From Sideroxydans sp. (GTDB lineage: Bacteria; Pseudomonadota; Gammaproteobacteria; Burkholderiales; Gallionellaceae), in contig DAIDAG010000066.1 in assembly GCA_027310725.1 (NCBI GenBank), positions 32,828 through 96,827 of the forward strand: DNA of 64,000 bases, given 5' to 3'. The notes beneath the pieces are model-generated. The model had not been told where the DNA came from and did not search any database. It saw nothing but the letters and a program-made list of their open reading frames with translations. The translations under genes were made by a program, and so were the position numbers. Shown piece by piece: positions 1-64,000 of this stretch. Position 1 is the first letter of the stretch. Each line of letters opens with the position of its first letter.

Positions 1-702
1 GCACAAGTGCATTCCGGCAATATGGTCGAAGTGACTACACCGGCGCTTGCCGGACTAGTCTTCAAGGGCAAGGTTAGCTCGATTCTGCCTGGTGTTGATC
101 CTGCGACGCGCACATTGAAAGCGCGCATCGAACTGGCCAATCCACGGCAGCAACTTGTGCCCGGCATGTTCGCCACCGTGAGTTTCTCGCCCAATGCGCA
201 CAGGGACGTGCTGCTCGTGCCGAGTGAAGCGGTGATCAAGACCGGCAAGCGCAGTGTCGTCATTGTGGCGCAGGCAGGCGGCAAGTTTATCCCGATGGAC
301 ATCGAAGCGGGCACTGAAAGCAACGGCCAGACGGAAATCCGCAAGGGTCTGCGGTCGGGGCAGAAGGTCGTCGTATCCGGGCAATTCCTGATTGACTCGG
401 AAGCCAGCCTCAGAGGCACCACTCTACGCATGGGCGACACGCCCGCACCGATTGCTAAAGTCGCAGAAACGCATCACGGCAGCGGCAAGGTCGAGGCGAT
501 CGACAAGGGCGAGATTACGCTCTCTCATGGCCCGATTCCCACCCTGCAATGGGGGGCAATGACCATGAGCTTCAAGCTGCCTGTGAGCGGGCTGACCCAA
601 GGCATCAAGGTCGGCGATCATGTTGATTTCGAGATTCGTCCCATTTCGGATGGAGCATTTGAAATCGTGTCGATTACCCCGGCGATGGGAGGCAAGCCAT
701 GA
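1..702 (+). CDS. cusB: Efflux RND periplasmic adaptor subunit (CusB-like), 5' truncated by window, with C-terminal CusF-like metal-binding domain
   Basis: Membrane-fusion-protein beta-barrel sequence ([19 protein letters not shown]), then [18 protein letters not shown], the CusF W/M/M motif; directly upstream of cusA with ATG/TGA overlap. Confidence 0.85.
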
Positions 703-3700
703 TTGCCTGGCTGATTCGTTGGTCGATTGCCAACCGTTTTCTGGTGCTGCTGGCCACGCTGATGGTGACGGCATGGGGTATCTGGTCGGTCAGCAGGACA
801 CCGCTCGATGCTCTGCCAGATCTGTCCGACGTGCAGGTGATCATCCGCACAACCTGGCCCGGCCAAGCGCCGCAGATAGTCGAGAATCAAGTGACCTACC
901 CGCTGACGACGACCATGTTGTCGGTGCCGGGAGCCAAGACCGTGCGCGGCTATTCCTTCTTCGGCGATTCGTTCGTCTACGTCCTGTTTGAGGATGGCAC
1001 CGATCCGTATTGGGCGCGCTCGCGCGTTCTCGAATACCTGAACCAGGTGCAGTCACGCCTGCCGCCGCAGGCCAACACATCGCTCGGGCCGGATGCGACT
1101 GGCGTGGGCTGGGTATACGAATATGCACTGGTTGACCATAGCGGCAAGCTGGACTTGTCCCAGCTTCGCGCATTACAGGACTGGTTCCTGAAGTATGAAT
1201 TGAAGACTGTACCCAACGTGTCGGAGGTGGCCAGTATCGGCGGTATGGTACGTCAGTACCAGATCGTGCTCGACCCGGATCGATTGCGCGCCTACAACAT
1301 TCCCCACAGCAAAGTAATCGAAGCCATCGGCAAAGCTAATCAGGAAGCGGGAGGATCGGTACTTGAATTGGCAGAGGCCGAATATATGGTGCGCGCCTCT
1401 GGTTATCTGCAATCGCTAGACGATTTCCGCAAGATTCCGTTGCTGACCACTGCTGCAGGGGTATCGGTGCGGCTGGGCGATGTAGCCCGCATCCAGGTAG
1501 GTCCCGAGATGCGGCGCGGTATCGCGGAATTGAACGGCGAGGGTGAAGTCGCGGGCGGGGTGATCGTGATGCGTTCCGGCAAGAATGCGCTGGAGACGAT
1601 CGAGGCCGTCAAGGCCAAGATGGAGACGCTCAAAGCAAGTTTACCTCCTGGCGTCGAGATTGTGCCGACCTATGACCGTTCCGGACTCATCGATCGCGCG
1701 GTCGAGAATCTGACCCATAAGCTGGTCGAGGAATTTATTGTCGTCACAATCGTGTGTGCGGTATTTCTCTTCCATTTCCGATCAGCACTGGTAGCCATCG
1801 TTTCATTGCCGCTTGGCATCCTTGCTGCCTTCATCGTCATGCGCTACCAAGGGGTGAATGCGAATATCATGTCGCTGGGTGGCATCGCAATCGCGATTGG
1901 CGCAATGGTCGATGCAGCGGTGGTGATGATCGAGAATGCACACAAACACATCGAGGAATGGAAACACACCCATCCTGGCCAGACCTTGGCGGGCAGCGCC
2001 CATTGGGGGGTGATCGCGGACGCAGCCGCTGAAGTCGGCCCAGCATTATTCTTCTCGCTGCTGATCATTACGCTGTCGTTCATTCCGGTGTTTACGCTTG
2101 AAGCGCAGGAAGGACGGCTGTTCTCGCCACTGGCCTTCACCAAGACCTACGCAATGGCTGCGGCTGCCGGGCTTGCGGTCACGCTGATCCCGGTGTTGAT
2201 GGGCTATTTGATCCGTGGCCGGATTCCAGACGAGCAGGCAAATCCAATCAACCGCTTTCTGATCCGACTGTATCGGCCTATGCTCGATGGCGTGTTGCGC
2301 CGTCCCAAGGCAATCCTGCTGGCGGCGGCCTTATTGGCGATTGCGACCATTTGGCCCGTCAGCCGCCTGGGAGGCGAATTCATGCCGCCGCTGGACGAAG
2401 GAGATCTGCTTTATATGCCAACTGCCCTGCCAGGAATTGGTGCGGGTAAAGTATCGGAGTTGCTGCAGCAGACCGATCGCCTTATCAAAACGGTGCCTGA
2501 AGTGGAAAGCGTGTTCGGCAAGGCTGGCCGCGCCGAGACTGCGACCGATCCGGCGCCGCTGGAAATGTTCGAGACGACAATCCGCTTCAAGCCACGGGAG
2601 CAATGGCGCCCCGGCATGACGCAGAACAAGTTGATCGAGGAACTGGACCGTACCGTGAAAGTGCCGGGGCTGACGAATATCTGGGTGCCTCCGATTCGCA
2701 ATCGCATCGACATGCTCGCCACCGGCATAAAGAGTCCCGTGGGCATCAAGGTGGCTGGCATGAACCTCGCCGAGATTGACCGGCTGACTGCGGAGATTGA
2801 ACGCGTGGTGAAGCCTATTCCCGGCGTCTCGTCTGCGTTGGCAGAGCGACTGACCGGCGGGCGCTATATTGATGTGGATATAGACCGCGATGCCGCTGCG
2901 CGCTACGGGTTGAATGTCGCGGATGTCCAAAGCATCGTATCCACTGCGGTTGGAGGTGAAAACATCGGCGAAACCATCGAGGGTTTGCAGCGCTTCCCGA
3001 TCAACGTGCGCTATCCGCGCGAAATCCGCGATTCCCTTGAAAACCTGCGCAATCTGCCTGTGCAAACCGAGCGTGGCGCCCAAATCCATTTGGGTGATGT
3101 TGCGGCGATCCATATTGCCGATGGCCCGCCGATGCTGAAAAGCGAAAATGCGCGCCTGTCCGGGTGGATATATGTGGATATTCGTGATCGCGACTTGAGT
3201 TCCGCAGTGCGTGACATGCAGACAGCGGTAACCAAGGAGGTGAAACTGCCGCCGGGCTATTCGATCACATGGTCGGGACAGTTCGAATTCATGGAACGGG
3301 CCAAGGCCAAGCTCAAGATCGTCGTGCCGGCAACGCTCATGATCATTTTTGTGCTGCTGTATCTCACATTCGGCAGCTTCGGCGAGGCACTGATCATCAT
3401 GGCAACGTTGCCGTTTGCGCTGGCCGGGGGCGTCTGGTTCATGTGGATGCTAGGCTACAATTTGTCGGTGGCAAGTGGCGTTGGCTTCATTGCCTTGGCC
3501 GGTGTGGCGGCGGAATTCGGCGTGATCATGCTGCTCTACCTCAAGAATGCATGGGGTGATCGGCTGAGTGACGGTAAAACCGGATTGCCGGATTTGCTGG
3601 ATGCGATTCGCGAAGGTGCGGTATTGCGGGTACGTCCCAAAGCAATGACTGTTGCCGTGATTATCGCCGGATTGATGCCGGTCATGTGGGGGAGCGGGAC

Positions 3701-3815
3701 GGGTTCAGAAATCATGCAGCGTATCGCCGCCCCGATGGTGGGTGGCATGGTCACGGCGCCGCTGCTATCTATGTTTGTCATTCCTGCTGCTTATTTGCTA
3801 ATGCGCCGACCGTAG
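699..3815 (+). CDS. cusA: CusA/CzcA family heavy-metal efflux RND transporter
   Basis: 1038 aa; RND signatures ([44 protein letters not shown]). Confidence 0.93.
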
Positions 3816-3842
3816 TCGGCGCGTCATATTTGGGAGAGTCGG

Positions 3843-4331
3843 CAGTTAGCGGTTAACCTTTCCGCACTACAATTCAAACGCGGCAACATCGCCGAAACAG
3901 TAACCAATGCGCTGGCACAATCCGGTCTGCCAGCAAATCAGTTGGAACTGGAACTGACCGAGTCCATTCTGTTGCACGATATGGATGTGGTCATGAAAAC
4001 GCTCCATGAATTGAAAGAAATTGGCATCAAGCTCTCCATCGATGATTTTGGTACAGGCTACTCCAGTTTGTCCTATCTAAAGCGACTGGCAGTAAATAAA
4101 CTCAAGATCGACAAGTCATTCGTGCGAAACATGGTGGAAGATCCTGAGGACACCGCCATCGTTAAAGCCATTATCCAGTTAGGTCATACCCTGCAACTGA
4201 CCGTCATCGCGGAAGGCGTGGAAACTGATGCCCAATTGTCATTACTAAAAAGCTTAGGGTGTGATCAGATTCAAGGGTATTTGATCAGTCGCCCATTAGC
4301 GGCCGAGGAATTCATCATGCTTTGTCAGTAA
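3843..4331 (+). pseudogene. 5'-truncated EAL-domain phosphodiesterase remnant
   Basis: Frame opens at QLAVNLSALQFKRGN and continues through ELTESILLHD and [17 protein letters not shown]; the N-terminal part including the EAL motif is missing. Confidence 0.75.
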
Positions 4332-4355
4332 GCGATGAATAGGGGTTCTGGATGC

Positions 4356-7118
4356 TCAGAACTTTAACGATGGCAAACCTGAATTGAACTTGTGCGCCTT
4401 CTGTCCTAAAAGGGGGATTTCCTCCGCCGGCAGTGGCTTGCTGTAAAAATAGCCTTGCATGGCGTCGCAGCCCCGTTCGAGCAAGAAGTCGAACTGCTCC
4501 TGCGTTTCCACTCCTTCGGCCACCACTTTAAGGCGCAAGCTATGGGCCATGGCGATGATGGCGGCCACAATCGCCGCATCGTCCTGGTCGGTCGTAATAT
4601 CTCCTACAAAGGATTTGTCGATCTTGATAGTGTCGATGGGCAGGCGTTTGAGGTAACTCAGCGAAGAATAGCCGGTTCCGAAATCGTCGATAAAGATGCG
4701 CATTCCCTTTGCGCTCAACGCCTGCAGGACATTGGCCGCCATCGAAAGGCTTTGCATCAGGATGCTTTCGGTAATCTCCAATTCCAGCCAGGATGGATCT
4801 ATCCCCGTTTCCTCAAGCACTCGCTCGATGGTTTCAACCAAGCCGTGCTCTGGCCGCTTCGCCAAATGACCGCCTCTCCCCGTTTCACTGGTAGTCGATA
4901 AATGCCTGAATTGCCGCGCCGACAGATTCACCGCCACCGGCAACAGCACTCCTTGCTGTTGCCAGTCCCTAATTTGCAGACACGCGGTTCGCAGAACCCA
5001 TTCGCCGATCGGGACGATCAGGCCGGTTTCCTCCGCAAGGGGAATGAACTGGTCGGGCGGGATCATGCCCTTGGTCGGATGCGCCCAGCGCAGCAGCGCC
5101 TCCAGCCCGATCACGGCGCCGCTCGCGAGATCCACCTTGGGCTGATAGTGAAGCAGCAACTCGTCCCGTTCCAGAGCCTTGCGCAAGCTGTTCTCCAGAG
5201 TGAGCCGTTCCGGCGACAGTTGCTCCAGTTCGGGCCTATAGAACTGATATCCCAAGCCTTGCTCCTTGGCTTGGTACATGGCGCCGTCCGCGCACCGGAT
5301 GAGGCTGTCCGCATCGATGGCATCCGAGGGATAAAGGGCGATGCCGATGCTGGCTGAGGCGAAAACTTCATGCTCTTCCAACTGAAAAGGCTGAGCCAAG
5401 GCGTCCTGGATTTTCTGGGCAACGAGGGCGGCATCCTGCATTTCGGAAAGTCCCCGCAGCATCACCACGAATTCATCGCCTCCCAAGCGGGCCAGCATGT
5501 CATCCCCCAAGCGGGCCAGCACATCGCCCCTGCGGAAACAGCCGGCGAGCCGCTCGGCCACCAGCAGCAGCAACTTGTCGCCCACCGTGTGACCCAGAGT
5601 GTCGTTGATCAGCTTGAACCGATCCAGGTCAAGAAACAGCACCGCCAACTGCTCCCCATTCAGCGCCGCTTCATTCAGGCTGATGCCGAGACGTTCCCGG
5701 AAAAATTTGCGGTTGGGAAGGTTGGTCAGCGAATCGTGATGGGCCAGATGCATCAACTGGTGTTCGAACTGCTTGCGTTCGGTCAGGTCTCGCAGCACAT
5801 AGGTAATGAAACTCCCCTCAGTTCCTTTGAAGAAGCTGCTGGATCCCTCCACCATGAACATCGTGCCGTCGCGGCGATGCCCCTGAGTTTCCCACACCAG
5901 CCTGCGCTGCAATCCCTCATCCAGTTGGCTGGACAGCGGCTCCGGCAGCACCGTTTCGATCGGTCGCTCCAGCGCCTGGTTGCGGCGATAGCCGAACATG
6001 CGTTCCGCCGCCTGATTGAAATAGGCGATTTTCCCCTCGGGGTCGGTCATGATGATTCCGTCGTGGGCGGTTTCCGCCAGGTCCCGGAAACGGCGCTCGG
6101 ATTCCAGTGCGGTGGCGCGCAACTTCTCCTCTTCAGCGAGATCCTCCACAATCAGAAGCAGCCGCGCTTCTTCTTCTTCTTCTTCTGCAAGATGGATTCC
6201 AGTCAGGGTCACGCTCATCGGTATGCGCTCGGAGCCATCCGCCAGCCCCATGCTAAAAGGGACGTCATGCTGCGCGATCCCGGTAGCCAGGACTTCCAGT
6301 GCTCGCCCCCGCAGTCCATCTGCCGCGATCACGTCCAACAGATAGCTGCCATGCGCGGCCTCTTCCGTGAGCTCAAAACGTTTCAGGAAAGCCCTGTTGG
6401 CGGACAAGACGGTAAGGTTTGACGAAAGTACAACCAATCCATCCGGGATATTGGCAAATACGATGTCGGCATATTCTTTCAGCGTCAGGATGGTTTGCTG
6501 ATCGGCCTGAATATAGGTGTCGATAGCCAGTCCCATGTCCAGCAGGACGATTTTGATCAGCGCTTGGCAGGTAGCCATAAATGCTGTCGGATCTTCCCCG
6601 AGCCGCTGCCAGATTTCGGGGAACAATCCTGCCAGGTATTTGCTATAGGCACCCAGATACCATTCCGGTGCAAGGCCGACACGCTGGTGGGCGACTCCGA
6701 CACGCAGGCGGTGGTGGATATAATCCTGTCCGTAGTCGCCGGCGGTGAGACTGCTGAAATAAATCGCCTGGGTATGCTTCAGGTGATCCAGAAATTGAGC
6801 ATCGGGAATGAAGCGGCGGGTTTCTTCATGGGACAGCAGATGGGTGTAAAAGGCATCGACGAAATCCGGCGTCCGGGTCTGCAGGGCTTCATGCAACGTC
6901 CGCAACCGCGCCACATCGTCATCGGTGAACTCCAGGAAAACCTTGCGCCGAACGACGGCGGCTTCGTCGATACCGAGTGCTCGCACGACGGCCTCGACGG
7001 CCTCATTCAAGGGCTTCATCTTCTCCGGCCTCGCCGCCATAAGCCAGGAAGGGGAGACAAAACCGCCGTCAGGCTTGCTTGCTTGCTTGCGCAAGATTTC
7101 TTCCATAGACGACCTCAC
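4356..7118 (-). CDS. Globin-coupled (protoglobin) - PAS - GGDEF - EAL cyclic-di-GMP protein
   Basis: N-terminal protoglobin-like region ([24 protein letters not shown]), PAS ([24 protein letters not shown]), [31 protein letters not shown]. Confidence 0.9.
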
Positions 7119-7189
7119 CCTCTACTTTTTATTCTCAGCTTATTTTTGCGTCGAGCTTCGATGAAGCGTTGCATTATAGACATATTTTC

Positions 7190-8428
7190 TTACGGACTCA
7201 TGCGATTACACAGCGGCGGCGCGCCGAACGTTTCGCAGAATACCCGGTACAGTTCCCGCTCCGCCAAGCGCCATTCATCGCTGATCAGGCGAAACCGCAC
7301 CCGCGCGGCGCCGTCTGCGACGTGGTTATGGAGCAACGCGTTATCGCTGTTGCCGCGCAGGTGATCCCCCAGGCGTTTGCGCAAATCTCCGGTCGAGCCG
7401 ATATAAACTACGCCGTGCGGCGTTGGCGGCATACTTTTCCCTGGCCATGCTGCCTTTTCTCCATCGGGGGAGGAAGCGGAAACCGCCCGAATCTCATACA
7501 CCCCGGGGTGGGCCGGAACCGCGGTTCGCAACGCTTGAGGGGTCAGCGGTACCAGTGCGGAAAACTCCTCGGTCGCCGCCAGATAATTAATACGGTGGCT
7601 GCGGTTTCGACAATCGGGAATCGCCAGGTCATGCCGGATGTTGGCCACCGTGCGCCGCAGCAAGCGTATGCCGTATTCGCGTTCGAGAATGTCGGCAATG
7701 GCTTTGTCCGTCAGCGGTTCTCGCAATACCCTCTCGGCCATCCATACTTTTTCTGTTTTTATCACATGATCCACGAAATGGCAATGAACCTGCCGCGGCT
7801 TCGGAAACAGGGTGTTTAACGGCACCACTTTTCTGTTCGGCAACATGATCGACAGCCCGCGCACCAGCCGGGAGATCCGGCCGGGATCCGCCACCACGGA
7901 AAGATTCGATCCTGAGATCAGACGTGCGGAGATTTCCGCCTGGGTCAAGGGCAGGAGCGCCAAGCCCAGCCCTGAGCGCAGATACTCTGCTTGCGAGGTC
8001 AGCACTGCCTGCATCAGCGCATGGGTGAGCCGGTTCCGGGTGTTGATGAGACGCAACCTGCGCAATATGCCCGCCCATTCAGCCGGAAAGTCAGGACGGG
8101 ACATCAGGTAGTTCACTCCTTCCTCATCGAACCGGTATTCCCGCGTACAGCTATCCCGGTGGTAGAGGAACGTCAGGTTCCGGCCCGCCTCGTGAACTTC
8201 TCCCAGGATCGGGGATGATTGGGTCTGAAGGATGCCGGTCGCATCATGTACCGCCTGCGCGCCTTCCAGTCGGCCAACGGTTACCCATTGATGCATACCG
8301 TTATGCACGATGGAAGACTCCGCCTGGACCGCAAGGCGATCAAAAGCCCGCAGCGGCAATTCCAGAAAGCGGGCGAGCACGATTTTGCCGAGCAGTGCGG
8401 CTTCAATCTTATTGTTATGGTGCTGCAA
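7190..8428 (-). CDS. Sigma-54 (RpoN)-like protein fused to C-terminal GIY-YIG domain
   Basis: RpoN-box-like LTDKAIADILEREYGIRLLRRTVANIRHDLAIP; core-binding HTH-like LLPLTQAEISARL...DPGRISRLVRG; C-terminal GVYEIRA...VVYIGSTGDLRKRLGDHL...FGAPPLCN. TTG start uncertain. Confidence 0.7.
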   Translation of the reverse strand: MQHHNNKIEAALLGKIVLARFLELPLRAFDRLAVQAESSIVHNGMHQWVTVGRLEGAQAVHDATGILQTQSSPILGEVHEAGRNLTFLYHRDSCTREYRFDEEGVNYLMSRPDFPAEWAGILRRLRLINTRNRLTHALMQAVLTSQAEYLRSGLGLALLPLTQAEISARLISGSNLSVVADPGRISRLVRGLSIMLPNRKVVPLNTLFPKPRQVHCHFVDHVIKTEKVWMAERVLREPLTDKAIADILEREYGIRLLRRTVANIRHDLAIPDCRNRSHRINYLAATEEFSALVPLTPQALRTAVPAHPGVYEIRAVSASSPDGEKAAWPGKSMPPTPHGVVYIGSTGDLRKRLGDHLRGNSDNALLHNHVADGAARVRFRLISDEWRLAERELYRVFCETFGAPPLCNRMSP

Positions 8429-8557
8429 GAGCTATTCCGCCGGCAAAATAATTTTGTTCTGAACAAATTTTACTATCCCAGTTTTAGATGGAATATTGGA
8501 AGTTTCCGGGAAAATTAGATTAGAAATTCCCGGTACACACTACTTGGACTTGGGGAC

Positions 8558-9607
8558 TTAGGTATTGCGGAGGTTGGTTTTTTCCAAATGCGTAATCGTG
8601 GACTGCAGGGAGGTGACCTCACGGAAAAGCGCCAGTTTTTCCTGATCAAGTTTTTCCGCTTTATCTTCTGCACTGACAAGACGCTCCGTGAGCAGTTCTG
8701 TTTGCTTTTCCTGTGCCGCCAGTGCCATACGGGATTCAGTCAATTCCTGCTGTACCGCCTCGAATTTACTGGTGAGCATCTGGTTGGTTGTCGTAATTTC
8801 CCTGAATTGATATGCCAATTGATTCCGCTCCAACTGGGTCGATGCCAACTCGTCCTGCGATGCGCGCGCTGTTTCTTTCAGGTGGGTATTTTCAGGACGC
8901 AGATGTGTAAGCTCCGTTTCCTGCTGTGCGATGGTCGACTGCAGTCCCTGCAGTCTTTGCTGGGCACTTGAGAGATCCTGTTCCAGTCGCGCAATCCGCT
9001 GTTCAGCGGCGTGCCGTTCTTCAGCCCGTTGTGCAGCCGTCGCTTCCTGATAATGTTCAAACTGGGTTCGAGTCTGCGTCTGTTGCTGATTGAGTGCTGC
9101 TACCTCTGCGGCCCGGTCCGCCAGACGCTGCTGCAGGCCGGCGTTGTCGCTTTGTAGTGTGGCCAGCGTAACGCTCTGTGAATGATGCTCTACCTGCAGA
9201 AGCGCAAGTGCGTCCTGTGCCTGCTTTAGCTCTGCAGACAATCCAATCTTTTCTTCGTACAGGAGACGGTTGTCAGTTTCTAATTGCCGGACCAGATCGG
9301 TCGCCGTCTGCAGTGCAATTCGATGAGTTTCGTTGACCTGTTCCAGTTGTTGATTGATGTCTGTCTGGAGTTTTTCGTAAACGCCTTTCATTGCCAACAG
9401 CAGTTCGGCGGGCAGCCCCAGCTCGGTTCCAACGACCGCATCCTGATGTTCCTCTTTCCAGCGTTTCAGCAGGGGCGCGATTGTGCTTTTGCTGCCCGTA
9501 CTACCCAGCGCTTCGCGGACGCTATCGACGGTCGGATTTTTGCCATCGGCTGCCAATTGGGCAGCCGCTTTGGCGACATGAGAATAGTGGATTCCTGCGC
9601 GCCCCAT
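8558..9607 (-). CDS. KfrA_N-type DNA-binding coiled-coil protein (TnpT-like)
   Basis: N-term GIHYSHVAKAAAQLAADGKNPTVDSVREALGSTGSKSTIAPLLKRW followed by long Gln/Glu coiled coil; divergent from tyrosine recombinase. Confidence 0.8.
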   Translation of the reverse strand: MGRAGIHYSHVAKAAAQLAADGKNPTVDSVREALGSTGSKSTIAPLLKRWKEEHQDAVVGTELGLPAELLLAMKGVYEKLQTDINQQLEQVNETHRIALQTATDLVRQLETDNRLLYEEKIGLSAELKQAQDALALLQVEHHSQSVTLATLQSDNAGLQQRLADRAAEVAALNQQQTQTRTQFEHYQEATAAQRAEERHAAEQRIARLEQDLSSAQQRLQGLQSTIAQQETELTHLRPENTHLKETARASQDELASTQLERNQLAYQFREITTTNQMLTSKFEAVQQELTESRMALAAQEKQTELLTERLVSAEDKAEKLDQEKLALFREVTSLQSTITHLEKTNLRNT

Positions 9608-9699
9608 AATGCCTCCTTGAAATAAGTTACCGTATTACATGATATGTAATATCACATAATAATACGATATAAATACATAGATAATTTATAAATTATATA

Positions 9700-9723
9700 C
9701 CACGATAAGTTGGCTTATCGTGG
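9700..9723. repeat. Perfect 10-bp inverted repeat, 4-nt spacer (CCACGATAAG-TTGG-CTTATCGTGG)
   Basis: Read directly; intergenic between divergent genes. Confidence 0.9.
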
Positions 9724-9790
9724 ATAATGTAGGTCTTCAAAAAATGCCTGCGCGTAATGCGCCGTACAAAGCCGGATAGCGAGCGAAAAA

Positions 9791-10816
9791 ATGCCCCTTA
9801 AAAATGAGCACCCGATAATTACGAATTTGACTGAGAATTCTGCAAATCCGGTCAATCGTACCGGCAGTACGGCACTGACCGAGCCGGAGTTGCAGGAACG
9901 ACATCGCCAGTTTCTTTCAGCCGCCACCTCGGACAACACCAGGCGCACGTACCGTTCCGCCATTCGTCATTTCCAAACATGGGGCGGCGCCTTGCCATGC
10001 GAGCCAGCACTGGTAATCCGTTACCTGCTGAGCTACGCGCAAGAACTCAATCCGCGCACTCTGGCGTTGCGCTTAACGGCGCTGTCGCAGTGGCACCTGT
10101 TCCAGGGGTTCGCCGATCCGACTGCCAATCCGGACGTGCGCAAGACGTTGCGCGGTATCGCACGCACCCATGGCACGCCGAAAAAGAAAGCCAAGGCGTT
10201 GCCGATCGATGATCTGGAGACGATGGTAGCGGCGCTCGCAGACGACAATAGCTTGCAGGGCATGCGGAACAAGGCGTTGCTGCAGATTGCATACTTCGGC
10301 GCTTTTCGCAGAAGTGAAGTCTCCGCGCTGACAGTCGAAGAGCTGACTTGGGAACCGGATGGGCTGACCATCACCTTGTTCCGCTCTAAGACCGACCAGG
10401 AGGGTGAAGGCGTTGTCAAAGCCATTCCCTACGGCGAGCCAGGCGGCATTTGCTGTCCAGTGACGGCCTTGAAAGATTGGCTGACGGCCGCCAACATCAC
10501 AACCGGCCCGATATTTCGACGCGTGACACGCGAGGGAGTTGTGGGCACCGATCCGCTTTACCCTGGTAGCATCAACGATATACTCAAGTCCTGCGCAACC
10601 TTAGCTGGCCTAGCTTATGTGCCTGAACTGAGCGGCCACAGCTTTAGGAGGGGATTGGCCACCAGCGCATATCGCGCCGGTGCCGACTTCAAGAATATCA
10701 AGCGCCAAGGCGGCTGGCGTCATGACGGTACAGTGCAGGGCTATATCGACGAAGCGAGTCAGTTCGAAGAGAATGCGGCGGGAAGTTTGCTGCGTCGACG
10801 TCCTAGCGCAAAATAA
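9791..10816 (+). CDS. Tyrosine recombinase (TnpS-like)
   Basis: Phage-integrase family motifs GAFRRSEVSAL, LSGHSFRRGLAT, QGGWRHDGTVQGYID. Confidence 0.85.
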   Translation: MPLKNEHPIITNLTENSANPVNRTGSTALTEPELQERHRQFLSAATSDNTRRTYRSAIRHFQTWGGALPCEPALVIRYLLSYAQELNPRTLALRLTALSQWHLFQGFADPTANPDVRKTLRGIARTHGTPKKKAKALPIDDLETMVAALADDNSLQGMRNKALLQIAYFGAFRRSEVSALTVEELTWEPDGLTITLFRSKTDQEGEGVVKAIPYGEPGGICCPVTALKDWLTAANITTGPIFRRVTREGVVGTDPLYPGSINDILKSCATLAGLAYVPELSGHSFRRGLATSAYRAGADFKNIKRQGGWRHDGTVQGYIDEASQFEENAAGSLLRRRPSAK

Positions 10817-10932
10817 TATTTTTGTGGAACTGGCGGAAATCGGCGAAGTGCGCTGAAGAACTCCCGCGAGTTCCGAGACACTACCGTTAACTACTCAGAT
10901 GGCGGCTGGTGGCACGACTGTTGGTCTATGCC

Positions 10933-11135
10933 ATGTCGGCTATACCCGAAATTAGTCTTAACGTGCTTTATTTTCCGATTTCTGAGACGACCACTTGTAG
11001 GTGTGGCCGCGATTTCGGCTAAGTCCTATTTTTACACGTATGTCGGCTGTACCCGAAATAAGCGCGCCACGAAGGGCTGCATCCCCGTCTATCGAACGTT
11101 CTACTACCGAATTACCCGGCCATATCTGAAATAAG
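10933..11135. repeat. Three degenerate ~23-bp direct repeats, ATGTCGGCTrTACCCGAAATwAG type
   Basis: 10933-10955 and 11040-11062 match 21/23; 11113-11135 matches about 15/23. Confidence 0.65.
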
Positions 11136-11302
11136 ATATCGTCGTGATTACCACTTGAGAGAAAGCGATCAATCTCTGCTTGTTACTGTAGTTTCATCGT
11201 CATGATGCCGAGTCTGGTATTTTCTGACGCTAGGTGATTTCAAGAGCAATGGGTTCGAATGTTCAGCAGTGGATTCAATTATCGATTGAGGGAATCAGAC
11301 AT

Positions 11303-11719
11303 TTATTTCGGATCATCCCATTCTGGTGCGGGGTCTTTTTGAGCTAATTTGAGGAGCAGTTGGCCTCCGCGCGCATCGTCGAATAATTCCTGGATAAAAT
11401 GATAGGTGTGGTTCACCACATCAACCATGAGCATCTTCATTTCAGCTTCGTTGAAGCGGGAGAGATCATTCCAAGGTATCTCGCCAAAGGGAGTGTGGAC
11501 AACGACATCACTATAATCGCCAGACTTTGAATCTGGAACTTTGCCGGTGTGAAAGTCTTCCAAAATGGAATTACGAAAACACCTCAAAGCAATGTGCTTG
11601 GCGAGACGCCGCTGCATTTCCGGATCAGTTATAAAAATCTTGAATGGGTCGTCATTATTCATCATGGAGTCGCTTTTGCGTGATTGATCACGTTGATAAC
11701 TTGTTCGAAACAAAGACAT
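11303..11719 (-). CDS. Hypothetical protein
   Basis: 138 aa ORF, non-overlapping. Confidence 0.45.
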   Translation of the reverse strand: MSLFRTSYQRDQSRKSDSMMNNDDPFKIFITDPEMQRRLAKHIALRCFRNSILEDFHTGKVPDSKSGDYSDVVVHTPFGEIPWNDLSRFNEAEMKMLMVDVVNHTYHFIQELFDDARGGQLLLKLAQKDPAPEWDDPK

Positions 11720-11844
11720 CGTTATTATGGCAGAAGCTCAATCCTTGATTCTGTCTGGTCAGCTAGAAAATTAGCAGAAAAAAATATGCCATGACAAGTT
11801 GTTGCAGAGTGCTATGGATAGCTTTGAGCACTTAGGGCGTAGCA

Positions 11845-12291
11845 TTACAAGCGTTTGCATTCCACTTTTCCAAGAGCAGCTTGGCGAATGCGCCGCTCCA
11901 GTGGCTGCGATGGCTGCCATCTACCGCCTTGTGCAACAAAGCGACTACCAGCATCAACTATAGTGCCGAGCTTCGCTGGTTTATCGTTGATCAGTTCAGC
12001 AAGCGCGAAATTCTGGCGCATGAAAGTCTTGATATCCAATCTTCCATTGTCATCGAACTTGAGCATTTCAAACAAGAGCCGATCAATTCCGCAAGGTGCT
12101 CGATTACGAAGCTCAACGATTGCTTCTGCCATACGAACTCGTTGATCGGCGAAGCGAAGTAGGGGGTGGTTTTCTGGATCGTTTATCATCGCAGTAAACC
12201 TTGAACCAGCGATTCGATATAAGGTGTCGTCTGGAGCCACAATAAATATCCGAACTGAGCAAGACATGGCGAGAGTTCCTTTGAGGTTCAA
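11845..12291 (-). CDS. Hypothetical protein (start may be the internal MSCSV Met)
   Basis: 148 aa ORF, non-overlapping. Confidence 0.45.
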   Translation of the reverse strand: MNLKGTLAMSCSVRIFIVAPDDTLYRIAGSRFTAMINDPENHPLLRFADQRVRMAEAIVELRNRAPCGIDRLLFEMLKFDDNGRLDIKTFMRQNFALAELINDKPAKLGTIVDAGSRFVAQGGRWQPSQPLERRIRQAALGKVECKRL

Positions 12292-12402
12292 CGAGCTAGC
12301 ATCCAGATCAACTGTCCATCTGTATGCAAAATGATAGAAGGAATATTTTAACCTTCAATCCCCAGGTTTTGGCATGAAGCAGTTGACCGTCATTTTTTCG
12401 GT

Positions 12403-13629
12403 GCGGTTTCAACCGGTCGATGCAACAAGTTGGTTAAATCGTTCAGCTGGTGTTTCATAGTTTAACGTCTTCCTTGGACGCTGATTCAATTTCCTCGCCA
12501 CGCCATTGAGTTGGGCTTGCGAGTAACCAGATAGATCCATTCCCTTGGGGAAGTACTGCCTTAACAGCCCGTTCGTATTTTCATTACTCCCACGCTGCCA
12601 AGGATTCTGCGGATCACAGAAATAGACCTGTATGTCGGTCGCCAAGGTGAAACGCTTATGGTCGGCCATCTCCGACCCTCGATCCCAGGTCAGCGATTTG
12701 TAGAGTTCCTGCGGTAACTTGCGAGCGTTTCTGATGAGTGCGTTGATGACTGTTTCGGTATCTTTGCTGGCGACTTTCATCAGCATCACATAGCGCGTAT
12801 GACGTTCGACAAGGGTCACAATCTGGCTATCCAAAGTGCCGCACAACAAGTCGCCTTCCCAGTGTCCGGGCACTGCTCTGTCTTCTACCGTGGCCGGACG
12901 CTCGCTGATCGATACCGCATCGACAATCCTGCCGCGATTGTCTGTCTCCTGCATATGATGGCGGGAACGGCGCATGACTCGTGTTCGCCTCAAATGCTGC
13001 ACCAGCTCTTTCTTAAGCGCCCCACGAGCCTGAATGTAGAGACTGCGATAGATGGTTTCGTGTGACACCTGATAGCTCTCGTCGCCCGGGTAAGTATGTT
13101 TCAGCCATCCAGCAATCTGCTCCGGCGACCACTGCATCTGGAGCTTCCCTGCCACGATGTGCGCCAATGTTCGATTCTCCGCCAGTTTACAGGTCTTCGG
13201 GCGATGCGCCCGATCCCAGGCAGCTTGGTCGGCTTGATTGGCTCGATAGCCTTCTTGGTCTCCGTTGCGCTTGATCTCGCGATAAATGGTGGAGGGCGCT
13301 CGTCCGAGGGATGCGGCAATCGAGTAAATCGATTGCCCTGCTGCGACTGCACGCGATATCTCTTCGCGTTCAGCCAAAGTCAGAGCCAATCTTGAACGTC
13401 GTCGTTGGGCCGGTCGTATCCCACCGCTTTCAGCGAGAATGCGCTCGATTGATGAATGGTATCGATCAAACAACTGGGCGATCTGCTGGAGAGAATCGCC
13501 AGCCTGCCAGCGCTCCCACATCAGAGCTTTTTGGCTTTCGGTGTAATAGATTCGCGGTCTCCGTTTCATCTGCAACACTCCTTCTGCTTACGCAGATTTT
13601 AGTATGTTGCATCGACCGGTTGAAACCGC
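12403..13629. mobile_element. IS30-family insertion sequence with perfect 24-bp terminal IRs
   Basis: GCGGTTTCAACCGGTCGATGCAAC at 12403-12426 and its exact reverse complement at 13606-13629, enclosing an IS30 transposase. Confidence 0.92.
12409..13578 (-). CDS. IS30-family transposase
   Basis: LTLAEREEISRAVAAGQSIYSIAASLGRAPSTIYREIKRN; GHWEGDLLCG; WDRGSEMADHKRF; NPWQRGSNENTNGLLRQYFPKG. Confidence 0.95.
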   Translation of the reverse strand: MLQMKRRPRIYYTESQKALMWERWQAGDSLQQIAQLFDRYHSSIERILAESGGIRPAQRRRSRLALTLAEREEISRAVAAGQSIYSIAASLGRAPSTIYREIKRNGDQEGYRANQADQAAWDRAHRPKTCKLAENRTLAHIVAGKLQMQWSPEQIAGWLKHTYPGDESYQVSHETIYRSLYIQARGALKKELVQHLRRTRVMRRSRHHMQETDNRGRIVDAVSISERPATVEDRAVPGHWEGDLLCGTLDSQIVTLVERHTRYVMLMKVASKDTETVINALIRNARKLPQELYKSLTWDRGSEMADHKRFTLATDIQVYFCDPQNPWQRGSNENTNGLLRQYFPKGMDLSGYSQAQLNGVARKLNQRPRKTLNYETPAERFNQLVASTG

Positions 13630-13734
13630 AGGCCAAAGCGGACCTCCGAACAAAAACCTCCGCACGTCTGCTTTGTGGCATCAGGGCGCTTTCAACGGCG
13701 AGGCTCATCACTACACGAGACTGCTTGCCACCTT

Positions 13735-15075
13735 TCACACAGATGACAACAGCCGCTGCGCGCGTATCGCCGCGATCTTCTGCGGGATGCGGAACGAGTA
13801 TTCATGTGAATCCTGCAAGACTCGCTCAATGGTATCGAGAGAGTCAGATGTAAAGTCGGAGTGCCGGTAACGAAGGAGGCCGTTCAGCAACATCAGCACG
13901 TTGCTCAGACCAAAATCCTTCTGGTCGCCCTCTGGCAATCTGAATATCGCCGCATCCAACGCATCCCCAAGCTGGCCGATCTTCCACAATACCAAGATGA
14001 TCAAGTACGCGACGCGCGCATAACCCTTGTCGTCCTGAAGGCGGTTCAGCAGCGCATTGGCAAATCGCTCTCGTTCATCATCAGTGGTCAATGTCGCATA
14101 CAAAGCAAGGAGCGCATCGAGGTTGTCCGACCTGACTTCGGCATTGCCATGATCGATTATGATGTCCTGATTAGTCGTTGCCTGCATGGTACGTATGTCG
14201 GTGCCGAGTTGCTTGATCTCTATCCCATCCATGGCTATATAGACACTACCAAGTCCACCGGACTGGCGACCGTTCAACTCGTAGCGGCTAATCTCCGCCT
14301 GTAAGACGGAAGCAATGTTTTTCTCGATCGGATCGGCGATCGTATGCAGCGCCTCGACTGGTTTCGGCAGGTCACTAGGATTCGGCTTGCGCAAGCCCTT
14401 GCACACCACTTTGACACGCTGCTCATTGCCGTCTTCGTCGCTGATGCCGAAGACTACCGTCAGGTCTTCTCCTTCTTCTTTCCTAGGCTTGCCGCGAATC
14501 ATCACCATGACACTCGCCGGCAACGAGGTACCAGGGGCAATACGATAGTCTGACGTGTAGGCAGTGCCGTGCATGTGCCCACGCTGCTCGCGCACGGTGA
14601 CCATGTCGTTCAATATCTCGCCACGAATTGTTGGTTTAATGACTCTGGCGTGCATCAGGCCAATGGGCGAGGCACTTTGGTTCTTGACAGCAAAGTCCGC
14701 GACGATCTGTGTGACCAAGGAGTCGTCCGCTTGTTTGGCAACCGCCCATCGGCAATGTTGGGCAATGGGTGTCATGTAGAAGGTTCTGCGAGCCTTGGCC
14801 TCAGCTTGTCTAGCTCGCCATGCGACTACCAAGACATTCATCCACTTGAAAATAGCCAGCACGCTGAACAGAACAACGCTAATCACCAACCCGGGACGGT
14901 AATCTTTCGGCAGTTCGTCGTTGATTTGCGGCACGAACAGCAGCAGCCAAGCAGAAACGGCGAACGCCGTGAATAACCAAGCTGGCAGGTCCTTGACCGC
15001 CTCGACGAATTTTGCAAAGCCGTTAGTGCTTTCGGCGGGTGTCATCGGGATATACCATTCAGAAAGACAGAACAT
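13735..15075 (-). CDS. Hypothetical membrane-anchored protein (two N-terminal TM segments)
   Basis: 446 aa; AWLFTAFAVSAWLLLFV and PGLVISVVLFSVLAIFKWMNVLVV. Confidence 0.65.
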   Translation of the reverse strand: MFCLSEWYIPMTPAESTNGFAKFVEAVKDLPAWLFTAFAVSAWLLLFVPQINDELPKDYRPGLVISVVLFSVLAIFKWMNVLVVAWRARQAEAKARRTFYMTPIAQHCRWAVAKQADDSLVTQIVADFAVKNQSASPIGLMHARVIKPTIRGEILNDMVTVREQRGHMHGTAYTSDYRIAPGTSLPASVMVMIRGKPRKEEGEDLTVVFGISDEDGNEQRVKVVCKGLRKPNPSDLPKPVEALHTIADPIEKNIASVLQAEISRYELNGRQSGGLGSVYIAMDGIEIKQLGTDIRTMQATTNQDIIIDHGNAEVRSDNLDALLALYATLTTDDERERFANALLNRLQDDKGYARVAYLIILVLWKIGQLGDALDAAIFRLPEGDQKDFGLSNVLMLLNGLLRYRHSDFTSDSLDTIERVLQDSHEYSFRIPQKIAAIRAQRLLSSV

Positions 15076-15271
15076 TAAACCATAGGTGCAAGCCGCCGCG
15101 CTACGTCATCGAGGGCATGGCTTTCGCGGTCGTGCCCTTCGTTGATTGAACTGATGACCGGTTGAGCTGGCAGCTATGAAACGGACGCTCATCGTTGTTA
15201 CCGTGACCGACCGCTATGGCCGAGGACTTGCGCTTGGGGATTGGCAACGTTAGGGAATGCTGATTCCAAGC

Positions 15272-15577
15272 TCAATGCTTCTCCTGCCCAACCCTTGTAA
15301 CAACATTTCCCAAAACCCCGACAAGAATCTCCATAGCGTCGCTCAGTAACTGGATCTGATCGTCGTTAGGATTTTCTATGCCGATCATAGCCAATGTCTC
15401 TTCAAGCGGCAGGGCTCCATATTTGGATTGATAGTGGGCAAGATTCATAGCTAATAACCTGGCCGTCTCCGCGACGTCGTCCTTGCTCGATTTTTGGATG
15501 AGATGATCAGCCAGGTTGTAGTATTGTTTGAATGTCGCAAAGTCAGACATAAGGAGTTCTCGCGTGGATAGTCTCAA
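15272..15577 (-). CDS. Small hypothetical protein (probably starts at MSDFATFK)
   Basis: Short ORF, non-overlapping if the internal Met is used. Confidence 0.4.
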   Translation of the reverse strand: MRLSTRELLMSDFATFKQYYNLADHLIQKSSKDDVAETARLLAMNLAHYQSKYGALPLEETLAMIGIENPNDDQIQLLSDAMEILVGVLGNVVTRVGQEKH

Positions 15578-16100
15578 GAATAGAAGTTGGCATTATGTGC
15601 TGCCTGTATTTATCTGGGTAGCCCTCACCACGACCCAAGCCCTAGCTTCGGACCTGCCAATCCCATCGCTTACCCCAGGTGCCATTGACTTAGCCATTAC
15701 GCAGGAAAACATTCAATCGACGGTGTGCGTCAAAGGCTACACCAAAACCATTCGGCCACCGGCCAGTTACACGAACAAACTGAAAAAACGGCAGCTAAGG
15801 GAATACGGCTATGACGATCGTAACCCCAAGCACTATGAAGAGGACCATTTGATTCCGTTGAGTATAGGTGGGAATCCAACTGATTCCGGTAATCTTTGGC
15901 CTGAGCCTCGGCTTTCTGAGTGGAATGCATCCAAGAAAGATGACCTGGAGTTTGCGCTGTACAAAATGGTATGCAAGAACGAGATCAGCCTTAAGGAAGC
16001 TCAGGCAGAGATAGCGTCAGATTGGATCGCTGCGTATAAGAAATATGTGCATGAGGGTAAGGGGCGGCGACATGGGCGTAAACATGGACGGGTGGAATAG
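15564..16100 (+). CDS. Exported HNH endonuclease-like protein
   Basis: Signal-peptide-like N-terminus (HYVLPVFIWVALTTTQALAS); HNH core HYEEDHLIPLSIGGNPTDSGNLWPEPR; GTG start chosen from ORF 15528-16100. Confidence 0.7.
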   Translation: MDSLKNRSWHYVLPVFIWVALTTTQALASDLPIPSLTPGAIDLAITQENIQSTVCVKGYTKTIRPPASYTNKLKKRQLREYGYDDRNPKHYEEDHLIPLSIGGNPTDSGNLWPEPRLSEWNASKKDDLEFALYKMVCKNEISLKEAQAEIASDWIAAYKKYVHEGKGRRHGRKHGRVE

Positions 16101-16103
16101 ATC

Positions 16104-16844
16104 ATGAGCTTAATGTCGACGTTCAAGGGATTCATTGGTGAAGCGATGGGTTCGCTTGCTCACAAGATGCTGCTGGATAAGACCATCTATCGTGAACTGA
16201 ACAATGTCACTATCCCAACTCCAGATGGCACGACCCAGATAGACCACGTTATCGTTTCTCGATTTGGCATATTTGTGATCGAAGCGAAAAACATGAACGG
16301 CTGGATATTTGGCGATGAAAAGTCAGCTCAATGGACACAGTCGTTTCCGGGCGGTAAATTCAAATTTCAGAATCCTTTACGGCAAAATTACCGGCATACC
16401 AAATGTCTCTCTGAGTTTCTAGGAGTGGAGCATGAGAAGCTTCATTCGGTCGTCATGTTTTGGGGCGAGACCACTTTCAAGACAGAAATGCCAGAAAATG
16501 TTATGGACAAGGGCTATGCAACGTACATCAAAAGTAAGTCAGAAGTGTTATTTACGGATGCCGAAGTCGATGAAATAGTTGAGGCGATCCAGACAGGGAA
16601 ATTGCCAAGGACGTGGGCAACTCGAAAGCAGCATATTGCGTCGCTCAAAGAGCGCCATTTGAAGTCGGAAGCGAAAGCTGAAGAGGTGTCACCTCCGCAG
16701 CCACAGACAGGCTCGGATGAACCTCTATGCCCGCTTTGCAATAGCCCGATGGTGAAGAGATCAGCAAAACGAGGGGCTAATGCGGGCAATCAGTTTTGGG
16801 GTTGTTCTCGATACCCCGGTTGCAAGGGTATTGTTAGCGTGTAG
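16104..16844 (+). CDS. NERD-domain nuclease-like protein with C-terminal topoisomerase-type zinc ribbon
   Basis: TQIDHVIVSRFGIFVIEAKNMNGWIFGDEKSAQWTQ (NERD); CPLCNSPMVKRSAKRGANAGNQFWGCSRYPGCKGI. Confidence 0.88.
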   Translation: MSLMSTFKGFIGEAMGSLAHKMLLDKTIYRELNNVTIPTPDGTTQIDHVIVSRFGIFVIEAKNMNGWIFGDEKSAQWTQSFPGGKFKFQNPLRQNYRHTKCLSEFLGVEHEKLHSVVMFWGETTFKTEMPENVMDKGYATYIKSKSEVLFTDAEVDEIVEAIQTGKLPRTWATRKQHIASLKERHLKSEAKAEEVSPPQPQTGSDEPLCPLCNSPMVKRSAKRGANAGNQFWGCSRYPGCKGIVSV

Positions 16845-16905
16845 CCAAAAGTGGCAGTAGGCGTTCATGAGCTACCGTTGTGATTTGCACCACCAACTTC
16901 TTCTT

Positions 16906-16961
16906 GTCGGGCTAAGCGGACCCCGAATGGCTCAATTGCCAACTTCTGCCTCCGAGACATT
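16906..16961 (+). repeat. Left copy of 56-bp inverted repeat flanking kinase module
   Basis: 49/56 identical to reverse complement of 22076-22131. Confidence 0.85.
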
Positions 16962-17116
16962 CCAGTCGGTCAAGATTTGAAAACTTTGCTAGAGTGTATG
17001 TCCATAATGTGCCATAACCTGTGATTGGACGTTGAGATTGCACTGTCAGAGAGCCGCCACTAACAAGAGGCTGGCAGCTGCGTAAGTATCTAAATAAGCA
17101 CAGTACTAACAAAACA

Positions 17117-18850
17117 ATGAATCCACCCGAAATTATCAGCGTTGATTACTTCACAAGTCACAAACACGTTGTCGCTGACTTAATGCAAGGTGGTATGGGG
17201 ATGGTTTACAAACTATTCCCCGTTTGTGGTGACGAGCAAACCGTTGCCATGAAGACCATCAAAGGCAATAGCAGTATTGAAGCATTTGATATTGAATGTG
17301 AGGCGTGGTTTTCGGTTGCACACCATCCCAATATCGCTCGCCCATTAGCTTTTGGTTCATATAAAAGCCTACCAAGCGTACTGATTGAATGGTATCCTGG
17401 TTCTCTAGCTGATTTGAAGGCAGCAGAAATGTCTGGCAAACAAATTCAGGATCTAATCTCAGGAACGATAAACGCCTTAAGTTTTTCTTATAACGAGAAA
17501 AGACTGATTCACCAAGATATAAAACCTTCGAATATTCTAATCGATGATTCAGGTTCTACCCGACTAAGCGACTTTGGTTTGGCACGTTGCGTTGCGCGAA
17601 CTGCAAAAGAGCGAATCGTTTACGACGTAGGAAATATTCCAAAATCGACCTCAAGAGAACTTTCAGGTACGCCCTTTTATATGGCCCCTGAATTGTGGGA
17701 TGGCGTAACACCGTCTATCCGAACAGATATATTTTCACTCGGAGTCACGTTTTATCAATTCCTGACAAAAGAACATCCGTATGTCGAGAATACAGAAGAG
17801 AGGCGTGTGAGTGTAAAGGTTCGAATGGAGCCATTGATTCGCGCACTTCAGGCCAAGGGGGACTTCGGGCTTCAAATACGACATTTCATTACGAAATGCT
17901 TGGAGCTTGACCCACGAAGCCGGTATCAGTCCTATGAAGAAATATTTCAAGACAACGCTTGGTTAACTCAAACGACTTTAAATGACAGTTGGGGCGTTGA
18001 GCGTTCTCATATTGTTGTTGGTTCGTCACAGTTCTATCGATCTAAAGGGGATGTTAAATCTGCATTCTCTGTTTTGGAAAAGTTTTTGGATAAGAAGCCG
18101 AATGATCCGATTCTAATGGCAGAACTCGGTAATTTGAACAATGCGATTGGCCAGCACAGTGAAGCCGAGCTGCATTTTAGTCTTGCTTATAACAATCTAA
18201 AGAAAGAGAACGGAATTTATGGCACGTATTTCGTTCCTCAACCTGCACTGGCATGGGCACGATGTTTAATCAAATTGGATCGCCCCCAAGAGGCACTCAA
18301 TATCATTGATGAGGTCTTAGGGTGGGAAAAGAAACTTCCGACTAACATCAAGCCAAAACGATCTTTGGCGGATTCTGGGCGGTGTTCTGAAATAGGCTGG
18401 TACTACCTTTACCGAGGAGAGTTTGAAAAAGCGACGAACACACTTCTTAAGTACTCGTCTAGGCGCTCGTTGGATAAGGAAGAGACGGTGTGGCTTGTTG
18501 AGGCAGCTTGGATATCCGGGCTAATCAAATTTAGCGCAGATGAAATTACACTAAAAATAGTTGAAATGCTCCCTGACGTTGTGGCAAGTAAGGGGGAAAT
18601 TGAATACACGTGGTCTCGGGTGATTCTTCACGCACATGTAAATCCGTTGCATAAGGCCAAACTCTACAATTCCAATCCAAGCTATTTTTTTGTCGAAACT
18701 AATAGTCTGGAGAAAGCAGAGGGATTAAAGAGCGGAAGCTTGATGATTCCCAACGAGATCAGCAAACAAATTCCTTTTGTAGTCATAATGGACAAATTCT
18801 CCACGGGTGGTAAGCATCATGAGCATATTCGATCTATTTCGAAAATCTGA
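17117..18850 (+). CDS. Serine/threonine protein kinase with C-terminal TPR-like repeats
   Basis: GGMGMVYK, VAMKTIKG, LIHQDIKPSNILIDDSGSTRLSDFGLAR, GTPFYMAPELWDG; TPR-like NDPILMAELGNLNNAIGQHSEAELHFSLAY. Confidence 0.9.
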   Translation: MNPPEIISVDYFTSHKHVVADLMQGGMGMVYKLFPVCGDEQTVAMKTIKGNSSIEAFDIECEAWFSVAHHPNIARPLAFGSYKSLPSVLIEWYPGSLADLKAAEMSGKQIQDLISGTINALSFSYNEKRLIHQDIKPSNILIDDSGSTRLSDFGLARCVARTAKERIVYDVGNIPKSTSRELSGTPFYMAPELWDGVTPSIRTDIFSLGVTFYQFLTKEHPYVENTEERRVSVKVRMEPLIRALQAKGDFGLQIRHFITKCLELDPRSRYQSYEEIFQDNAWLTQTTLNDSWGVERSHIVVGSSQFYRSKGDVKSAFSVLEKFLDKKPNDPILMAELGNLNNAIGQHSEAELHFSLAYNNLKKENGIYGTYFVPQPALAWARCLIKLDRPQEALNIIDEVLGWEKKLPTNIKPKRSLADSGRCSEIGWYYLYRGEFEKATNTLLKYSSRRSLDKEETVWLVEAAWISGLIKFSADEITLKIVEMLPDVVASKGEIEYTWSRVILHAHVNPLHKAKLYNSNPSYFFVETNSLEKAEGLKSGSLMIPNEISKQIPFVVIMDKFSTGGKHHEHIRSISKI

Positions 18851-19274
18851 GTGGAGCAAGTTAGTCGCGCTACCCAAAGCGGTACAGCAAGATATCGCTT
18901 GCGTACTTGCCTTTGAATTTCATATCAGGACTACGATTACCAATAGCGTCGCGCAGGACTTTGGCTGTGACCTCATCGGCATGACTAATGAACAAAAAAA
19001 TCTAACTCAATCCATAAAATCTAACCAAAACTTTGAACGAGAACTTTACCTGGCCATTTTAACGACTGGGATAGGAAAAATATTTCCGAGTGTAACTTTG
19101 CAATATTTGCCACCTGAAAAGATGGTTCATATATTAGGCATTCTCACAATGTGCGAATATCGAAATGCTGAGCAGAAAATTGTTCAGAATGATTTGCAAT
19201 ACTCAGGTTATTCCTTTGATCCGGATGAGGCGAGATGACCTTCCCCCGGTTTTTCGTCTTCCAACGAGCGGGAT

Positions 19275-20165
19275 TCATGCTACCTGCTTTTCCTGAGGTT
19301 GAGAATTGATCCAGTCATTCAAGAACTGCATCGGTGACTTGTAGCCCAGTGTCGAGTGCAGCCGTTTCCGGTTGTAGAACACTTCGATGTATTCAAACGC
19401 CATGGCAATCACCTCGTCCCGCGTTTCGAAGCGTTCTCCATATACGCGCTCATTCTTGAAACTGCCGAACCAGCTTTCGGTCGGGGCGTTATCCCAGCAG
19501 TTTCCCTTGCGACTCATCGAGCAAACTATGCCGTACTCGGCGAGCTTGGCCTGGAATGCATGGCTGGCATACTGGCTGCCGCGATCCGAGTGATGGATCA
19601 GTCCTGCCGCCGGTTTGCGCCGGAACCACGCCATTGTCAGCGCGTCAGTCACAATGTCTGCCGTCATGCGCGGCTTCAGTGACCAGCCTACCACCTCGCG
19701 GTTGAACAGGTCGATCACGATGGCCAGATACAGCCAGCCTTCATCCGTCCACAGATAGGTGATGTCGGATGTCCAGACCTGGTTGGGCGCATCGGGTTCG
19801 AAGTTCCGCTCCAGCAGGTTCGGCGCCACCGACAGATTGTGTTTCGAGTCGGTCGTCACTTTGAAGCGCCGTTTATGCTTGGCCCGAATGCCGTTCTCCT
19901 GCATCAGTCGCTCCACGCGTTCCTTGCTGGCCGGGAAGCCGCGCAATCGCAGTTCCCTGACCATGCGAGGACTGCCGTACGAACCTTTGAATTCCGCATG
20001 GATGGATTGGATCAGCGCCAGCATCTGGGCATCGGTCAGCCGCTTGCGGTAAGGCTTCCCGCCACGTTGCCACGCCCGGTAGCCGCTCACCGAAACGTCC
20101 AGCATCCGGCACATCTCGTCCAGCGTGTAATCCTTGCGCTGCGCATCAATCCAGGCGTACTTCAC
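19275..20165 (-). CDS. IS3-family transposase OrfB (rve integrase domain)
   Basis: VWTSDITYLWTDEGWLYLAIVIDLFNREVVGWSL; HHSDRGSQYAS; SRKGNCWDNAPTESWFGSFKNE. Confidence 0.95.
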   Translation of the reverse strand: MKYAWIDAQRKDYTLDEMCRMLDVSVSGYRAWQRGGKPYRKRLTDAQMLALIQSIHAEFKGSYGSPRMVRELRLRGFPASKERVERLMQENGIRAKHKRRFKVTTDSKHNLSVAPNLLERNFEPDAPNQVWTSDITYLWTDEGWLYLAIVIDLFNREVVGWSLKPRMTADIVTDALTMAWFRRKPAAGLIHHSDRGSQYASHAFQAKLAEYGIVCSMSRKGNCWDNAPTESWFGSFKNERVYGERFETRDEVIAMAFEYIEVFYNRKRLHSTLGYKSPMQFLNDWINSQPQEKQVA

Positions 20166-20467
20166 AGTGTTTCTCTCGCGAAGTACGCCGTCGCTTTTTT
20201 TAGGATTTCGTTCTCCCGCTTGAGCCTGATGACCTCCGACCGCAACCGCGAGAGCTCCATCTGCTCGGGTGTCACGACCTTGCCGCCCGGCTTGTTCAGC
20301 TTGCCAGCATCGGCTGCCTTGACCCAGTTGCGTAGCGTCTGCTCGACCAGACCCAAGTCCTTCGCAACCGCGCTGATCGACTGGCCTGATTTCACGCGAT
20401 TGACCGCCAACCCTCGGAACTCCGGCGTGTATTCCTGCTTCGGTATCTTCATCATCTTCCTTTCCAT
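20162..20467 (-). CDS. IS3-family transposase OrfA (HTH); A7 slippery run at 20195-20201 consistent with frameshift to OrfB
   Basis: YTPEFRGLAVNRVKSGQSISAVAKDLGLVEQTLRNWVKA; coding-strand AAAAAAAG in the overlap. Confidence 0.93.
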   Translation of the reverse strand: MERKMMKIPKQEYTPEFRGLAVNRVKSGQSISAVAKDLGLVEQTLRNWVKAADAGKLNKPGGKVVTPEQMELSRLRSEVIRLKRENEILKKATAYFARETL

Positions 20468-22075
20468 AAGTAACTCGATTTTACGTTACCCTTGGAAAAC
20501 GATTTTTCGGGGGAAGGTCAAGAGTGCAATATTTAGTGATGATTGCGGATGCGCTGCAAATCATTAATTTGGATGAAATCAAACGTTTTGATAACGACTA
20601 TTTTTTTGATTTTTGGTTGAAACTCAGAAGGCTTGTCTATATTGAGTGTCAGAACGCTGTAGCAACGGATTTGGCAGCTTTCTCGGAGACCCTCAAGCCT
20701 CGATTTAGCGCCCTATCGAACTCCAGAAAAGAAACCCTAGTTATTTTGGCAGACTCGCTCTCACAAAAGCAGCAAAAGAGTTTGGAAAAGAAATCAGAGC
20801 CTGCCAAGCCGGCGGCCCCATTTGACCCTGAAGTTCACAAAAAGGAACATCCATTCCTTTATATTCCCTATCCTAAACTTGTTAGTCTTATGGATGAAGT
20901 TACCACGCTGCTGCTAACACAATTTAAGAATATTCCTATTGATGAATACGAGTTGCGAAGACTGATTGGAGCTAAGGATTCCGTTCCGACTACATTACTC
21001 GGCTCAATGGCTAAGTTCGATTCTGAAGTGCTGGCGTATGCTGTCGTTGTTGCGAGCATCGTACCCAACGAAGAAAAGTTTGTCGGTACGGGGGTATGGA
21101 AAAGGATTACCGAAGTCCTTGAACAACGTAATCTTGCTCAGTTTCAAAGAATGGCTGAAGCACAGTGTAATGGGATGCTCGGTGATGCAAAGATGGATGT
21201 TGAAAATGCAGATCCCCAAAGTCTGTCTCTTGGCCTAAATTTACTAATGGTCTGTAGGAAAGCTCCATCAGAGTATGTTAAGTCCTCTCTAGCAAGGCGA
21301 TCTGAGAATCTACCGGCTTTATTTACTGGTACTGTGATTTTTCGTCATGTTCTTAATCATCCAAAGTATGGGAAATTACTAGCCTCCAGTGTGAGAGCTA
21401 TTTTTCAGTCAATCGCACGTAAGCTAGATGAAATGACAAAGGGTGAGCTACTAAATGCCGAGCAACAAAAACAGTTAACCCTAGAGCCCACGAAGGTTCC
21501 GAAGAAAGAAGGGATATTTATATCGTATGCAACAAAATACGATAGTTATATTGGTTCGAAGAAATGGAATGAACTCACATTACATGAACGCAAAACCATT
21601 ATTGAACATGAGTTCAATTACAAGGAAATGGATTTCGAAGAATTTGTTATGTCGAGTGGATTGATAAAATTACAAGCCAATGGAATCAGAGCACTTTATG
21701 TTGCTTCATTAATGCTTAACGAGCGAATTGGTTTGATTAAACCGAATGTACGTGGAACAAAAGATACCCAACATTTGCTAGGCATTTATGTAGGCACAAA
21801 ATTCTTTCGAGAAGCGACTGGCTTATTACTAGACAAAGCCAATGAAGAGACTGACTACAATGGGTTTGAACTAGAGAGATTGGCTCAAACAAACAGAACG
21901 CCGAGTGTTTTAGATGATGCTTTGGACTTGAATGTGAATGAGGCACGGCAATTTATCATTAGCCATCTAGAACGTGCGAGTTCTTGAATAATTGATAGCT
22001 GCCAGTCGTCAGTTAGGGCGATGTATCGGATGCTTTCGGACTTGGCTGTAGAATATTTATTCGCGAATGGCGGGT

Positions 22076-22131
22076 TATGTCTCGGAAGCAGAAGTTGGAA
22101 ATTGAGCCATTCGGGGCCCGCTAAGGCCGAT
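22076..22131 (-). repeat. Right copy of 56-bp inverted repeat flanking kinase module
   Basis: See 16906-16961. Confidence 0.85.
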
Positions 22132-22266
22132 ATGAAGACGATCTGAAAACCGGACACAGGAGACCGTCAACGATGTCAGTTTGTCCGTAACGTCCAATGA
22201 CGCGTTTGATTCTGGCCGGTAAACCAACCTCAACCGAAATCCCGTTTCTTGTCGACCAGTCGCATA

Positions 22267-23598
22267 TTACCCCCGTGGCGCTTTCGAATTTACTGGCACA
22301 TCTTCATCTGACGCCGTCACTCGGAGCGCGGTCACCAGAATGTCGGTAATGGAAGGGAAGGTCTTGCCAAAACGTCCACTCAGCCCGAAATTCTGCCCGT
22401 CGCCCTGTGTCGCCACTTCTTCGCATGCCTGCCAGACCGTCTGCCGGCGCTCATTCCACGGAATAGCCCGGGATCTCAGGTCTTCCCATGCATCCATAGA
22501 CGGATTCAGCTTGAGAGCGCTGTAGGCCTCCCATATCCCCATGCAGTCATGCGAAACACACAGTTTGCGAATATCGTCGTCATCCACGGGAGGAAGACTG
22601 TTCGGGTCTTTGGTCTCGCGCAGCGTCTTGGGCGTCCAGTGCAGATCCAGCTCGGCGCCAACCTTCTTAAGTTCTTCGATACTGATGTAGCCCATCTCAC
22701 CGCCATCGCCATACAGGTCAGACAAGCCGTAGGCCTGGATTTGACGCACTTCCATGTCGCGCTCGGTAATATAGAAATTGGCGCCGGCAGTGAAATAGTG
22801 CATGTAGGCAATGGCCTCGTCGCCCATTCCGTCCTGTTCGTAAGTCTTGGGCATGGTCTCGACAAGTTTTCGCAGCTCATCCAGCTTGTCCACGAAAAAC
22901 TGGCCTTCTTCACCTCTAACCAGCGCCAGCATCGTTTTTAACTGCTGCGTACCGATGAATTCCCTCAGTATTGGAACGTAGGTTGAGATCGCATTCGTGT
23001 GGCGCCGGAAGTCCGCATCCTGCCTGACCGTTGCCTTACGCATGTCTTCGTCGACGCGTGCTTCCTGCGCCGCCGATTCATCTGGCAACTCGGTATTGAC
23101 TCGCAAATTGGGGATCAGCAGCTTGCGGTAGTTGGGAGGATAGTCGCCGCCCATCCTCGCGCCTTCGTCGCGGAGTATATTTCCTGCGACTTCCTCTCCG
23201 ACGATCCCCGCGATCCTGGTCGTATCCTGATTGTTGTCCTTGTAGATTGGCAGTTCATCTGCACCGTAGATCGCCAGGAACATCCCGTAGTCCGTTTTAC
23301 CGTACAGGATGGTTACCAACGTGCCATTTTTGCGAGCCGACTCTATCTCGTGGAATTTCGGATGGAAAAAGCCGATTCCGCCATGCTCGTCGAGCAATGT
23401 CTCGGGGTGCTGCCATTCGCAGGCCGCAAAGAGGTTGCGCGCAACGACCTGGTCGCCTTCGGCCAGATCGACGAACTCCTGCTTTGTCATCGGCGGCTCG
23501 CCTTCAGAGTATTCTGGCTGATAGACAGGATCGCCGGGCTGGGCGGTGTCAAATGCCTGGACTGTCAATTTTTCAAAAATCTTGGTGGTAGCGGACAT
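22267..23598 (-). CDS. Conjugative-element hypothetical protein (start MSATTK)
   Basis: Long ORF 22267-23631 with internal Met at 23598; no family recognised. Confidence 0.65.
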   Translation of the reverse strand: MSATTKIFEKLTVQAFDTAQPGDPVYQPEYSEGEPPMTKQEFVDLAEGDQVVARNLFAACEWQHPETLLDEHGGIGFFHPKFHEIESARKNGTLVTILYGKTDYGMFLAIYGADELPIYKDNNQDTTRIAGIVGEEVAGNILRDEGARMGGDYPPNYRKLLIPNLRVNTELPDESAAQEARVDEDMRKATVRQDADFRRHTNAISTYVPILREFIGTQQLKTMLALVRGEEGQFFVDKLDELRKLVETMPKTYEQDGMGDEAIAYMHYFTAGANFYITERDMEVRQIQAYGLSDLYGDGGEMGYISIEELKKVGAELDLHWTPKTLRETKDPNSLPPVDDDDIRKLCVSHDCMGIWEAYSALKLNPSMDAWEDLRSRAIPWNERRQTVWQACEEVATQGDGQNFGLSGRFGKTFPSITDILVTALRVTASDEDVPVNSKAPRG

Positions 23599-23675
23599 AA
23601 TGACTCCAAAATTGATGGACGTAATATTCATGCATTAAATATCGGCCACAAACCACGCCTAGCACCTTGGCGTGG

Positions 23676-25433
23676 CTAACGTAGTTTCATGCCGGGGGAG
23701 GAGGGCTGCAACGCCTTCATACGCTGATCTGCGGCCTCACGAACACGAGTGTCGCGGTCGTCCAAGGCATGTTCAAATTGGGCCTCATCGAGATCACCGA
23801 ACTTGACAACAGCCAGGCGGACATCGGCATCCTCATGCTTCATTCTCACGTTATTTAGCCCTTTGGGCTGAAAAAAATACTTGGGTTTTTCCACGTTGTT
23901 GCGGAATTGGTAACACGGCATACGCTGCGCGCTGATCATAAATGCCGGATCGGAATAGTGCCAGTTGGTATTCAGCGTGGGGGGCGGCTCGCCTTCACGC
24001 AGTTTTTTGAAGATCGAGACGATCAAGTCGCGCGCGCCATGCTGGGCAGCGTATCCGCGCCATGCAGTCGCCGCCTCCTTGAACCCGAAGGATTCAGCAA
24101 TTCTTGCGATCCACTCTGAAACAACGCGTTTTGTCTTCGCCAGAATCGTGTTGTTCTGGTACCCGGTCGGTTCGGTGTACAGGATCTCGGCCAACTCGGC
24201 CAGTGCCTCGTCCACGGCTCGGGCACGCATGTAGTCCGGGGATTTTGTTTGAGAAAGGTGCAGGGCTTCATCTGTAATCAACCAGGCGTTAGCCTTGTTG
24301 CGTACCCATTCGTCGCTCATGTACAGATAGATCATCTGGGCGATATACTCGCGCTCCGTCAAGAACCGGCGCAGCCCGAAATGGAACAACTCGTGCCCCA
24401 GAGCGCGCCCGACAGCAAAACGATCGGACAGCCCGTCTCGGAACAGGAAAAGACGCCCGCCGAACACGGTTGCAGAGGTGACCCCGTCCTCGGTCTTGGT
24501 GATACCGCCAATTTCAGTAGCGCTGTCCCGGATCAGCACGGGAACTTCCGTCGCAAATGGTTTCAGAAGGCGCTCGACTTCTTCCACAATGGCGCCGATT
24601 GACAGCCACTCTTTTTCTGGAAGCGCTCCGCTCAGATCTTCGATGTTGCCCGACGTGGATGGGCAAGAATAGGGGGTAGGTGCTAGTGGCGCAGTATTGC
24701 GACACCAGGATAGTGTTTTTGCAGCGATGCGTCTGCGTCGTTCTGCGCTTGCAGAAGCTGCTCTGTTTCGGAGTTCGTCAGTCGTTCTGAAACCAATGAG
24801 GTACTGTGATTCATCGCAGGTGAGGGCGTCTGGCTCGATTCCGAAAAGCTCTTTGATCGGTTGTTGTCCATGTCGTCCTCCTAGACGGTTAATCGTTCTG
24901 ATTATGGCATTCATTCTACCGGTGCGGCTTGCGTTTGTCAGCAATACCGTGCCGGCGACGATACCGCCGTTTTCCTGTATGTACGAGGCAAGGTCTGCCA
25001 GCGTACAGCCCATTGTTGAAACGTCATCGACCAGCACGTAACGCTTGCCGCGCACCACGTCCCCGGCGAATTCGGCGCGCGCGATCAACCGCTCCATCGC
25101 GTCCGCCCCGGCATGAAAGGTTTTGTTCATCTGAAATATGCCGGAACCTTTCACGCCGCCGGCCTTGGCCGCGTAATGCATGGCAAGGGCATTTGGAATC
25201 TGGTTGTGACCAGCCATCTCCTGTGCCATCACAGGCAGATAAACGACATCTTCACCATATTGCAGCCGCGCGGCTGCAATAGCCTCTGGTGTTACCAGAT
25301 CCAATACGATCCTTATCGCAGCCTGAATATCGCCAGCCTTGGCCGCACGATAGTCAGGGTGACGCTTCAAAGTGCGATCGTCTTTGAAGCACGAAATCGG
25401 AACTATGTTTTTGGGGAAAGAATAGACGCGCAT
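23676..25433 (-). CDS. Polyvalent-type protein: phosphoribosyltransferase + HExxH metallopeptidase-like + C-terminal HEAT-like tail
   Basis: PRPP loop YVLVDDVSTMGCTLADLASYI; GRALGHELFHFGLRRFL; C-term DADVRLAVVKFGDLDEAQFEHALDDRDTRVREAADQRM. Start MRVYSF chosen. Confidence 0.7.
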   Translation of the reverse strand: MRVYSFPKNIVPISCFKDDRTLKRHPDYRAAKAGDIQAAIRIVLDLVTPEAIAAARLQYGEDVVYLPVMAQEMAGHNQIPNALAMHYAAKAGGVKGSGIFQMNKTFHAGADAMERLIARAEFAGDVVRGKRYVLVDDVSTMGCTLADLASYIQENGGIVAGTVLLTNASRTGRMNAIIRTINRLGGRHGQQPIKELFGIEPDALTCDESQYLIGFRTTDELRNRAASASAERRRRIAAKTLSWCRNTAPLAPTPYSCPSTSGNIEDLSGALPEKEWLSIGAIVEEVERLLKPFATEVPVLIRDSATEIGGITKTEDGVTSATVFGGRLFLFRDGLSDRFAVGRALGHELFHFGLRRFLTEREYIAQMIYLYMSDEWVRNKANAWLITDEALHLSQTKSPDYMRARAVDEALAELAEILYTEPTGYQNNTILAKTKRVVSEWIARIAESFGFKEAATAWRGYAAQHGARDLIVSIFKKLREGEPPPTLNTNWHYSDPAFMISAQRMPCYQFRNNVEKPKYFFQPKGLNNVRMKHEDADVRLAVVKFGDLDEAQFEHALDDRDTRVREAADQRMKALQPSSPGMKLR

Positions 25434-25443
25434 ATAGATTTCT

Positions 25444-25968
25444 TTATCTCGGCTTCTGGATATGTCCAACATCGGGGTAATCATCAAGACGTTGCGCAAC
25501 GCTCTCTACGTCCACACCAAACCCCTGAATAAACGACGGCGAGGCCACGTCAACGCCGACGCTTGCAAGCGCCAATACAAGCGATTCCATCGCATCGGCG
25601 GCTGCGCGAGCTGCGACATCCGGCTCGCCGTCGGAGAACTGTTCCAACAGCCCGGATCCGGACTTATCTATCCAGACCAACCTTTCCCCGCCGGCGCGTT
25701 GTTTCTCCAGCGCGATCGTGAGGCCAAACGGCAGCACGAACTCCGTTCGTTTCTGCTTCATGATCAACTCCATCTGGATACTCGAATACTTCGCTACCAG
25801 CGCGGCTGTCTGTTCCTTCGTCCATTTGGCGGCATCGTCGCCGTGCAGATATGCTTTCAGGCGATACGCGAATGTGTCGGCAACGGGTAGTCCGGCCCGA
25901 TCTTTGTAGCCATCGATGAAGATGCCATTGGAACGATCGTTAAAATCAAATTGGGCAGGAGTATTCAT
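25444..25968 (-). CDS. Hypothetical protein
   Basis: 174 aa ORF in consistent operon orientation. Confidence 0.6.
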   Translation of the reverse strand: MNTPAQFDFNDRSNGIFIDGYKDRAGLPVADTFAYRLKAYLHGDDAAKWTKEQTAALVAKYSSIQMELIMKQKRTEFVLPFGLTIALEKQRAGGERLVWIDKSGSGLLEQFSDGEPDVAARAAADAMESLVLALASVGVDVASPSFIQGFGVDVESVAQRLDDYPDVGHIQKPR

Positions 25969-26056
25969 GTCACATCTTCAAGTTGGAAACGGGATGAGGG
26001 CTGCCCCCGTCGCACATTGCGACAATCGCGCTCACAATGGTTTTCTTGTCTTCCAT

Positions 26057-28741
26057 CTATGCCCTCAATCTGAGTGGTTGAATTGAATTCTTTTCATCAC
26101 GTGCAACATGCTCCCTGACGATCTCCATCATGCGATCCATTGCCTTGTTGATCTGTTGGCGCTCGGTGCCGGAGGGGTAGGGATTGCCGGTGAATTCGCC
26201 CTTGTCGGCAAACCTGTCCCCCTCGACTGAATGCACCAGGTAATCGCATGGCATTCCTGCAGCACGCAACTTGTCGTAGACGTAGCACTCGAATGCGCGG
26301 GCAAATAGTTCTTTCCTGGTTGCGTAGTACGGCTTGGACTTCGATTCATCCAGATGCGCTGACTCCCGGACAAAGTGGCTGGTGCTCAGTGGCACTTTGT
26401 CGGGATTGCGCAAGTAGGTGCGAAAATCCCGGATGTGAGAGAGCACCCTGTTCAAATTGCTTTCGAAATTGCGGCGATTCTTTCCTTTGGAAAACTTTGC
26501 CGGATCCACGCACTCTGTCTGGCGCAGTTTTTCCAGAATGTATTTTTCGTGCTCGGACAAACGAATGATCTGATCGCCCTCGGCCACACGAATCTTCGAA
26601 CGATCAGCAAAATTGAACGAGTCGTATTTGTAGTGATTAATCGTTGGCAAGTCATGGTCATCCACTTCGAGGCCAGCGATATTCATCACCGCCACGCGCA
26701 ACGCGGCGGACATCGCGACCATTCCACCTTCCTTGCCCCAATCAACGATCCATGACACCGCATAGTCAATATGCTTGCCGATGTCGGCCTGTAATTCGTC
26801 CATCACGGCTGCAGGTTGCATGGATTTGTCGATCGCGGTGCGCACGACCTGCATCGCGCCATTCAGCATCTTTCCGAACTGACCGCTGGATCTTGCGGAC
26901 TCGAACGCCTGATTTAACTCGTCATCAGTTGCGACTCTGGATATGGCGTTCACGCGCTCGATCAACGATTCCATCGGCGCATGAGTGGCTTCTGGATGTG
27001 TGAGTAGGTATTCTTCCCGGGCAAGATCATAGTCATAGGCATGAGCCCACTCGTGCGCCATACTGCCGGCGCCATTCATCCTGGTCAGATTAAAGACCAG
27101 AAGATCTGGCTCATAATGCGCAGCGGCACGACCTTTGCCGCGCGAACCGAATGCAATTGCGAGTTGTCCGTTCAAGGAAGCCATCCTGTCCGGCATGTCC
27201 AGCACGTCTACCAGTGCGGCACAGGCGGCATACGCCTCGTTCAGCACCGTTTGACGCTCGTCCTGCGGCAACCATTCGCCGAACTCGACGCCACGGAAAC
27301 CAAAGCGATCAATCAGGTCTTGCGCGGTCACATTGACGACTCCATCTGCGTCTTTCCTGATCCATGCATTCTGGAGGTGATCGAGATGAGGGCGGTATGG
27401 CTTTTGAGCCTTCTTCGTTTCTGTGGCGTCAGTTTCTGGTTTGCTCTTGCGCGCATTGCAAAGCTTGTTCCAGGCTCTGTCCAGGTATTCGGACTTCCAC
27501 TTCGCGTCAGATTCACTATCCTCTGGATAGGGGATTGTTTCGCTCATTTCGTTAAAGCCAAAGACGAGCAGGTCGGCAGGCGCAACCTGGTCGAGCGGCA
27601 TTTCCTTCGACTTATGCATCAGCATGGGGGCGTCGCTGATCAGGTTCCGGAGTTTCGATACCTTACGGAAATCGCGGGGGAGATATGCACCGGTCGTGAT
27701 TTCCTTCATGGCGTTCTTGAACGTCATGTCTTTATGCAAGCTGGTTAGTGCGCCGAACAACTGTTTTTTGTTCTTGATCCCGACATGCAGATGCTCTGAT
27801 ATGACGTTGCACAGATCGACGTAGTTCTCGATTTTCATGGAAGAGCCACGGCTTTTTTCACCGATCACGGCAAATTCCGGCAAATTGGTGCGAATTTTCT
27901 GGATGAACTCGGCAACCCCGAATTCGACGCTGGCCTTGCGCGCTTCGGAAGGCGAATACGGCCACAACCTCGCTTTTTTGATGAAGGTGCTGCGCTCGGA
28001 CTGGGACATATCAGCTACATCGCTACTGACGATCCTGCGCGAATAGAAATCCTTGCGGGCACGCCCAATCTTGACGCCGGCATCGGTAATTTTGGAGGAA
28101 GTCTTTCGGGACTGCTTCACCGGGTCACTCGAAACGTCGCGCAACCACTGCTGGGTATTCGATTTAATGGAGGCCTGCCATTCGTCGACGAATTTCTTCG
28201 GATATTCCGCATTCCGAAGTCCGTCCGCATAGGCGTTGGCTTCTGTTTCAAACTTCAAACCGAAGAAAGCAGGGGGGATGTCGATATGAGGGGTTGCAAT
28301 GCGGATGAGCCGACCGTTGTTCTCGATGGACACTTCTGTCTTTGGTGAAACATTCAGGTCGGCGAGATTGACTTCAATCACGGGCGGATTGTCCTGAACG
28401 ATCATGCTCCGCTCAAAACCTGGGGCAAATTTGATCAGCTCGGACATCAGGAATGTCGTCTTTTGCGCGATGAATACATGAGCTGAACCCTGTTTTACAG
28501 CATCCGGAAGGTCTTTCCATGCGGGCGATTCGGAAGCGACTGCTTCGGCGAACTGGGTGCTCCTGTCGGTCTCGACAAATCCGAAAGCAACCGCCTCATT
28601 CAGATTCAACGAGTGCTCCCGTCCAACGATCAATACCAGTCCAGACTCCTGCGCGTCGCGGTCTCCCACAAGCCGAAACCTGCGGATTGATGCGCCAAAT
28701 TTGTTTATCTCAGGCCATGCCATGTTTTTCTCCATACTCAT
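26057..28741 (-). CDS. Large polyvalent protein with LPD1-like domain (HExxH)
   Basis: FGFRGVEFGEWLPQDERQTVLNEAYAACAALVDVLDMP...LAIAFGSRGKGRAAAHYEPDLLVFNLTRMNGAGSMAHEWAHAYDYD; ELFARAFECYVYDKL. Confidence 0.8.
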   Translation of the reverse strand: MSMEKNMAWPEINKFGASIRRFRLVGDRDAQESGLVLIVGREHSLNLNEAVAFGFVETDRSTQFAEAVASESPAWKDLPDAVKQGSAHVFIAQKTTFLMSELIKFAPGFERSMIVQDNPPVIEVNLADLNVSPKTEVSIENNGRLIRIATPHIDIPPAFFGLKFETEANAYADGLRNAEYPKKFVDEWQASIKSNTQQWLRDVSSDPVKQSRKTSSKITDAGVKIGRARKDFYSRRIVSSDVADMSQSERSTFIKKARLWPYSPSEARKASVEFGVAEFIQKIRTNLPEFAVIGEKSRGSSMKIENYVDLCNVISEHLHVGIKNKKQLFGALTSLHKDMTFKNAMKEITTGAYLPRDFRKVSKLRNLISDAPMLMHKSKEMPLDQVAPADLLVFGFNEMSETIPYPEDSESDAKWKSEYLDRAWNKLCNARKSKPETDATETKKAQKPYRPHLDHLQNAWIRKDADGVVNVTAQDLIDRFGFRGVEFGEWLPQDERQTVLNEAYAACAALVDVLDMPDRMASLNGQLAIAFGSRGKGRAAAHYEPDLLVFNLTRMNGAGSMAHEWAHAYDYDLAREEYLLTHPEATHAPMESLIERVNAISRVATDDELNQAFESARSSGQFGKMLNGAMQVVRTAIDKSMQPAAVMDELQADIGKHIDYAVSWIVDWGKEGGMVAMSAALRVAVMNIAGLEVDDHDLPTINHYKYDSFNFADRSKIRVAEGDQIIRLSEHEKYILEKLRQTECVDPAKFSKGKNRRNFESNLNRVLSHIRDFRTYLRNPDKVPLSTSHFVRESAHLDESKSKPYYATRKELFARAFECYVYDKLRAAGMPCDYLVHSVEGDRFADKGEFTGNPYPSGTERQQINKAMDRMMEIVREHVARDEKNSIQPLRLRA

Positions 28742-29125
28742 GAATTCGAACGCAAGTATAATACATGCACCAAATGCGAAATAAAAAAAATAGCTGCAAC
28801 AACGCGCTATTAGGGATTTTTCATGGAAAAATTATGAGCAGAAAGCGCAAAGGTGGGTAGATTGTCAGCTTTTTTGCTACTCGGCTTCGCTGACGCGAAG
28901 GCGGGGGAAGCGACTTTTCCTATTGTTTCGCTTGTTCTACCAGCAAGTACATTTTTAACTTATGTTGGGTGCTGTCTCTAATTCGCTCATTTTTTCGCCA
29001 TCCGGCTTTTTGCCCAACACTGACATCATGCTTATTACCTTTTCTTTAGTATTTTAAATACCATTTTACGTCCAAGCTCGGAGTTTTGGAGGGATTCTGC
29101 GTTACCTAGATGAACCCCACATCTT

Positions 29126-31132
29126 TTACCGCTCCGTAAAAATGCAATTGACTGCCTCGAATAGCGCACTGAATCTGGTTATCGTGTTTTTATCAAGTTT
29201 CTTTGGTGGAGCGCTGCCAAACGTCGAAGCCACCAAGTAGTGGTTGAAACCTCCCGATGGCCGAAGCGTGATGCCTTTTTCTGCCAGTGCTCGTTCGATT
29301 TGGTGAATGATTCGATCACCTTTTGGAAGGTCTGAAACCTGGAGTGAATTTTCCCCCAATTGCTTGGCATAAGTCTTATTGAAATAGTTCAAATACATTT
29401 CTGGATCGAGAAGATCCTCAACATCTGTTGCGATAGTGTTTTTTCCCAAATTTGAAATATCGCGGAATTGAGAAACGTTGAAGACAGACTTCTGAGCGAG
29501 CAGTTTCTGCCTGACCATTTCTTCCAGCCGTTGTTCAGGGCTACCGCTGTAGTCATGCAGTATGGACAACTCCAAACCGCTTGCTCCCAGCAGCGACACG
29601 AATGTTGCCAGGTTGCTGAGACCGCCAACTGGCACGATCGTTACATCATCTTTAAGCCCTTTACCACCTTGAGCTTCCAGTAGAGCCGACATACATTGGA
29701 GATAAGTCAATTCGGACGGGCCTTCCACAAGCAAATTCTGCTTCGAGATGAAAAGATTTTGGGCAATCGTCCATCCTAGTGCCGCTTGCAGCGGGAAGAT
29801 TGTCCGCTGATCCGAGTCGGATAGATTATCGGAAATCACCGTCCCTACATTATCTTTGTCCTCGACAACACGCACTTGATGTAGCCTATTCGAGTTCACC
29901 ATAAACGGAGAGTGCGTGGTGTATAGCACCTGATGCTGTTTAGAGAGATTGTCTATGTAGCGTAAGAAGTCTGCCTGTGCCAAAGCATGCAGCGCCAATC
30001 CTGGTTCATCCAGCAGCAAGACAAGTTTTGCGGGTGTGGCTTTACCGCCAGGATCGAGTTGGTGCTGAACACTGTCGAACCAGACAAGGAAACTGAAAAA
30101 CCAGATGAACCCACGGCTCCGCTGATCGAATGGTGTGCTTACACCGCGATGGCGACGATTCTTGATGCGTAGATACAGATTGGGGCCATTATTGAATGGA
30201 GCCTCATCCGTTGTATCCGGCTTGATGTCCACCTCAACTTCAAGATCTTCATTTTGCTTCCAGAACTCCAACACTTGGTCGGTAAGACTTATTGATACTG
30301 CCTCGATCTTGGCTTTCATTGCTTCATAGCCAGAGGTACCAGAAATTTCGGTCAGATTGACATCCGCCATGCGCAGTAACGCCAGGACAGCTTGATGGTT
30401 TGGCTTGATATGTAACTGCGCATTGGCTGGATCGGACGTGGCCTTGGCAACTCTCTTGGCTAGATCATCAAGATTGAGCTTCCCCGGCAGGAGATCGTAG
30501 TCGCTGAAGTAGAGGAATTTTGGGATGTAGGTTTCGAGTCGTGACCAGACCTCGTGTTGAACAACATTATCCCACTTAGTTTTTGCGATCCGCGCCTGAA
30601 TTTCAGCCAGGAATGATTTATCTGCATCGGTGCGTTCGCCCGCAGCTAGCAATTCCGCTATCTGCCGCAATGATGACGCTTTCTTGATGTCTGATGCCGT
30701 GTCAGTGCTCAAGCCTGGAGTATTCGCCAATGCCAATATAACCGGCGCTTCTTTAACCGTCATTACAATATTGCGAGTATTGTCATATTTGTGGGCAACA
30801 GAAAACTGAAAATCTTGCGCAAGCGTTGTATGAAGTTCAGCATTGATTCTGGAAATTTGTTCAGTTGTTGGCCTATATGTCAGTGTGGTAGCGGCCTCTG
30901 GCGTGTCAGCGTGCCTTTTGGAGTACGCCGTGTAATCTTTGCGAGGATAGTCTTCGATGGGATTGAATTTCTCAGATCCCATCGCGTCATTCGACTTGTG
31001 CAATGCTTTTAGGAATACCGTTTTACCGGCTTCATTCATCCCCACGAACACCGTTACTTCGGGGTCGATAGCAATTGTTTGTTCAGTATTGATTGAGCGG
31101 AACGGGCCAACTTTTGCAGATACTAACTTCAT
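29126..31132 (-). CDS. OLD-family-like AAA ATPase with TOPRIM domain
   Basis: VTVFVGMNEAGKTVFLKAL (Walker A); LVLLLDEPGLALHALAQADFLRYI; TTHSPFM; LVEGPSELTYLQCMSALL...ELSILHDYS (TOPRIM). Confidence 0.82.
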   Translation of the reverse strand: MKLVSAKVGPFRSINTEQTIAIDPEVTVFVGMNEAGKTVFLKALHKSNDAMGSEKFNPIEDYPRKDYTAYSKRHADTPEAATTLTYRPTTEQISRINAELHTTLAQDFQFSVAHKYDNTRNIVMTVKEAPVILALANTPGLSTDTASDIKKASSLRQIAELLAAGERTDADKSFLAEIQARIAKTKWDNVVQHEVWSRLETYIPKFLYFSDYDLLPGKLNLDDLAKRVAKATSDPANAQLHIKPNHQAVLALLRMADVNLTEISGTSGYEAMKAKIEAVSISLTDQVLEFWKQNEDLEVEVDIKPDTTDEAPFNNGPNLYLRIKNRRHRGVSTPFDQRSRGFIWFFSFLVWFDSVQHQLDPGGKATPAKLVLLLDEPGLALHALAQADFLRYIDNLSKQHQVLYTTHSPFMVNSNRLHQVRVVEDKDNVGTVISDNLSDSDQRTIFPLQAALGWTIAQNLFISKQNLLVEGPSELTYLQCMSALLEAQGGKGLKDDVTIVPVGGLSNLATFVSLLGASGLELSILHDYSGSPEQRLEEMVRQKLLAQKSVFNVSQFRDISNLGKNTIATDVEDLLDPEMYLNYFNKTYAKQLGENSLQVSDLPKGDRIIHQIERALAEKGITLRPSGGFNHYLVASTFGSAPPKKLDKNTITRFSALFEAVNCIFTER

Positions 31133-31232
31133 TGCATATCTCCCGAGTAGATTAGTGCTGGATTATGACAAATTACTTGTCATTGCATCAAGAATATGGG
31201 AACTATTGCCATTCCAATTACGCAACCGGGCA

Positions 31233-31850
31233 CTATTCAATCAGATTGACCTTCACCTTGTTATAGTAAAGCAGATTGGCGCTGATACGCTTCTTCCAGC
31301 CTTCCTTCTTGATCACACCGACCGAGAAAATCCGCTTGGAATAGGGTACATGACTGTTGACGATCACCAAGCCTACCGGATAGCGATCGAAGAGGGCGTG
31401 CGCCAGGGATGGATCAAGTTCAAGCCATTCATCCATGCCTTGCTTTTTCAACCTCGGGTAAATGATCTTTGCATACGACTCGATGCATGAATCGATAGCT
31501 TCAGTCAGATCTGCCTTGGTTGAATGTTTTTCAATCCTCAACATCCCGATCTTGCCGTCAAGCAAATCAGACTCGAATGGCCTGGATTGACCATGTACAT
31601 CACCTGTCAACGCCACGTTCACATCCAGCACGCGGATGATTTTTTTATGTTTCTGTGCCCAGGATTGTGCATCGGCTAATCCTTCGCGTTTGGCGTCATC
31701 CCCATACAGCAAATTGCCGTTCAGGATTTGTGACAATTCGATATTCAGAACGCCGCTGGACAAAACGTCTTCATCGTCCAAGAATAAAGGCATGAACAAT
31801 CGAATGTTTTTTGGCTGCTTGCGTTTTGCGCTATTGATTTTATTTTCCAT
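31233..31850 (-). CDS. Hypothetical protein
   Basis: 205 aa ORF, operon orientation. Confidence 0.55.
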   Translation of the reverse strand: MENKINSAKRKQPKNIRLFMPLFLDDEDVLSSGVLNIELSQILNGNLLYGDDAKREGLADAQSWAQKHKKIIRVLDVNVALTGDVHGQSRPFESDLLDGKIGMLRIEKHSTKADLTEAIDSCIESYAKIIYPRLKKQGMDEWLELDPSLAHALFDRYPVGLVIVNSHVPYSKRIFSVGVIKKEGWKKRISANLLYYNKVKVNLIE

Positions 31851-32010
31851 AATGACCCTCCGTCTCTTTTTTGTATTGACTAAAGTTACACCAAAACATA
31901 GAATAGGGCAAGTAGAGCATTAAATTGCTATTTAATCAACCTAATAAGATGTAAACAATTATGCGTTTACAATTTGTTTGCATTGCATTGATAATGATTG
32001 CGTTAAAGAG

Positions 32011-32559
32011 GAGGTCAACATGACAACACCTAAAAACACCCCTAAAAAGAAAAAAAGTGATCGCATTACAGGGCAGATGCTGATCGATCTGATGATGCAG
32101 AATCAGCTCTCTCAAATGGAAATGTGCAAACTTTTCGGGATCAGCGTATCGAGGCTGGGCAACGTCTATGGTGCCCCGCAAGAACCGATTCAAGATCCTG
32201 TGACATGCTACCTGTATCGGCAGTACATGGAACATCCAGAATTGATCGGTCGAGACATTATCGACATCAAGAAATTCTACGAGGACATCGGCGGCGCCGA
32301 TGCAGTAAGTGGCTCGGATTTTTCGTTGATCATGGGGCGCGAGTTGTCGGCCTACGTTCGCTGGTTTAGTGGCAGCAAACCATCTACCTCAGTAAGGGTA
32401 TTGATTCAGAATGCCATGAAACTCAACGGCAACGGGAGCATTGAGGCATTTGAAGCTATTAAGAAATTGTGCCACACGGAAGGGCGCGCACGCGGTATTG
32501 ATGTGCTCTCCGGACATGGGCACGGACGCGGTTGGGGCGCGGTGACTGATAAAGATTGA
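32011..32559 (+). CDS. Putative HTH DNA-binding protein of the conjugative element
   Basis: GQMLIDLMMQNQLSQMEMCKLFGISVSRLGNVYG reads as HTH; divergent from neighbours; start MTTPKN. Confidence 0.5.
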   Translation, partial: EVNMTTPKNTPKKKKSDRITGQMLIDLMMQNQLSQMEMCKLFGISVSRLGNVYGAPQEPIQDPVTCYLYRQYMEHPELIGRDIIDIKKFYEDIGGADAVSGSDFSLIMGRELSAYVRWFSGSKPSTSVRVLIQNAMKLNGNGSIEAFEAIKKLCHTEGRARGIDVLSGHGHGRGWGAVTDKD

Positions 32560-32562
32560 GTC

Positions 32563-32584
32563 ACCCCGCCCCCGGGCGGGTTCT
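32563..32584. terminator. GC-rich hairpin between convergent genes (CCCGCC..GGGCGGG)
   Basis: CCCCGCCCCCGGGCGGGTTCT between stop codons of 32559(+) and 32583(-); weak U tract. Confidence 0.4.
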
Positions 32585-33152
32585 ACTCGCTGGCGCTCCC
32601 AGCGTCCTCGGCGACCGGCACCCCGAATTCCTCGGCAAGATCGCGAAAACGTTCTGGAACGCCACCGGTAGCAGTATTTGCTTCGTGATCATCGAAGTTG
32701 TAAATCATGCAGTCGACATCAGCATCGAACTTTACCTGGACATTTCCCCCGGACACCACGACCAGAATACGGCTTCCCGGCTTGGCCGGCTTTGGCTGAC
32801 TGGCAATCATCTTGGCGATCGAGTCCAGTTCGCCTGACATCTGACCAATTGATTTTCCGAGCGTTGCTAATTGCGCCGCTACGCTGCTGATTTGGGCGTC
32901 CGTTGTGAGCGGAGTGCCATCGTCAGCGCTGGCGGCGGGAAGGGCACCTGATGCGAGTTCTTTGGCTTTCGACGCAGCGTCCGTTGCTGCATTCTTGATC
33001 GTTGCAACATCGAGCGTCTTGGCTTTTGCGGCAACGGACGCTGCTACGTTCTTGACCTTGTCCAGGTCAATGTTCTTGGCCGACTCAACAGTTGACGCGG
33101 CCAGTGACCTCGCCTTGTTTCCAAGTGCTCCAAGATTCAATTTGTTCAGCAT
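32583..33152 (-). CDS. Hypothetical Ala/Lys-rich amphipathic-helix protein
   Basis: Ala/Lys periodicity; upstream of T4CP gene in the downstream direction. Confidence 0.5.
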   Translation of the reverse strand: MLNKLNLGALGNKARSLAASTVESAKNIDLDKVKNVAASVAAKAKTLDVATIKNAATDAASKAKELASGALPAASADDGTPLTTDAQISSVAAQLATLGKSIGQMSGELDSIAKMIASQPKPAKPGSRILVVVSGGNVQVKFDADVDCMIYNFDDHEANTATGGVPERFRDLAEEFGVPVAEDAGSASE

Positions 33153-33187
33153 CTCATGCTCCTTTCGTTAGTAGATATGGCGTTGCA

Positions 33188-35710
33188 CTAGCGCAACATC
33201 GGGGTGAAATCGTCGAACATCGCCAGAACGTCCTCTGCCGATGAAACCGCTGCAGGCGGCACTTCCGCGCCTTGCCCGGCTTCCTTGAAACGACTCGACT
33301 CCTGTGCGAGAACCCTGATCTTTTCTAATTCCGATTCAACCATCGTGTTGTCAGCCGGAGTCAGTACCTTTCCGTCCGCCGGCATACCTGAAGTGGTCGA
33401 AATAGCAGTCTTGAGTTCAGATTTAACATCCTGGCTAAAATCTACGCGCCACTCACCCTGTTCGCCGACAGCACTGGTCGCACCAGTATTCCAATCAGGT
33501 TCTGACGCGTCTGCAGGCGTCTTCGCCTTGTCGATAACGATTGCCGGCGGCTGAATTGACGGTTTTGCTTCTTCGATCTGAGCAGATGGCGCAACAGCCT
33601 TCGTCGTTGTCTCGCCATCATTAAGCTTTGCATCTGTCGTGCCAACCTTCATTGCTTCAAGCGCCTTGATGAAGAGATATGCGCCGCGATCGGCAGGATT
33701 GGTATTGGGCACGTTCTTCAACGCCAGGGACGCCTTTTTAAGCGCGTGGAATACCGGATCCGACTCGGCGCTGTACACGCTTTGATCCTTCCAGTTCACA
33801 GTCCCTGAATTCAGGATCGTGTAAATCACCGCCGACGGACTTTCTTCTTTGTCGGCGTAGGGTTTCGATACCGACATCAAGCGGCTGAATTCAGGGATAG
33901 CGATTGGCAAGAACGTGTTGATACGGATGTTGACTTTCTTTTTGTCGAACTTGTAATGCATGAACAAGTTGAACGACTTGAAGCGAATCACCTTGTCCGC
34001 ATAGAGCATCACGCCGTCACCGGCACCCAGCTTCTTGAGTTCCTGCAAGGAAATGCGGCTTACCTCCTCGATCGTCGCGTTCTGCGTCTTGTCGTACTGC
34101 CCGGCAGCGGTCACAGCGGAGGCTTCGCCCATCTCGAAACCGGACAGTCGCGCAACATGCGCTTTGCCAGCGGCTTTCTCGAAGATCTCGAAGGTTTCCT
34201 TTGGGTCTTCCAGCTTGAGCGATACCTTGATCCTGGTATTCGCGATCATCGACTCGACCTCGTTCTTGTTGTTTTTCGCCATCGCCTGAAAATCCTGGCC
34301 GGCGGCAATAAGCGCGATCTGCAGCGAGCGTCCCTGTGCGAACATCAGGTCAATGCCCGGGGCAAAGTAATACCCCAACTCATCCATGACTAAATAGAAC
34401 GGCCTGTCGGTATTTGTCGGACGATTATCAACGACTGTCTCATAGTCGCCTTCGATCTCGTAGCCCAGGTTCTCCGACATCATCATCTTGGCCGAGGCCA
34501 CCTGCATCTTGCCCAGGTTTCCCGCTTCCTCAACGCCTTTCTCAAGGGTTGGAATCATTGTGAAGCTGATGCGGTTGTTCAGGATGGTGTCCTGAGTATC
34601 GAATTCCGGGATCTCGTCACCAAAGATGTCGTTGTAGGTGTCGGTCATCAAACCGAGCGTGCGGGTGAACTGCCCCGTCAAATAGCCATGCTGCAACAGC
34701 GTATCGGACGACTGCGCCTTACCCTTTTTGGCTAACTGCCACGAGAATCCTGGCAGACCGGACGACAGATAACTGCGGATCGCAGCGGCGGCAGTCGGGG
34801 GAATGTCCTCACGCATCGCCAACTTAATGACGTTGTCGAGCGACATCATTTCGCGAATGGCGGAAACCGACATCAACATATCGCCCTTGGCGCGCAAGAA
34901 TGCAATGGTCTGTACCAGCGCGTTCTTCATGTTGATCGCCTTGGCCTGCCATTGCGCGCCGTCGCCAGTCGCTTTCTCCATAATGGAGTCGATGATCTGG
35001 TTGATGGTCTCGTGATTTGCGGTACTGAACGGGTTCCAGGTATTCGACACTCGGGACTTACGAATGCCGACCTTTAACTTGTTCACCATTTCCTTGAATC
35101 TGTCCTGACCACCGCGCATGTAGTTCAGGATCAGCACATCATCTTCACGCCAGAACATCCACGCCATGACGAAGATGTTGGCCGTGACATCGATCTGCGC
35201 CTTGCCGTCCGTCATTGAGAAGCCGGAACCCCAGCAGAGCGGGTTGAATAACATGGATAGCAGGGCTTGGGTCTTGCCGGCGCCGGTCGTACCCATGTAA
35301 ATTCGATGTGCCCGAGCATCTGTGTCGGAAGCCCAGATTTCCCGTGTTTGATCGATAGTGGCGCCTTTGCGCTCAACACCAACGAATTCGATACCGGAGG
35401 CCGGTCTCAGCCCGGCATTGTCATCAATGGAAGACGGATCCATGTGCTTTGTCCATGCCGGATACCGAATCGGCATGCGCACACGGGAAATCGTCATGTT
35501 CCACCAGCCGGAGAGGGTGATTCCGACCAGGATCAGGAGGGGAATGATCGTGGGCAGCATGATTCCTGCGAAGACAATGCCCAGCAGCACGTTGCGCATC
35601 ACGTGATGTTTGAGCAGGAAATCGCGTACGCGCTGTTCGGAAGACCGCCCATCGACGTAGATGATGCGGTCATTCAGTTCCTGATTTCGTTCAACTCCAC
35701 TCGAAGACAT
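33188..35710 (-). CDS. Type IV coupling protein, DotL/IcmO (IncI TrbC-like)
   Basis: IYMGTTGAGKTQALLSMLFNPLCWGSGFSMTDGK; FYLVMDELGYYFAPGIDLMFAQGRSLQIALIAAGQDFQAM. Confidence 0.85.
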   Translation of the reverse strand: MSSSGVERNQELNDRIIYVDGRSSEQRVRDFLLKHHVMRNVLLGIVFAGIMLPTIIPLLILVGITLSGWWNMTISRVRMPIRYPAWTKHMDPSSIDDNAGLRPASGIEFVGVERKGATIDQTREIWASDTDARAHRIYMGTTGAGKTQALLSMLFNPLCWGSGFSMTDGKAQIDVTANIFVMAWMFWREDDVLILNYMRGGQDRFKEMVNKLKVGIRKSRVSNTWNPFSTANHETINQIIDSIMEKATGDGAQWQAKAINMKNALVQTIAFLRAKGDMLMSVSAIREMMSLDNVIKLAMREDIPPTAAAAIRSYLSSGLPGFSWQLAKKGKAQSSDTLLQHGYLTGQFTRTLGLMTDTYNDIFGDEIPEFDTQDTILNNRISFTMIPTLEKGVEEAGNLGKMQVASAKMMMSENLGYEIEGDYETVVDNRPTNTDRPFYLVMDELGYYFAPGIDLMFAQGRSLQIALIAAGQDFQAMAKNNKNEVESMIANTRIKVSLKLEDPKETFEIFEKAAGKAHVARLSGFEMGEASAVTAAGQYDKTQNATIEEVSRISLQELKKLGAGDGVMLYADKVIRFKSFNLFMHYKFDKKKVNIRINTFLPIAIPEFSRLMSVSKPYADKEESPSAVIYTILNSGTVNWKDQSVYSAESDPVFHALKKASLALKNVPNTNPADRGAYLFIKALEAMKVGTTDAKLNDGETTTKAVAPSAQIEEAKPSIQPPAIVIDKAKTPADASEPDWNTGATSAVGEQGEWRVDFSQDVKSELKTAISTTSGMPADGKVLTPADNTMVESELEKIRVLAQESSRFKEAGQGAEVPPAAVSSAEDVLAMFDDFTPMLR

Positions 35711-35717
35711 GCTGCGT

Positions 35718-36896
35718 CTAGTTTTGTTGTTCGAGGAATTGGATCATTTCCTTTTCGCTATCGAAGCCGCCAGGATGAACCACGCCGGCCTCGTTGATCA
35801 CCGTCGGCGTGCCGGCTTCCCGAAGATTGAGGGAGTTGAAGAAATTGACTGCCCTAGATGGCGCGGCCTCTCCAACACTGCACGATTCGCCTCCGGTCAC
35901 TTTTTCGTTCGTGATGCTCTCGTGCCACGCGCGGCCACGATTTTTTGCGCACGCGATCTGGCTGACCAGGGCGCGTGCTTCACCATGCAGGGGGGTAGGG
36001 AATAGGTGCATCTCGAATCCCTCCCGAGATGCGACCTTCTCCAGCAACGGTTCAAATTTCTTGCACCACGGGCACACCGGATCCGAGAAGACGTAGAAGC
36101 GATGCTGCGGAGCATCGGCCTTGCCGGTTACAATCTCTATCTCCCTGGGGGGAGGGAGCGGAGGTGTTTGCTGCGTTATAGCCTGTTGCGGAGGCTGGGC
36201 TTGCGCCTGTGCCAGCATCGCCTCCGCTTGCCGGTAGGAAGCGGCGTCATTCGCCGCCGCGCGGGCTGCATCCGGATCGGAGGGGTGAGTCAGCATGGCG
36301 ATCGTGGAAAATACGCCAAAGGCCGCGAACCCATAGAGAGCAAGGCGCCCAATAATTACTGCATATTTATTTAATGCACCAAATTTTTGGCCGGACAATT
36401 TCTCCCTGAAATTGCTCTTGATGGCAGGAACGGCAGTGCTGTGGTTCGATCCAGCATGGTTTCGCTTCATCCTGACCAGCATCTGTTCGCGTGGCTCCAG
36501 CAAGTCTTCGACTGGAATCGCGAACAGGTTGTTTTTGGAGATCCATTTCAACGCAGCGCGGATCGCCTTGCTGCTGATTTCGTCATACTGACCCACCAAT
36601 GGGATCAGCACTCCCTCATGCGGCGATCCCAACGGCTTGATGCTTTCAAGACGGTACCCAGCCCGGGTATTGATCAGGGCGGTTACGCGCCGCGCCATAT
36701 CGGCAGAGAGCGAATCCGGTTCGATTTCTTCAAATGAGCAGCCGTCCGGCGCGGACACAAGTTCAGACCCGAAACGATCAACATCCTTGATGCTGATGAC
36801 CAGCTCGTTTGCAGAGGGCATTCCGATCAGGGCAAATATCTTCTCTGCGGCCGCCGCGCTGACCAGAATGTTGGTAATTTTGAGTGCTTTCTTCAT
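35718..36896 (-). CDS. DsbC/DsbG-like disulfide isomerase domain protein (IncI TrbB-like)
   Basis: RFYVFSDPVCPWCKKFEPLLEKVASREGFEMHLFPTPLHGEA. Confidence 0.8.
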   Translation of the reverse strand: MKKALKITNILVSAAAAEKIFALIGMPSANELVISIKDVDRFGSELVSAPDGCSFEEIEPDSLSADMARRVTALINTRAGYRLESIKPLGSPHEGVLIPLVGQYDEISSKAIRAALKWISKNNLFAIPVEDLLEPREQMLVRMKRNHAGSNHSTAVPAIKSNFREKLSGQKFGALNKYAVIIGRLALYGFAAFGVFSTIAMLTHPSDPDAARAAANDAASYRQAEAMLAQAQAQPPQQAITQQTPPLPPPREIEIVTGKADAPQHRFYVFSDPVCPWCKKFEPLLEKVASREGFEMHLFPTPLHGEARALVSQIACAKNRGRAWHESITNEKVTGGESCSVGEAAPSRAVNFFNSLNLREAGTPTVINEAGVVHPGGFDSEKEMIQFLEQQN

Positions 36897-36910
36897 AAAT
36901 GGCTCCTTGG

Positions 36911-38143
36911 TTAAACTTCCGGTATGCGTCCAAATTCGGTCTCGCGTTCGCGTTCGCGCTGCGTCATCAATTCGCGTTCGGACACCATATTTGCTTCAAA
37001 CAATCGTTTTTCGAGCGCGGCAGCAGCTTCATGCATGCACGGAGCGAACACGATCTGGTTCATCCCCATCATGGTCACGGAAGCCCAATACTGAGCAAAT
37101 GCGGCAGAGCCTTCCGCGTACCCCTTGGCAATCAAACTTTTTGATACGCCATACAGTGCATAAAAAAGAGGGCGGTCGATCAATTTGAGCCAGATGAATT
37201 CGGACGGAGCAAGTTTTCCATCCTTGCGGGCTTCCTGCAGCAACTGCATCAGGAATACTTTCTCAAATGGAAAGAAGGCCGCGATTCGCTGAATCTCGTT
37301 ACGCTTGAATAGCATGTCGAATTCCTGCATGACTTCCGTAAATTCAAACGCGGGCGTGCAATCCGTGTCGTTCACTTTCTCCGTTTTTGACGGATCGCAG
37401 GACAAATTGATCGTATCCTGCATACGCTTTGCCTTATTGCGTCCTTCTTCTCCGCGATACAGTATCCGCGTCATGAAGATGACGGCCAGAGCTTTATAGT
37501 GTGGCTTGAGTTTCGCCACATCGAATTGCGCGCCGAGCTGCGTTTCGAATACCTTGATGGTCTTCTCGTAATCCATCAAAACCTTGTCGTTTTCCTTCTT
37601 GAGAAGGTCGAAACGACTTGCAAACTCATCGGGCGTCAACGCGCGAAACAGGTTCTTGTGCCGCTCGATGTTGTGATCGCGCCAATACTCCGTAAACCTG
37701 ACTACAGGAACGATGCACGGGTTGGTCAACGATTGCAGCTTCATCAACTGCCAATGGTCATGCAGGCTTTCCAGCCTGCGCAGAACATGGCTATGTATCT
37801 TCCATGCCGAATATCCGAGTACGATCAGAAAAGGGATATAGATCACGCTCGCGGCGTTGATCACCCTGAATAGATCATCAAGCGTTACGCGCGAAATGTT
37901 CGATGCGAGCAGAACGATCTCCTGCGTGTTCTTCGCGAAATATGCGATCCCGAGCTTCGTGGTGATCCACGACATCGGCATGTTCAAGTAATAGGCATAT
38001 TTGAGCAGGAACCTGGCCGTCTGATCGTGGTAGGTTAGCCACGCAGAGAAAAACAGCAATGCCAGAATGCCGGCCATCATACCCAGCCCTGTACCGATGC
38101 CGACCTTGCCGGAATTTCCTCGATCGTTCGCGCTTACGGCCAT
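36911..38143 (-). CDS. DotM/IcmP-like T4SS protein (IncI TrbA-like)
   Basis: N-terminal TM segments, cytoplasmic ALTPDEFASRFDLLKKEN; position next to DotL. Confidence 0.65.
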   Translation of the reverse strand: MAVSANDRGNSGKVGIGTGLGMMAGILALLFFSAWLTYHDQTARFLLKYAYYLNMPMSWITTKLGIAYFAKNTQEIVLLASNISRVTLDDLFRVINAASVIYIPFLIVLGYSAWKIHSHVLRRLESLHDHWQLMKLQSLTNPCIVPVVRFTEYWRDHNIERHKNLFRALTPDEFASRFDLLKKENDKVLMDYEKTIKVFETQLGAQFDVAKLKPHYKALAVIFMTRILYRGEEGRNKAKRMQDTINLSCDPSKTEKVNDTDCTPAFEFTEVMQEFDMLFKRNEIQRIAAFFPFEKVFLMQLLQEARKDGKLAPSEFIWLKLIDRPLFYALYGVSKSLIAKGYAEGSAAFAQYWASVTMMGMNQIVFAPCMHEAAAALEKRLFEANMVSERELMTQRERERETEFGRIPEV

Positions 38144-38144
38144 T

Positions 38145-38636
38145 TTAGTAAGCGCTCCAATTTGTATGACGCGTCAGCCATTGAATATGGTTGGCGATCT
38201 TTCGCTGGTATGACTCATTCAGGCTGGGTGTGTTGGAATGATAATTTCCAACGCCAACCCAAAAACTATTGCCATCCTTTAATGCATAAACAATTTCATT
38301 GCTCAATATCCAGGTGCCCACTTTGATGTTGTAGCAGGCATCGTGTGTAATGTAATGCTCGACGTTCGCAATTCCGTATTTATTCGCCAATTCCTTGTGC
38401 CATACGGTATTGATCTGCATGAGACCGACATCTTTTGTTTCTTTAACTTGCCCGGTCTTTTTGTCGATTCTGCGATTGATCCTGAGCGCGTTTCGATTGC
38501 CGCTCGATTCGTCCCTGATGATGGCTAACACCAGAATTCGAGGCACCTGATACGTCCTGGCTGCTTCCACAACGCAATGCATGATCTCCCGGTCATAGGG
38601 CAACGGGAGATGGGAGGGGGGTGCTTGGTAGTCCAC
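38145..38636 (-). CDS. Lytic transglycosylase (SLT-like)
   Basis: AIIRDESSGNRNALRINR...DVGLMQINTVWHKEL...ACYNIKVGTWIL. Confidence 0.85.
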   Translation of the reverse strand: MDYQAPPSHLPLPYDREIMHCVVEAARTYQVPRILVLAIIRDESSGNRNALRINRRIDKKTGQVKETKDVGLMQINTVWHKELANKYGIANVEHYITHDACYNIKVGTWILSNEIVYALKDGNSFWVGVGNYHSNTPSLNESYQRKIANHIQWLTRHTNWSAY

Positions 38637-38647
38637 TGTTTCCCCTC

Positions 38648-39217
38648 TTACTTCCAGATGGCAAAGAAGCCGGGTTGAGACAGATACGTCTGCAGGTCAA
38701 TCAACTTTTGCTGTTTCAGTGTCTCTTCGTGACAGCCCCGGCGTAAAGCGAAGGCCACCAACGTAATTGCAGGGAAAAGTGAGAACAACGGAATGATGCT
38801 GTGCAACTTGAGCGAAATCAGAATTGATGACAAATACACGATCGCAGAGCCATAGGACTGGATGCGGCGCACCAGCCTGGCGTCATTTTGCATCTTGCGA
38901 ATTTCCTTTTGGGTATATGCATCGCGCATGCAAGTAGCGAAATCATCGCCGTGCAAAATCATTTTCTTCGTATGGCTGTAGATGGCAAAGCGGCTGGGCA
39001 GTCCATCTTCCTTGCCATCGTGAATATCGCGCAAGCGCATCTTGGATTCGCTATCCAGATATGAGTCGGTAACTTCCGATTTGATACTGCGAATCCCCTT
39101 GGCAGCTTTCTGAAATGTGCCAATCGTTCTTTTGAGAGCATGATAGCCAGAAACAACGCTCACAACTTTGACGATTGTTTTCCGTTTGCTGCCGGGTTCT
39201 TTCACTTCATTTGTCAT
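38648..39217 (-). CDS. Hypothetical membrane protein
   Basis: Two TM segments IVYLSSILISLKLHSIIPLFSLFPAITLVAFAL. Confidence 0.6.
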   Translation of the reverse strand: MTNEVKEPGSKRKTIVKVVSVVSGYHALKRTIGTFQKAAKGIRSIKSEVTDSYLDSESKMRLRDIHDGKEDGLPSRFAIYSHTKKMILHGDDFATCMRDAYTQKEIRKMQNDARLVRRIQSYGSAIVYLSSILISLKLHSIIPLFSLFPAITLVAFALRRGCHEETLKQQKLIDLQTYLSQPGFFAIWK

Positions 39218-39711
39218 ACAGAATCCTCTTCATCACCAAACACATTGAAAGCGCGGTCTATGGTGTCTATGTCCGTCGCGCGCTGAGAAAGGTTGAACAC
39301 TTTGCGGCGAACCCCATCGATCCCGGCATTGAGGCGCTGCATCGAATCGAACGAGAAGCACTGATTCAATTCCATGACTAGGTAGAGATGCTGGATCCTG
39401 TTTTTGATAACAGGATCTTCAATGATCGCCATCATCATCTTCGGGTACTTGCGTCCGAGGAAGGCGATAAATTCCGGCGCACAGGTGATCTCCGTCGATT
39501 TCAGGATGGCCGTCAATGATTCGATGACCGCTAGGGACGACCGCACGGCGGGAGTAGCGCCGTTGATCGCGGACTGAAGGAGAAGCAGCCGTTCGCGAAT
39601 CTCGACCTCGTTGCCGCTAACGACATGGTTCTCGTGATATGAGATCGATTGCAGCCCAACCGCTCCAATCGCGGATTCGATCAGTTCTGCCAAAGGGGGT
39701 CTGTTGATCAT
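39214..39711 (-). CDS. Hypothetical protein
   Basis: 4-bp overlaps with both neighbours, operon-like. Confidence 0.6.
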   Translation of the reverse strand: MINRPPLAELIESAIGAVGLQSISYHENHVVSGNEVEIRERLLLLQSAINGATPAVRSSLAVIESLTAILKSTEITCAPEFIAFLGRKYPKMMMAIIEDPVIKNRIQHLYLVMELNQCFSFDSMQRLNAGIDGVRRKVFNLSQRATDIDTIDRAFNVFGDEEDSV

Positions 39712-40229
39712 CGTGCGGGTCGCCGGAGTGCATCAATCTGCAATTTGTCTTCGAACAGGCCGTTAACCATCTTCCCCACAACTGGAGTTCGCTGCTCGAT
39801 CTTGGTGATTTCCTGCCTCGCCTCGTACACCTTGCTTTTCCCTGTTTTTACTTGGCGAAACATACGATCTGCGATGGCGGCGGAAGAAAGGTAATCACAG
39901 CGCGGATCGAGCGCCTTCTGCTCAAGCTGTTGCCTCGCGGCGAACGACGGCAGGGGCACGAACCGCACCGGTTGCGCAGGATTCGGCGGGATATAACTGC
40001 CGCATGGATGAATCAATTCATCATGTTTGACATCCCATTGAAACCGGGCACCCTTATTGAATCGGCAATGACGTATTTCATCGATACGCCGATCAATCTT
40101 TTGATGGGTATCCACGGTTTCCGACATCGGAATCGAAGCGTTGCAGTCTGCGCAACTTACGCCATGCCCATCAGGTATGGCTGTCAGTCCAATCTGACCG
40201 GGCTGAGAGGTGCTGGGTTGCAATCTCAT
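39708..40229 (-). CDS. Hypothetical CxxC-containing protein
   Basis: VSCADCNASIPMSE; overlaps next gene by ATGA. Confidence 0.55.
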   Translation of the reverse strand: MRLQPSTSQPGQIGLTAIPDGHGVSCADCNASIPMSETVDTHQKIDRRIDEIRHCRFNKGARFQWDVKHDELIHPCGSYIPPNPAQPVRFVPLPSFAARQQLEQKALDPRCDYLSSAAIADRMFRQVKTGKSKVYEARQEITKIEQRTPVVGKMVNGLFEDKLQIDALRRPAR

Positions 40230-40259
40230 TATGACAATGATATTTATTGTTGAACTTTC

Positions 40260-40284
40260 TGCATTATCATATAATGCACCAAAT
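40260..40284. promoter_or_regulatory. Palindrome GCATTAT-CAT-ATAATGC overlapping TATAAT and an ATTTGGTGCAT motif
   Basis: In divergent intergenic region 40230-40317. Confidence 0.55.
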
Positions 40285-40317
40285 AACGCAACCCATCATC
40301 TTCACCAGGAATGGTAA

Positions 40318-40812
40318 ATGAGCGCACAACAGGAAAGAAAGGTATCTCTGACCACTTACCGCGAGCAACACAATCTGCCGCCGACGCGACTTATCAAACC
40401 CAATAAGAGCGTCGATTCAACAGACACTCTCGCTCTGCAATTGGAGTACCAGCGGACGTTGCAACTCCAATGCGTGGATTGGGCCGAGCGCAACACCGAA
40501 CACTATCCATATCTCGACCTGATGTTGCACCCGGCCAACGGCAACGGCAGGACGCGCGCCGAAACCGAAAAACTGAGGGCCACAGGCGCAAAGAAGGGCG
40601 CGCCGCGATTGATCATTCCTGCACCCAACAAGCCTCCCCGGAAGCGTTACAGCGGCCTTGCAATCGAGATTAAGCACGCTACTGGCGCACTTTCCGCAGA
40701 GCAGGAGGAATGGCGCCAGCGCCTGAAGGATTCAGGGTATCTCTACGCCGTAGTTAGAACGCTTGAAGACTTCATCGCGGCGGTGCGCGAATTCCACCAG
40801 GTTGATGCATGA
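40318..40812 (+). CDS. VRR-NUC domain nuclease
   Basis: YLDLMLHPANGNGRTRAETEKLRATGAKKGAPRLII...LAIEIKHATGALSAEQEEWRQRLKDSGYLYAVV. Confidence 0.85.
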   Translation: MSAQQERKVSLTTYREQHNLPPTRLIKPNKSVDSTDTLALQLEYQRTLQLQCVDWAERNTEHYPYLDLMLHPANGNGRTRAETEKLRATGAKKGAPRLIIPAPNKPPRKRYSGLAIEIKHATGALSAEQEEWRQRLKDSGYLYAVVRTLEDFIAAVREFHQVDA

Positions 40813-40854
40813 CGATGTGAATTTGGGCGCGCGCCGGCGGTGCGCTCAATCTGC

Positions 40855-41661
40855 CTAGAAGTTGTACTTCATCCCCACGGTAAGCGTGTCGATTTTCGTT
40901 GATGGGTAAGCAATGCTGCCGGCCTGAATATTCCCAATCGTGAAACGAGTCCATTGCACCGTAATTGCTGTATCGTCGCTGATGTTGTATTGAGCACCTA
41001 CCCCGTAGGTTGCCCCCAGCTTAGTCGCATCAACTGATGAATTATTGGTCGTGACTGTCGATACGCTGGAAGTGGTTGTAGTGGTCAACCCTGACACAAC
41101 ACTTGATGTGCTTGTTGTCGCACTGCTTGATCCTGATAAGCTTCCCTTCACCTGAGTAAAGGCAATCCCGATCTTGGCGTTAAATTCGAGAGGTATTTCC
41201 ACATCAGCAAGTTGATCGATCGGCATAATGCCAACCAGGTCAAAATAGAGAACTCGTACTGACGCGCCTTTGATAGTGATGTTCGTCGGCGCGGTCGTGG
41301 TATTTGATGATGTGGTCGTACTGCTGGTACTACCGCCGAGCAGATCTGTAGTCGTAGTGGTGATCGTGGTGACAGTCGTATTTGTAGCCGTTGTCGAGCC
41401 AGCATACTGTCGACTGCCAAGCGACGCGATCCCGCCCTCGATTGCGAAATTTGAATCAAATTTTGATCCAAAGCCAATTCCGAAAACCGACTTCGAGCCT
41501 TGCACGGCTTCAGCGGCATCTGTTGTTCCTTTCCCGATGTCCCCAAACATGTAGGCATCTGCACTCGCGGACACCGGGAGTAGAACTGCAACCACAAAAT
41601 GTAGCGTGATGAGAAATTTCGTCACAAGCACCGGCTTTGTTGGCTTCATGCGGGTCTCCAT
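40855..41661 (-). CDS. Predicted outer-membrane beta-barrel protein with Thr/Ser-rich loops
   Basis: Signal peptide (ending SASADAY), alternating amphipathic strands, C-terminal GMKYNF. Confidence 0.65.
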   Translation of the reverse strand: METRMKPTKPVLVTKFLITLHFVVAVLLPVSASADAYMFGDIGKGTTDAAEAVQGSKSVFGIGFGSKFDSNFAIEGGIASLGSRQYAGSTTATNTTVTTITTTTTDLLGGSTSSTTTSSNTTTAPTNITIKGASVRVLYFDLVGIMPIDQLADVEIPLEFNAKIGIAFTQVKGSLSGSSSATTSTSSVVSGLTTTTTSSVSTVTTNNSSVDATKLGATYGVGAQYNISDDTAITVQWTRFTIGNIQAGSIAYPSTKIDTLTVGMKYNF

Positions 41662-41927
41662 CTTGTTGGGGTAGAAAGCACGAACCGGTGCTTTTGGATC
41701 AGGTCTTGCATATCGGTTATCGGGCGCTTTCCTTCCGCAATATCACTCAGGAATTTCTGCGCCTGGGCATTGCCGTGCTTTGGGCTGTCTTTCAAAAAGT
41801 TGTAATAATCCCGCGCAAACAGCCCGCAAGAAGGCTTTACATCTGCGGACTGTTTTGATTTGTCGCGGATAACGATTTCGCCATTTCCTTGATCGAGGAG
41901 TTCGTATCGGTCATGTTTCTGTCGCAT
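41646..41927 (-). CDS. Small hypothetical protein (start MRQKHDRYELLDQ)
   Basis: Shortened from ORF 41646-42092; upstream part only overlaps pilV. Confidence 0.55.
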   Translation of the reverse strand: MRQKHDRYELLDQGNGEIVIRDKSKQSADVKPSCGLFARDYYNFLKDSPKHGNAQAQKFLSDIAEGKRPITDMQDLIQKHRFVLSTPTRWRPA

Positions 41928-41935
41928 GGATAAAC

Positions 41936-43576
41936 TCAATTCACTGCACCAAGTCGTGTACCAGTTGCTAACCATGTTGCCAGTGCGGCACCAACAGTCG
42001 CTTGACCAGCGGCGCCTCCATATCCGGCACCGCCTTGTGGGCCTCGGCAACTTGAACCAGGCATGCCCAAAGCACCACCAGCCCCACCCCATCCGGCAAG
42101 GTTGCCACCACTCCCGGACACACCCGGCCCGCCAGTAGTTAAACTACCGTTTGTGGAGTGATATGGACTGCCTATATTTGAAGTCAATCCATAACCCGCG
42201 CCGCCACCGCCATCTACGCCCCAATAACCTGAGTTAGCGCCGCCGCCACCACCACCACCACCACCACCAGCAATAACCCCATAATTAGAAATCTTGAGAT
42301 TTGCCGAAGGGCTGGCTGTAATGAGCATGCCATTTCCGCCAGCACCTCCATTGGTGGCTTGAGCATTCCACGGTGTTCCATAGCCGGAGGTTCCGCCTTT
42401 TCCGACTACATACGCACCAGAATTTATTACTACTGAAAGTGAAGATCCTGACGGATAGTTGCCGGTGATCGAAAATGCATAGGTCGAAGTCGAACTGCCT
42501 GAGACAACCACTCCTCCATTTACACTTACATTTGCAATAAGTGCTGCAACGCCGTCCCAACCAGAAGCGATCGCGTCGTTGTAAAGGTTGTAATCCGTCG
42601 TATTTCCAGCAATGACTCTGTTGAAGTTGTATGGTGGAACTTTCGATGAAGATGTCCAGGAACCATTGACACACGCGTAGATCGACCCGTCAGATCCCTT
42701 CGCTATTGAACCATTCGCCACACCTGGAGCACATGCCGTGCCTGCCACAATGATGGTATTTGGCATAATGTACGCGCCAGATACCTTCCCGGTCGCGGAT
42801 ATATTTCCGGCTGACGTGATGTTTCCACTCGCGGTTATCGTACTGGCAGTTAAGGTGCCAAGATTTGCGCTCGTTGCGGTAACACCGGATGCTCCGTTGA
42901 TTGCCAACGCACCATTCAATGTGAGATTGCGTGTATCACCGTTGCGAATAAATTGGCTGAACCCCTGTGATCCATATCCAGTGCGCATGGCAACCACCGC
43001 AGCGGCATTGGATGCCGCAACGGGATTTGTGGCTGTCCATGAACTGTTTTCACCTGCAATGACCGCAAGATTGGAAGTCAGCGATGTGCCACCATCGCCG
43101 CCGACCTTGCCTGCTGTTCTGGATGCCAGCATCCAGTCAGGTCTGCCATCGGCAATCTTGATGAAACCCTTATCTGAATAAACGATGGCGTTCAGGTCAC
43201 ATGCCGGTGCAACACATCCAGTTGGCGTCTTGCCGATCTGGATAAGCCAGTTTGTTCTGGCTAAATTCTGGGTCTGGACGTTTTGCGCAAGATACCCGGT
43301 GTTTTTGAGTTCAGTAATTGTTGGCAGAAGGGGGCTAGCTACGCCTGAGATCGCGGCACCCGATACCAGTGCATCAAAATTGCTGCTGATGTAGGTATTG
43401 ACACCACCAGTAACAGTTTTCAGATGTGCTGCAATGGCGGCTGATTTGTCATCTTGAATCGAGTCTTGCAGAAATCGCGTGTACGACATCATCAAGATAG
43501 ATGCGATCAGCAAAACAATGCTGATTTCCACCAGGGTAAAGCCCCTGAGCGCCTTTTTGAATCCGTTTTTCAACAT
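41936..43576 (-). CDS. pilV: PilV-like minor prepilin/adhesin with phage tail-fibre-type glycine-rich C-terminus
   Basis: Prepilin N-term LRGFTLVEISIVLLIASILMMSYTRFLQD; C-term GVIAGGGGGGGGGGANSGYWGVDGGGGAGYG...GGAGYGGAAGQ. Confidence 0.8.
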   Translation of the reverse strand: MLKNGFKKALRGFTLVEISIVLLIASILMMSYTRFLQDSIQDDKSAAIAAHLKTVTGGVNTYISSNFDALVSGAAISGVASPLLPTITELKNTGYLAQNVQTQNLARTNWLIQIGKTPTGCVAPACDLNAIVYSDKGFIKIADGRPDWMLASRTAGKVGGDGGTSLTSNLAVIAGENSSWTATNPVAASNAAAVVAMRTGYGSQGFSQFIRNGDTRNLTLNGALAINGASGVTATSANLGTLTASTITASGNITSAGNISATGKVSGAYIMPNTIIVAGTACAPGVANGSIAKGSDGSIYACVNGSWTSSSKVPPYNFNRVIAGNTTDYNLYNDAIASGWDGVAALIANVSVNGGVVVSGSSTSTYAFSITGNYPSGSSLSVVINSGAYVVGKGGTSGYGTPWNAQATNGGAGGNGMLITASPSANLKISNYGVIAGGGGGGGGGGANSGYWGVDGGGGAGYGLTSNIGSPYHSTNGSLTTGGPGVSGSGGNLAGWGGAGGALGMPGSSCRGPQGGAGYGGAAGQATVGAALATWLATGTRLGAVN

Positions 43577-43599
43577 GGCTTCACCCCATTTCAAGACAG

Positions 43600-44610
43600 T
43601 TATCGTGTTGCGGTAAATTTTTGCGCGCCAACCGTGGATGACACATCATTTCTGGCATGTTCAGCTTTCTGCCTGTCAAGCGCGTTGGCAAAGGCTGAAT
43701 AGTTCCCTTTCTCGATCGCTTCCTTGACATCGTTATGATTGGCTGCTTCGAGCATATTCGCCTGCAAGACACCACGATTCAGCTCTTGCCTGATGGAGAG
43801 CTGAAGCGCGTTACTCAGCAGGTTGCGTGCCTGCGGCTCGCCTCCATCCTGCGCCAGGGACACAAGGCGCTGACAGGCTGACTGGTGGTCTTTGGCATGC
43901 ATCGTAGTGATAACCAGTTGCCCGCCAATTGAAATGCGCAGCATCTCTGCAGCAGCCTTCGAATCGCGAATTTCGCCGATGAAAAGTATGGATCGCGCAA
44001 AACGCAATGAATTCTCTACCGCGCGCGCGTAGCCGATGCGAGTACAGTCGGATTGGGTAAAATACCCGCCTTTCTCGCCATGCCACCCTTGGATGTCGAA
44101 CTCGACTGGATCTTCGATGGAGTAGGCCGAGCCACCGAAACGCTTCAAATACTCGACGATCGTTGCATAGGCTGTACTGGTCTTGCCAGAGCCTTGAGAA
44201 CCGAAAATATTGATCAATCCACCTTTGCGCTGCATATCCTGATTCATCAGCGCATCCTGGATGTATTTTGGCAATCCAATTGTCTCGAAGGATGGTGCAG
44301 TATCGGATGCAATGCGCAATGCGAAGGTAGAGGCACCATTCGCCCCTTCAGATTCCTGGCATCGCGCCCGCAGACTGCCAACATTTACGGCAAAACCTTT
44401 TAAGTCGTAGCCTTCTTTTGAAGTGGCTACCTCAATTTCGGCTACGGCCTTTTCAAGGAACCAGCGGAATTCCTCGGGCATCCGAACCGGTGGAGTATTT
44501 CCGCTCTGAAACAGAACCACCTCATCCCCCTCGGGGCGCGGGGTGATGTACCAGGTCGGAAACTCAATGATCCGTCGTTCCTGCTCGGTTAATTCCGTCA
44601 CTGTCGTCAT
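43600..44610 (-). CDS. PilT/DotB-type secretion ATPase in the pilus operon
   Basis: IFGSQGSGKTSTAYATIVEYL (Walker A), FIGEIRDSKAAAEMLRISIGGQLVITTMHAKDHQSACQRL. Confidence 0.85.
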   Translation of the reverse strand: MTTVTELTEQERRIIEFPTWYITPRPEGDEVVLFQSGNTPPVRMPEEFRWFLEKAVAEIEVATSKEGYDLKGFAVNVGSLRARCQESEGANGASTFALRIASDTAPSFETIGLPKYIQDALMNQDMQRKGGLINIFGSQGSGKTSTAYATIVEYLKRFGGSAYSIEDPVEFDIQGWHGEKGGYFTQSDCTRIGYARAVENSLRFARSILFIGEIRDSKAAAEMLRISIGGQLVITTMHAKDHQSACQRLVSLAQDGGEPQARNLLSNALQLSIRQELNRGVLQANMLEAANHNDVKEAIEKGNYSAFANALDRQKAEHARNDVSSTVGAQKFTATR

Positions 44611-44622
44611 ATCGCGTTCCTG

Positions 44623-45168
44623 TTACAAGGTCTTGGTATAGACAAAGACCAGATTGACGGTACCCGACGTACCGCATGCCGTATCAATCGCAGCACCAGT
44701 AGCTAGAGCGGATGGACTTGCTTGAACGACTGTCGTCCCAATCGTGGCCGAATATGCGTTTTGCGTAACAGTTCGAACAATGTCGCCACAGTTCTTGTAA
44801 GGCACTGAATTCATCGTGAGCTGGAACGCATCGTTGGCAATGGCTACGGTCGCCGGCGCCAGGACAACGGTTCCGTTGAACGAGTGCATGATCACGTTTG
44901 TAGCGGTGTCAACCTGCCATCCGGACTTGTCGAAGACGCCGGTAGCGATTGCCACTGCGTTGGTCAAAGTTGAGGTGCTATTGTCATAGCGGTACTTGGT
45001 TTGGAGCGCGAGCATGATCCGGTTTACGTTCTGCGCTTCGGATTCGTTCTTGGTTGCCGTGTACAGCCCGACCCCTCGGGTTCCCATCGCCGCCAACACG
45101 CCGATAATCACCAGAACAATGGACAACTCCACCAATGTAAAACCACGCGACGCCTTGAATTGCTTCAT
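44623..45168 (-). CDS. pilS: Type IVb major prepilin PilS-like
   Basis: KASRGFTLVELSIVLVIIGVLAAMGTRGVGLY. Confidence 0.85.
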   Translation of the reverse strand: MKQFKASRGFTLVELSIVLVIIGVLAAMGTRGVGLYTATKNESEAQNVNRIMLALQTKYRYDNSTSTLTNAVAIATGVFDKSGWQVDTATNVIMHSFNGTVVLAPATVAIANDAFQLTMNSVPYKNCGDIVRTVTQNAYSATIGTTVVQASPSALATGAAIDTACGTSGTVNLVFVYTKTL

Positions 45169-45213
45169 TTTCAGCTCCTTGTATTAGATTGATTAACTGC
45201 TACTTTCAGATTA

Positions 45214-45258
45214 TTGCACCCGTGCAAAATTAGTGCAACTTACAAACATGCACAAAAT
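45214..45258. promoter_or_regulatory. Cluster of GTGCA/TGCAC half-sites upstream of pilS
   Basis: TTGCACCCGTGCAA palindrome plus GTGCAACTTACAAACATGCACAAAAT dyad. Confidence 0.55.
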
Positions 45259-46331
45259 CACGACTTGAGAATGGCGGTAACGGCGCCGATAGCAGACACA
45301 AGTCCGAGCGCAATTAAGCACGCGATGCCGCCGGCGACCAGCAACGTGACCTGATCCATCAAGAACGCCCGCTTTTTCATGGATGCCTCCATGTTTTCAA
45401 ACGAATCCTCGGCGATGCGCTTGATCGCGGCGTCGAAACCGCCACGATCTGATGCATCGAGAATTCGGTAGAAAATTTCCTTCGGAAAAAAACCGACATC
45501 GAATGCCTTGACCGGCGCCGTAATATTGGCGTCGCCAAGACGCTTGACGATTTTCCGAAAATAACTGCGTATCCACGGATTGCCGGTGTCAAGAATCATT
45601 TGGCATGAGATCTTGAGTGGCGTCCCAGACGCCATGAGCGACGACAGCACAATCAGCGTCGAAAAGGCGGTGAAGTCCCTGTACATGACATAGGGCAGGT
45701 GCGAGTCCAGCGTGTGGCGCAGCCTCACGTTCGATCTTCCCCATTGCGGCATAGACCAAACGATCCAGGACACCAGCGCAACCAATAAAACGATAATCAG
45801 CAACAGATAGTCGGATACAAAGATAGTCCATTTGAACATGTACTGAGACAATTCAGGCCATTTGTTCATCGGCGCAATCTCAATGAAAGATCGGGATGCA
45901 GCCGAAAAGAATGAAGAGAGTCCGAGAACGGCCAGCAGAGAAATTATCGGCTTCACCATCGACATGATGAAGTCTCCGCGCATCTTTTTCATTTTCTTGA
46001 TCAGCTTCGATTGGTACATAATCCCGTCTGGCAATTGTGCAGCGCGCTCAAATCCTTTCAGCACCATGTAATCACTGTTTGGGACATCTTTCTTGATCAC
46101 AGTGCTGAATTCGCCCTTGTTGGATGTGTCACCCATGCGCTTGACCCACAGCCGAAACAGTTTGCCAACAGGGCGCTTGTCGTCGTCATTTCGCTTTGCC
46201 ATCTTCTGAAGGCATTCCAGCAACGGCACGCCATCCTTGAGCATCGAATTAGCGATGGACTCATAGTAATGCTCACGATTCTGGGCAAACTCGCGGCGTG
46301 CAAAAAACATCCTTACGTCGAATCTACGCAT
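45258..46331 (-). CDS. pilR: PilR-like (GspF/PilC) inner-membrane platform protein
   Basis: Duplicated T2SSF-like helical repeats, multiple TM segments; operon position. Confidence 0.85.
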   Translation of the reverse strand: MRRFDVRMFFARREFAQNREHYYESIANSMLKDGVPLLECLQKMAKRNDDDKRPVGKLFRLWVKRMGDTSNKGEFSTVIKKDVPNSDYMVLKGFERAAQLPDGIMYQSKLIKKMKKMRGDFIMSMVKPIISLLAVLGLSSFFSAASRSFIEIAPMNKWPELSQYMFKWTIFVSDYLLLIIVLLVALVSWIVWSMPQWGRSNVRLRHTLDSHLPYVMYRDFTAFSTLIVLSSLMASGTPLKISCQMILDTGNPWIRSYFRKIVKRLGDANITAPVKAFDVGFFPKEIFYRILDASDRGGFDAAIKRIAEDSFENMEASMKKRAFLMDQVTLLVAGGIACLIALGLVSAIGAVTAILKS

Positions 46332-47907
46332 AATGACCTTTCACTATATTCTCAAGAGACATCGCACCGCACATCAGATTTACGTCATTCGGGTCAATAA
46401 TTCCTTGCGACACTTTGTAGATTGCGGCTTCATACGAAGTCTTCCCTGTCATGCGAGGATCATCAAATGGAGTATGTCGCTGAAGGCGATATTGACGTAA
46501 TGCCTCCGAGTCCTTCCGGTCGCGCAGTAGCTCGGCCATTTCGTCCGTGAGACGAATCGTTTCTGCGCAGATTGTCATTCCGGCAATACCTCTGCGACAG
46601 CGTTCACACCCATTCTTGTTGGCGACGAACACGGTGTCTGAATTCAGGGAGTAACGGTCTTCGTGGAACAGGTGGTGCTCTATGTGCGCGATCTTGTCGC
46701 GCGCATCGTTTACGCTGATCTTGCAGTGTGGGCAAAGCGTTGGCATCAGGTATTGATAAACCAGACAGCTAACGAAATTCGGCTCGACAATCGTGTCGCG
46801 ACTAACACCGATGGATTCGGAAGAAAGTCGAGACACGATACCCAACGCAGAGGACGCATGGATAGTGGTCAACATCTTGTGGCCTGATCGCAATACGTCC
46901 TGCATGGCCTCGGCGACCTCTTTACCGCGTATTTCACCCACCATGATAGTGTCCGGGTCGGCGCGCATCAGCGCCTTGATATTCTCTGCCATCGACCCGC
47001 CGCGCACGTTGATCTGCGTCGCGCCGAAAATTCTAAGTTCAATTGGATCTTCCACCGTGTAAATCTTGGTCTCGCCATTACCACGGACGATCTCCATCAG
47101 GGAACGCAGGGCAGTTGTTTTCCCGGATCCAGTAATACCAGACATGAAGATGCCGCCCTTTGAATTGCAGGCCGCAGTCAGCAATTCAACCTGGTCATCC
47201 AGATACCCCAACTCGCCCAGGGTAACAATCTTTGAATCAGCGCCGGTATCCTGCCTGGTTACGCGGAGAATGACATCGTAATCATTGCCGTGCGAGTCCC
47301 CCGTCGGTATGGTCTGCCAGCGCAGCGATACCGGAGGTTCATCATATTTGATTGTGCAAGACGATCTGAGGCGAGGGGAGAATGAGGTATCGTTTGAGTC
47401 TTTGGTCTCGCCATAAATTGCACCCAGTAAGCCGGTAATTGAATCTCTCGTATATGCGAATTTTTCAATTGGCTCGATCTTGCCGTGAATTCGGAACATC
47501 ACCTTGACGTGATGCTCGCGAACCACAAAATGGATGTCCACGGCTTTCTCTTTCATTGCCTCAAGAATGATCGCCTTGAAGTCGCGCCTTGCGCGCTCCA
47601 GAGGAACCGAATCGGAATGAATTTGATGCGACGCACCGCCGGCCTTTTCCTCAGCAGCCTTGTACAACTTGGAGATGATGTGACTCTCTACAACTCCCTT
47701 CTGCGGAGACATTTTGGCAAACCGCATCTTGGCCGCAAGGTACTTATTTGCCACATCCGGCTTGAATGCGTCGGTATGAAGTTCGTATGCAGCTCCGCTT
47801 TCTTCATGGACGCAGAATACGCATTGCATCCTGACGGATTCCGGCAATGAGAATTCGTGCCCCTCGCCGGACACAACCTTCAGGTTGTTAAAATTGAGAC
47901 CGGCCAT
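46324..47907 (-). CDS. pilQ: PilQ-like (PilB/GspE) assembly ATPase
   Basis: GGIFMSGITGSGKTTALRSLMEIVRGNGETKIYTVEDPIELRIFGATQINV; LMRADPDTIMVGEIRGKEVAEAMQDVLRSGHKMLTTIHA. Confidence 0.9.
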   Translation of the reverse strand: MAGLNFNNLKVVSGEGHEFSLPESVRMQCVFCVHEESGAAYELHTDAFKPDVANKYLAAKMRFAKMSPQKGVVESHIISKLYKAAEEKAGGASHQIHSDSVPLERARRDFKAIILEAMKEKAVDIHFVVREHHVKVMFRIHGKIEPIEKFAYTRDSITGLLGAIYGETKDSNDTSFSPRLRSSCTIKYDEPPVSLRWQTIPTGDSHGNDYDVILRVTRQDTGADSKIVTLGELGYLDDQVELLTAACNSKGGIFMSGITGSGKTTALRSLMEIVRGNGETKIYTVEDPIELRIFGATQINVRGGSMAENIKALMRADPDTIMVGEIRGKEVAEAMQDVLRSGHKMLTTIHASSALGIVSRLSSESIGVSRDTIVEPNFVSCLVYQYLMPTLCPHCKISVNDARDKIAHIEHHLFHEDRYSLNSDTVFVANKNGCERCRRGIAGMTICAETIRLTDEMAELLRDRKDSEALRQYRLQRHTPFDDPRMTGKTSYEAAIYKVSQGIIDPNDVNLMCGAMSLENIVKGHYA

Positions 47908-48348
47908 TTATCGCGAAGGGAAGGGTGGAACAGTCATTTCTACCGCAGTTGTACTGCTTTCTTTTTCCTTCTGACCAAATTCCAGATCATCAGGTATTTT
48001 CATCGTGATACGATATACCTTCTTGTTTGTGCTGTTCTGAATCAGGACTGATAATCCCTCATCACGACGCAAGAACATCCAATGACTATTGATCGCGCTG
48101 TTTGGATCAGAAACACTGACTGCCCCGTCGCTGGTTAAAAATTTGACCGTCAATGCATTACCAATTCCTGACAATGAAGCTACGGTCGGGATCTGGCTAT
48201 CCTCTTTTGCGAAAAGAGTGGACGGCAATTCAGAGCGACGCTTCTCTGCAACTTGCTGATTGATCACATCACCGATAGTCGCGTCTGCTGCAAAACAGGT
48301 AGAAGAAATCATGATCAAAGCTACTGCTAACGTGCTATGGCGTAACAT
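47908..48348 (-). CDS. pilP: PilP-like pilus assembly protein
   Basis: Signal peptide MLRHSTLAVALIMISSTCFAADATIGDV; position between pilQ and pilO. Confidence 0.7.
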   Translation of the reverse strand: MLRHSTLAVALIMISSTCFAADATIGDVINQQVAEKRRSELPSTLFAKEDSQIPTVASLSGIGNALTVKFLTSDGAVSVSDPNSAINSHWMFLRRDEGLSVLIQNSTNKKVYRITMKIPDDLEFGQKEKESSTTAVEMTVPPFPSR

Positions 48349-49660
48349 AGAACTCTCCATTAAGTTGAAATTGAAGGTCATCTTTCTTATTCGTTCCGTT
48401 TGAGATCGCACGTGTGAGTGCAAACGACTTCCAGTGAATATCATCACCCTTAATACGATCGATCATGGGTAACAAGTAGGCCGCGTCCCCTGAAACATTT
48501 ATTGCACCAGCGAAGATCGGCTTATCTACTGCATCCTGAGGGGAATAGATCGATACTGGGTCGGACAGTGCGAAGCTAATTCCAATAACATTGAGCGCTC
48601 GCAATTCAGTGCCTGTTTTTGCCAAGAATTCGTGCCAGGAAATCAGATGCGATATATCGATGTCCACAAGCAGGTCTGAACTAAATTCATGTTTGAGAGT
48701 GGCATCCTTCAAATTGACGTTGACCCTCAACTGCGGGTCTTTTCTATAGGCAAACAGGTCTGGCTGTCCTTCTTTCGCAGAAAGTGACGCAACAATAAGT
48801 CCAGTTTTACAATCCGCTGTAATTTGATTGACGGCAAATCCGCCATAGTTCTCAAGAAGCTCAACCACAGATTTATAGCCATCCAACACCCCCTTGCCGG
48901 AGCAAAGTCCATGTGACGTTACATAGCTCTTGCGCTTTTGCTCAAGCTTCTGTTCAAGCGTATCTACATGCGAAGGTTTTTGATTAGCGGCCAGCAGTGC
49001 CGCCTCTCGTGCGGCCTTCATCGCCGCTTCGCGTGCTTGTTGCTCATTGTAATAATTGAACAAGCCCAATATGACAGCAAGCAGAACTACACTGCCGATA
49101 ATTACCGGCAATATATTGCTCATGGATTCGACAAGTCCTGTTTCCAGTAGATGCGGGTTGCTTACCAGTTGTGCCAACTCCAGGGACTCTACCGGTGGCG
49201 GCAACAGCGTTTCATCGCCATAAATTGAACAACCAGTGTCGAAAACTGAAAGCAACGAATCAATGCTGGCAGAAAATTCTTCATCGCTGCTGAACACCGA
49301 GTCGAAGAATGGCAATCCGTTCTTTACGGCGATCACAATCCTCTTGTCGCCAGCGGAGAATACGAATAGCGCATCATTGACCCGTTTGGATTGCGCAAAA
49401 CTGGAACAGACCACCGCAAGCGCATAGCACTTGCCTTTCTTGACCCTGCCGGAAGCTTTATGAACAAAGCCGATTGCGTATGTACCCATCGAGGTCTGAC
49501 AGACAGACGAATACGCCACCTTGGGCAGCTTTTCTTCCTTGCGGCGAACCATTAGATCGGCGATGTCATCCTTTTCGATTGAATCTATAGGTTGCCAATC
49601 CGCGCCTGCAAGGAGTTGAAGTTTGACTTCGGGCTGTTCAATGATGATCGATGCGTTCAT
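48335..49660 (-). CDS. pilO: PilO-like pilin accessory protein
   Basis: 441 aa with one TM segment (ILPVIIGSVVLLAVILGLFNYY); position. Confidence 0.75.
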   Translation of the reverse strand: MNASIIIEQPEVKLQLLAGADWQPIDSIEKDDIADLMVRRKEEKLPKVAYSSVCQTSMGTYAIGFVHKASGRVKKGKCYALAVVCSSFAQSKRVNDALFVFSAGDKRIVIAVKNGLPFFDSVFSSDEEFSASIDSLLSVFDTGCSIYGDETLLPPPVESLELAQLVSNPHLLETGLVESMSNILPVIIGSVVLLAVILGLFNYYNEQQAREAAMKAAREAALLAANQKPSHVDTLEQKLEQKRKSYVTSHGLCSGKGVLDGYKSVVELLENYGGFAVNQITADCKTGLIVASLSAKEGQPDLFAYRKDPQLRVNVNLKDATLKHEFSSDLLVDIDISHLISWHEFLAKTGTELRALNVIGISFALSDPVSIYSPQDAVDKPIFAGAINVSGDAAYLLPMIDRIKGDDIHWKSFALTRAISNGTNKKDDLQFQLNGEFYVTP

Positions 49661-49664
49661 CGGA

Positions 49665-51320
49665 TCACTCCATGACTGGGGTGATCAGGATCACCAGGTC
49701 GCGAGTTTTATTGCTGCTACTACGATTGCCGCCCAGCAACATCGACGTGTTCGGACTGAACATTCCTTGACGATTCGAACCTACATCTTTGAGAGAAAAA
49801 CCGCTCAACACCAGAGTTTCACCCTCCCTGATCTTTGCGCGCTGCGCGATCTGCGTGCCGGAGAATGAGGGAATTTGAATGCTGCTGATTGTGGTCAACA
49901 CGGGCGGCGTCGAAATATCCAGCGAAAACTGCAATGCAATTTCGTCGTCATCCATGATGGACGGCGTCATGTTCAGGATGAAGCCGGTGGTCAGCGTTCC
50001 AACGGTGACGCTGGTCGTTCCTGGAGTGGCAGCAGTACCCGCAATTGTCGTGGAGGATTGCGCATAGCCTGTTTGATCTGCAATCGCAACCGAGGCCGGC
50101 TGCTTATTCAGTGTCATGATCGTGTTGTTCGAAACCATTGACGCATTGGCCTCGGAGACCAGAGCTTGGAACATGAGGTTGGATCCATCCCACTTACCTA
50201 CAGTACCTCCTGTCGCGGTTACAAAACTGACACCAACAGCACCACCACCGCTGGTTAAGGCAGAAGGTAGTGGGATTCCCTTAAAAGTCCCAGAGTAGTT
50301 CTGTGAAAGCAGAGACATTCTGTTCCATACAGCCGTCCAATTTACGCCTGCAGAATTGTTCTCGCTCACATCAGCCGAAATCACAGATACCTGCAGGGTG
50401 ACTTGCTGATTCATCAATTTGTCCAGCTTCTTGATGTATTTGGCGATACGTGATTGAGCTTCCTTTGTATCGGTCACAACAATCACACCGGTTGAACTGG
50501 ATGCGCTGTATTTGCCTCCAGCCGACACAAGCGCCTTGAGCTGGGCGTCAATGGTTGACCAGGCATCCAATTCAGCAGTGAAATCAGATGTGGACGATGA
50601 AGAGAATGATCCCCCGCCGGTTGGCGTGGCTCCGGTGCTTGCACTTGACCCAGAAGAACTTGAGCCTGATGTCGAACCCGTCTTACCAACGGACGCATTT
50701 TGCGTCGATTTTCCCGGGAAAATATTGAGCGTATAGACACGTGTGATGTAGCGGGCAAAATTGATCGAGCCATCCGCATATTCCCATGTGATCCCCAGGC
50801 GAGATGAGACCAAGTTAAGGAATTCGGTGGTCGAACCGGTGAAAGCCACTGAGATCTTGGGAAGATTGATTGTCGGAGTAGACGATGTTGTTCCTTGCAC
50901 TACAGCAGAAGAAACAGCCGCGCCAGTTACGCCTGTCTGAGCCTGTGTCTGAGTCTGTGCTGGATTAGTGATCAGTTCCGGTGCAATGTTCACAGGAATC
51001 TTTGTCAGCGCAGTTAGCCGCTGACCGATTTGCGACAAGGTAAGCGGGCTGGTATCTCCCAAGGTAATCATCGCATTCAACGATTCCGGTAGCGCATTTT
51101 CATCGTCGTGTTTGCGCGTGATGAGGCGGTTGCCAACATACGGCAATACCGTCGACCGATTCTTCGCAGTTTCATCGTGGATATGATCACGTTGCCCGCC
51201 GACAGCAGTGGTTTGTTCGGCAAATTTTTGTTCGGAGTAGCTGGTTGCGCAGCCAGGCATCGTCACAATTGCCGCCAAGGACAACAGAGTGAATGAAAAT
51301 TGCTTGAGTTTTGTGGTCAT
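49665..51320 (-). CDS. pilN: PilN-like secretin lipoprotein
   Basis: Lipobox LSLAAIVTMPGCATSYSEQ; secretin C-terminus IADQTGYAQ...AQRAKIREGETLVLSGF...DLVILITPVM. Confidence 0.88.
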   Translation of the reverse strand: MTTKLKQFSFTLLSLAAIVTMPGCATSYSEQKFAEQTTAVGGQRDHIHDETAKNRSTVLPYVGNRLITRKHDDENALPESLNAMITLGDTSPLTLSQIGQRLTALTKIPVNIAPELITNPAQTQTQAQTGVTGAAVSSAVVQGTTSSTPTINLPKISVAFTGSTTEFLNLVSSRLGITWEYADGSINFARYITRVYTLNIFPGKSTQNASVGKTGSTSGSSSSGSSASTGATPTGGGSFSSSSTSDFTAELDAWSTIDAQLKALVSAGGKYSASSSTGVIVVTDTKEAQSRIAKYIKKLDKLMNQQVTLQVSVISADVSENNSAGVNWTAVWNRMSLLSQNYSGTFKGIPLPSALTSGGGAVGVSFVTATGGTVGKWDGSNLMFQALVSEANASMVSNNTIMTLNKQPASVAIADQTGYAQSSTTIAGTAATPGTTSVTVGTLTTGFILNMTPSIMDDDEIALQFSLDISTPPVLTTISSIQIPSFSGTQIAQRAKIREGETLVLSGFSLKDVGSNRQGMFSPNTSMLLGGNRSSSNKTRDLVILITPVME

Positions 51321-51331
51321 GGAGTGGCCTC

Positions 51332-52240
51332 TTAGTCTTTGATGGTGTCGTCAGTAAGAATCAGCACATTGTTCGAAGTGAGATGCCAACGGAAACGTCG
51401 CCCCACTTGCTGCCCGATAGAGGTCATCAGATCGCCGAGACATTGATGGAAAGTTCCGTTGAATTCCGCTTCGGAATCAATCGGCACATCTCGCGAACTC
51501 TGGTTGATAAACTGCACGCACTGTCCGTTGGAGTTCTTGCACCACTTGTCCAGCACGATGGACAGCAACCCGTCATCGCGCGACACAACCCATTTTGTCG
51601 TCTTGACCTGCTTCTTTTCTTCCTCCAGCTTTGCAGCGGCCTTGGCGACTTTAGCGGCCTCCAGCTCTTTGAGCTTTTCGTCCTTGCTGAAGTTGATTTC
51701 CTTCTTATCCCAATCGATCGTGGCGATATATGGCGTCCCCTTGAGCGCATAATCCATCCCAACCACCCAATTGGATGAATCAGAGCCGTCAACTGGCACT
51801 GTCATGTCAACATCGTCAGAGCCGTACACCTGGAATGTCTCCGGAACCAGGGCAACGACAAGATCGTTAAGCGTCGCATCTTCAGCATGCACCGGCTTGC
51901 CGAAGACAGCGGGCTTCCGCCCTTTATGCTGGATGGTCACGCGATTGCCAAAATTGGCCCGGTAATCGTTCATTTTCTTGATCTTGGCCGGTTTCTTCTC
52001 CAGCGGGGCTGGCTGTGGTTCCTGTTTTTTTGTCACGGGAGCCACATCATCCGAGGTTGTCGTGAACAGCCCCGATGCCTGCGAAGGCTCACGCTTCGGT
52101 TCCGCAGCAGGCGCCGGTTGCTGGCGCGCAGTGTCGGGCGCAACAGCGTCCTCAGATATGATGAATTGTGCGTAGGCATGTCCGGCTGTAAAAATGCCCA
52201 ATAACGCCAAATAGAACAGCCAGTATTGTCTTGTCTTCAT
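51332..52240 (-). CDS. PilL/TcpQ-like pilus protein
   Basis: C-term KWVVSRDDGLLSIVLDKWC...FNGTFHQCLGDLMTSIGQQVGRRFRWHLTSNNVLILTDD. Confidence 0.7.
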   Translation of the reverse strand: MKTRQYWLFYLALLGIFTAGHAYAQFIISEDAVAPDTARQQPAPAAEPKREPSQASGLFTTTSDDVAPVTKKQEPQPAPLEKKPAKIKKMNDYRANFGNRVTIQHKGRKPAVFGKPVHAEDATLNDLVVALVPETFQVYGSDDVDMTVPVDGSDSSNWVVGMDYALKGTPYIATIDWDKKEINFSKDEKLKELEAAKVAKAAAKLEEEKKQVKTTKWVVSRDDGLLSIVLDKWCKNSNGQCVQFINQSSRDVPIDSEAEFNGTFHQCLGDLMTSIGQQVGRRFRWHLTSNNVLILTDDTIKD

Positions 52241-52497
52241 GCTCTAACTCTCCATTTTTTCAAAACCCACCAGGGACGTGATGAGACCGACTTGGATCTC
52301 AAAAGCGAAATCGATCTTCGATAGGCGTAACCGATCGAGAGCCGCTTCACCTTCAGGAAAATGAACAATGCAAACGTGAAAAACACGTATGTCATCGTCC
52401 ACATATTGATATGCAAAAACGCGGGAAACGTGAACGCGAAGGCCTTGGCATCCAGTCCAAGCAGCGTAGGTGTTCGTGATGCATCTTTTAATGGCAT
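52237..52497 (-). CDS. Small hypothetical membrane protein
   Basis: TM segment MTYVFFTFALFIFLKV; operon overlaps. Confidence 0.45.
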   Translation of the reverse strand: MPLKDASRTPTLLGLDAKAFAFTFPAFLHINMWTMTYVFFTFALFIFLKVKRLSIGYAYRRSISLLRSKSVSSRPWWVLKKWRVRA

Positions 52498-53738
52498 GAT
52501 ATTTTTCTGCGGTCAGTTTGTGATTCAAATATAAATGCATTAAATACAGAATCGTTTAATTCAAGCTTTTCGAGTTCTTTTTCGGACATGCCGCTATAGG
52601 CACACGCGTTCTGCAGCGTAATCAAACCGTCCTTGTATGCCTTGAGAGCTGAATGCCCGAGACTCGTCCCGTTCTTGTTCACTTCCTCTTGAAGAGCTGC
52701 GGAGATGTCCGCAAAACTCATGGCGAATACCTGGTCTTGCAAGGTGCGGGTAATGACCAGCCATTCGCGCAACGCGATGCGCCCGCCACCGATCTTCGGG
52801 CAGAGAGTCTGAACCACGATCATGTGAAGCGAGCCAAGCAGCCGTTCCGCTACGGATTCATTACCGCCACCATCTTTTGCGGCCATAGCCACCATCCGTC
52901 GGAAGGCGACACCTACCCGGTTGGCGTGAACCGTTGTCAGCGTGCAGTGCCCGGTCAGCGCCATTGAGATACAGCCATCAATGGTCTGTCCGTCGCGGCA
53001 CTCGCCGATCAATACGATGGATAACGCGCGGCGCATCGCCGTCTCGGTTGCTTCATGCCAGTTCCGCAAACCGCCCGCATTACCGCCGATCTCGGTCTGG
53101 CTGATCTTTGGGGCAAGAGTTGGAATACCGTCAAATATGAACTCTATCGGGGATTCATAAGTTGCAATCTTGCGCGGGTCGGCCTTGTTCTCGATCGCCA
53201 TGCGAATAAGCGAGGCAATTAGCGTAGATTTTCCGGAGCTGGTCACGCCGGCCACCACGACCAGGCCGTTACGGGGCAGGGCGTTCTCAACGATCTCGCA
53301 GGGGACTTTCAGGTCGTCGATATGAGGCGGATTCTTCGGCAGAACCCGGAACGTATTCGCAATGCCGGCATCGTTGCCGTCAATACGCGCGGGCAGCATA
53401 TTGATGCGGAATCCGATACGTTCGCCTCGCACGGGACGTATCTCATAGCGCATGTCGATCGGCTTGCCTTGGGACAGCATTGCCGTCGCGTTTGACCCAT
53501 ACAGCGTAGTGACAATGAATTCGACTTCGAACTGCTGCAACGTCCGGTTAGTTGCCCTGGTTTGCACACCGCTCAACATGAAATATATGAAATCCTCGGA
53601 CTGGATGTTCACATCCGAAGCACTCAGCCGGTATGCCGCCCAAAGGATAGCGTCCAGATCAAGCTTGCCGAACCCCGGCAGGACTGACAGGGGGAGAACC
53701 GGCAGTTCTTTTACGTCGGTCATGGAGCCAATCCCCAA
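52488..53738 (-). CDS. DotB-like T4SS ATPase (IncI TraJ-like)
   Basis: GLVVVAGVTSSGKSTLIASLIRMAI; ALSIVLIGECRDGQTIDGCISMALTGHCTLTTVHANRVGVAFRR. Confidence 0.88.
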   Translation of the reverse strand: MGIGSMTDVKELPVLPLSVLPGFGKLDLDAILWAAYRLSASDVNIQSEDFIYFMLSGVQTRATNRTLQQFEVEFIVTTLYGSNATAMLSQGKPIDMRYEIRPVRGERIGFRINMLPARIDGNDAGIANTFRVLPKNPPHIDDLKVPCEIVENALPRNGLVVVAGVTSSGKSTLIASLIRMAIENKADPRKIATYESPIEFIFDGIPTLAPKISQTEIGGNAGGLRNWHEATETAMRRALSIVLIGECRDGQTIDGCISMALTGHCTLTTVHANRVGVAFRRMVAMAAKDGGGNESVAERLLGSLHMIVVQTLCPKIGGGRIALREWLVITRTLQDQVFAMSFADISAALQEEVNKNGTSLGHSALKAYKDGLITLQNACAYSGMSEKELEKLELNDSVFNAFIFESQTDRRKISCH

Positions 53739-54502
53739 TCGCCTTGCATGTCTTCCATTCGTGCAGGCACCTCGATGGTCTTTACCCCCACACCGATGTT
53801 GATTTGATCAGAATGGACTTCGGCGACCTCCGGCGTAACCGCAAGAACAGGGGCTTTGATCATGCGATTCGCTTCAAGCGTCTTGAACTTGATCATCCCC
53901 ATGTAGTCGCGCTTCAGTTTCTGAAGATTTTCGTTGTAAATGGCATTCGCCTGGTCAGCGCCAATCTTCCAGCCATCCTCAACTGCTTGCGTCCAAATCC
54001 TCTTTTCTTTGGCGGTGATAGGGCGCAAAGTGTCTGGCAACTTGTCGACAGTCAGCCGTCCGTCATCCAGCCCATTGAAGACGTAGTCGCGCCAGGTCGG
54101 AACAACCCGGACGAATATGGCGGGACGGACGATTTTGTATGAGACCCCGAAGAATTCCATGCGCTGTGCCGCATTCTTTGTCTCGACGCCCTGAGACGCC
54201 GTTTCAATGACAGGGGGGAGCCAGCCATCGCGCGATAGCAAGGGCTGGAATTCGAAAATCTTGTCGAGATCATGCGCGCGCTTGTTCACCTGATCGACAA
54301 TGAGTTTTGCCCTGTCGATCATCCCGGCCTGTGCGCCGATCTGCAATCCAAGTTCCTTGATTGCATTCAAGCGCGCTGAGAGATCAGTGTTCTCTCCGTT
54401 TGAATAATCGAGCAGATCGTTGATGCCTGGAGCAGCAAGCAAAGAAATCGGCATGGAAGCGAAAAGCAGGAAAGCCAAGCCAGCGCGCTTCAAGATTTTC
54501 AT
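53720..54502 (-). CDS. DotC-like T4SS protein (IncI TraI-like)
   Basis: Signal peptide, FEFQPLLSRDGWLPPVIETASQG, RPAIFVRVVPTWRDYVF; between DotB and DotD. Confidence 0.8.
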   Translation of the reverse strand: MKILKRAGLAFLLFASMPISLLAAPGINDLLDYSNGENTDLSARLNAIKELGLQIGAQAGMIDRAKLIVDQVNKRAHDLDKIFEFQPLLSRDGWLPPVIETASQGVETKNAAQRMEFFGVSYKIVRPAIFVRVVPTWRDYVFNGLDDGRLTVDKLPDTLRPITAKEKRIWTQAVEDGWKIGADQANAIYNENLQKLKRDYMGMIKFKTLEANRMIKAPVLAVTPEVAEVHSDQINIGVGVKTIEVPARMEDMQGDWGLAP

Positions 54503-54948
54503 TGCTGGACGCCCCCGTTGAGCTGGAAGACGACCACCTCACTGCCGATCGTGATTGATGCCATCTTTCCGAGCTGCACGGAGGCATCTTCGAGCACCTG
54601 CCACAATGGAACCTTCTTGTTGTGCAGCGACAGGATGAGATCCTGCTGAGGCTTCTTGCCGACGATACGGACGCTGCACAATTTCGATTGTTTCAGGTCT
54701 TCAATGAACAGCATGACATCGCCGTCGTAATCCAGTGAAACGACTCTCGCCGAACATCCCTTCACCTGCGTAACTGGGGCGACTACCGGTCGGTTTGATA
54801 TGTCGTTCAGTCGTTTGAGTTCGGTATGGACATCGGTTGCCAGCCCGCTCAGTCCTTCCAGCACAACGATGTCCCCGTCTTTCCGGGTTGTTGAGCAGCC
54901 CTGGAAGAGCAGGGCGGTGAAAACCGCCGCAATTGTCAGTCTTTTCAT
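54499..54948 (-). CDS. DotD-like T4SS lipoprotein (IncI TraH-like)
   Basis: Lipobox AAVFTALLFQGCSTTRK; KVPLWQVLEDASVQLG. Confidence 0.75.
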   Translation of the reverse strand: MKRLTIAAVFTALLFQGCSTTRKDGDIVVLEGLSGLATDVHTELKRLNDISNRPVVAPVTQVKGCSARVVSLDYDGDVMLFIEDLKQSKLCSVRIVGKKPQQDLILSLHNKKVPLWQVLEDASVQLGKMASITIGSEVVVFQLNGGVQQ

Positions 54949-55811
54949 GGGAGATTTCCCTCGGCTGTGTAGATGTACGCGATGTAACAAGTGTTGCCGT
55001 CTGAAAGGAACTCGTAGTCCTCAATGCCGGGTGGCGGCGATGCATCGTTGGCCGTTTTCACGTGGAAATTCTTCATCACATAGCAGGTTGACTTTGCCTG
55101 TTTGAATGTTGCCGGGTTGATGCCAGACGTGAAGGCGACGGCGTCACCTTTTTTGTAAAGCCACTTCGACGGATGCCAGGACGACGGCGGTTTCTGCGGA
55201 AGCTCAATATCGCGGGTAACGGCATCTTGGGCAGAGGACTCACCGGAAACTTCCTGAATCTGGATCACCGGCGGCTTTTCATCCGGCACGGCAACATCGC
55301 TTGCAGGATTAGTCGCACTTTCCATGGGGGCAACGGTCATGAATGGAGGAACAACGGCCTTCGTTTTCACAACGACTTTCGAGGCAGGCCTATCCGTCTT
55401 CTTGACTGCCACGACCTTCTTTACAACTTTGGAAGTTAGCGAAGAAGGGTAGGGTGGTTTACCTGAAACAAGATCAACCTTGTCTTTATGTGTGACACAC
55501 AAATCGCCGACTTCAAGTAGCCACACTCCTTTCGCTCCCGCTTTCAGTACATCAGTAATCGACAGCTTTGCTTGGTCTTTCGAATCGAAACAGCCGACAG
55601 CAACTCGGGCGGCGTACTGCTGACTTTTTGTTCGAAGAAGAAACGCGCCAAGACGGCTGAACTCAGGAGAGGCAATTCGCTTGTTCGCATTTTCAATATG
55701 CGCATAAGAGCCGGTAATCACGGTCAATTTTGCATGAGCGTTACATGCAGTAACCATAGACAGACAAACAGTCATAACCAGGAGCACTTTCTTAACAGCC
55801 GTGTTTTGCAT
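54945..55811 (-). CDS. Hypothetical exported protein of tra operon
   Basis: Signal peptide, ATGA overlap with DotD. Confidence 0.6.
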   Translation of the reverse strand: MQNTAVKKVLLVMTVCLSMVTACNAHAKLTVITGSYAHIENANKRIASPEFSRLGAFLLRTKSQQYAARVAVGCFDSKDQAKLSITDVLKAGAKGVWLLEVGDLCVTHKDKVDLVSGKPPYPSSLTSKVVKKVVAVKKTDRPASKVVVKTKAVVPPFMTVAPMESATNPASDVAVPDEKPPVIQIQEVSGESSAQDAVTRDIELPQKPPSSWHPSKWLYKKGDAVAFTSGINPATFKQAKSTCYVMKNFHVKTANDASPPPGIEDYEFLSDGNTCYIAYIYTAEGNLP

Positions 55812-55864
55812 AGAAACATTCCTTTCAAAGACGTAAAACTAAGGCACCTTTGCGACACAAATTT

Positions 55865-55897
55865 ATTCTTGCATGGTTTGCTCATTCGTGCAAGAAT
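55865..55897. promoter_or_regulatory. Inverted repeat ATTCTTGCA-N15-TGCAAGAAT in divergent tra intergenic region
   Basis: Perfect 9-bp arms. Confidence 0.6.
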
Positions 55898-55994
55898 TAT
55901 TAAAACACAATTTCGTTATCGAGTATCGTTATCGTTCAAGGCACGATGAATTGGTAACGGGGGCAGATCAACTTAGGACAGATGAACGGCAAAA

Positions 55995-56945
55995 ATGAGA
56001 ATCTTGGTTGGCAGATCAACGTCGTCGCAGGAAAACGGGTCAACACAGACTCTCTATCCACAAACGAAAAACAGCGACACAGAAATTCAGTATGCCGGCA
56101 TCGTTCGCAGGTTCATGCAGCAATTGGAAGCAAATCAGCAAGACCCGACGCTCGAAAATATCGTTTTACTGGCTGATCGCAATACTTCAGTTCAACAGTG
56201 GTCACGCCCCACCGTTCGTCTTTACAGATCGGCAATCCTTTTCCATATTGAAAATCAGCGGATCGCGGGAATCATTTCGAGCGAAGACGCGGCCAAGTTT
56301 GAAAAACTGCTGAAATCGCTGAAAGGAAGGCCTGGGCGCTCCGAAAGAACTTCCGCGAAGAAAGCCAAGCATGCCAATGAATTGGCAATAAAACGGTTGG
56401 CTGAAAAACTGGACTCGTCACGCTCTACGGTCGCCGTCCTGGCGAAAAGACTGTTCCTGTCGAGCGTAATGGTCGGCCTCCGACCAGCAGAATGGTTTTC
56501 TGCTCAACTGGACGACGACAAGTTGGTCGTCAAGAACGGAAAATCGACCAACGGCAGGGGAACCGGCGAATATCGAACGATTGACCTGCGTACTCCCGTC
56601 CTCATGATCGATCGCCAAAAAATCAAGTTCATCGAAAATACCCTGTCCATCATTCAGGCCGCAAGCTCTCCGGACAAGAGCAACGCGGAACTCATGACAG
56701 ACATCCGGCAAGTAGTTCGTCGCTGCGGAATAACAAGCGGTGGACGCAACATCACCATTTACACAGCAAGACATCAGTTCTCGGCCAACATGAAAGCGGC
56801 TGGGTTATCGAAACGTGAGATCGCCAATCTGATGGGGCACGCATCCCCTAACACCGCGTCGACACACTACGGTCGAGGTGTATCCGGTCATCAATCATTC
56901 CGGCAACGCAAGGCGCCGGGCGTAGTTATGGAGAATCGTACATGA
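55995..56945 (+). CDS. Tyrosine recombinase/integrase
   Basis: VGLRPAEWFSA, YTARHQFSANMKAAGLSKREIANLMGHASPNTASTHYGR. Confidence 0.85.
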   Translation: MRILVGRSTSSQENGSTQTLYPQTKNSDTEIQYAGIVRRFMQQLEANQQDPTLENIVLLADRNTSVQQWSRPTVRLYRSAILFHIENQRIAGIISSEDAAKFEKLLKSLKGRPGRSERTSAKKAKHANELAIKRLAEKLDSSRSTVAVLAKRLFLSSVMVGLRPAEWFSAQLDDDKLVVKNGKSTNGRGTGEYRTIDLRTPVLMIDRQKIKFIENTLSIIQAASSPDKSNAELMTDIRQVVRRCGITSGGRNITIYTARHQFSANMKAAGLSKREIANLMGHASPNTASTHYGRGVSGHQSFRQRKAPGVVMENRT

Positions 56946-57598
56946 GCGAAAAGCAAGTTGCGTCAAAGCCGGTCCTCAAGAACAAGGATGGGATCCAGAT
57001 AATTGCGGCAAAAAACAGATTCTGGCCTCTGGCTTATCAGACTCAATCCAAGGTTCTGATCTGGCAATCCGGGGTCTCGATGGTGCTGATCATCGGCATC
57101 GTTGCCATCATTATTTTCAGGCCCGCACCTCAAAGCTATGCGGTCAGTCCGGACGGCAAGATCACGCCGCTGATCCCGATGACTCAGGGAGTCGGTGCAG
57201 AAGCGCTACTGGACTTTTCCAGCAAAGCAATCATCGCCAGCTTTACGCTGAATTTCCAGGACTGGAAGACGCAGATTGGCGGATTGTCGAAATACTACAC
57301 AGAAGGTGGCTACAACAATTTCGTGTCGGCCATCGAACCCATCAAGAACCGCGTCATTGAGGGCCGATATGTCACCTCAATTGGTTTTGCCGAGCCGCCG
57401 ATCATCGCCAAGTCGGCAGTTCTCGACGGAACGATGAAATACAAAGTGACGGCGCAAATCCTGATTGGATTCGAGGGGCAGACAAAGAAAATCAGTCCGC
57501 AGGTATGGGATATTTCATTGATCGTTGAGCGCGTATCAATGGAGCAGTCAGTCAACGGCATCGCAATCTCAAGTGTCATCGCCAAGCCGGCAAAGTAG
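56942..57598 (+). CDS. DotI/IcmL-like T4SS protein (IncI TraM-like)
   Basis: One TM segment, FTLNFQDWKTQIGGLSKYYTEGGYNNF, position. Confidence 0.82.
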   Translation: MSEKQVASKPVLKNKDGIQIIAAKNRFWPLAYQTQSKVLIWQSGVSMVLIIGIVAIIIFRPAPQSYAVSPDGKITPLIPMTQGVGAEALLDFSSKAIIASFTLNFQDWKTQIGGLSKYYTEGGYNNFVSAIEPIKNRVIEGRYVTSIGFAEPPIIAKSAVLDGTMKYKVTAQILIGFEGQTKKISPQVWDISLIVERVSMEQSVNGIAISSVIAKPAK

Positions 57599-57660
57599 TA
57601 GCAGAAGGGGTGTAATCGATAGTAGTTCTCATAGTGTCACAAACCAATCAGGAGAGGATC

Positions 57661-57855
57661 ATGAGTAAGAAGTCGGTTTCAGGAAAAGGTCAATCGAATA
57701 CAGGCGATTTTTGCCCGGTCACATGCACGATGAAAGAGTTGGAAAAACGTATCCGAGAGACGAAGAAATCCGATTACGGCTTATCGAAATTCCTGGAAGG
57801 TGTTCGTCATTGCAGGATCATCATGGCTGCTGCAACCGGTGGAGCTGTTTCTTGA
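57661..57855 (+). CDS. Small hypothetical protein between DotI and DotH
   Basis: 64 aa, preceded by AGGAG, stop overlaps next start (TTGA). Confidence 0.55.
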   Translation: MSKKSVSGKGQSNTGDFCPVTCTMKELEKRIRETKKSDYGLSKFLEGVRHCRIIMAAATGGAVS

Positions 57856-58838
57856 AAAAGTTTCTATACTTAGGCATGGCGATCTGTGCCATCACTGTCC
57901 CAAGCATGGCGATTGCCGATACGGCTGACATGCTTGGAAAAGCTGTGGATGCGGTAGGCGGGAAAAGTGCGACAACCGGGTCAAACAAGACTCCGGTTGC
58001 CACGACTTCGCCGCCTCCGGTTCCCCTAGCTCCGGATGAATCGGCCATCGTGACCGAGATCAGGGCTTCCGAACCTACTCCAGAAGAAATCCTGCAGATC
58101 AAGAAGATCTGGCAAGACCTGAATAACGCGAAAGGCAGGCCGATCGGCGATCAACCGAAGCCTGTAATAATCCAGACCGACCTTGACTTGTCGCCTGGGT
58201 CAACGCCGCCAGTGGTGCGCGTGTCAAACCAGACCGGCTCGATCATGACTTTCCTGGACGCGTCCGGAAAGATATGGCCGATAGCTCACGTTGAAAACAT
58301 GAGTCCGGACATCATCGACGCGCAAGACAAGCCCATCGAAGGGTCGTCGGGAAATTCCATGTTTGCCAAGATAAAACGGTTCGGCGCATCCGGTAACCTT
58401 GGCGTGTTTCTCAAGGATCTGACCACCCCTATCATCATCACCATTCTTTCCGGCCAAAAGGACGTGGATTACCGTGTCGATTTCAGGGTACCGGCATTAA
58501 TTCGCCCAACGACCCCGGGGGCGCCCAGCGCTTCCGAGGCCGGCGGAGTGGTCAGCAAAACCGAATGGGATGATCGTCTTGCCAATGCGTTGATGACGAT
58601 TACCCCCGACGGCTGCAAAGCTCAAAACACCTCCAATCCGGAAACGTCGGTTTGGGCATGCGAGAAGAACCAGTCGATCATTCGGTCAAAGGGTGTGTTG
58701 CTCTCGCCGGCCCCCTTAAATGGAAAGAAGTTGGTCGCATCTGACTCGACCAAGGCTTACCTCATTCCCTCGTCACCTGTTCTGTCGATGCTGATCAATG
58801 GCGTGACAGTTTCGGTCAGGATTACAAGCAAGGATTGA
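57852..58838 (+). CDS. DotH/IcmK-like T4SS protein (IncI TraN-like); probable TTG start
   Basis: LKKFLYLGMAICAITVPSMAIA signal peptide; MTFLDASGKIWPIAHVE...LGVFLKDLTTPIIITILSGQKDVDYRVDFRVP. Confidence 0.85.
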   Translation: MKKFLYLGMAICAITVPSMAIADTADMLGKAVDAVGGKSATTGSNKTPVATTSPPPVPLAPDESAIVTEIRASEPTPEEILQIKKIWQDLNNAKGRPIGDQPKPVIIQTDLDLSPGSTPPVVRVSNQTGSIMTFLDASGKIWPIAHVENMSPDIIDAQDKPIEGSSGNSMFAKIKRFGASGNLGVFLKDLTTPIIITILSGQKDVDYRVDFRVPALIRPTTPGAPSASEAGGVVSKTEWDDRLANALMTITPDGCKAQNTSNPETSVWACEKNQSIIRSKGVLLSPAPLNGKKLVASDSTKAYLIPSSPVLSMLINGVTVSVRITSKD

Positions 58839-58839
58839 T

Positions 58840-60327
58840 ATGTCAAAATTTGACGCTGGTGCAAAAAAAACGATCGGAATTATGGGCGGGCTGATTGCCT
58901 TTGCGGCTATCGTCGTGATCGGATCTGTCACCTATATGAAAATTACTGTAAGCGAAGCCGACAGCAACGCTTCCGTTCCAACGGCGTTAGGCGGTGATGA
59001 ATCCAAACCTCTGGCCGGCTCGGATTCCGATTACAACGAACGACTGAAAAAGGCTGACAAAGACGCCGCTGCCAAAGCCAAGGATGAGGGAAAAACATAT
59101 ATTCCATTGTCCGCCGGCGCGGAAGAGGATGTATCGGTCAACCGACCAGGCGCCGCAACTGGTGCCGGGACGCCTGTTGCACAATATCCAAGTCAAGCTC
59201 AGGCCCATGCCGCTTCGGCACAGGTTGCGGCAACATCAACAATTGCTTCGCGCACGGGAAGTGGTGTCGCAGCGGCAGGCTCGATCGGAAACCGACCAGT
59301 CGCGGCTACCACATCCGCTGCCGTGCCTCAATCAACAACAGGGGCAATTGTGGCGATCCAACAAGGCGCCCAGGCGTCCGGTAATGGTACTGGCTCAGGC
59401 TCAAAGCCGGGTGATTTCTCCATTCCGTCATTTCCTCCGGATCCGAATGCGCCACCTCCAATACAGCAGCCCCAGGCACAACCGGCAGGAGTTGTTGCCG
59501 CTCAGGCTGGAGTGCAAGTAGACCCGAATCAACGATCTGTTGTCCTGGATCAGATTTACGATCAGGAGCAAAAAAAGCGTTCTGCAGAGATAGCCGATGC
59601 CCGCATGAAGGCGAAGATGACGCGCGTCATTCAAATTGCCGAGTACCTGGCAAAGAATGATGAGTTTTCGCCTATCAAACCATCCGGTTCATGGATAAAG
59701 GATACGCCTGCACCGGCAGCGTCAGCTCCCGTATCTTCTCCTGCAGAAACGCAGACGCTTGCCAAGGCAAACGAAGTGATGATGATCAAGAGTGGCGAGA
59801 AGGTTTACGTGAACATTGAAACCGCGATTGATACTGACGAACCTTCGAAGGTGCTCGGTCAGGTGCTTTCTGGAAAGGCGAGGGGTTGGCCGATTTTTGG
59901 GAAAGCTACTCAGAATCCGAACTACACGGTAAGCCTGACATTTGACAAGATCGTTTTGCCGAATGGTAAAGCAGTGCCTATCGATGCGATGGCAATTGAT
60001 CCAAATACAGGGCGTACCAGCGTACAGGGCACCGTAGATCACAAGATATTCGATCGTTTCGTTTTGCCAATGGTGGCTGGAGGACTTGGTGCTTATGGCG
60101 ATCTGATGAGCAAGGTAGGAACGACGACGACGGTGAATGGAACCATCACAACGGTCTCGAACAACATGGATATGGCGCAAGTCCGCAACGCTGCGATGGG
60201 TTCTGGCGTGAAAACTGTTGCATCGAACATTACCAGTGAATCGGCCAAGGCGAAGCCATCTACAAGCACAAAAATGAATCTTGGTATTGAGGTGGTTTTT
60301 ATGCAAGAAGTAATGATGCAACAATAA
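58840..60327 (+). CDS. DotG/IcmE-like T4SS channel protein (IncI TraO-like)
   Basis: Pro/Gln-rich mid-region then KVYVNIETAIDTDEPSKVLGQVLSGKARGWPIFGKATQNPNYTVSLTFDKIVLPNG. Confidence 0.87.
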   Translation: MSKFDAGAKKTIGIMGGLIAFAAIVVIGSVTYMKITVSEADSNASVPTALGGDESKPLAGSDSDYNERLKKADKDAAAKAKDEGKTYIPLSAGAEEDVSVNRPGAATGAGTPVAQYPSQAQAHAASAQVAATSTIASRTGSGVAAAGSIGNRPVAATTSAAVPQSTTGAIVAIQQGAQASGNGTGSGSKPGDFSIPSFPPDPNAPPPIQQPQAQPAGVVAAQAGVQVDPNQRSVVLDQIYDQEQKKRSAEIADARMKAKMTRVIQIAEYLAKNDEFSPIKPSGSWIKDTPAPAASAPVSSPAETQTLAKANEVMMIKSGEKVYVNIETAIDTDEPSKVLGQVLSGKARGWPIFGKATQNPNYTVSLTFDKIVLPNGKAVPIDAMAIDPNTGRTSVQGTVDHKIFDRFVLPMVAGGLGAYGDLMSKVGTTTTVNGTITTVSNNMDMAQVRNAAMGSGVKTVASNITSESAKAKPSTSTKMNLGIEVVFMQEVMMQQ

Positions 60328-60347
60328 CGCACCGGAGACAAATCGCA

Positions 60348-60629
60348 ATGAGCCTGGAAACCACAACGACAGCACCTCCCCAACTGTCACCGATCGACAA
60401 GAAGCTAGCGAAACTGGAGGAACAGCGGAAAGAGCTTCTGGAAAAGAAACGCGAGCAGGAGCGGAAGGAAAATCAGCAGCGTGCTGAACAATCTGCTCGC
60501 CTGAAGAAGGGATGGGAAAAGGAAGTAACCCGCGCCATCGGAAAGCTTTACCCGATGCCGGCATCGGAGATCGCGGAGCGCCTTGACAGCAGTATTCAAC
60601 GAGACCAGGAGACAGGGAGTAAATCATGA
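60348..60629 (+). CDS. Small charged coiled-coil protein
   Basis: Lys/Glu-rich helix; ATGA overlap with next gene. Confidence 0.6.
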   Translation: MSLETTTTAPPQLSPIDKKLAKLEEQRKELLEKKREQERKENQQRAEQSARLKKGWEKEVTRAIGKLYPMPASEIAERLDSSIQRDQETGSKS

Positions 60630-61402
60630 CAACTGAAACTAACGATGATGGCGAATCCTTTACATTTCAGGAACCCGAGACTCCGGACAATGTTGCCGGT
60701 CCTGAAGCAGCAGATACCGCTTTGAATAGCGACATTGTCGAACAGGCGAGCACTGCTGCAAAAAAAGGCACCGGGGTAACCAAGAAATCCAAGTTCAAAA
60801 AGATCATTTTCATTGTGATCGGCTTGCTGGTGCTGGCTGTGGTTGGCGCTGGCGTGATGGATTATGTGAATACCAGCAATGAACAAGCGAGGATAGAGGC
60901 TGCAAAAACTCGTGCAGCCGAGCAGGCAGCAGAGGATATGCGTCGGCAACAGGAGGATGCCAAAAAACGTGCGGACGCTGAGGAAGCGGCGCGCAAGGCC
61001 GCAGAAGGTGATGCGGCAGCAGCGGCCTCACAGGCCTCGTCATTGCAGGCGCAATTCAAAATACTCAAGACCGAGAACGCCGACCTGAAAAAGAAGGTTG
61101 CCGGCTTGCAGGCAGCGCTTGCGGCCAAGCCGAAAATCAAAGTCGTCGAGAAGATCAAGACGGTTGAGAAGATTGTCGAGAAGCCCGTGCCGGCGCCCGA
61201 GCCGCCAAAAGAAAAACTTCCGCGTTCACATTGCGAGTTCAAAGGCTCGCTGGTCAATCGCGCATGGCTTGTTTGCGATGGGAAATTGATCTCAGTCAAA
61301 GTGGGCGATCCCCTGCCGTATCCATACCGAGAAGTCGTCAAGGTGAACGACGGGCAGTCGAGTGGCGGATCTGTGCTGACCACCGGCGGGGTGATTGAGT
61401 AA
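60626..61402 (+). CDS. TraP-like membrane protein with coiled coil
   Basis: One TM segment followed by Ala/Lys/Glu coiled coil; position after DotG. Confidence 0.6.
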   Translation: MTTETNDDGESFTFQEPETPDNVAGPEAADTALNSDIVEQASTAAKKGTGVTKKSKFKKIIFIVIGLLVLAVVGAGVMDYVNTSNEQARIEAAKTRAAEQAAEDMRRQQEDAKKRADAEEAARKAAEGDAAAAASQASSLQAQFKILKTENADLKKKVAGLQAALAAKPKIKVVEKIKTVEKIVEKPVPAPEPPKEKLPRSHCEFKGSLVNRAWLVCDGKLISVKVGDPLPYPYREVVKVNDGQSSGGSVLTTGGVIE

Positions 61403-61881
61403 TGGCAATTACCGATCTGACGCAGTCGCTGGTCGAATTCAGCAAGACGATCTCTTTGATGAGTGGAGAGCGGGGACTGATTGTCAATCTTGCCGGACTT
61501 GTTGGTGCGTTCTTCGTCGCGCAAGGCCTTGTGCGCGTGCGAAACCTTGGCTCGTCCAGCGGGTATGGGGGACACGACAAGAATCCCTGGTCACCGATCT
61601 TCTTCGGAATCCTGCTTTTGAATTTCTGGCAGGCGCAAGGGCAGTTATCTGATCAGCTCGCGTTGACAGGAAACATGCTGTCACCGGCTATTCCGAATGG
61701 ATACCTGCAACAGGTGTGGCAGGCAATCAAGGTCATTTTGAACGGGTTTGGGCTTATTGCAATCTTCCGTGGATTGTTGTTGGCCAAAGCCGCTGGAGAG
61801 GGGTCTGCGCAAGGTCATAACTCACCTGCCTGGGGCGCACTCTGGCATATCGTAGGAGGGGCGATCCTTATGAAACTCTAA
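61402..61881 (+). CDS. TraQ-like membrane protein
   Basis: Multiple TM segments; operon position. Confidence 0.55.
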   Translation: MAITDLTQSLVEFSKTISLMSGERGLIVNLAGLVGAFFVAQGLVRVRNLGSSSGYGGHDKNPWSPIFFGILLLNFWQAQGQLSDQLALTGNMLSPAIPNGYLQQVWQAIKVILNGFGLIAIFRGLLLAKAAGEGSAQGHNSPAWGALWHIVGGAILMKL

Positions 61882-61929
61882 TTTTTCGCTGTAGTAATTT
61901 TTCATCAATCTGTAAAAAAGGAGCACCAA

Positions 61930-62283
61930 ATGAAACAGAAACGCAATTATCTTCAAATCTTCACCCTGATCGCGCTTGCGATGGTCTTCTCGATGCCGGC
62001 GCACGCCGGGCTGGACACGGCGATCAACGGGGCTTCCAGCTTCGTCGTGTCACTCATGAAATTGCTCAACCTCTGTCTTGGCTTTTTGGGCGCATGGTTT
62101 GCGGGCAGCGGCATCATGAACTGGAAGAAGTCCAGTAGCGAACAAGGTGGTCATCAGATGGGTTTCAAGGAAATTGTCGTCCCGGTTATTGCTGGCATCA
62201 TCTTGCTGGGCTTCTCTTCCTTCATCGCCATGACTTCCAGCACGTTCGGGTTTGTATCGACCACAGCATCCAATCTCGGCTAA
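61930..62283 (+). CDS. TraR-like membrane protein
   Basis: Signal peptide plus two TM segments; operon position. Confidence 0.55.
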   Translation: MKQKRNYLQIFTLIALAMVFSMPAHAGLDTAINGASSFVVSLMKLLNLCLGFLGAWFAGSGIMNWKKSSSEQGGHQMGFKEIVVPVIAGIILLGFSSFIAMTSSTFGFVSTTASNLG

Positions 62284-62520
62284 TTCGGCGAGTTGTTTTT
62301 CTACTCTCACTTCGCAAGAGGTGGGGGGGTGAAAACCAGATGGTTGACAGCCCCTTTATATATTGGTGTATTAACTACACGTGCGCAAACATTGGAGACA
62401 GGTATCGTGCGAAATAACCAAAGTGGGAGAACACAACAAGCGCAATTGCCATTCACTGGCGCGCCAGCGCTGGGACATGTTTCATTATTCCATCTTCAAG
62501 ACCAGGAGGTGGGTAATGAT

Positions 62521-63285
62521 ATGGTGCAAACTGTCGATGCGCGCGAGCTGCACGCATTTCTGGAGGTTGGAAAGAAGTTTGCTGATTGGGTAAACGAGCG
62601 TATTGAAAAGTACGGCTTTGTTGAAAATCTTGACTTCGTTGTCCGCTTCCCTAAATTGGGAAGCGGAGATAATCAACAACTTGGCGCATTTCAGCCAGGG
62701 GCAAATCGCAAGGAATACCATCTCACTCTGGATATGGCGAAAGAGCTGTCAATGGTGGAACGCAACGCGCGCGGCAAGCTGGCGCGGCAATATTTTATCG
62801 AATGTGAACGCCGTCTCAAGGCGCAGGAGACCGCCGCGTCGCTTCCATCCAGACTACCCCGGCTGCAACTGCTGGAAATCGCCATTCAGGCCGAGCAGGA
62901 ACGGTTGGCACTGGAGCATCGGATCGAAGTTATCCAGCCAAAGGCAGACGCGCTGGATCGCATTTCGACAGCAGAGGGGTCAATGTGCATCAGCGACGCG
63001 GCCAAGCACCTGCAGATCCAGCCCTCCAGGTTGTTCGACTGGCTTTCCAAAAATAAATGGATTTTCCGCCGCTCAAAGAACAAGCCTTGGGTGGCGTTTC
63101 AGGACTGTATTCGTGCCGGAATGATCGAGCAGAAGGTTAAAACGATCGAGCGGAAGGATGACACCCCGATTCTTGCCGAACAGGCCCTCATTACCCCAAA
63201 GGGGCTTGCTCGGCTGTCTCAGATCATCGAGTCAGGTACAACTTCGCTTCTTCGGAAAGCAGTGCAAGAAAAAATCATCCATTAA
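62521..63285 (+). CDS. AntA/KilAC-type phage antirepressor
   Basis: MVQTVDARELHAFLEVGKKFADWVNERIEKYGFVENLDF (AntA); EYHLTLDMAKELSMVERNARGKLARQYFIECERRLK; ISDAAKHLQIQPSRLFDWLSKNKWIFRR (KilAC); start chosen inside ORF 62293-63285. Confidence 0.88.
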   Translation: MVQTVDARELHAFLEVGKKFADWVNERIEKYGFVENLDFVVRFPKLGSGDNQQLGAFQPGANRKEYHLTLDMAKELSMVERNARGKLARQYFIECERRLKAQETAASLPSRLPRLQLLEIAIQAEQERLALEHRIEVIQPKADALDRISTAEGSMCISDAAKHLQIQPSRLFDWLSKNKWIFRRSKNKPWVAFQDCIRAGMIEQKVKTIERKDDTPILAEQALITPKGLARLSQIIESGTTSLLRKAVQEKIIH

Positions 63286-63592
63286 GAGGAGATCGATCAT
63301 GCTGAAAAACGTTGCATGTACATCCATCAACAACTTTCATTCTAATGTCGTCAATTTCGCGTCTCATCAGGAGCAACAGATTCTGCACGCGCAAACAATA
63401 TGAAAAATAACACCGGTGCGATCTTTGTGGCACGGAAGCGGAAGTGCAGCATTACCGATGTGACCATCAATGCGCTGGTCCGCACTAAACCGTCGTGGCC
63501 GTATATAGTGCATATAACAAACTTGCACAATATATAAATTGGCTATAACATGACTCGGGCGTTGTGGTGACGCATAGGCAATCGGATAATTC

Positions 63593-63687
63593 AGTCTCCT
63601 TAAGGCTGGCCTGTTCGACCGAATCAAACTCCTCCTCGGGGTACGAATGCCCGGAATACCACCGTACAGGTCAGCATTAAGGAGATT
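63593..63687. other. Long imperfect hairpin in leader of downstream gene
   Basis: CTCCTTAAGGCTGGCCTGTTCG (63596-63617) pairs with CGTACAGGTCAGCATTAAGGAG (63663-63684), about 19/22 bp. Confidence 0.7.
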
Positions 63688-63714
63688 GGAAGTGTTAATG
63701 ATGAAACGTGTATC

Positions 63715-63732
63715 CCCCGTATCCATACGGGG
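63715..63732. other. Perfect hairpin CCCCGTAT-CC-ATACGGGG
   Basis: Read directly; 8-bp arms. Confidence 0.8.
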
Positions 63733-63768
63733 TAGGGGATGCTCCCTTTTGAAATACCAGGGATCGGC

Positions 63769-64000
63769 ATGACAACCGACACTCAACCGGAATCTCTGCC
63801 CAGGCCGCTTACTCCAAAAGATTGCGAATTGAGAGACTTCCCTTTCATGGCTCTCGATGTTGATCGCCTAAGAAACAGCGATTTCGCCTCACACGCATCT
63901 GGCGATGAGTTTCGCGCTGCTATCCTGCTTTGGTGTGCATCCTGGCATCAAATTCCTGCGGCCAGCCTTCCTGATGATGATGTGGTCCTCGCCAAGCTCG
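63769..64000 (+). CDS. DUF1376-like phage/replication-associated protein (3' truncated by window)
   Basis: MTTDTQPESLPRPLTPKDCELRDFPFMALDVDRLRNSDFASHASGDEFRAAILLWCASWHQIPAASLPDDDVVLAKL. Confidence 0.75.
   Translation, partial: MTTDTQPESLPRPLTPKDCELRDFPFMALDVDRLRNSDFASHASGDEFRAAILLWCASWHQIPAASLPDDDVVLAKL

Follow-up and report, generated by a model that had tools for sequence, protein, structure and literature searches.

One gene in the 64,000-nucleotide stretch of Sideroxydans sp. DNA analyzed here (the window) raises the question of what a protein might do that joins the DNA-reading part of a sigma factor to a nuclease domain. The first-pass annotation had described the product as a sigma-54 (RpoN)-like protein fused to a GIY-YIG domain and had suggested that a DNA-binding scaffold might have been repurposed to bring a nuclease to -24/-12 promoter sites. 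The likely function shifts from a promoter nuclease to a repeat-directed mutator because of two features missed by that annotation, i.e., a partner gene and the microsatellites that directly follow each site within it. The features are listed in Table 1.

The fusion as such was confirmed by a match to PF04552 (Sigma54_DBD; 36.6 bits vs a Pfam cut-off of 22.8), which recurred in 13/13 relatives (best E 1.5e-10), together with an intact GIY-YIG motif set. A profile of the 13 relatives matched the sigma-54 structure 5ui5 over profile positions 76-277 (E 9.2e-11) in a PDB profile search, and the best Foldseek fold matches of a full-length AlphaFold model, itself of low confidence (pLDDT 67), were to sigma-54 (5nwt, E 6.7e-5). 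The Pfam GIY-YIG family PF01541 gave a weak C-terminal match on the whole protein (20 bits), 22.7 bits vs a cut-off of 22.6 on a 116-aa C-terminal fragment, and matches to the C-terminal fragments of 19/19 relatives. Residues G309 V310 Y311, Y342 I343 G344, R352, H356, E390 and N408 are invariant in the alignment of relatives; the catalytic roles of Arg and Glu in GIY-YIG nucleases have been described (PMC9071465). Within the full model, the GIY-YIG part has the order beta-beta-alpha-alpha-beta-alpha with weak matches only, to R.Eco29kI and I-TevI, and a model of the C-terminal part alone (pLDDT 58, no fold match) was too uncertain to use. TTG is the first codon in most relatives as well.

Other elements of the first description fared less well. 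A core-binding stretch at the N-terminus remained unconfirmed, as Pfam searches of the fusion for the core-binding domain (PF04963) and sigma-54 Region I (PF00309) gave no match up to E 10, with neither detectable in the first ~125 residues. The RpoN box, which had been called degenerate, is not very much so, since it retains RRTVA and a later R, and R258, R259, R265 and H266 are invariant among relatives. A separate full-length rpoN was present in 6/6 near-complete carrier genomes tested, and a PF04963 search returned a separate rpoN of ~500 aa in 7/8 genomes and never the fusion itself; none was seen in the window's own genome, which is 65% complete. Because core-binding and Region I matches are lacking and the carriers hold a separate rpoN, the fusion is, by its predicted domains, a sigma-54-derived DNA-binding scaffold joined to a predicted nuclease domain, and the possibility of a working sigma factor was rejected. 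The idea of a repurposed scaffold thus stands on the missing polymerase-binding domain, the separate rpoN and the -24/-12-spaced sites in the adjacent gene; in place of the promoter-nuclease role attached to it, a repeat-directed mutator is the likelier function.

Table 1. Coordinates of the fusion gene, its partner and the associated sites and arrays in the window.
Feature	Position	Strand	Description
Sigma-54-DBD/GIY-YIG fusion protein gene	7190..8428	minus	412 aa, TTG start, ORF open throughout
Sigma-54 DNA-binding domain	7601..8053	minus	residues 126-276, PF04552 E 4.8e-9
RpoN box LRRTVANIRH	7631..7660	minus	residues 257-266, expected to read the -24 GG
GIY-YIG domain	7193..7513	minus	residues 306-412, invariant GVY, YIGS, R352, H356, E390, N408
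Partner gene, protoglobin-PAS-GGDEF-EAL (c-di-GMP enzyme)	4356..7118	minus	PF11563, PF00989, PF00990, PF00563
Site 1 TGGAAGAAATCTTGC	7091..7105	minus	sigma-54 -24/-12 spacing, at partner start, overlaps leader ATG 7104-7106
Microsatellite (GCAA)4.5	7073..7090	minus	starts directly behind site 1; TTGCGC is followed by four AAGC units (n=4); keeps the partner's frame
Site 2 TGGAATCCATCTTGC	6187..6201	minus	inside partner gene
Microsatellite (GAA)n	6167..6186	minus	directly after site 2; poly-Glu between PAS regions

The same architecture was found elsewhere, as the first-pass annotation had asked, at 47-78% identity in other genomes. Its recurrence as a whole in ~30 loci, which form 14 clusters at <82% protein identity and belong mainly to Betaproteobacteria and plasmids, led us to reject an assembly frameshift or other artefact. 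Relatives at 57-78% identity occur in Gallionella, Rhodoferax, Thiobacillus, Methylotenera, Glaciimonas, Methyloversatilis and others, and those at 46-49% in one genome of the same genus and on plasmids pSTJ2 (Sulfuricystis multivorans) and pDCB1 (Diaphorobacter sp. JS3051), the latter conjugative. RefSeq names the plasmid pairs 'GIY-YIG nuclease family protein' and 'EAL domain-containing protein'. The fusion gene was found in 6/399 genomes of the order, with a more distant relative in G522, from another family of the class. The window's own genome contains a second copy, likewise paired with a partner, and a small fragment; this piece (G000:C2:21724-21801; L049 7659-7943) matches 26 residues of the fusion N-terminus at 92% identity beside IS transposase genes, and is likely the remnant of a third copy. 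An anti-phage defence or phage gene was rejected, with no PADLOC, PHROG, phage or viral-contig match.

In every locus where it could be read, a GGDEF-EAL gene lies directly downstream of the fusion on the same strand. The product in the window is 920 aa long from GTG 7118, or 916 aa from ATG 7106. A 24-bp imperfect tandem duplication in its GGDEF domain (5482-5530, minus strand) could interfere with the active site of the cyclase in this copy, and an isolated EAL-domain fragment of 129 aa (3942-4331, plus strand) is flanked by the partner gene and an efflux-pump-like gene. The genes upstream of the fusion are not conserved between modules. A KfrA_N coiled-coil gene (8558-9607, minus strand) and a divergent tyrosine recombinase gene (9791-10816, plus strand) adjoin the module; they were rejected as parts of the system, being present in the window only, and are perhaps a separate mobile element.

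Both putative sites in the partner read TGGnA-N6-TTGC, i.e., the letters and spacing of sigma-54 -24/-12 elements. Site 1 with its adjoining (GCAA)n is at the partner start in every module but that of G522, which has a GAA array only and so counts against the mutator reading. When n is counted as AAGC units after TTGCGC, the array ranges from 2 to 31 (4 in the window, 2-9 in most loci, 28 and 31 in G048), with a partly masked array of at least 9 units in G071; (GAA)n after site 2 has about 6-12 units. In 25 distinct array-associated sites, the first G, the A and TTGC were each found 25 times, the second G 24 times and the leading T 22 times. The first or second base behind TTGC is where each array starts. 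This is also the place, immediately past -12, at which DNA is distorted when sigma-54 forms its closed complex (PMC6028918). Loci L015, L019 and L025 carry a second TGGnA-N6-TTGC and (GCAA)n before a second GGDEF gene farther downstream, and a single nuclease gene may there serve two targets.

Over ~450 kb of loci, a microsatellite directly followed 59/89 TGGnA-N6-TTGC sites, a count that includes related loci (14 clusters) and two loci counted twice (L002=L067 and L024=L052). It followed 0/82 sites of the same loci with the A replaced (TGGn[CGT]), 0/43 with a scrambled -24, and 4/591 with six other spacings. By cluster (<82% protein identity), site 1 with a GCAA array was present in 13/14 and site 2 with a GAA array in 12/14. 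The motif is not sufficient, since 30/89 matching sites had no array. Genome-wide pattern searches found TTGCGC(AAGC)3 in 6/399 genomes of the order, exactly those six holding the fusion gene, and in 8/8 places it lay just 3' of the fusion gene or its remnant; GG-N8-TTGC-N-(GAA)4 was found in six places in 150 genomes, all within modules.

Several other repeats and sites were considered. The idea that GCAA arrays are simply common in these genomes was rejected, as plain (GCAA)4+ arrays in six nuclease-less genomes had no site. Arrays of 11-30 GCAA units at L103, L104 and L107 (G078, G063 and G055), with neither nuclease nor site and with flanks alike (GGTGGATGA), are perhaps a separate contingency locus. 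An apparent enrichment of TGG-N8-TTGC in the window's partner was also dismissed, as 22 modules were near background (0.19 vs ~0.12 per kb); the four extra sites in this gene all lack the A at position 5. An 8-bp tandem repeat, CGGAATCA, has 16.8 copies at L006 454-587, and a (CCA)8 array at 42246-42269 of the window reads on the minus strand as TTGC before (TGG)8, without the -24 spacing.

The two sites lie in different reading frames and encode different peptides. At site 2, the residue of the codon before Gly varies (Thr, Ala or Ser) and its third base is T in 24/24 (gene-wide frequency ~0.11), the Leu codon is CTT in 24/24 (gene-wide ~0.13), and the Gly and Arg codons between those two positions vary. 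This codon choice shows constraint on the site at the DNA level. The remnant locus of G048 has a different sequence ahead of its array, yet one that still reads TGGCAAATGGCTTGC. Within the nuclease gene, TTGCGCAAGC (in codons for LRKR) lacks a TGG at -24 and shows no expansion.

Repeat number differs between near-identical loci. The flanks of L015 and L025 are 99.6-99.8% identical and their GCAA arrays have 5 vs 6 units, with 5 vs 8 in the second array; those of L008 and L009 are about 99% identical, with 6 vs 5 GCAA units and a GAA array that differs by one. All values of n mod 3 (0, 1 and 2) are present among the loci. For the window and its genome's second copy (n=4 and 7), the leader continues through the array and enters the partner in frame. 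In many other loci it ends instead, either at a TGA immediately behind the array or at a TAG just ahead of the likely ribosome-binding site and ATG of the partner. Since all reading phases and both in-frame and stop-ending leaders occur among loci, phase variation of the partner is plausible from these reading frames.

Natural variants of the module offer a further comparison. In G092, a 95% complete genome from the genus of G048, the partner is present at 51% identity and repeated searches found no fusion nuclease gene. Its leader site is mutated and followed by a stub (TAG...TTGCGC(AAGC)2), and its second site, TGGAATCCGCTTTGC, precedes three GAA only, compared with arrays of 31, 28, 9 and 9 units in G048, which has the nuclease. 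Against the mutator reading, G092 is the single source of nuclease-less stubs, and the -24 part of its leader site is itself mutated. L023 has an off-by-one site spacing and n=2, and L004 has lost TTGC at site 2 and has an interrupted GAA run. These natural site mutants and G092 are few, but all point the same way. Neither site/array element was present in more distant GGDEF homologs without the nuclease. Counting against the mutator reading, L052 has a truncated nuclease yet n=6.

Altogether, these observations suggest that the fusion is probably a site-directed microsatellite mutator controlling a c-di-GMP enzyme. We infer binding, cutting, the causation of repeat change and an effect on c-di-GMP as follows. 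The sigma-54-derived HTH and RpoN box would bind TGGnA-N6-TTGC without RNA polymerase, and binding would distort the DNA locally at the site. The GIY-YIG domain, on a ~40-residue linker, would then nick or cut beside the site, and repair or re-copying would add or remove units in the microsatellite that starts right after TTGC. A change in (GCAA)n would shift the leader's reading phase into the partner start, acting as an on/off or coupling switch, and a change in (GAA)n would alter the length of the poly-Glu linker between sensor and output domains, acting as a tuning knob. The domain order counts against this reading: GIY-YIG follows the RpoN box in the chain, and sigma-54 places that box at the -24 end of the site, far from where the array starts; the linker would have to bring the nuclease round to the array. 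I-TevI shows that such linker reach exists. We lean slightly towards the wider proposition that a bacterial enzyme has evolved specifically to mutate microsatellites in a directed way: a scaffold stripped of RNA polymerase would have gained a nuclease, TGGnA-N6-TTGC would serve as the address and the partner would be locally hypermutable at two points.

The arrays might instead be ordinary contingency arrays driven by slippage, with the fusion a site-specific regulator of the partner (a repressor or RpoN competitor) whose nuclease does not drive change. Site 1 is at the partner start, where a regulator could act, and PMC4081817 describes simple sequence repeat (SSR) contingency loci as varying by slippage without a dedicated enzyme. 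This account is unlikely, in our estimate: site 2 is far inside the coding region and adjoins another type of repeat, the catalytic residues of GIY-YIG are all invariant, only stubs of the arrays are present where there is no nuclease gene, and site plus array is confined to nuclease genomes. Slippage with regulation leaves site 2 and the exclusive co-occurrence unexplained.

A selfish or homing-type nuclease that spreads with the operon, leaving microsatellites as scars of cutting and repair with no host benefit, would fit a domain typical of homing enzymes, as well as the patchy distribution, the plasmid copies and the duplicates and remnants within one genome. We regard it as improbable, as the gene does not interrupt its target and comes with neither an intron nor an intein, the partner type is constant in all readable loci and the sites are intact across half-diverged homologs. 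More doubtful still is that the sites are real promoters of the host sigma-54, the repeats are initial-transcribed-region or spacer elements and the fusion is coincidental or fine-tuning. The rpoN genes of all six near-complete carriers tested would allow this, but rpoN-bearing relatives such as G092, and most of the 399 genomes, have no such site and array, and an internal promoter in the PAS linker of nearly every lineage would be odd.

In the open-licence papers searched, we found no description of sigma-54 with GIY-YIG, of GIY-YIG with phase variation, of repeats with GGDEF or diguanylate cyclases, or of nuclease-driven repeats, and the word 'nuclease' is absent from a 2025 review of phase variation (PMC11868660). 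The parts are known; their combination, above all a protein-binding-type address before microsatellites, matches none of the kinds known. Phase variation at microsatellites is usually put down to passive slippage of the polymerase. If the mutator reading is true, programmed mutation would gain a new class, in which an enzyme guided by a sequence address makes or moves microsatellites, and the DNA-reading part of a sigma factor would have been reused outside transcription. In betaproteobacteria that oxidise iron and sulfur, heritable switching would additionally be connected with c-di-GMP signalling, and the enzyme would offer a possible tool for targeted repeat-length change.

Each component can be compared with a known system. 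Like RpoN Region III, the fusion has an HTH and an RpoN box and a presumed -24/-12 site of the same spacing; unlike RpoN, it has no core-binding domain or Region I match, is joined to GIY-YIG and occurs in hosts that carry a separate rpoN. It shares with GIY-YIG nucleases (I-TevI, I-BmoI, UvrC and SLX1) the GVY...YIG, Arg, His, Glu and Asn, all invariant, and with I-TevI a predicted sequence-specific DNA-binding domain joined by a linker. The order is reversed relative to I-TevI-type enzymes, with the binding domain N-terminal and sigma-54-derived, and the fusion, unlike GIY-YIG nucleases, is not intron-borne and is coupled to microsatellites. Nor is it placed like a homing endonuclease gene, as the sites beside it are intact and there is no intron or intein. 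As in SSR contingency loci (e.g., the tetranucleotide repeats of Haemophilus and Neisseria), a tetranucleotide lies in a translated 5' region, three phases occur among relatives and the array varies between near-identical loci, whereas the adjacent dedicated nuclease gene, the fixed protein-binding-type site before each array and the two repeat types within one gene set the module apart. Finally, as with the Hin and FimB/E recombinases and diversity-generating retroelements, the enzyme gene adjoins the DNA thought to be varied, but there is no inversion and no reverse transcriptase, and what varies is repeat number rather than orientation or base substitution.
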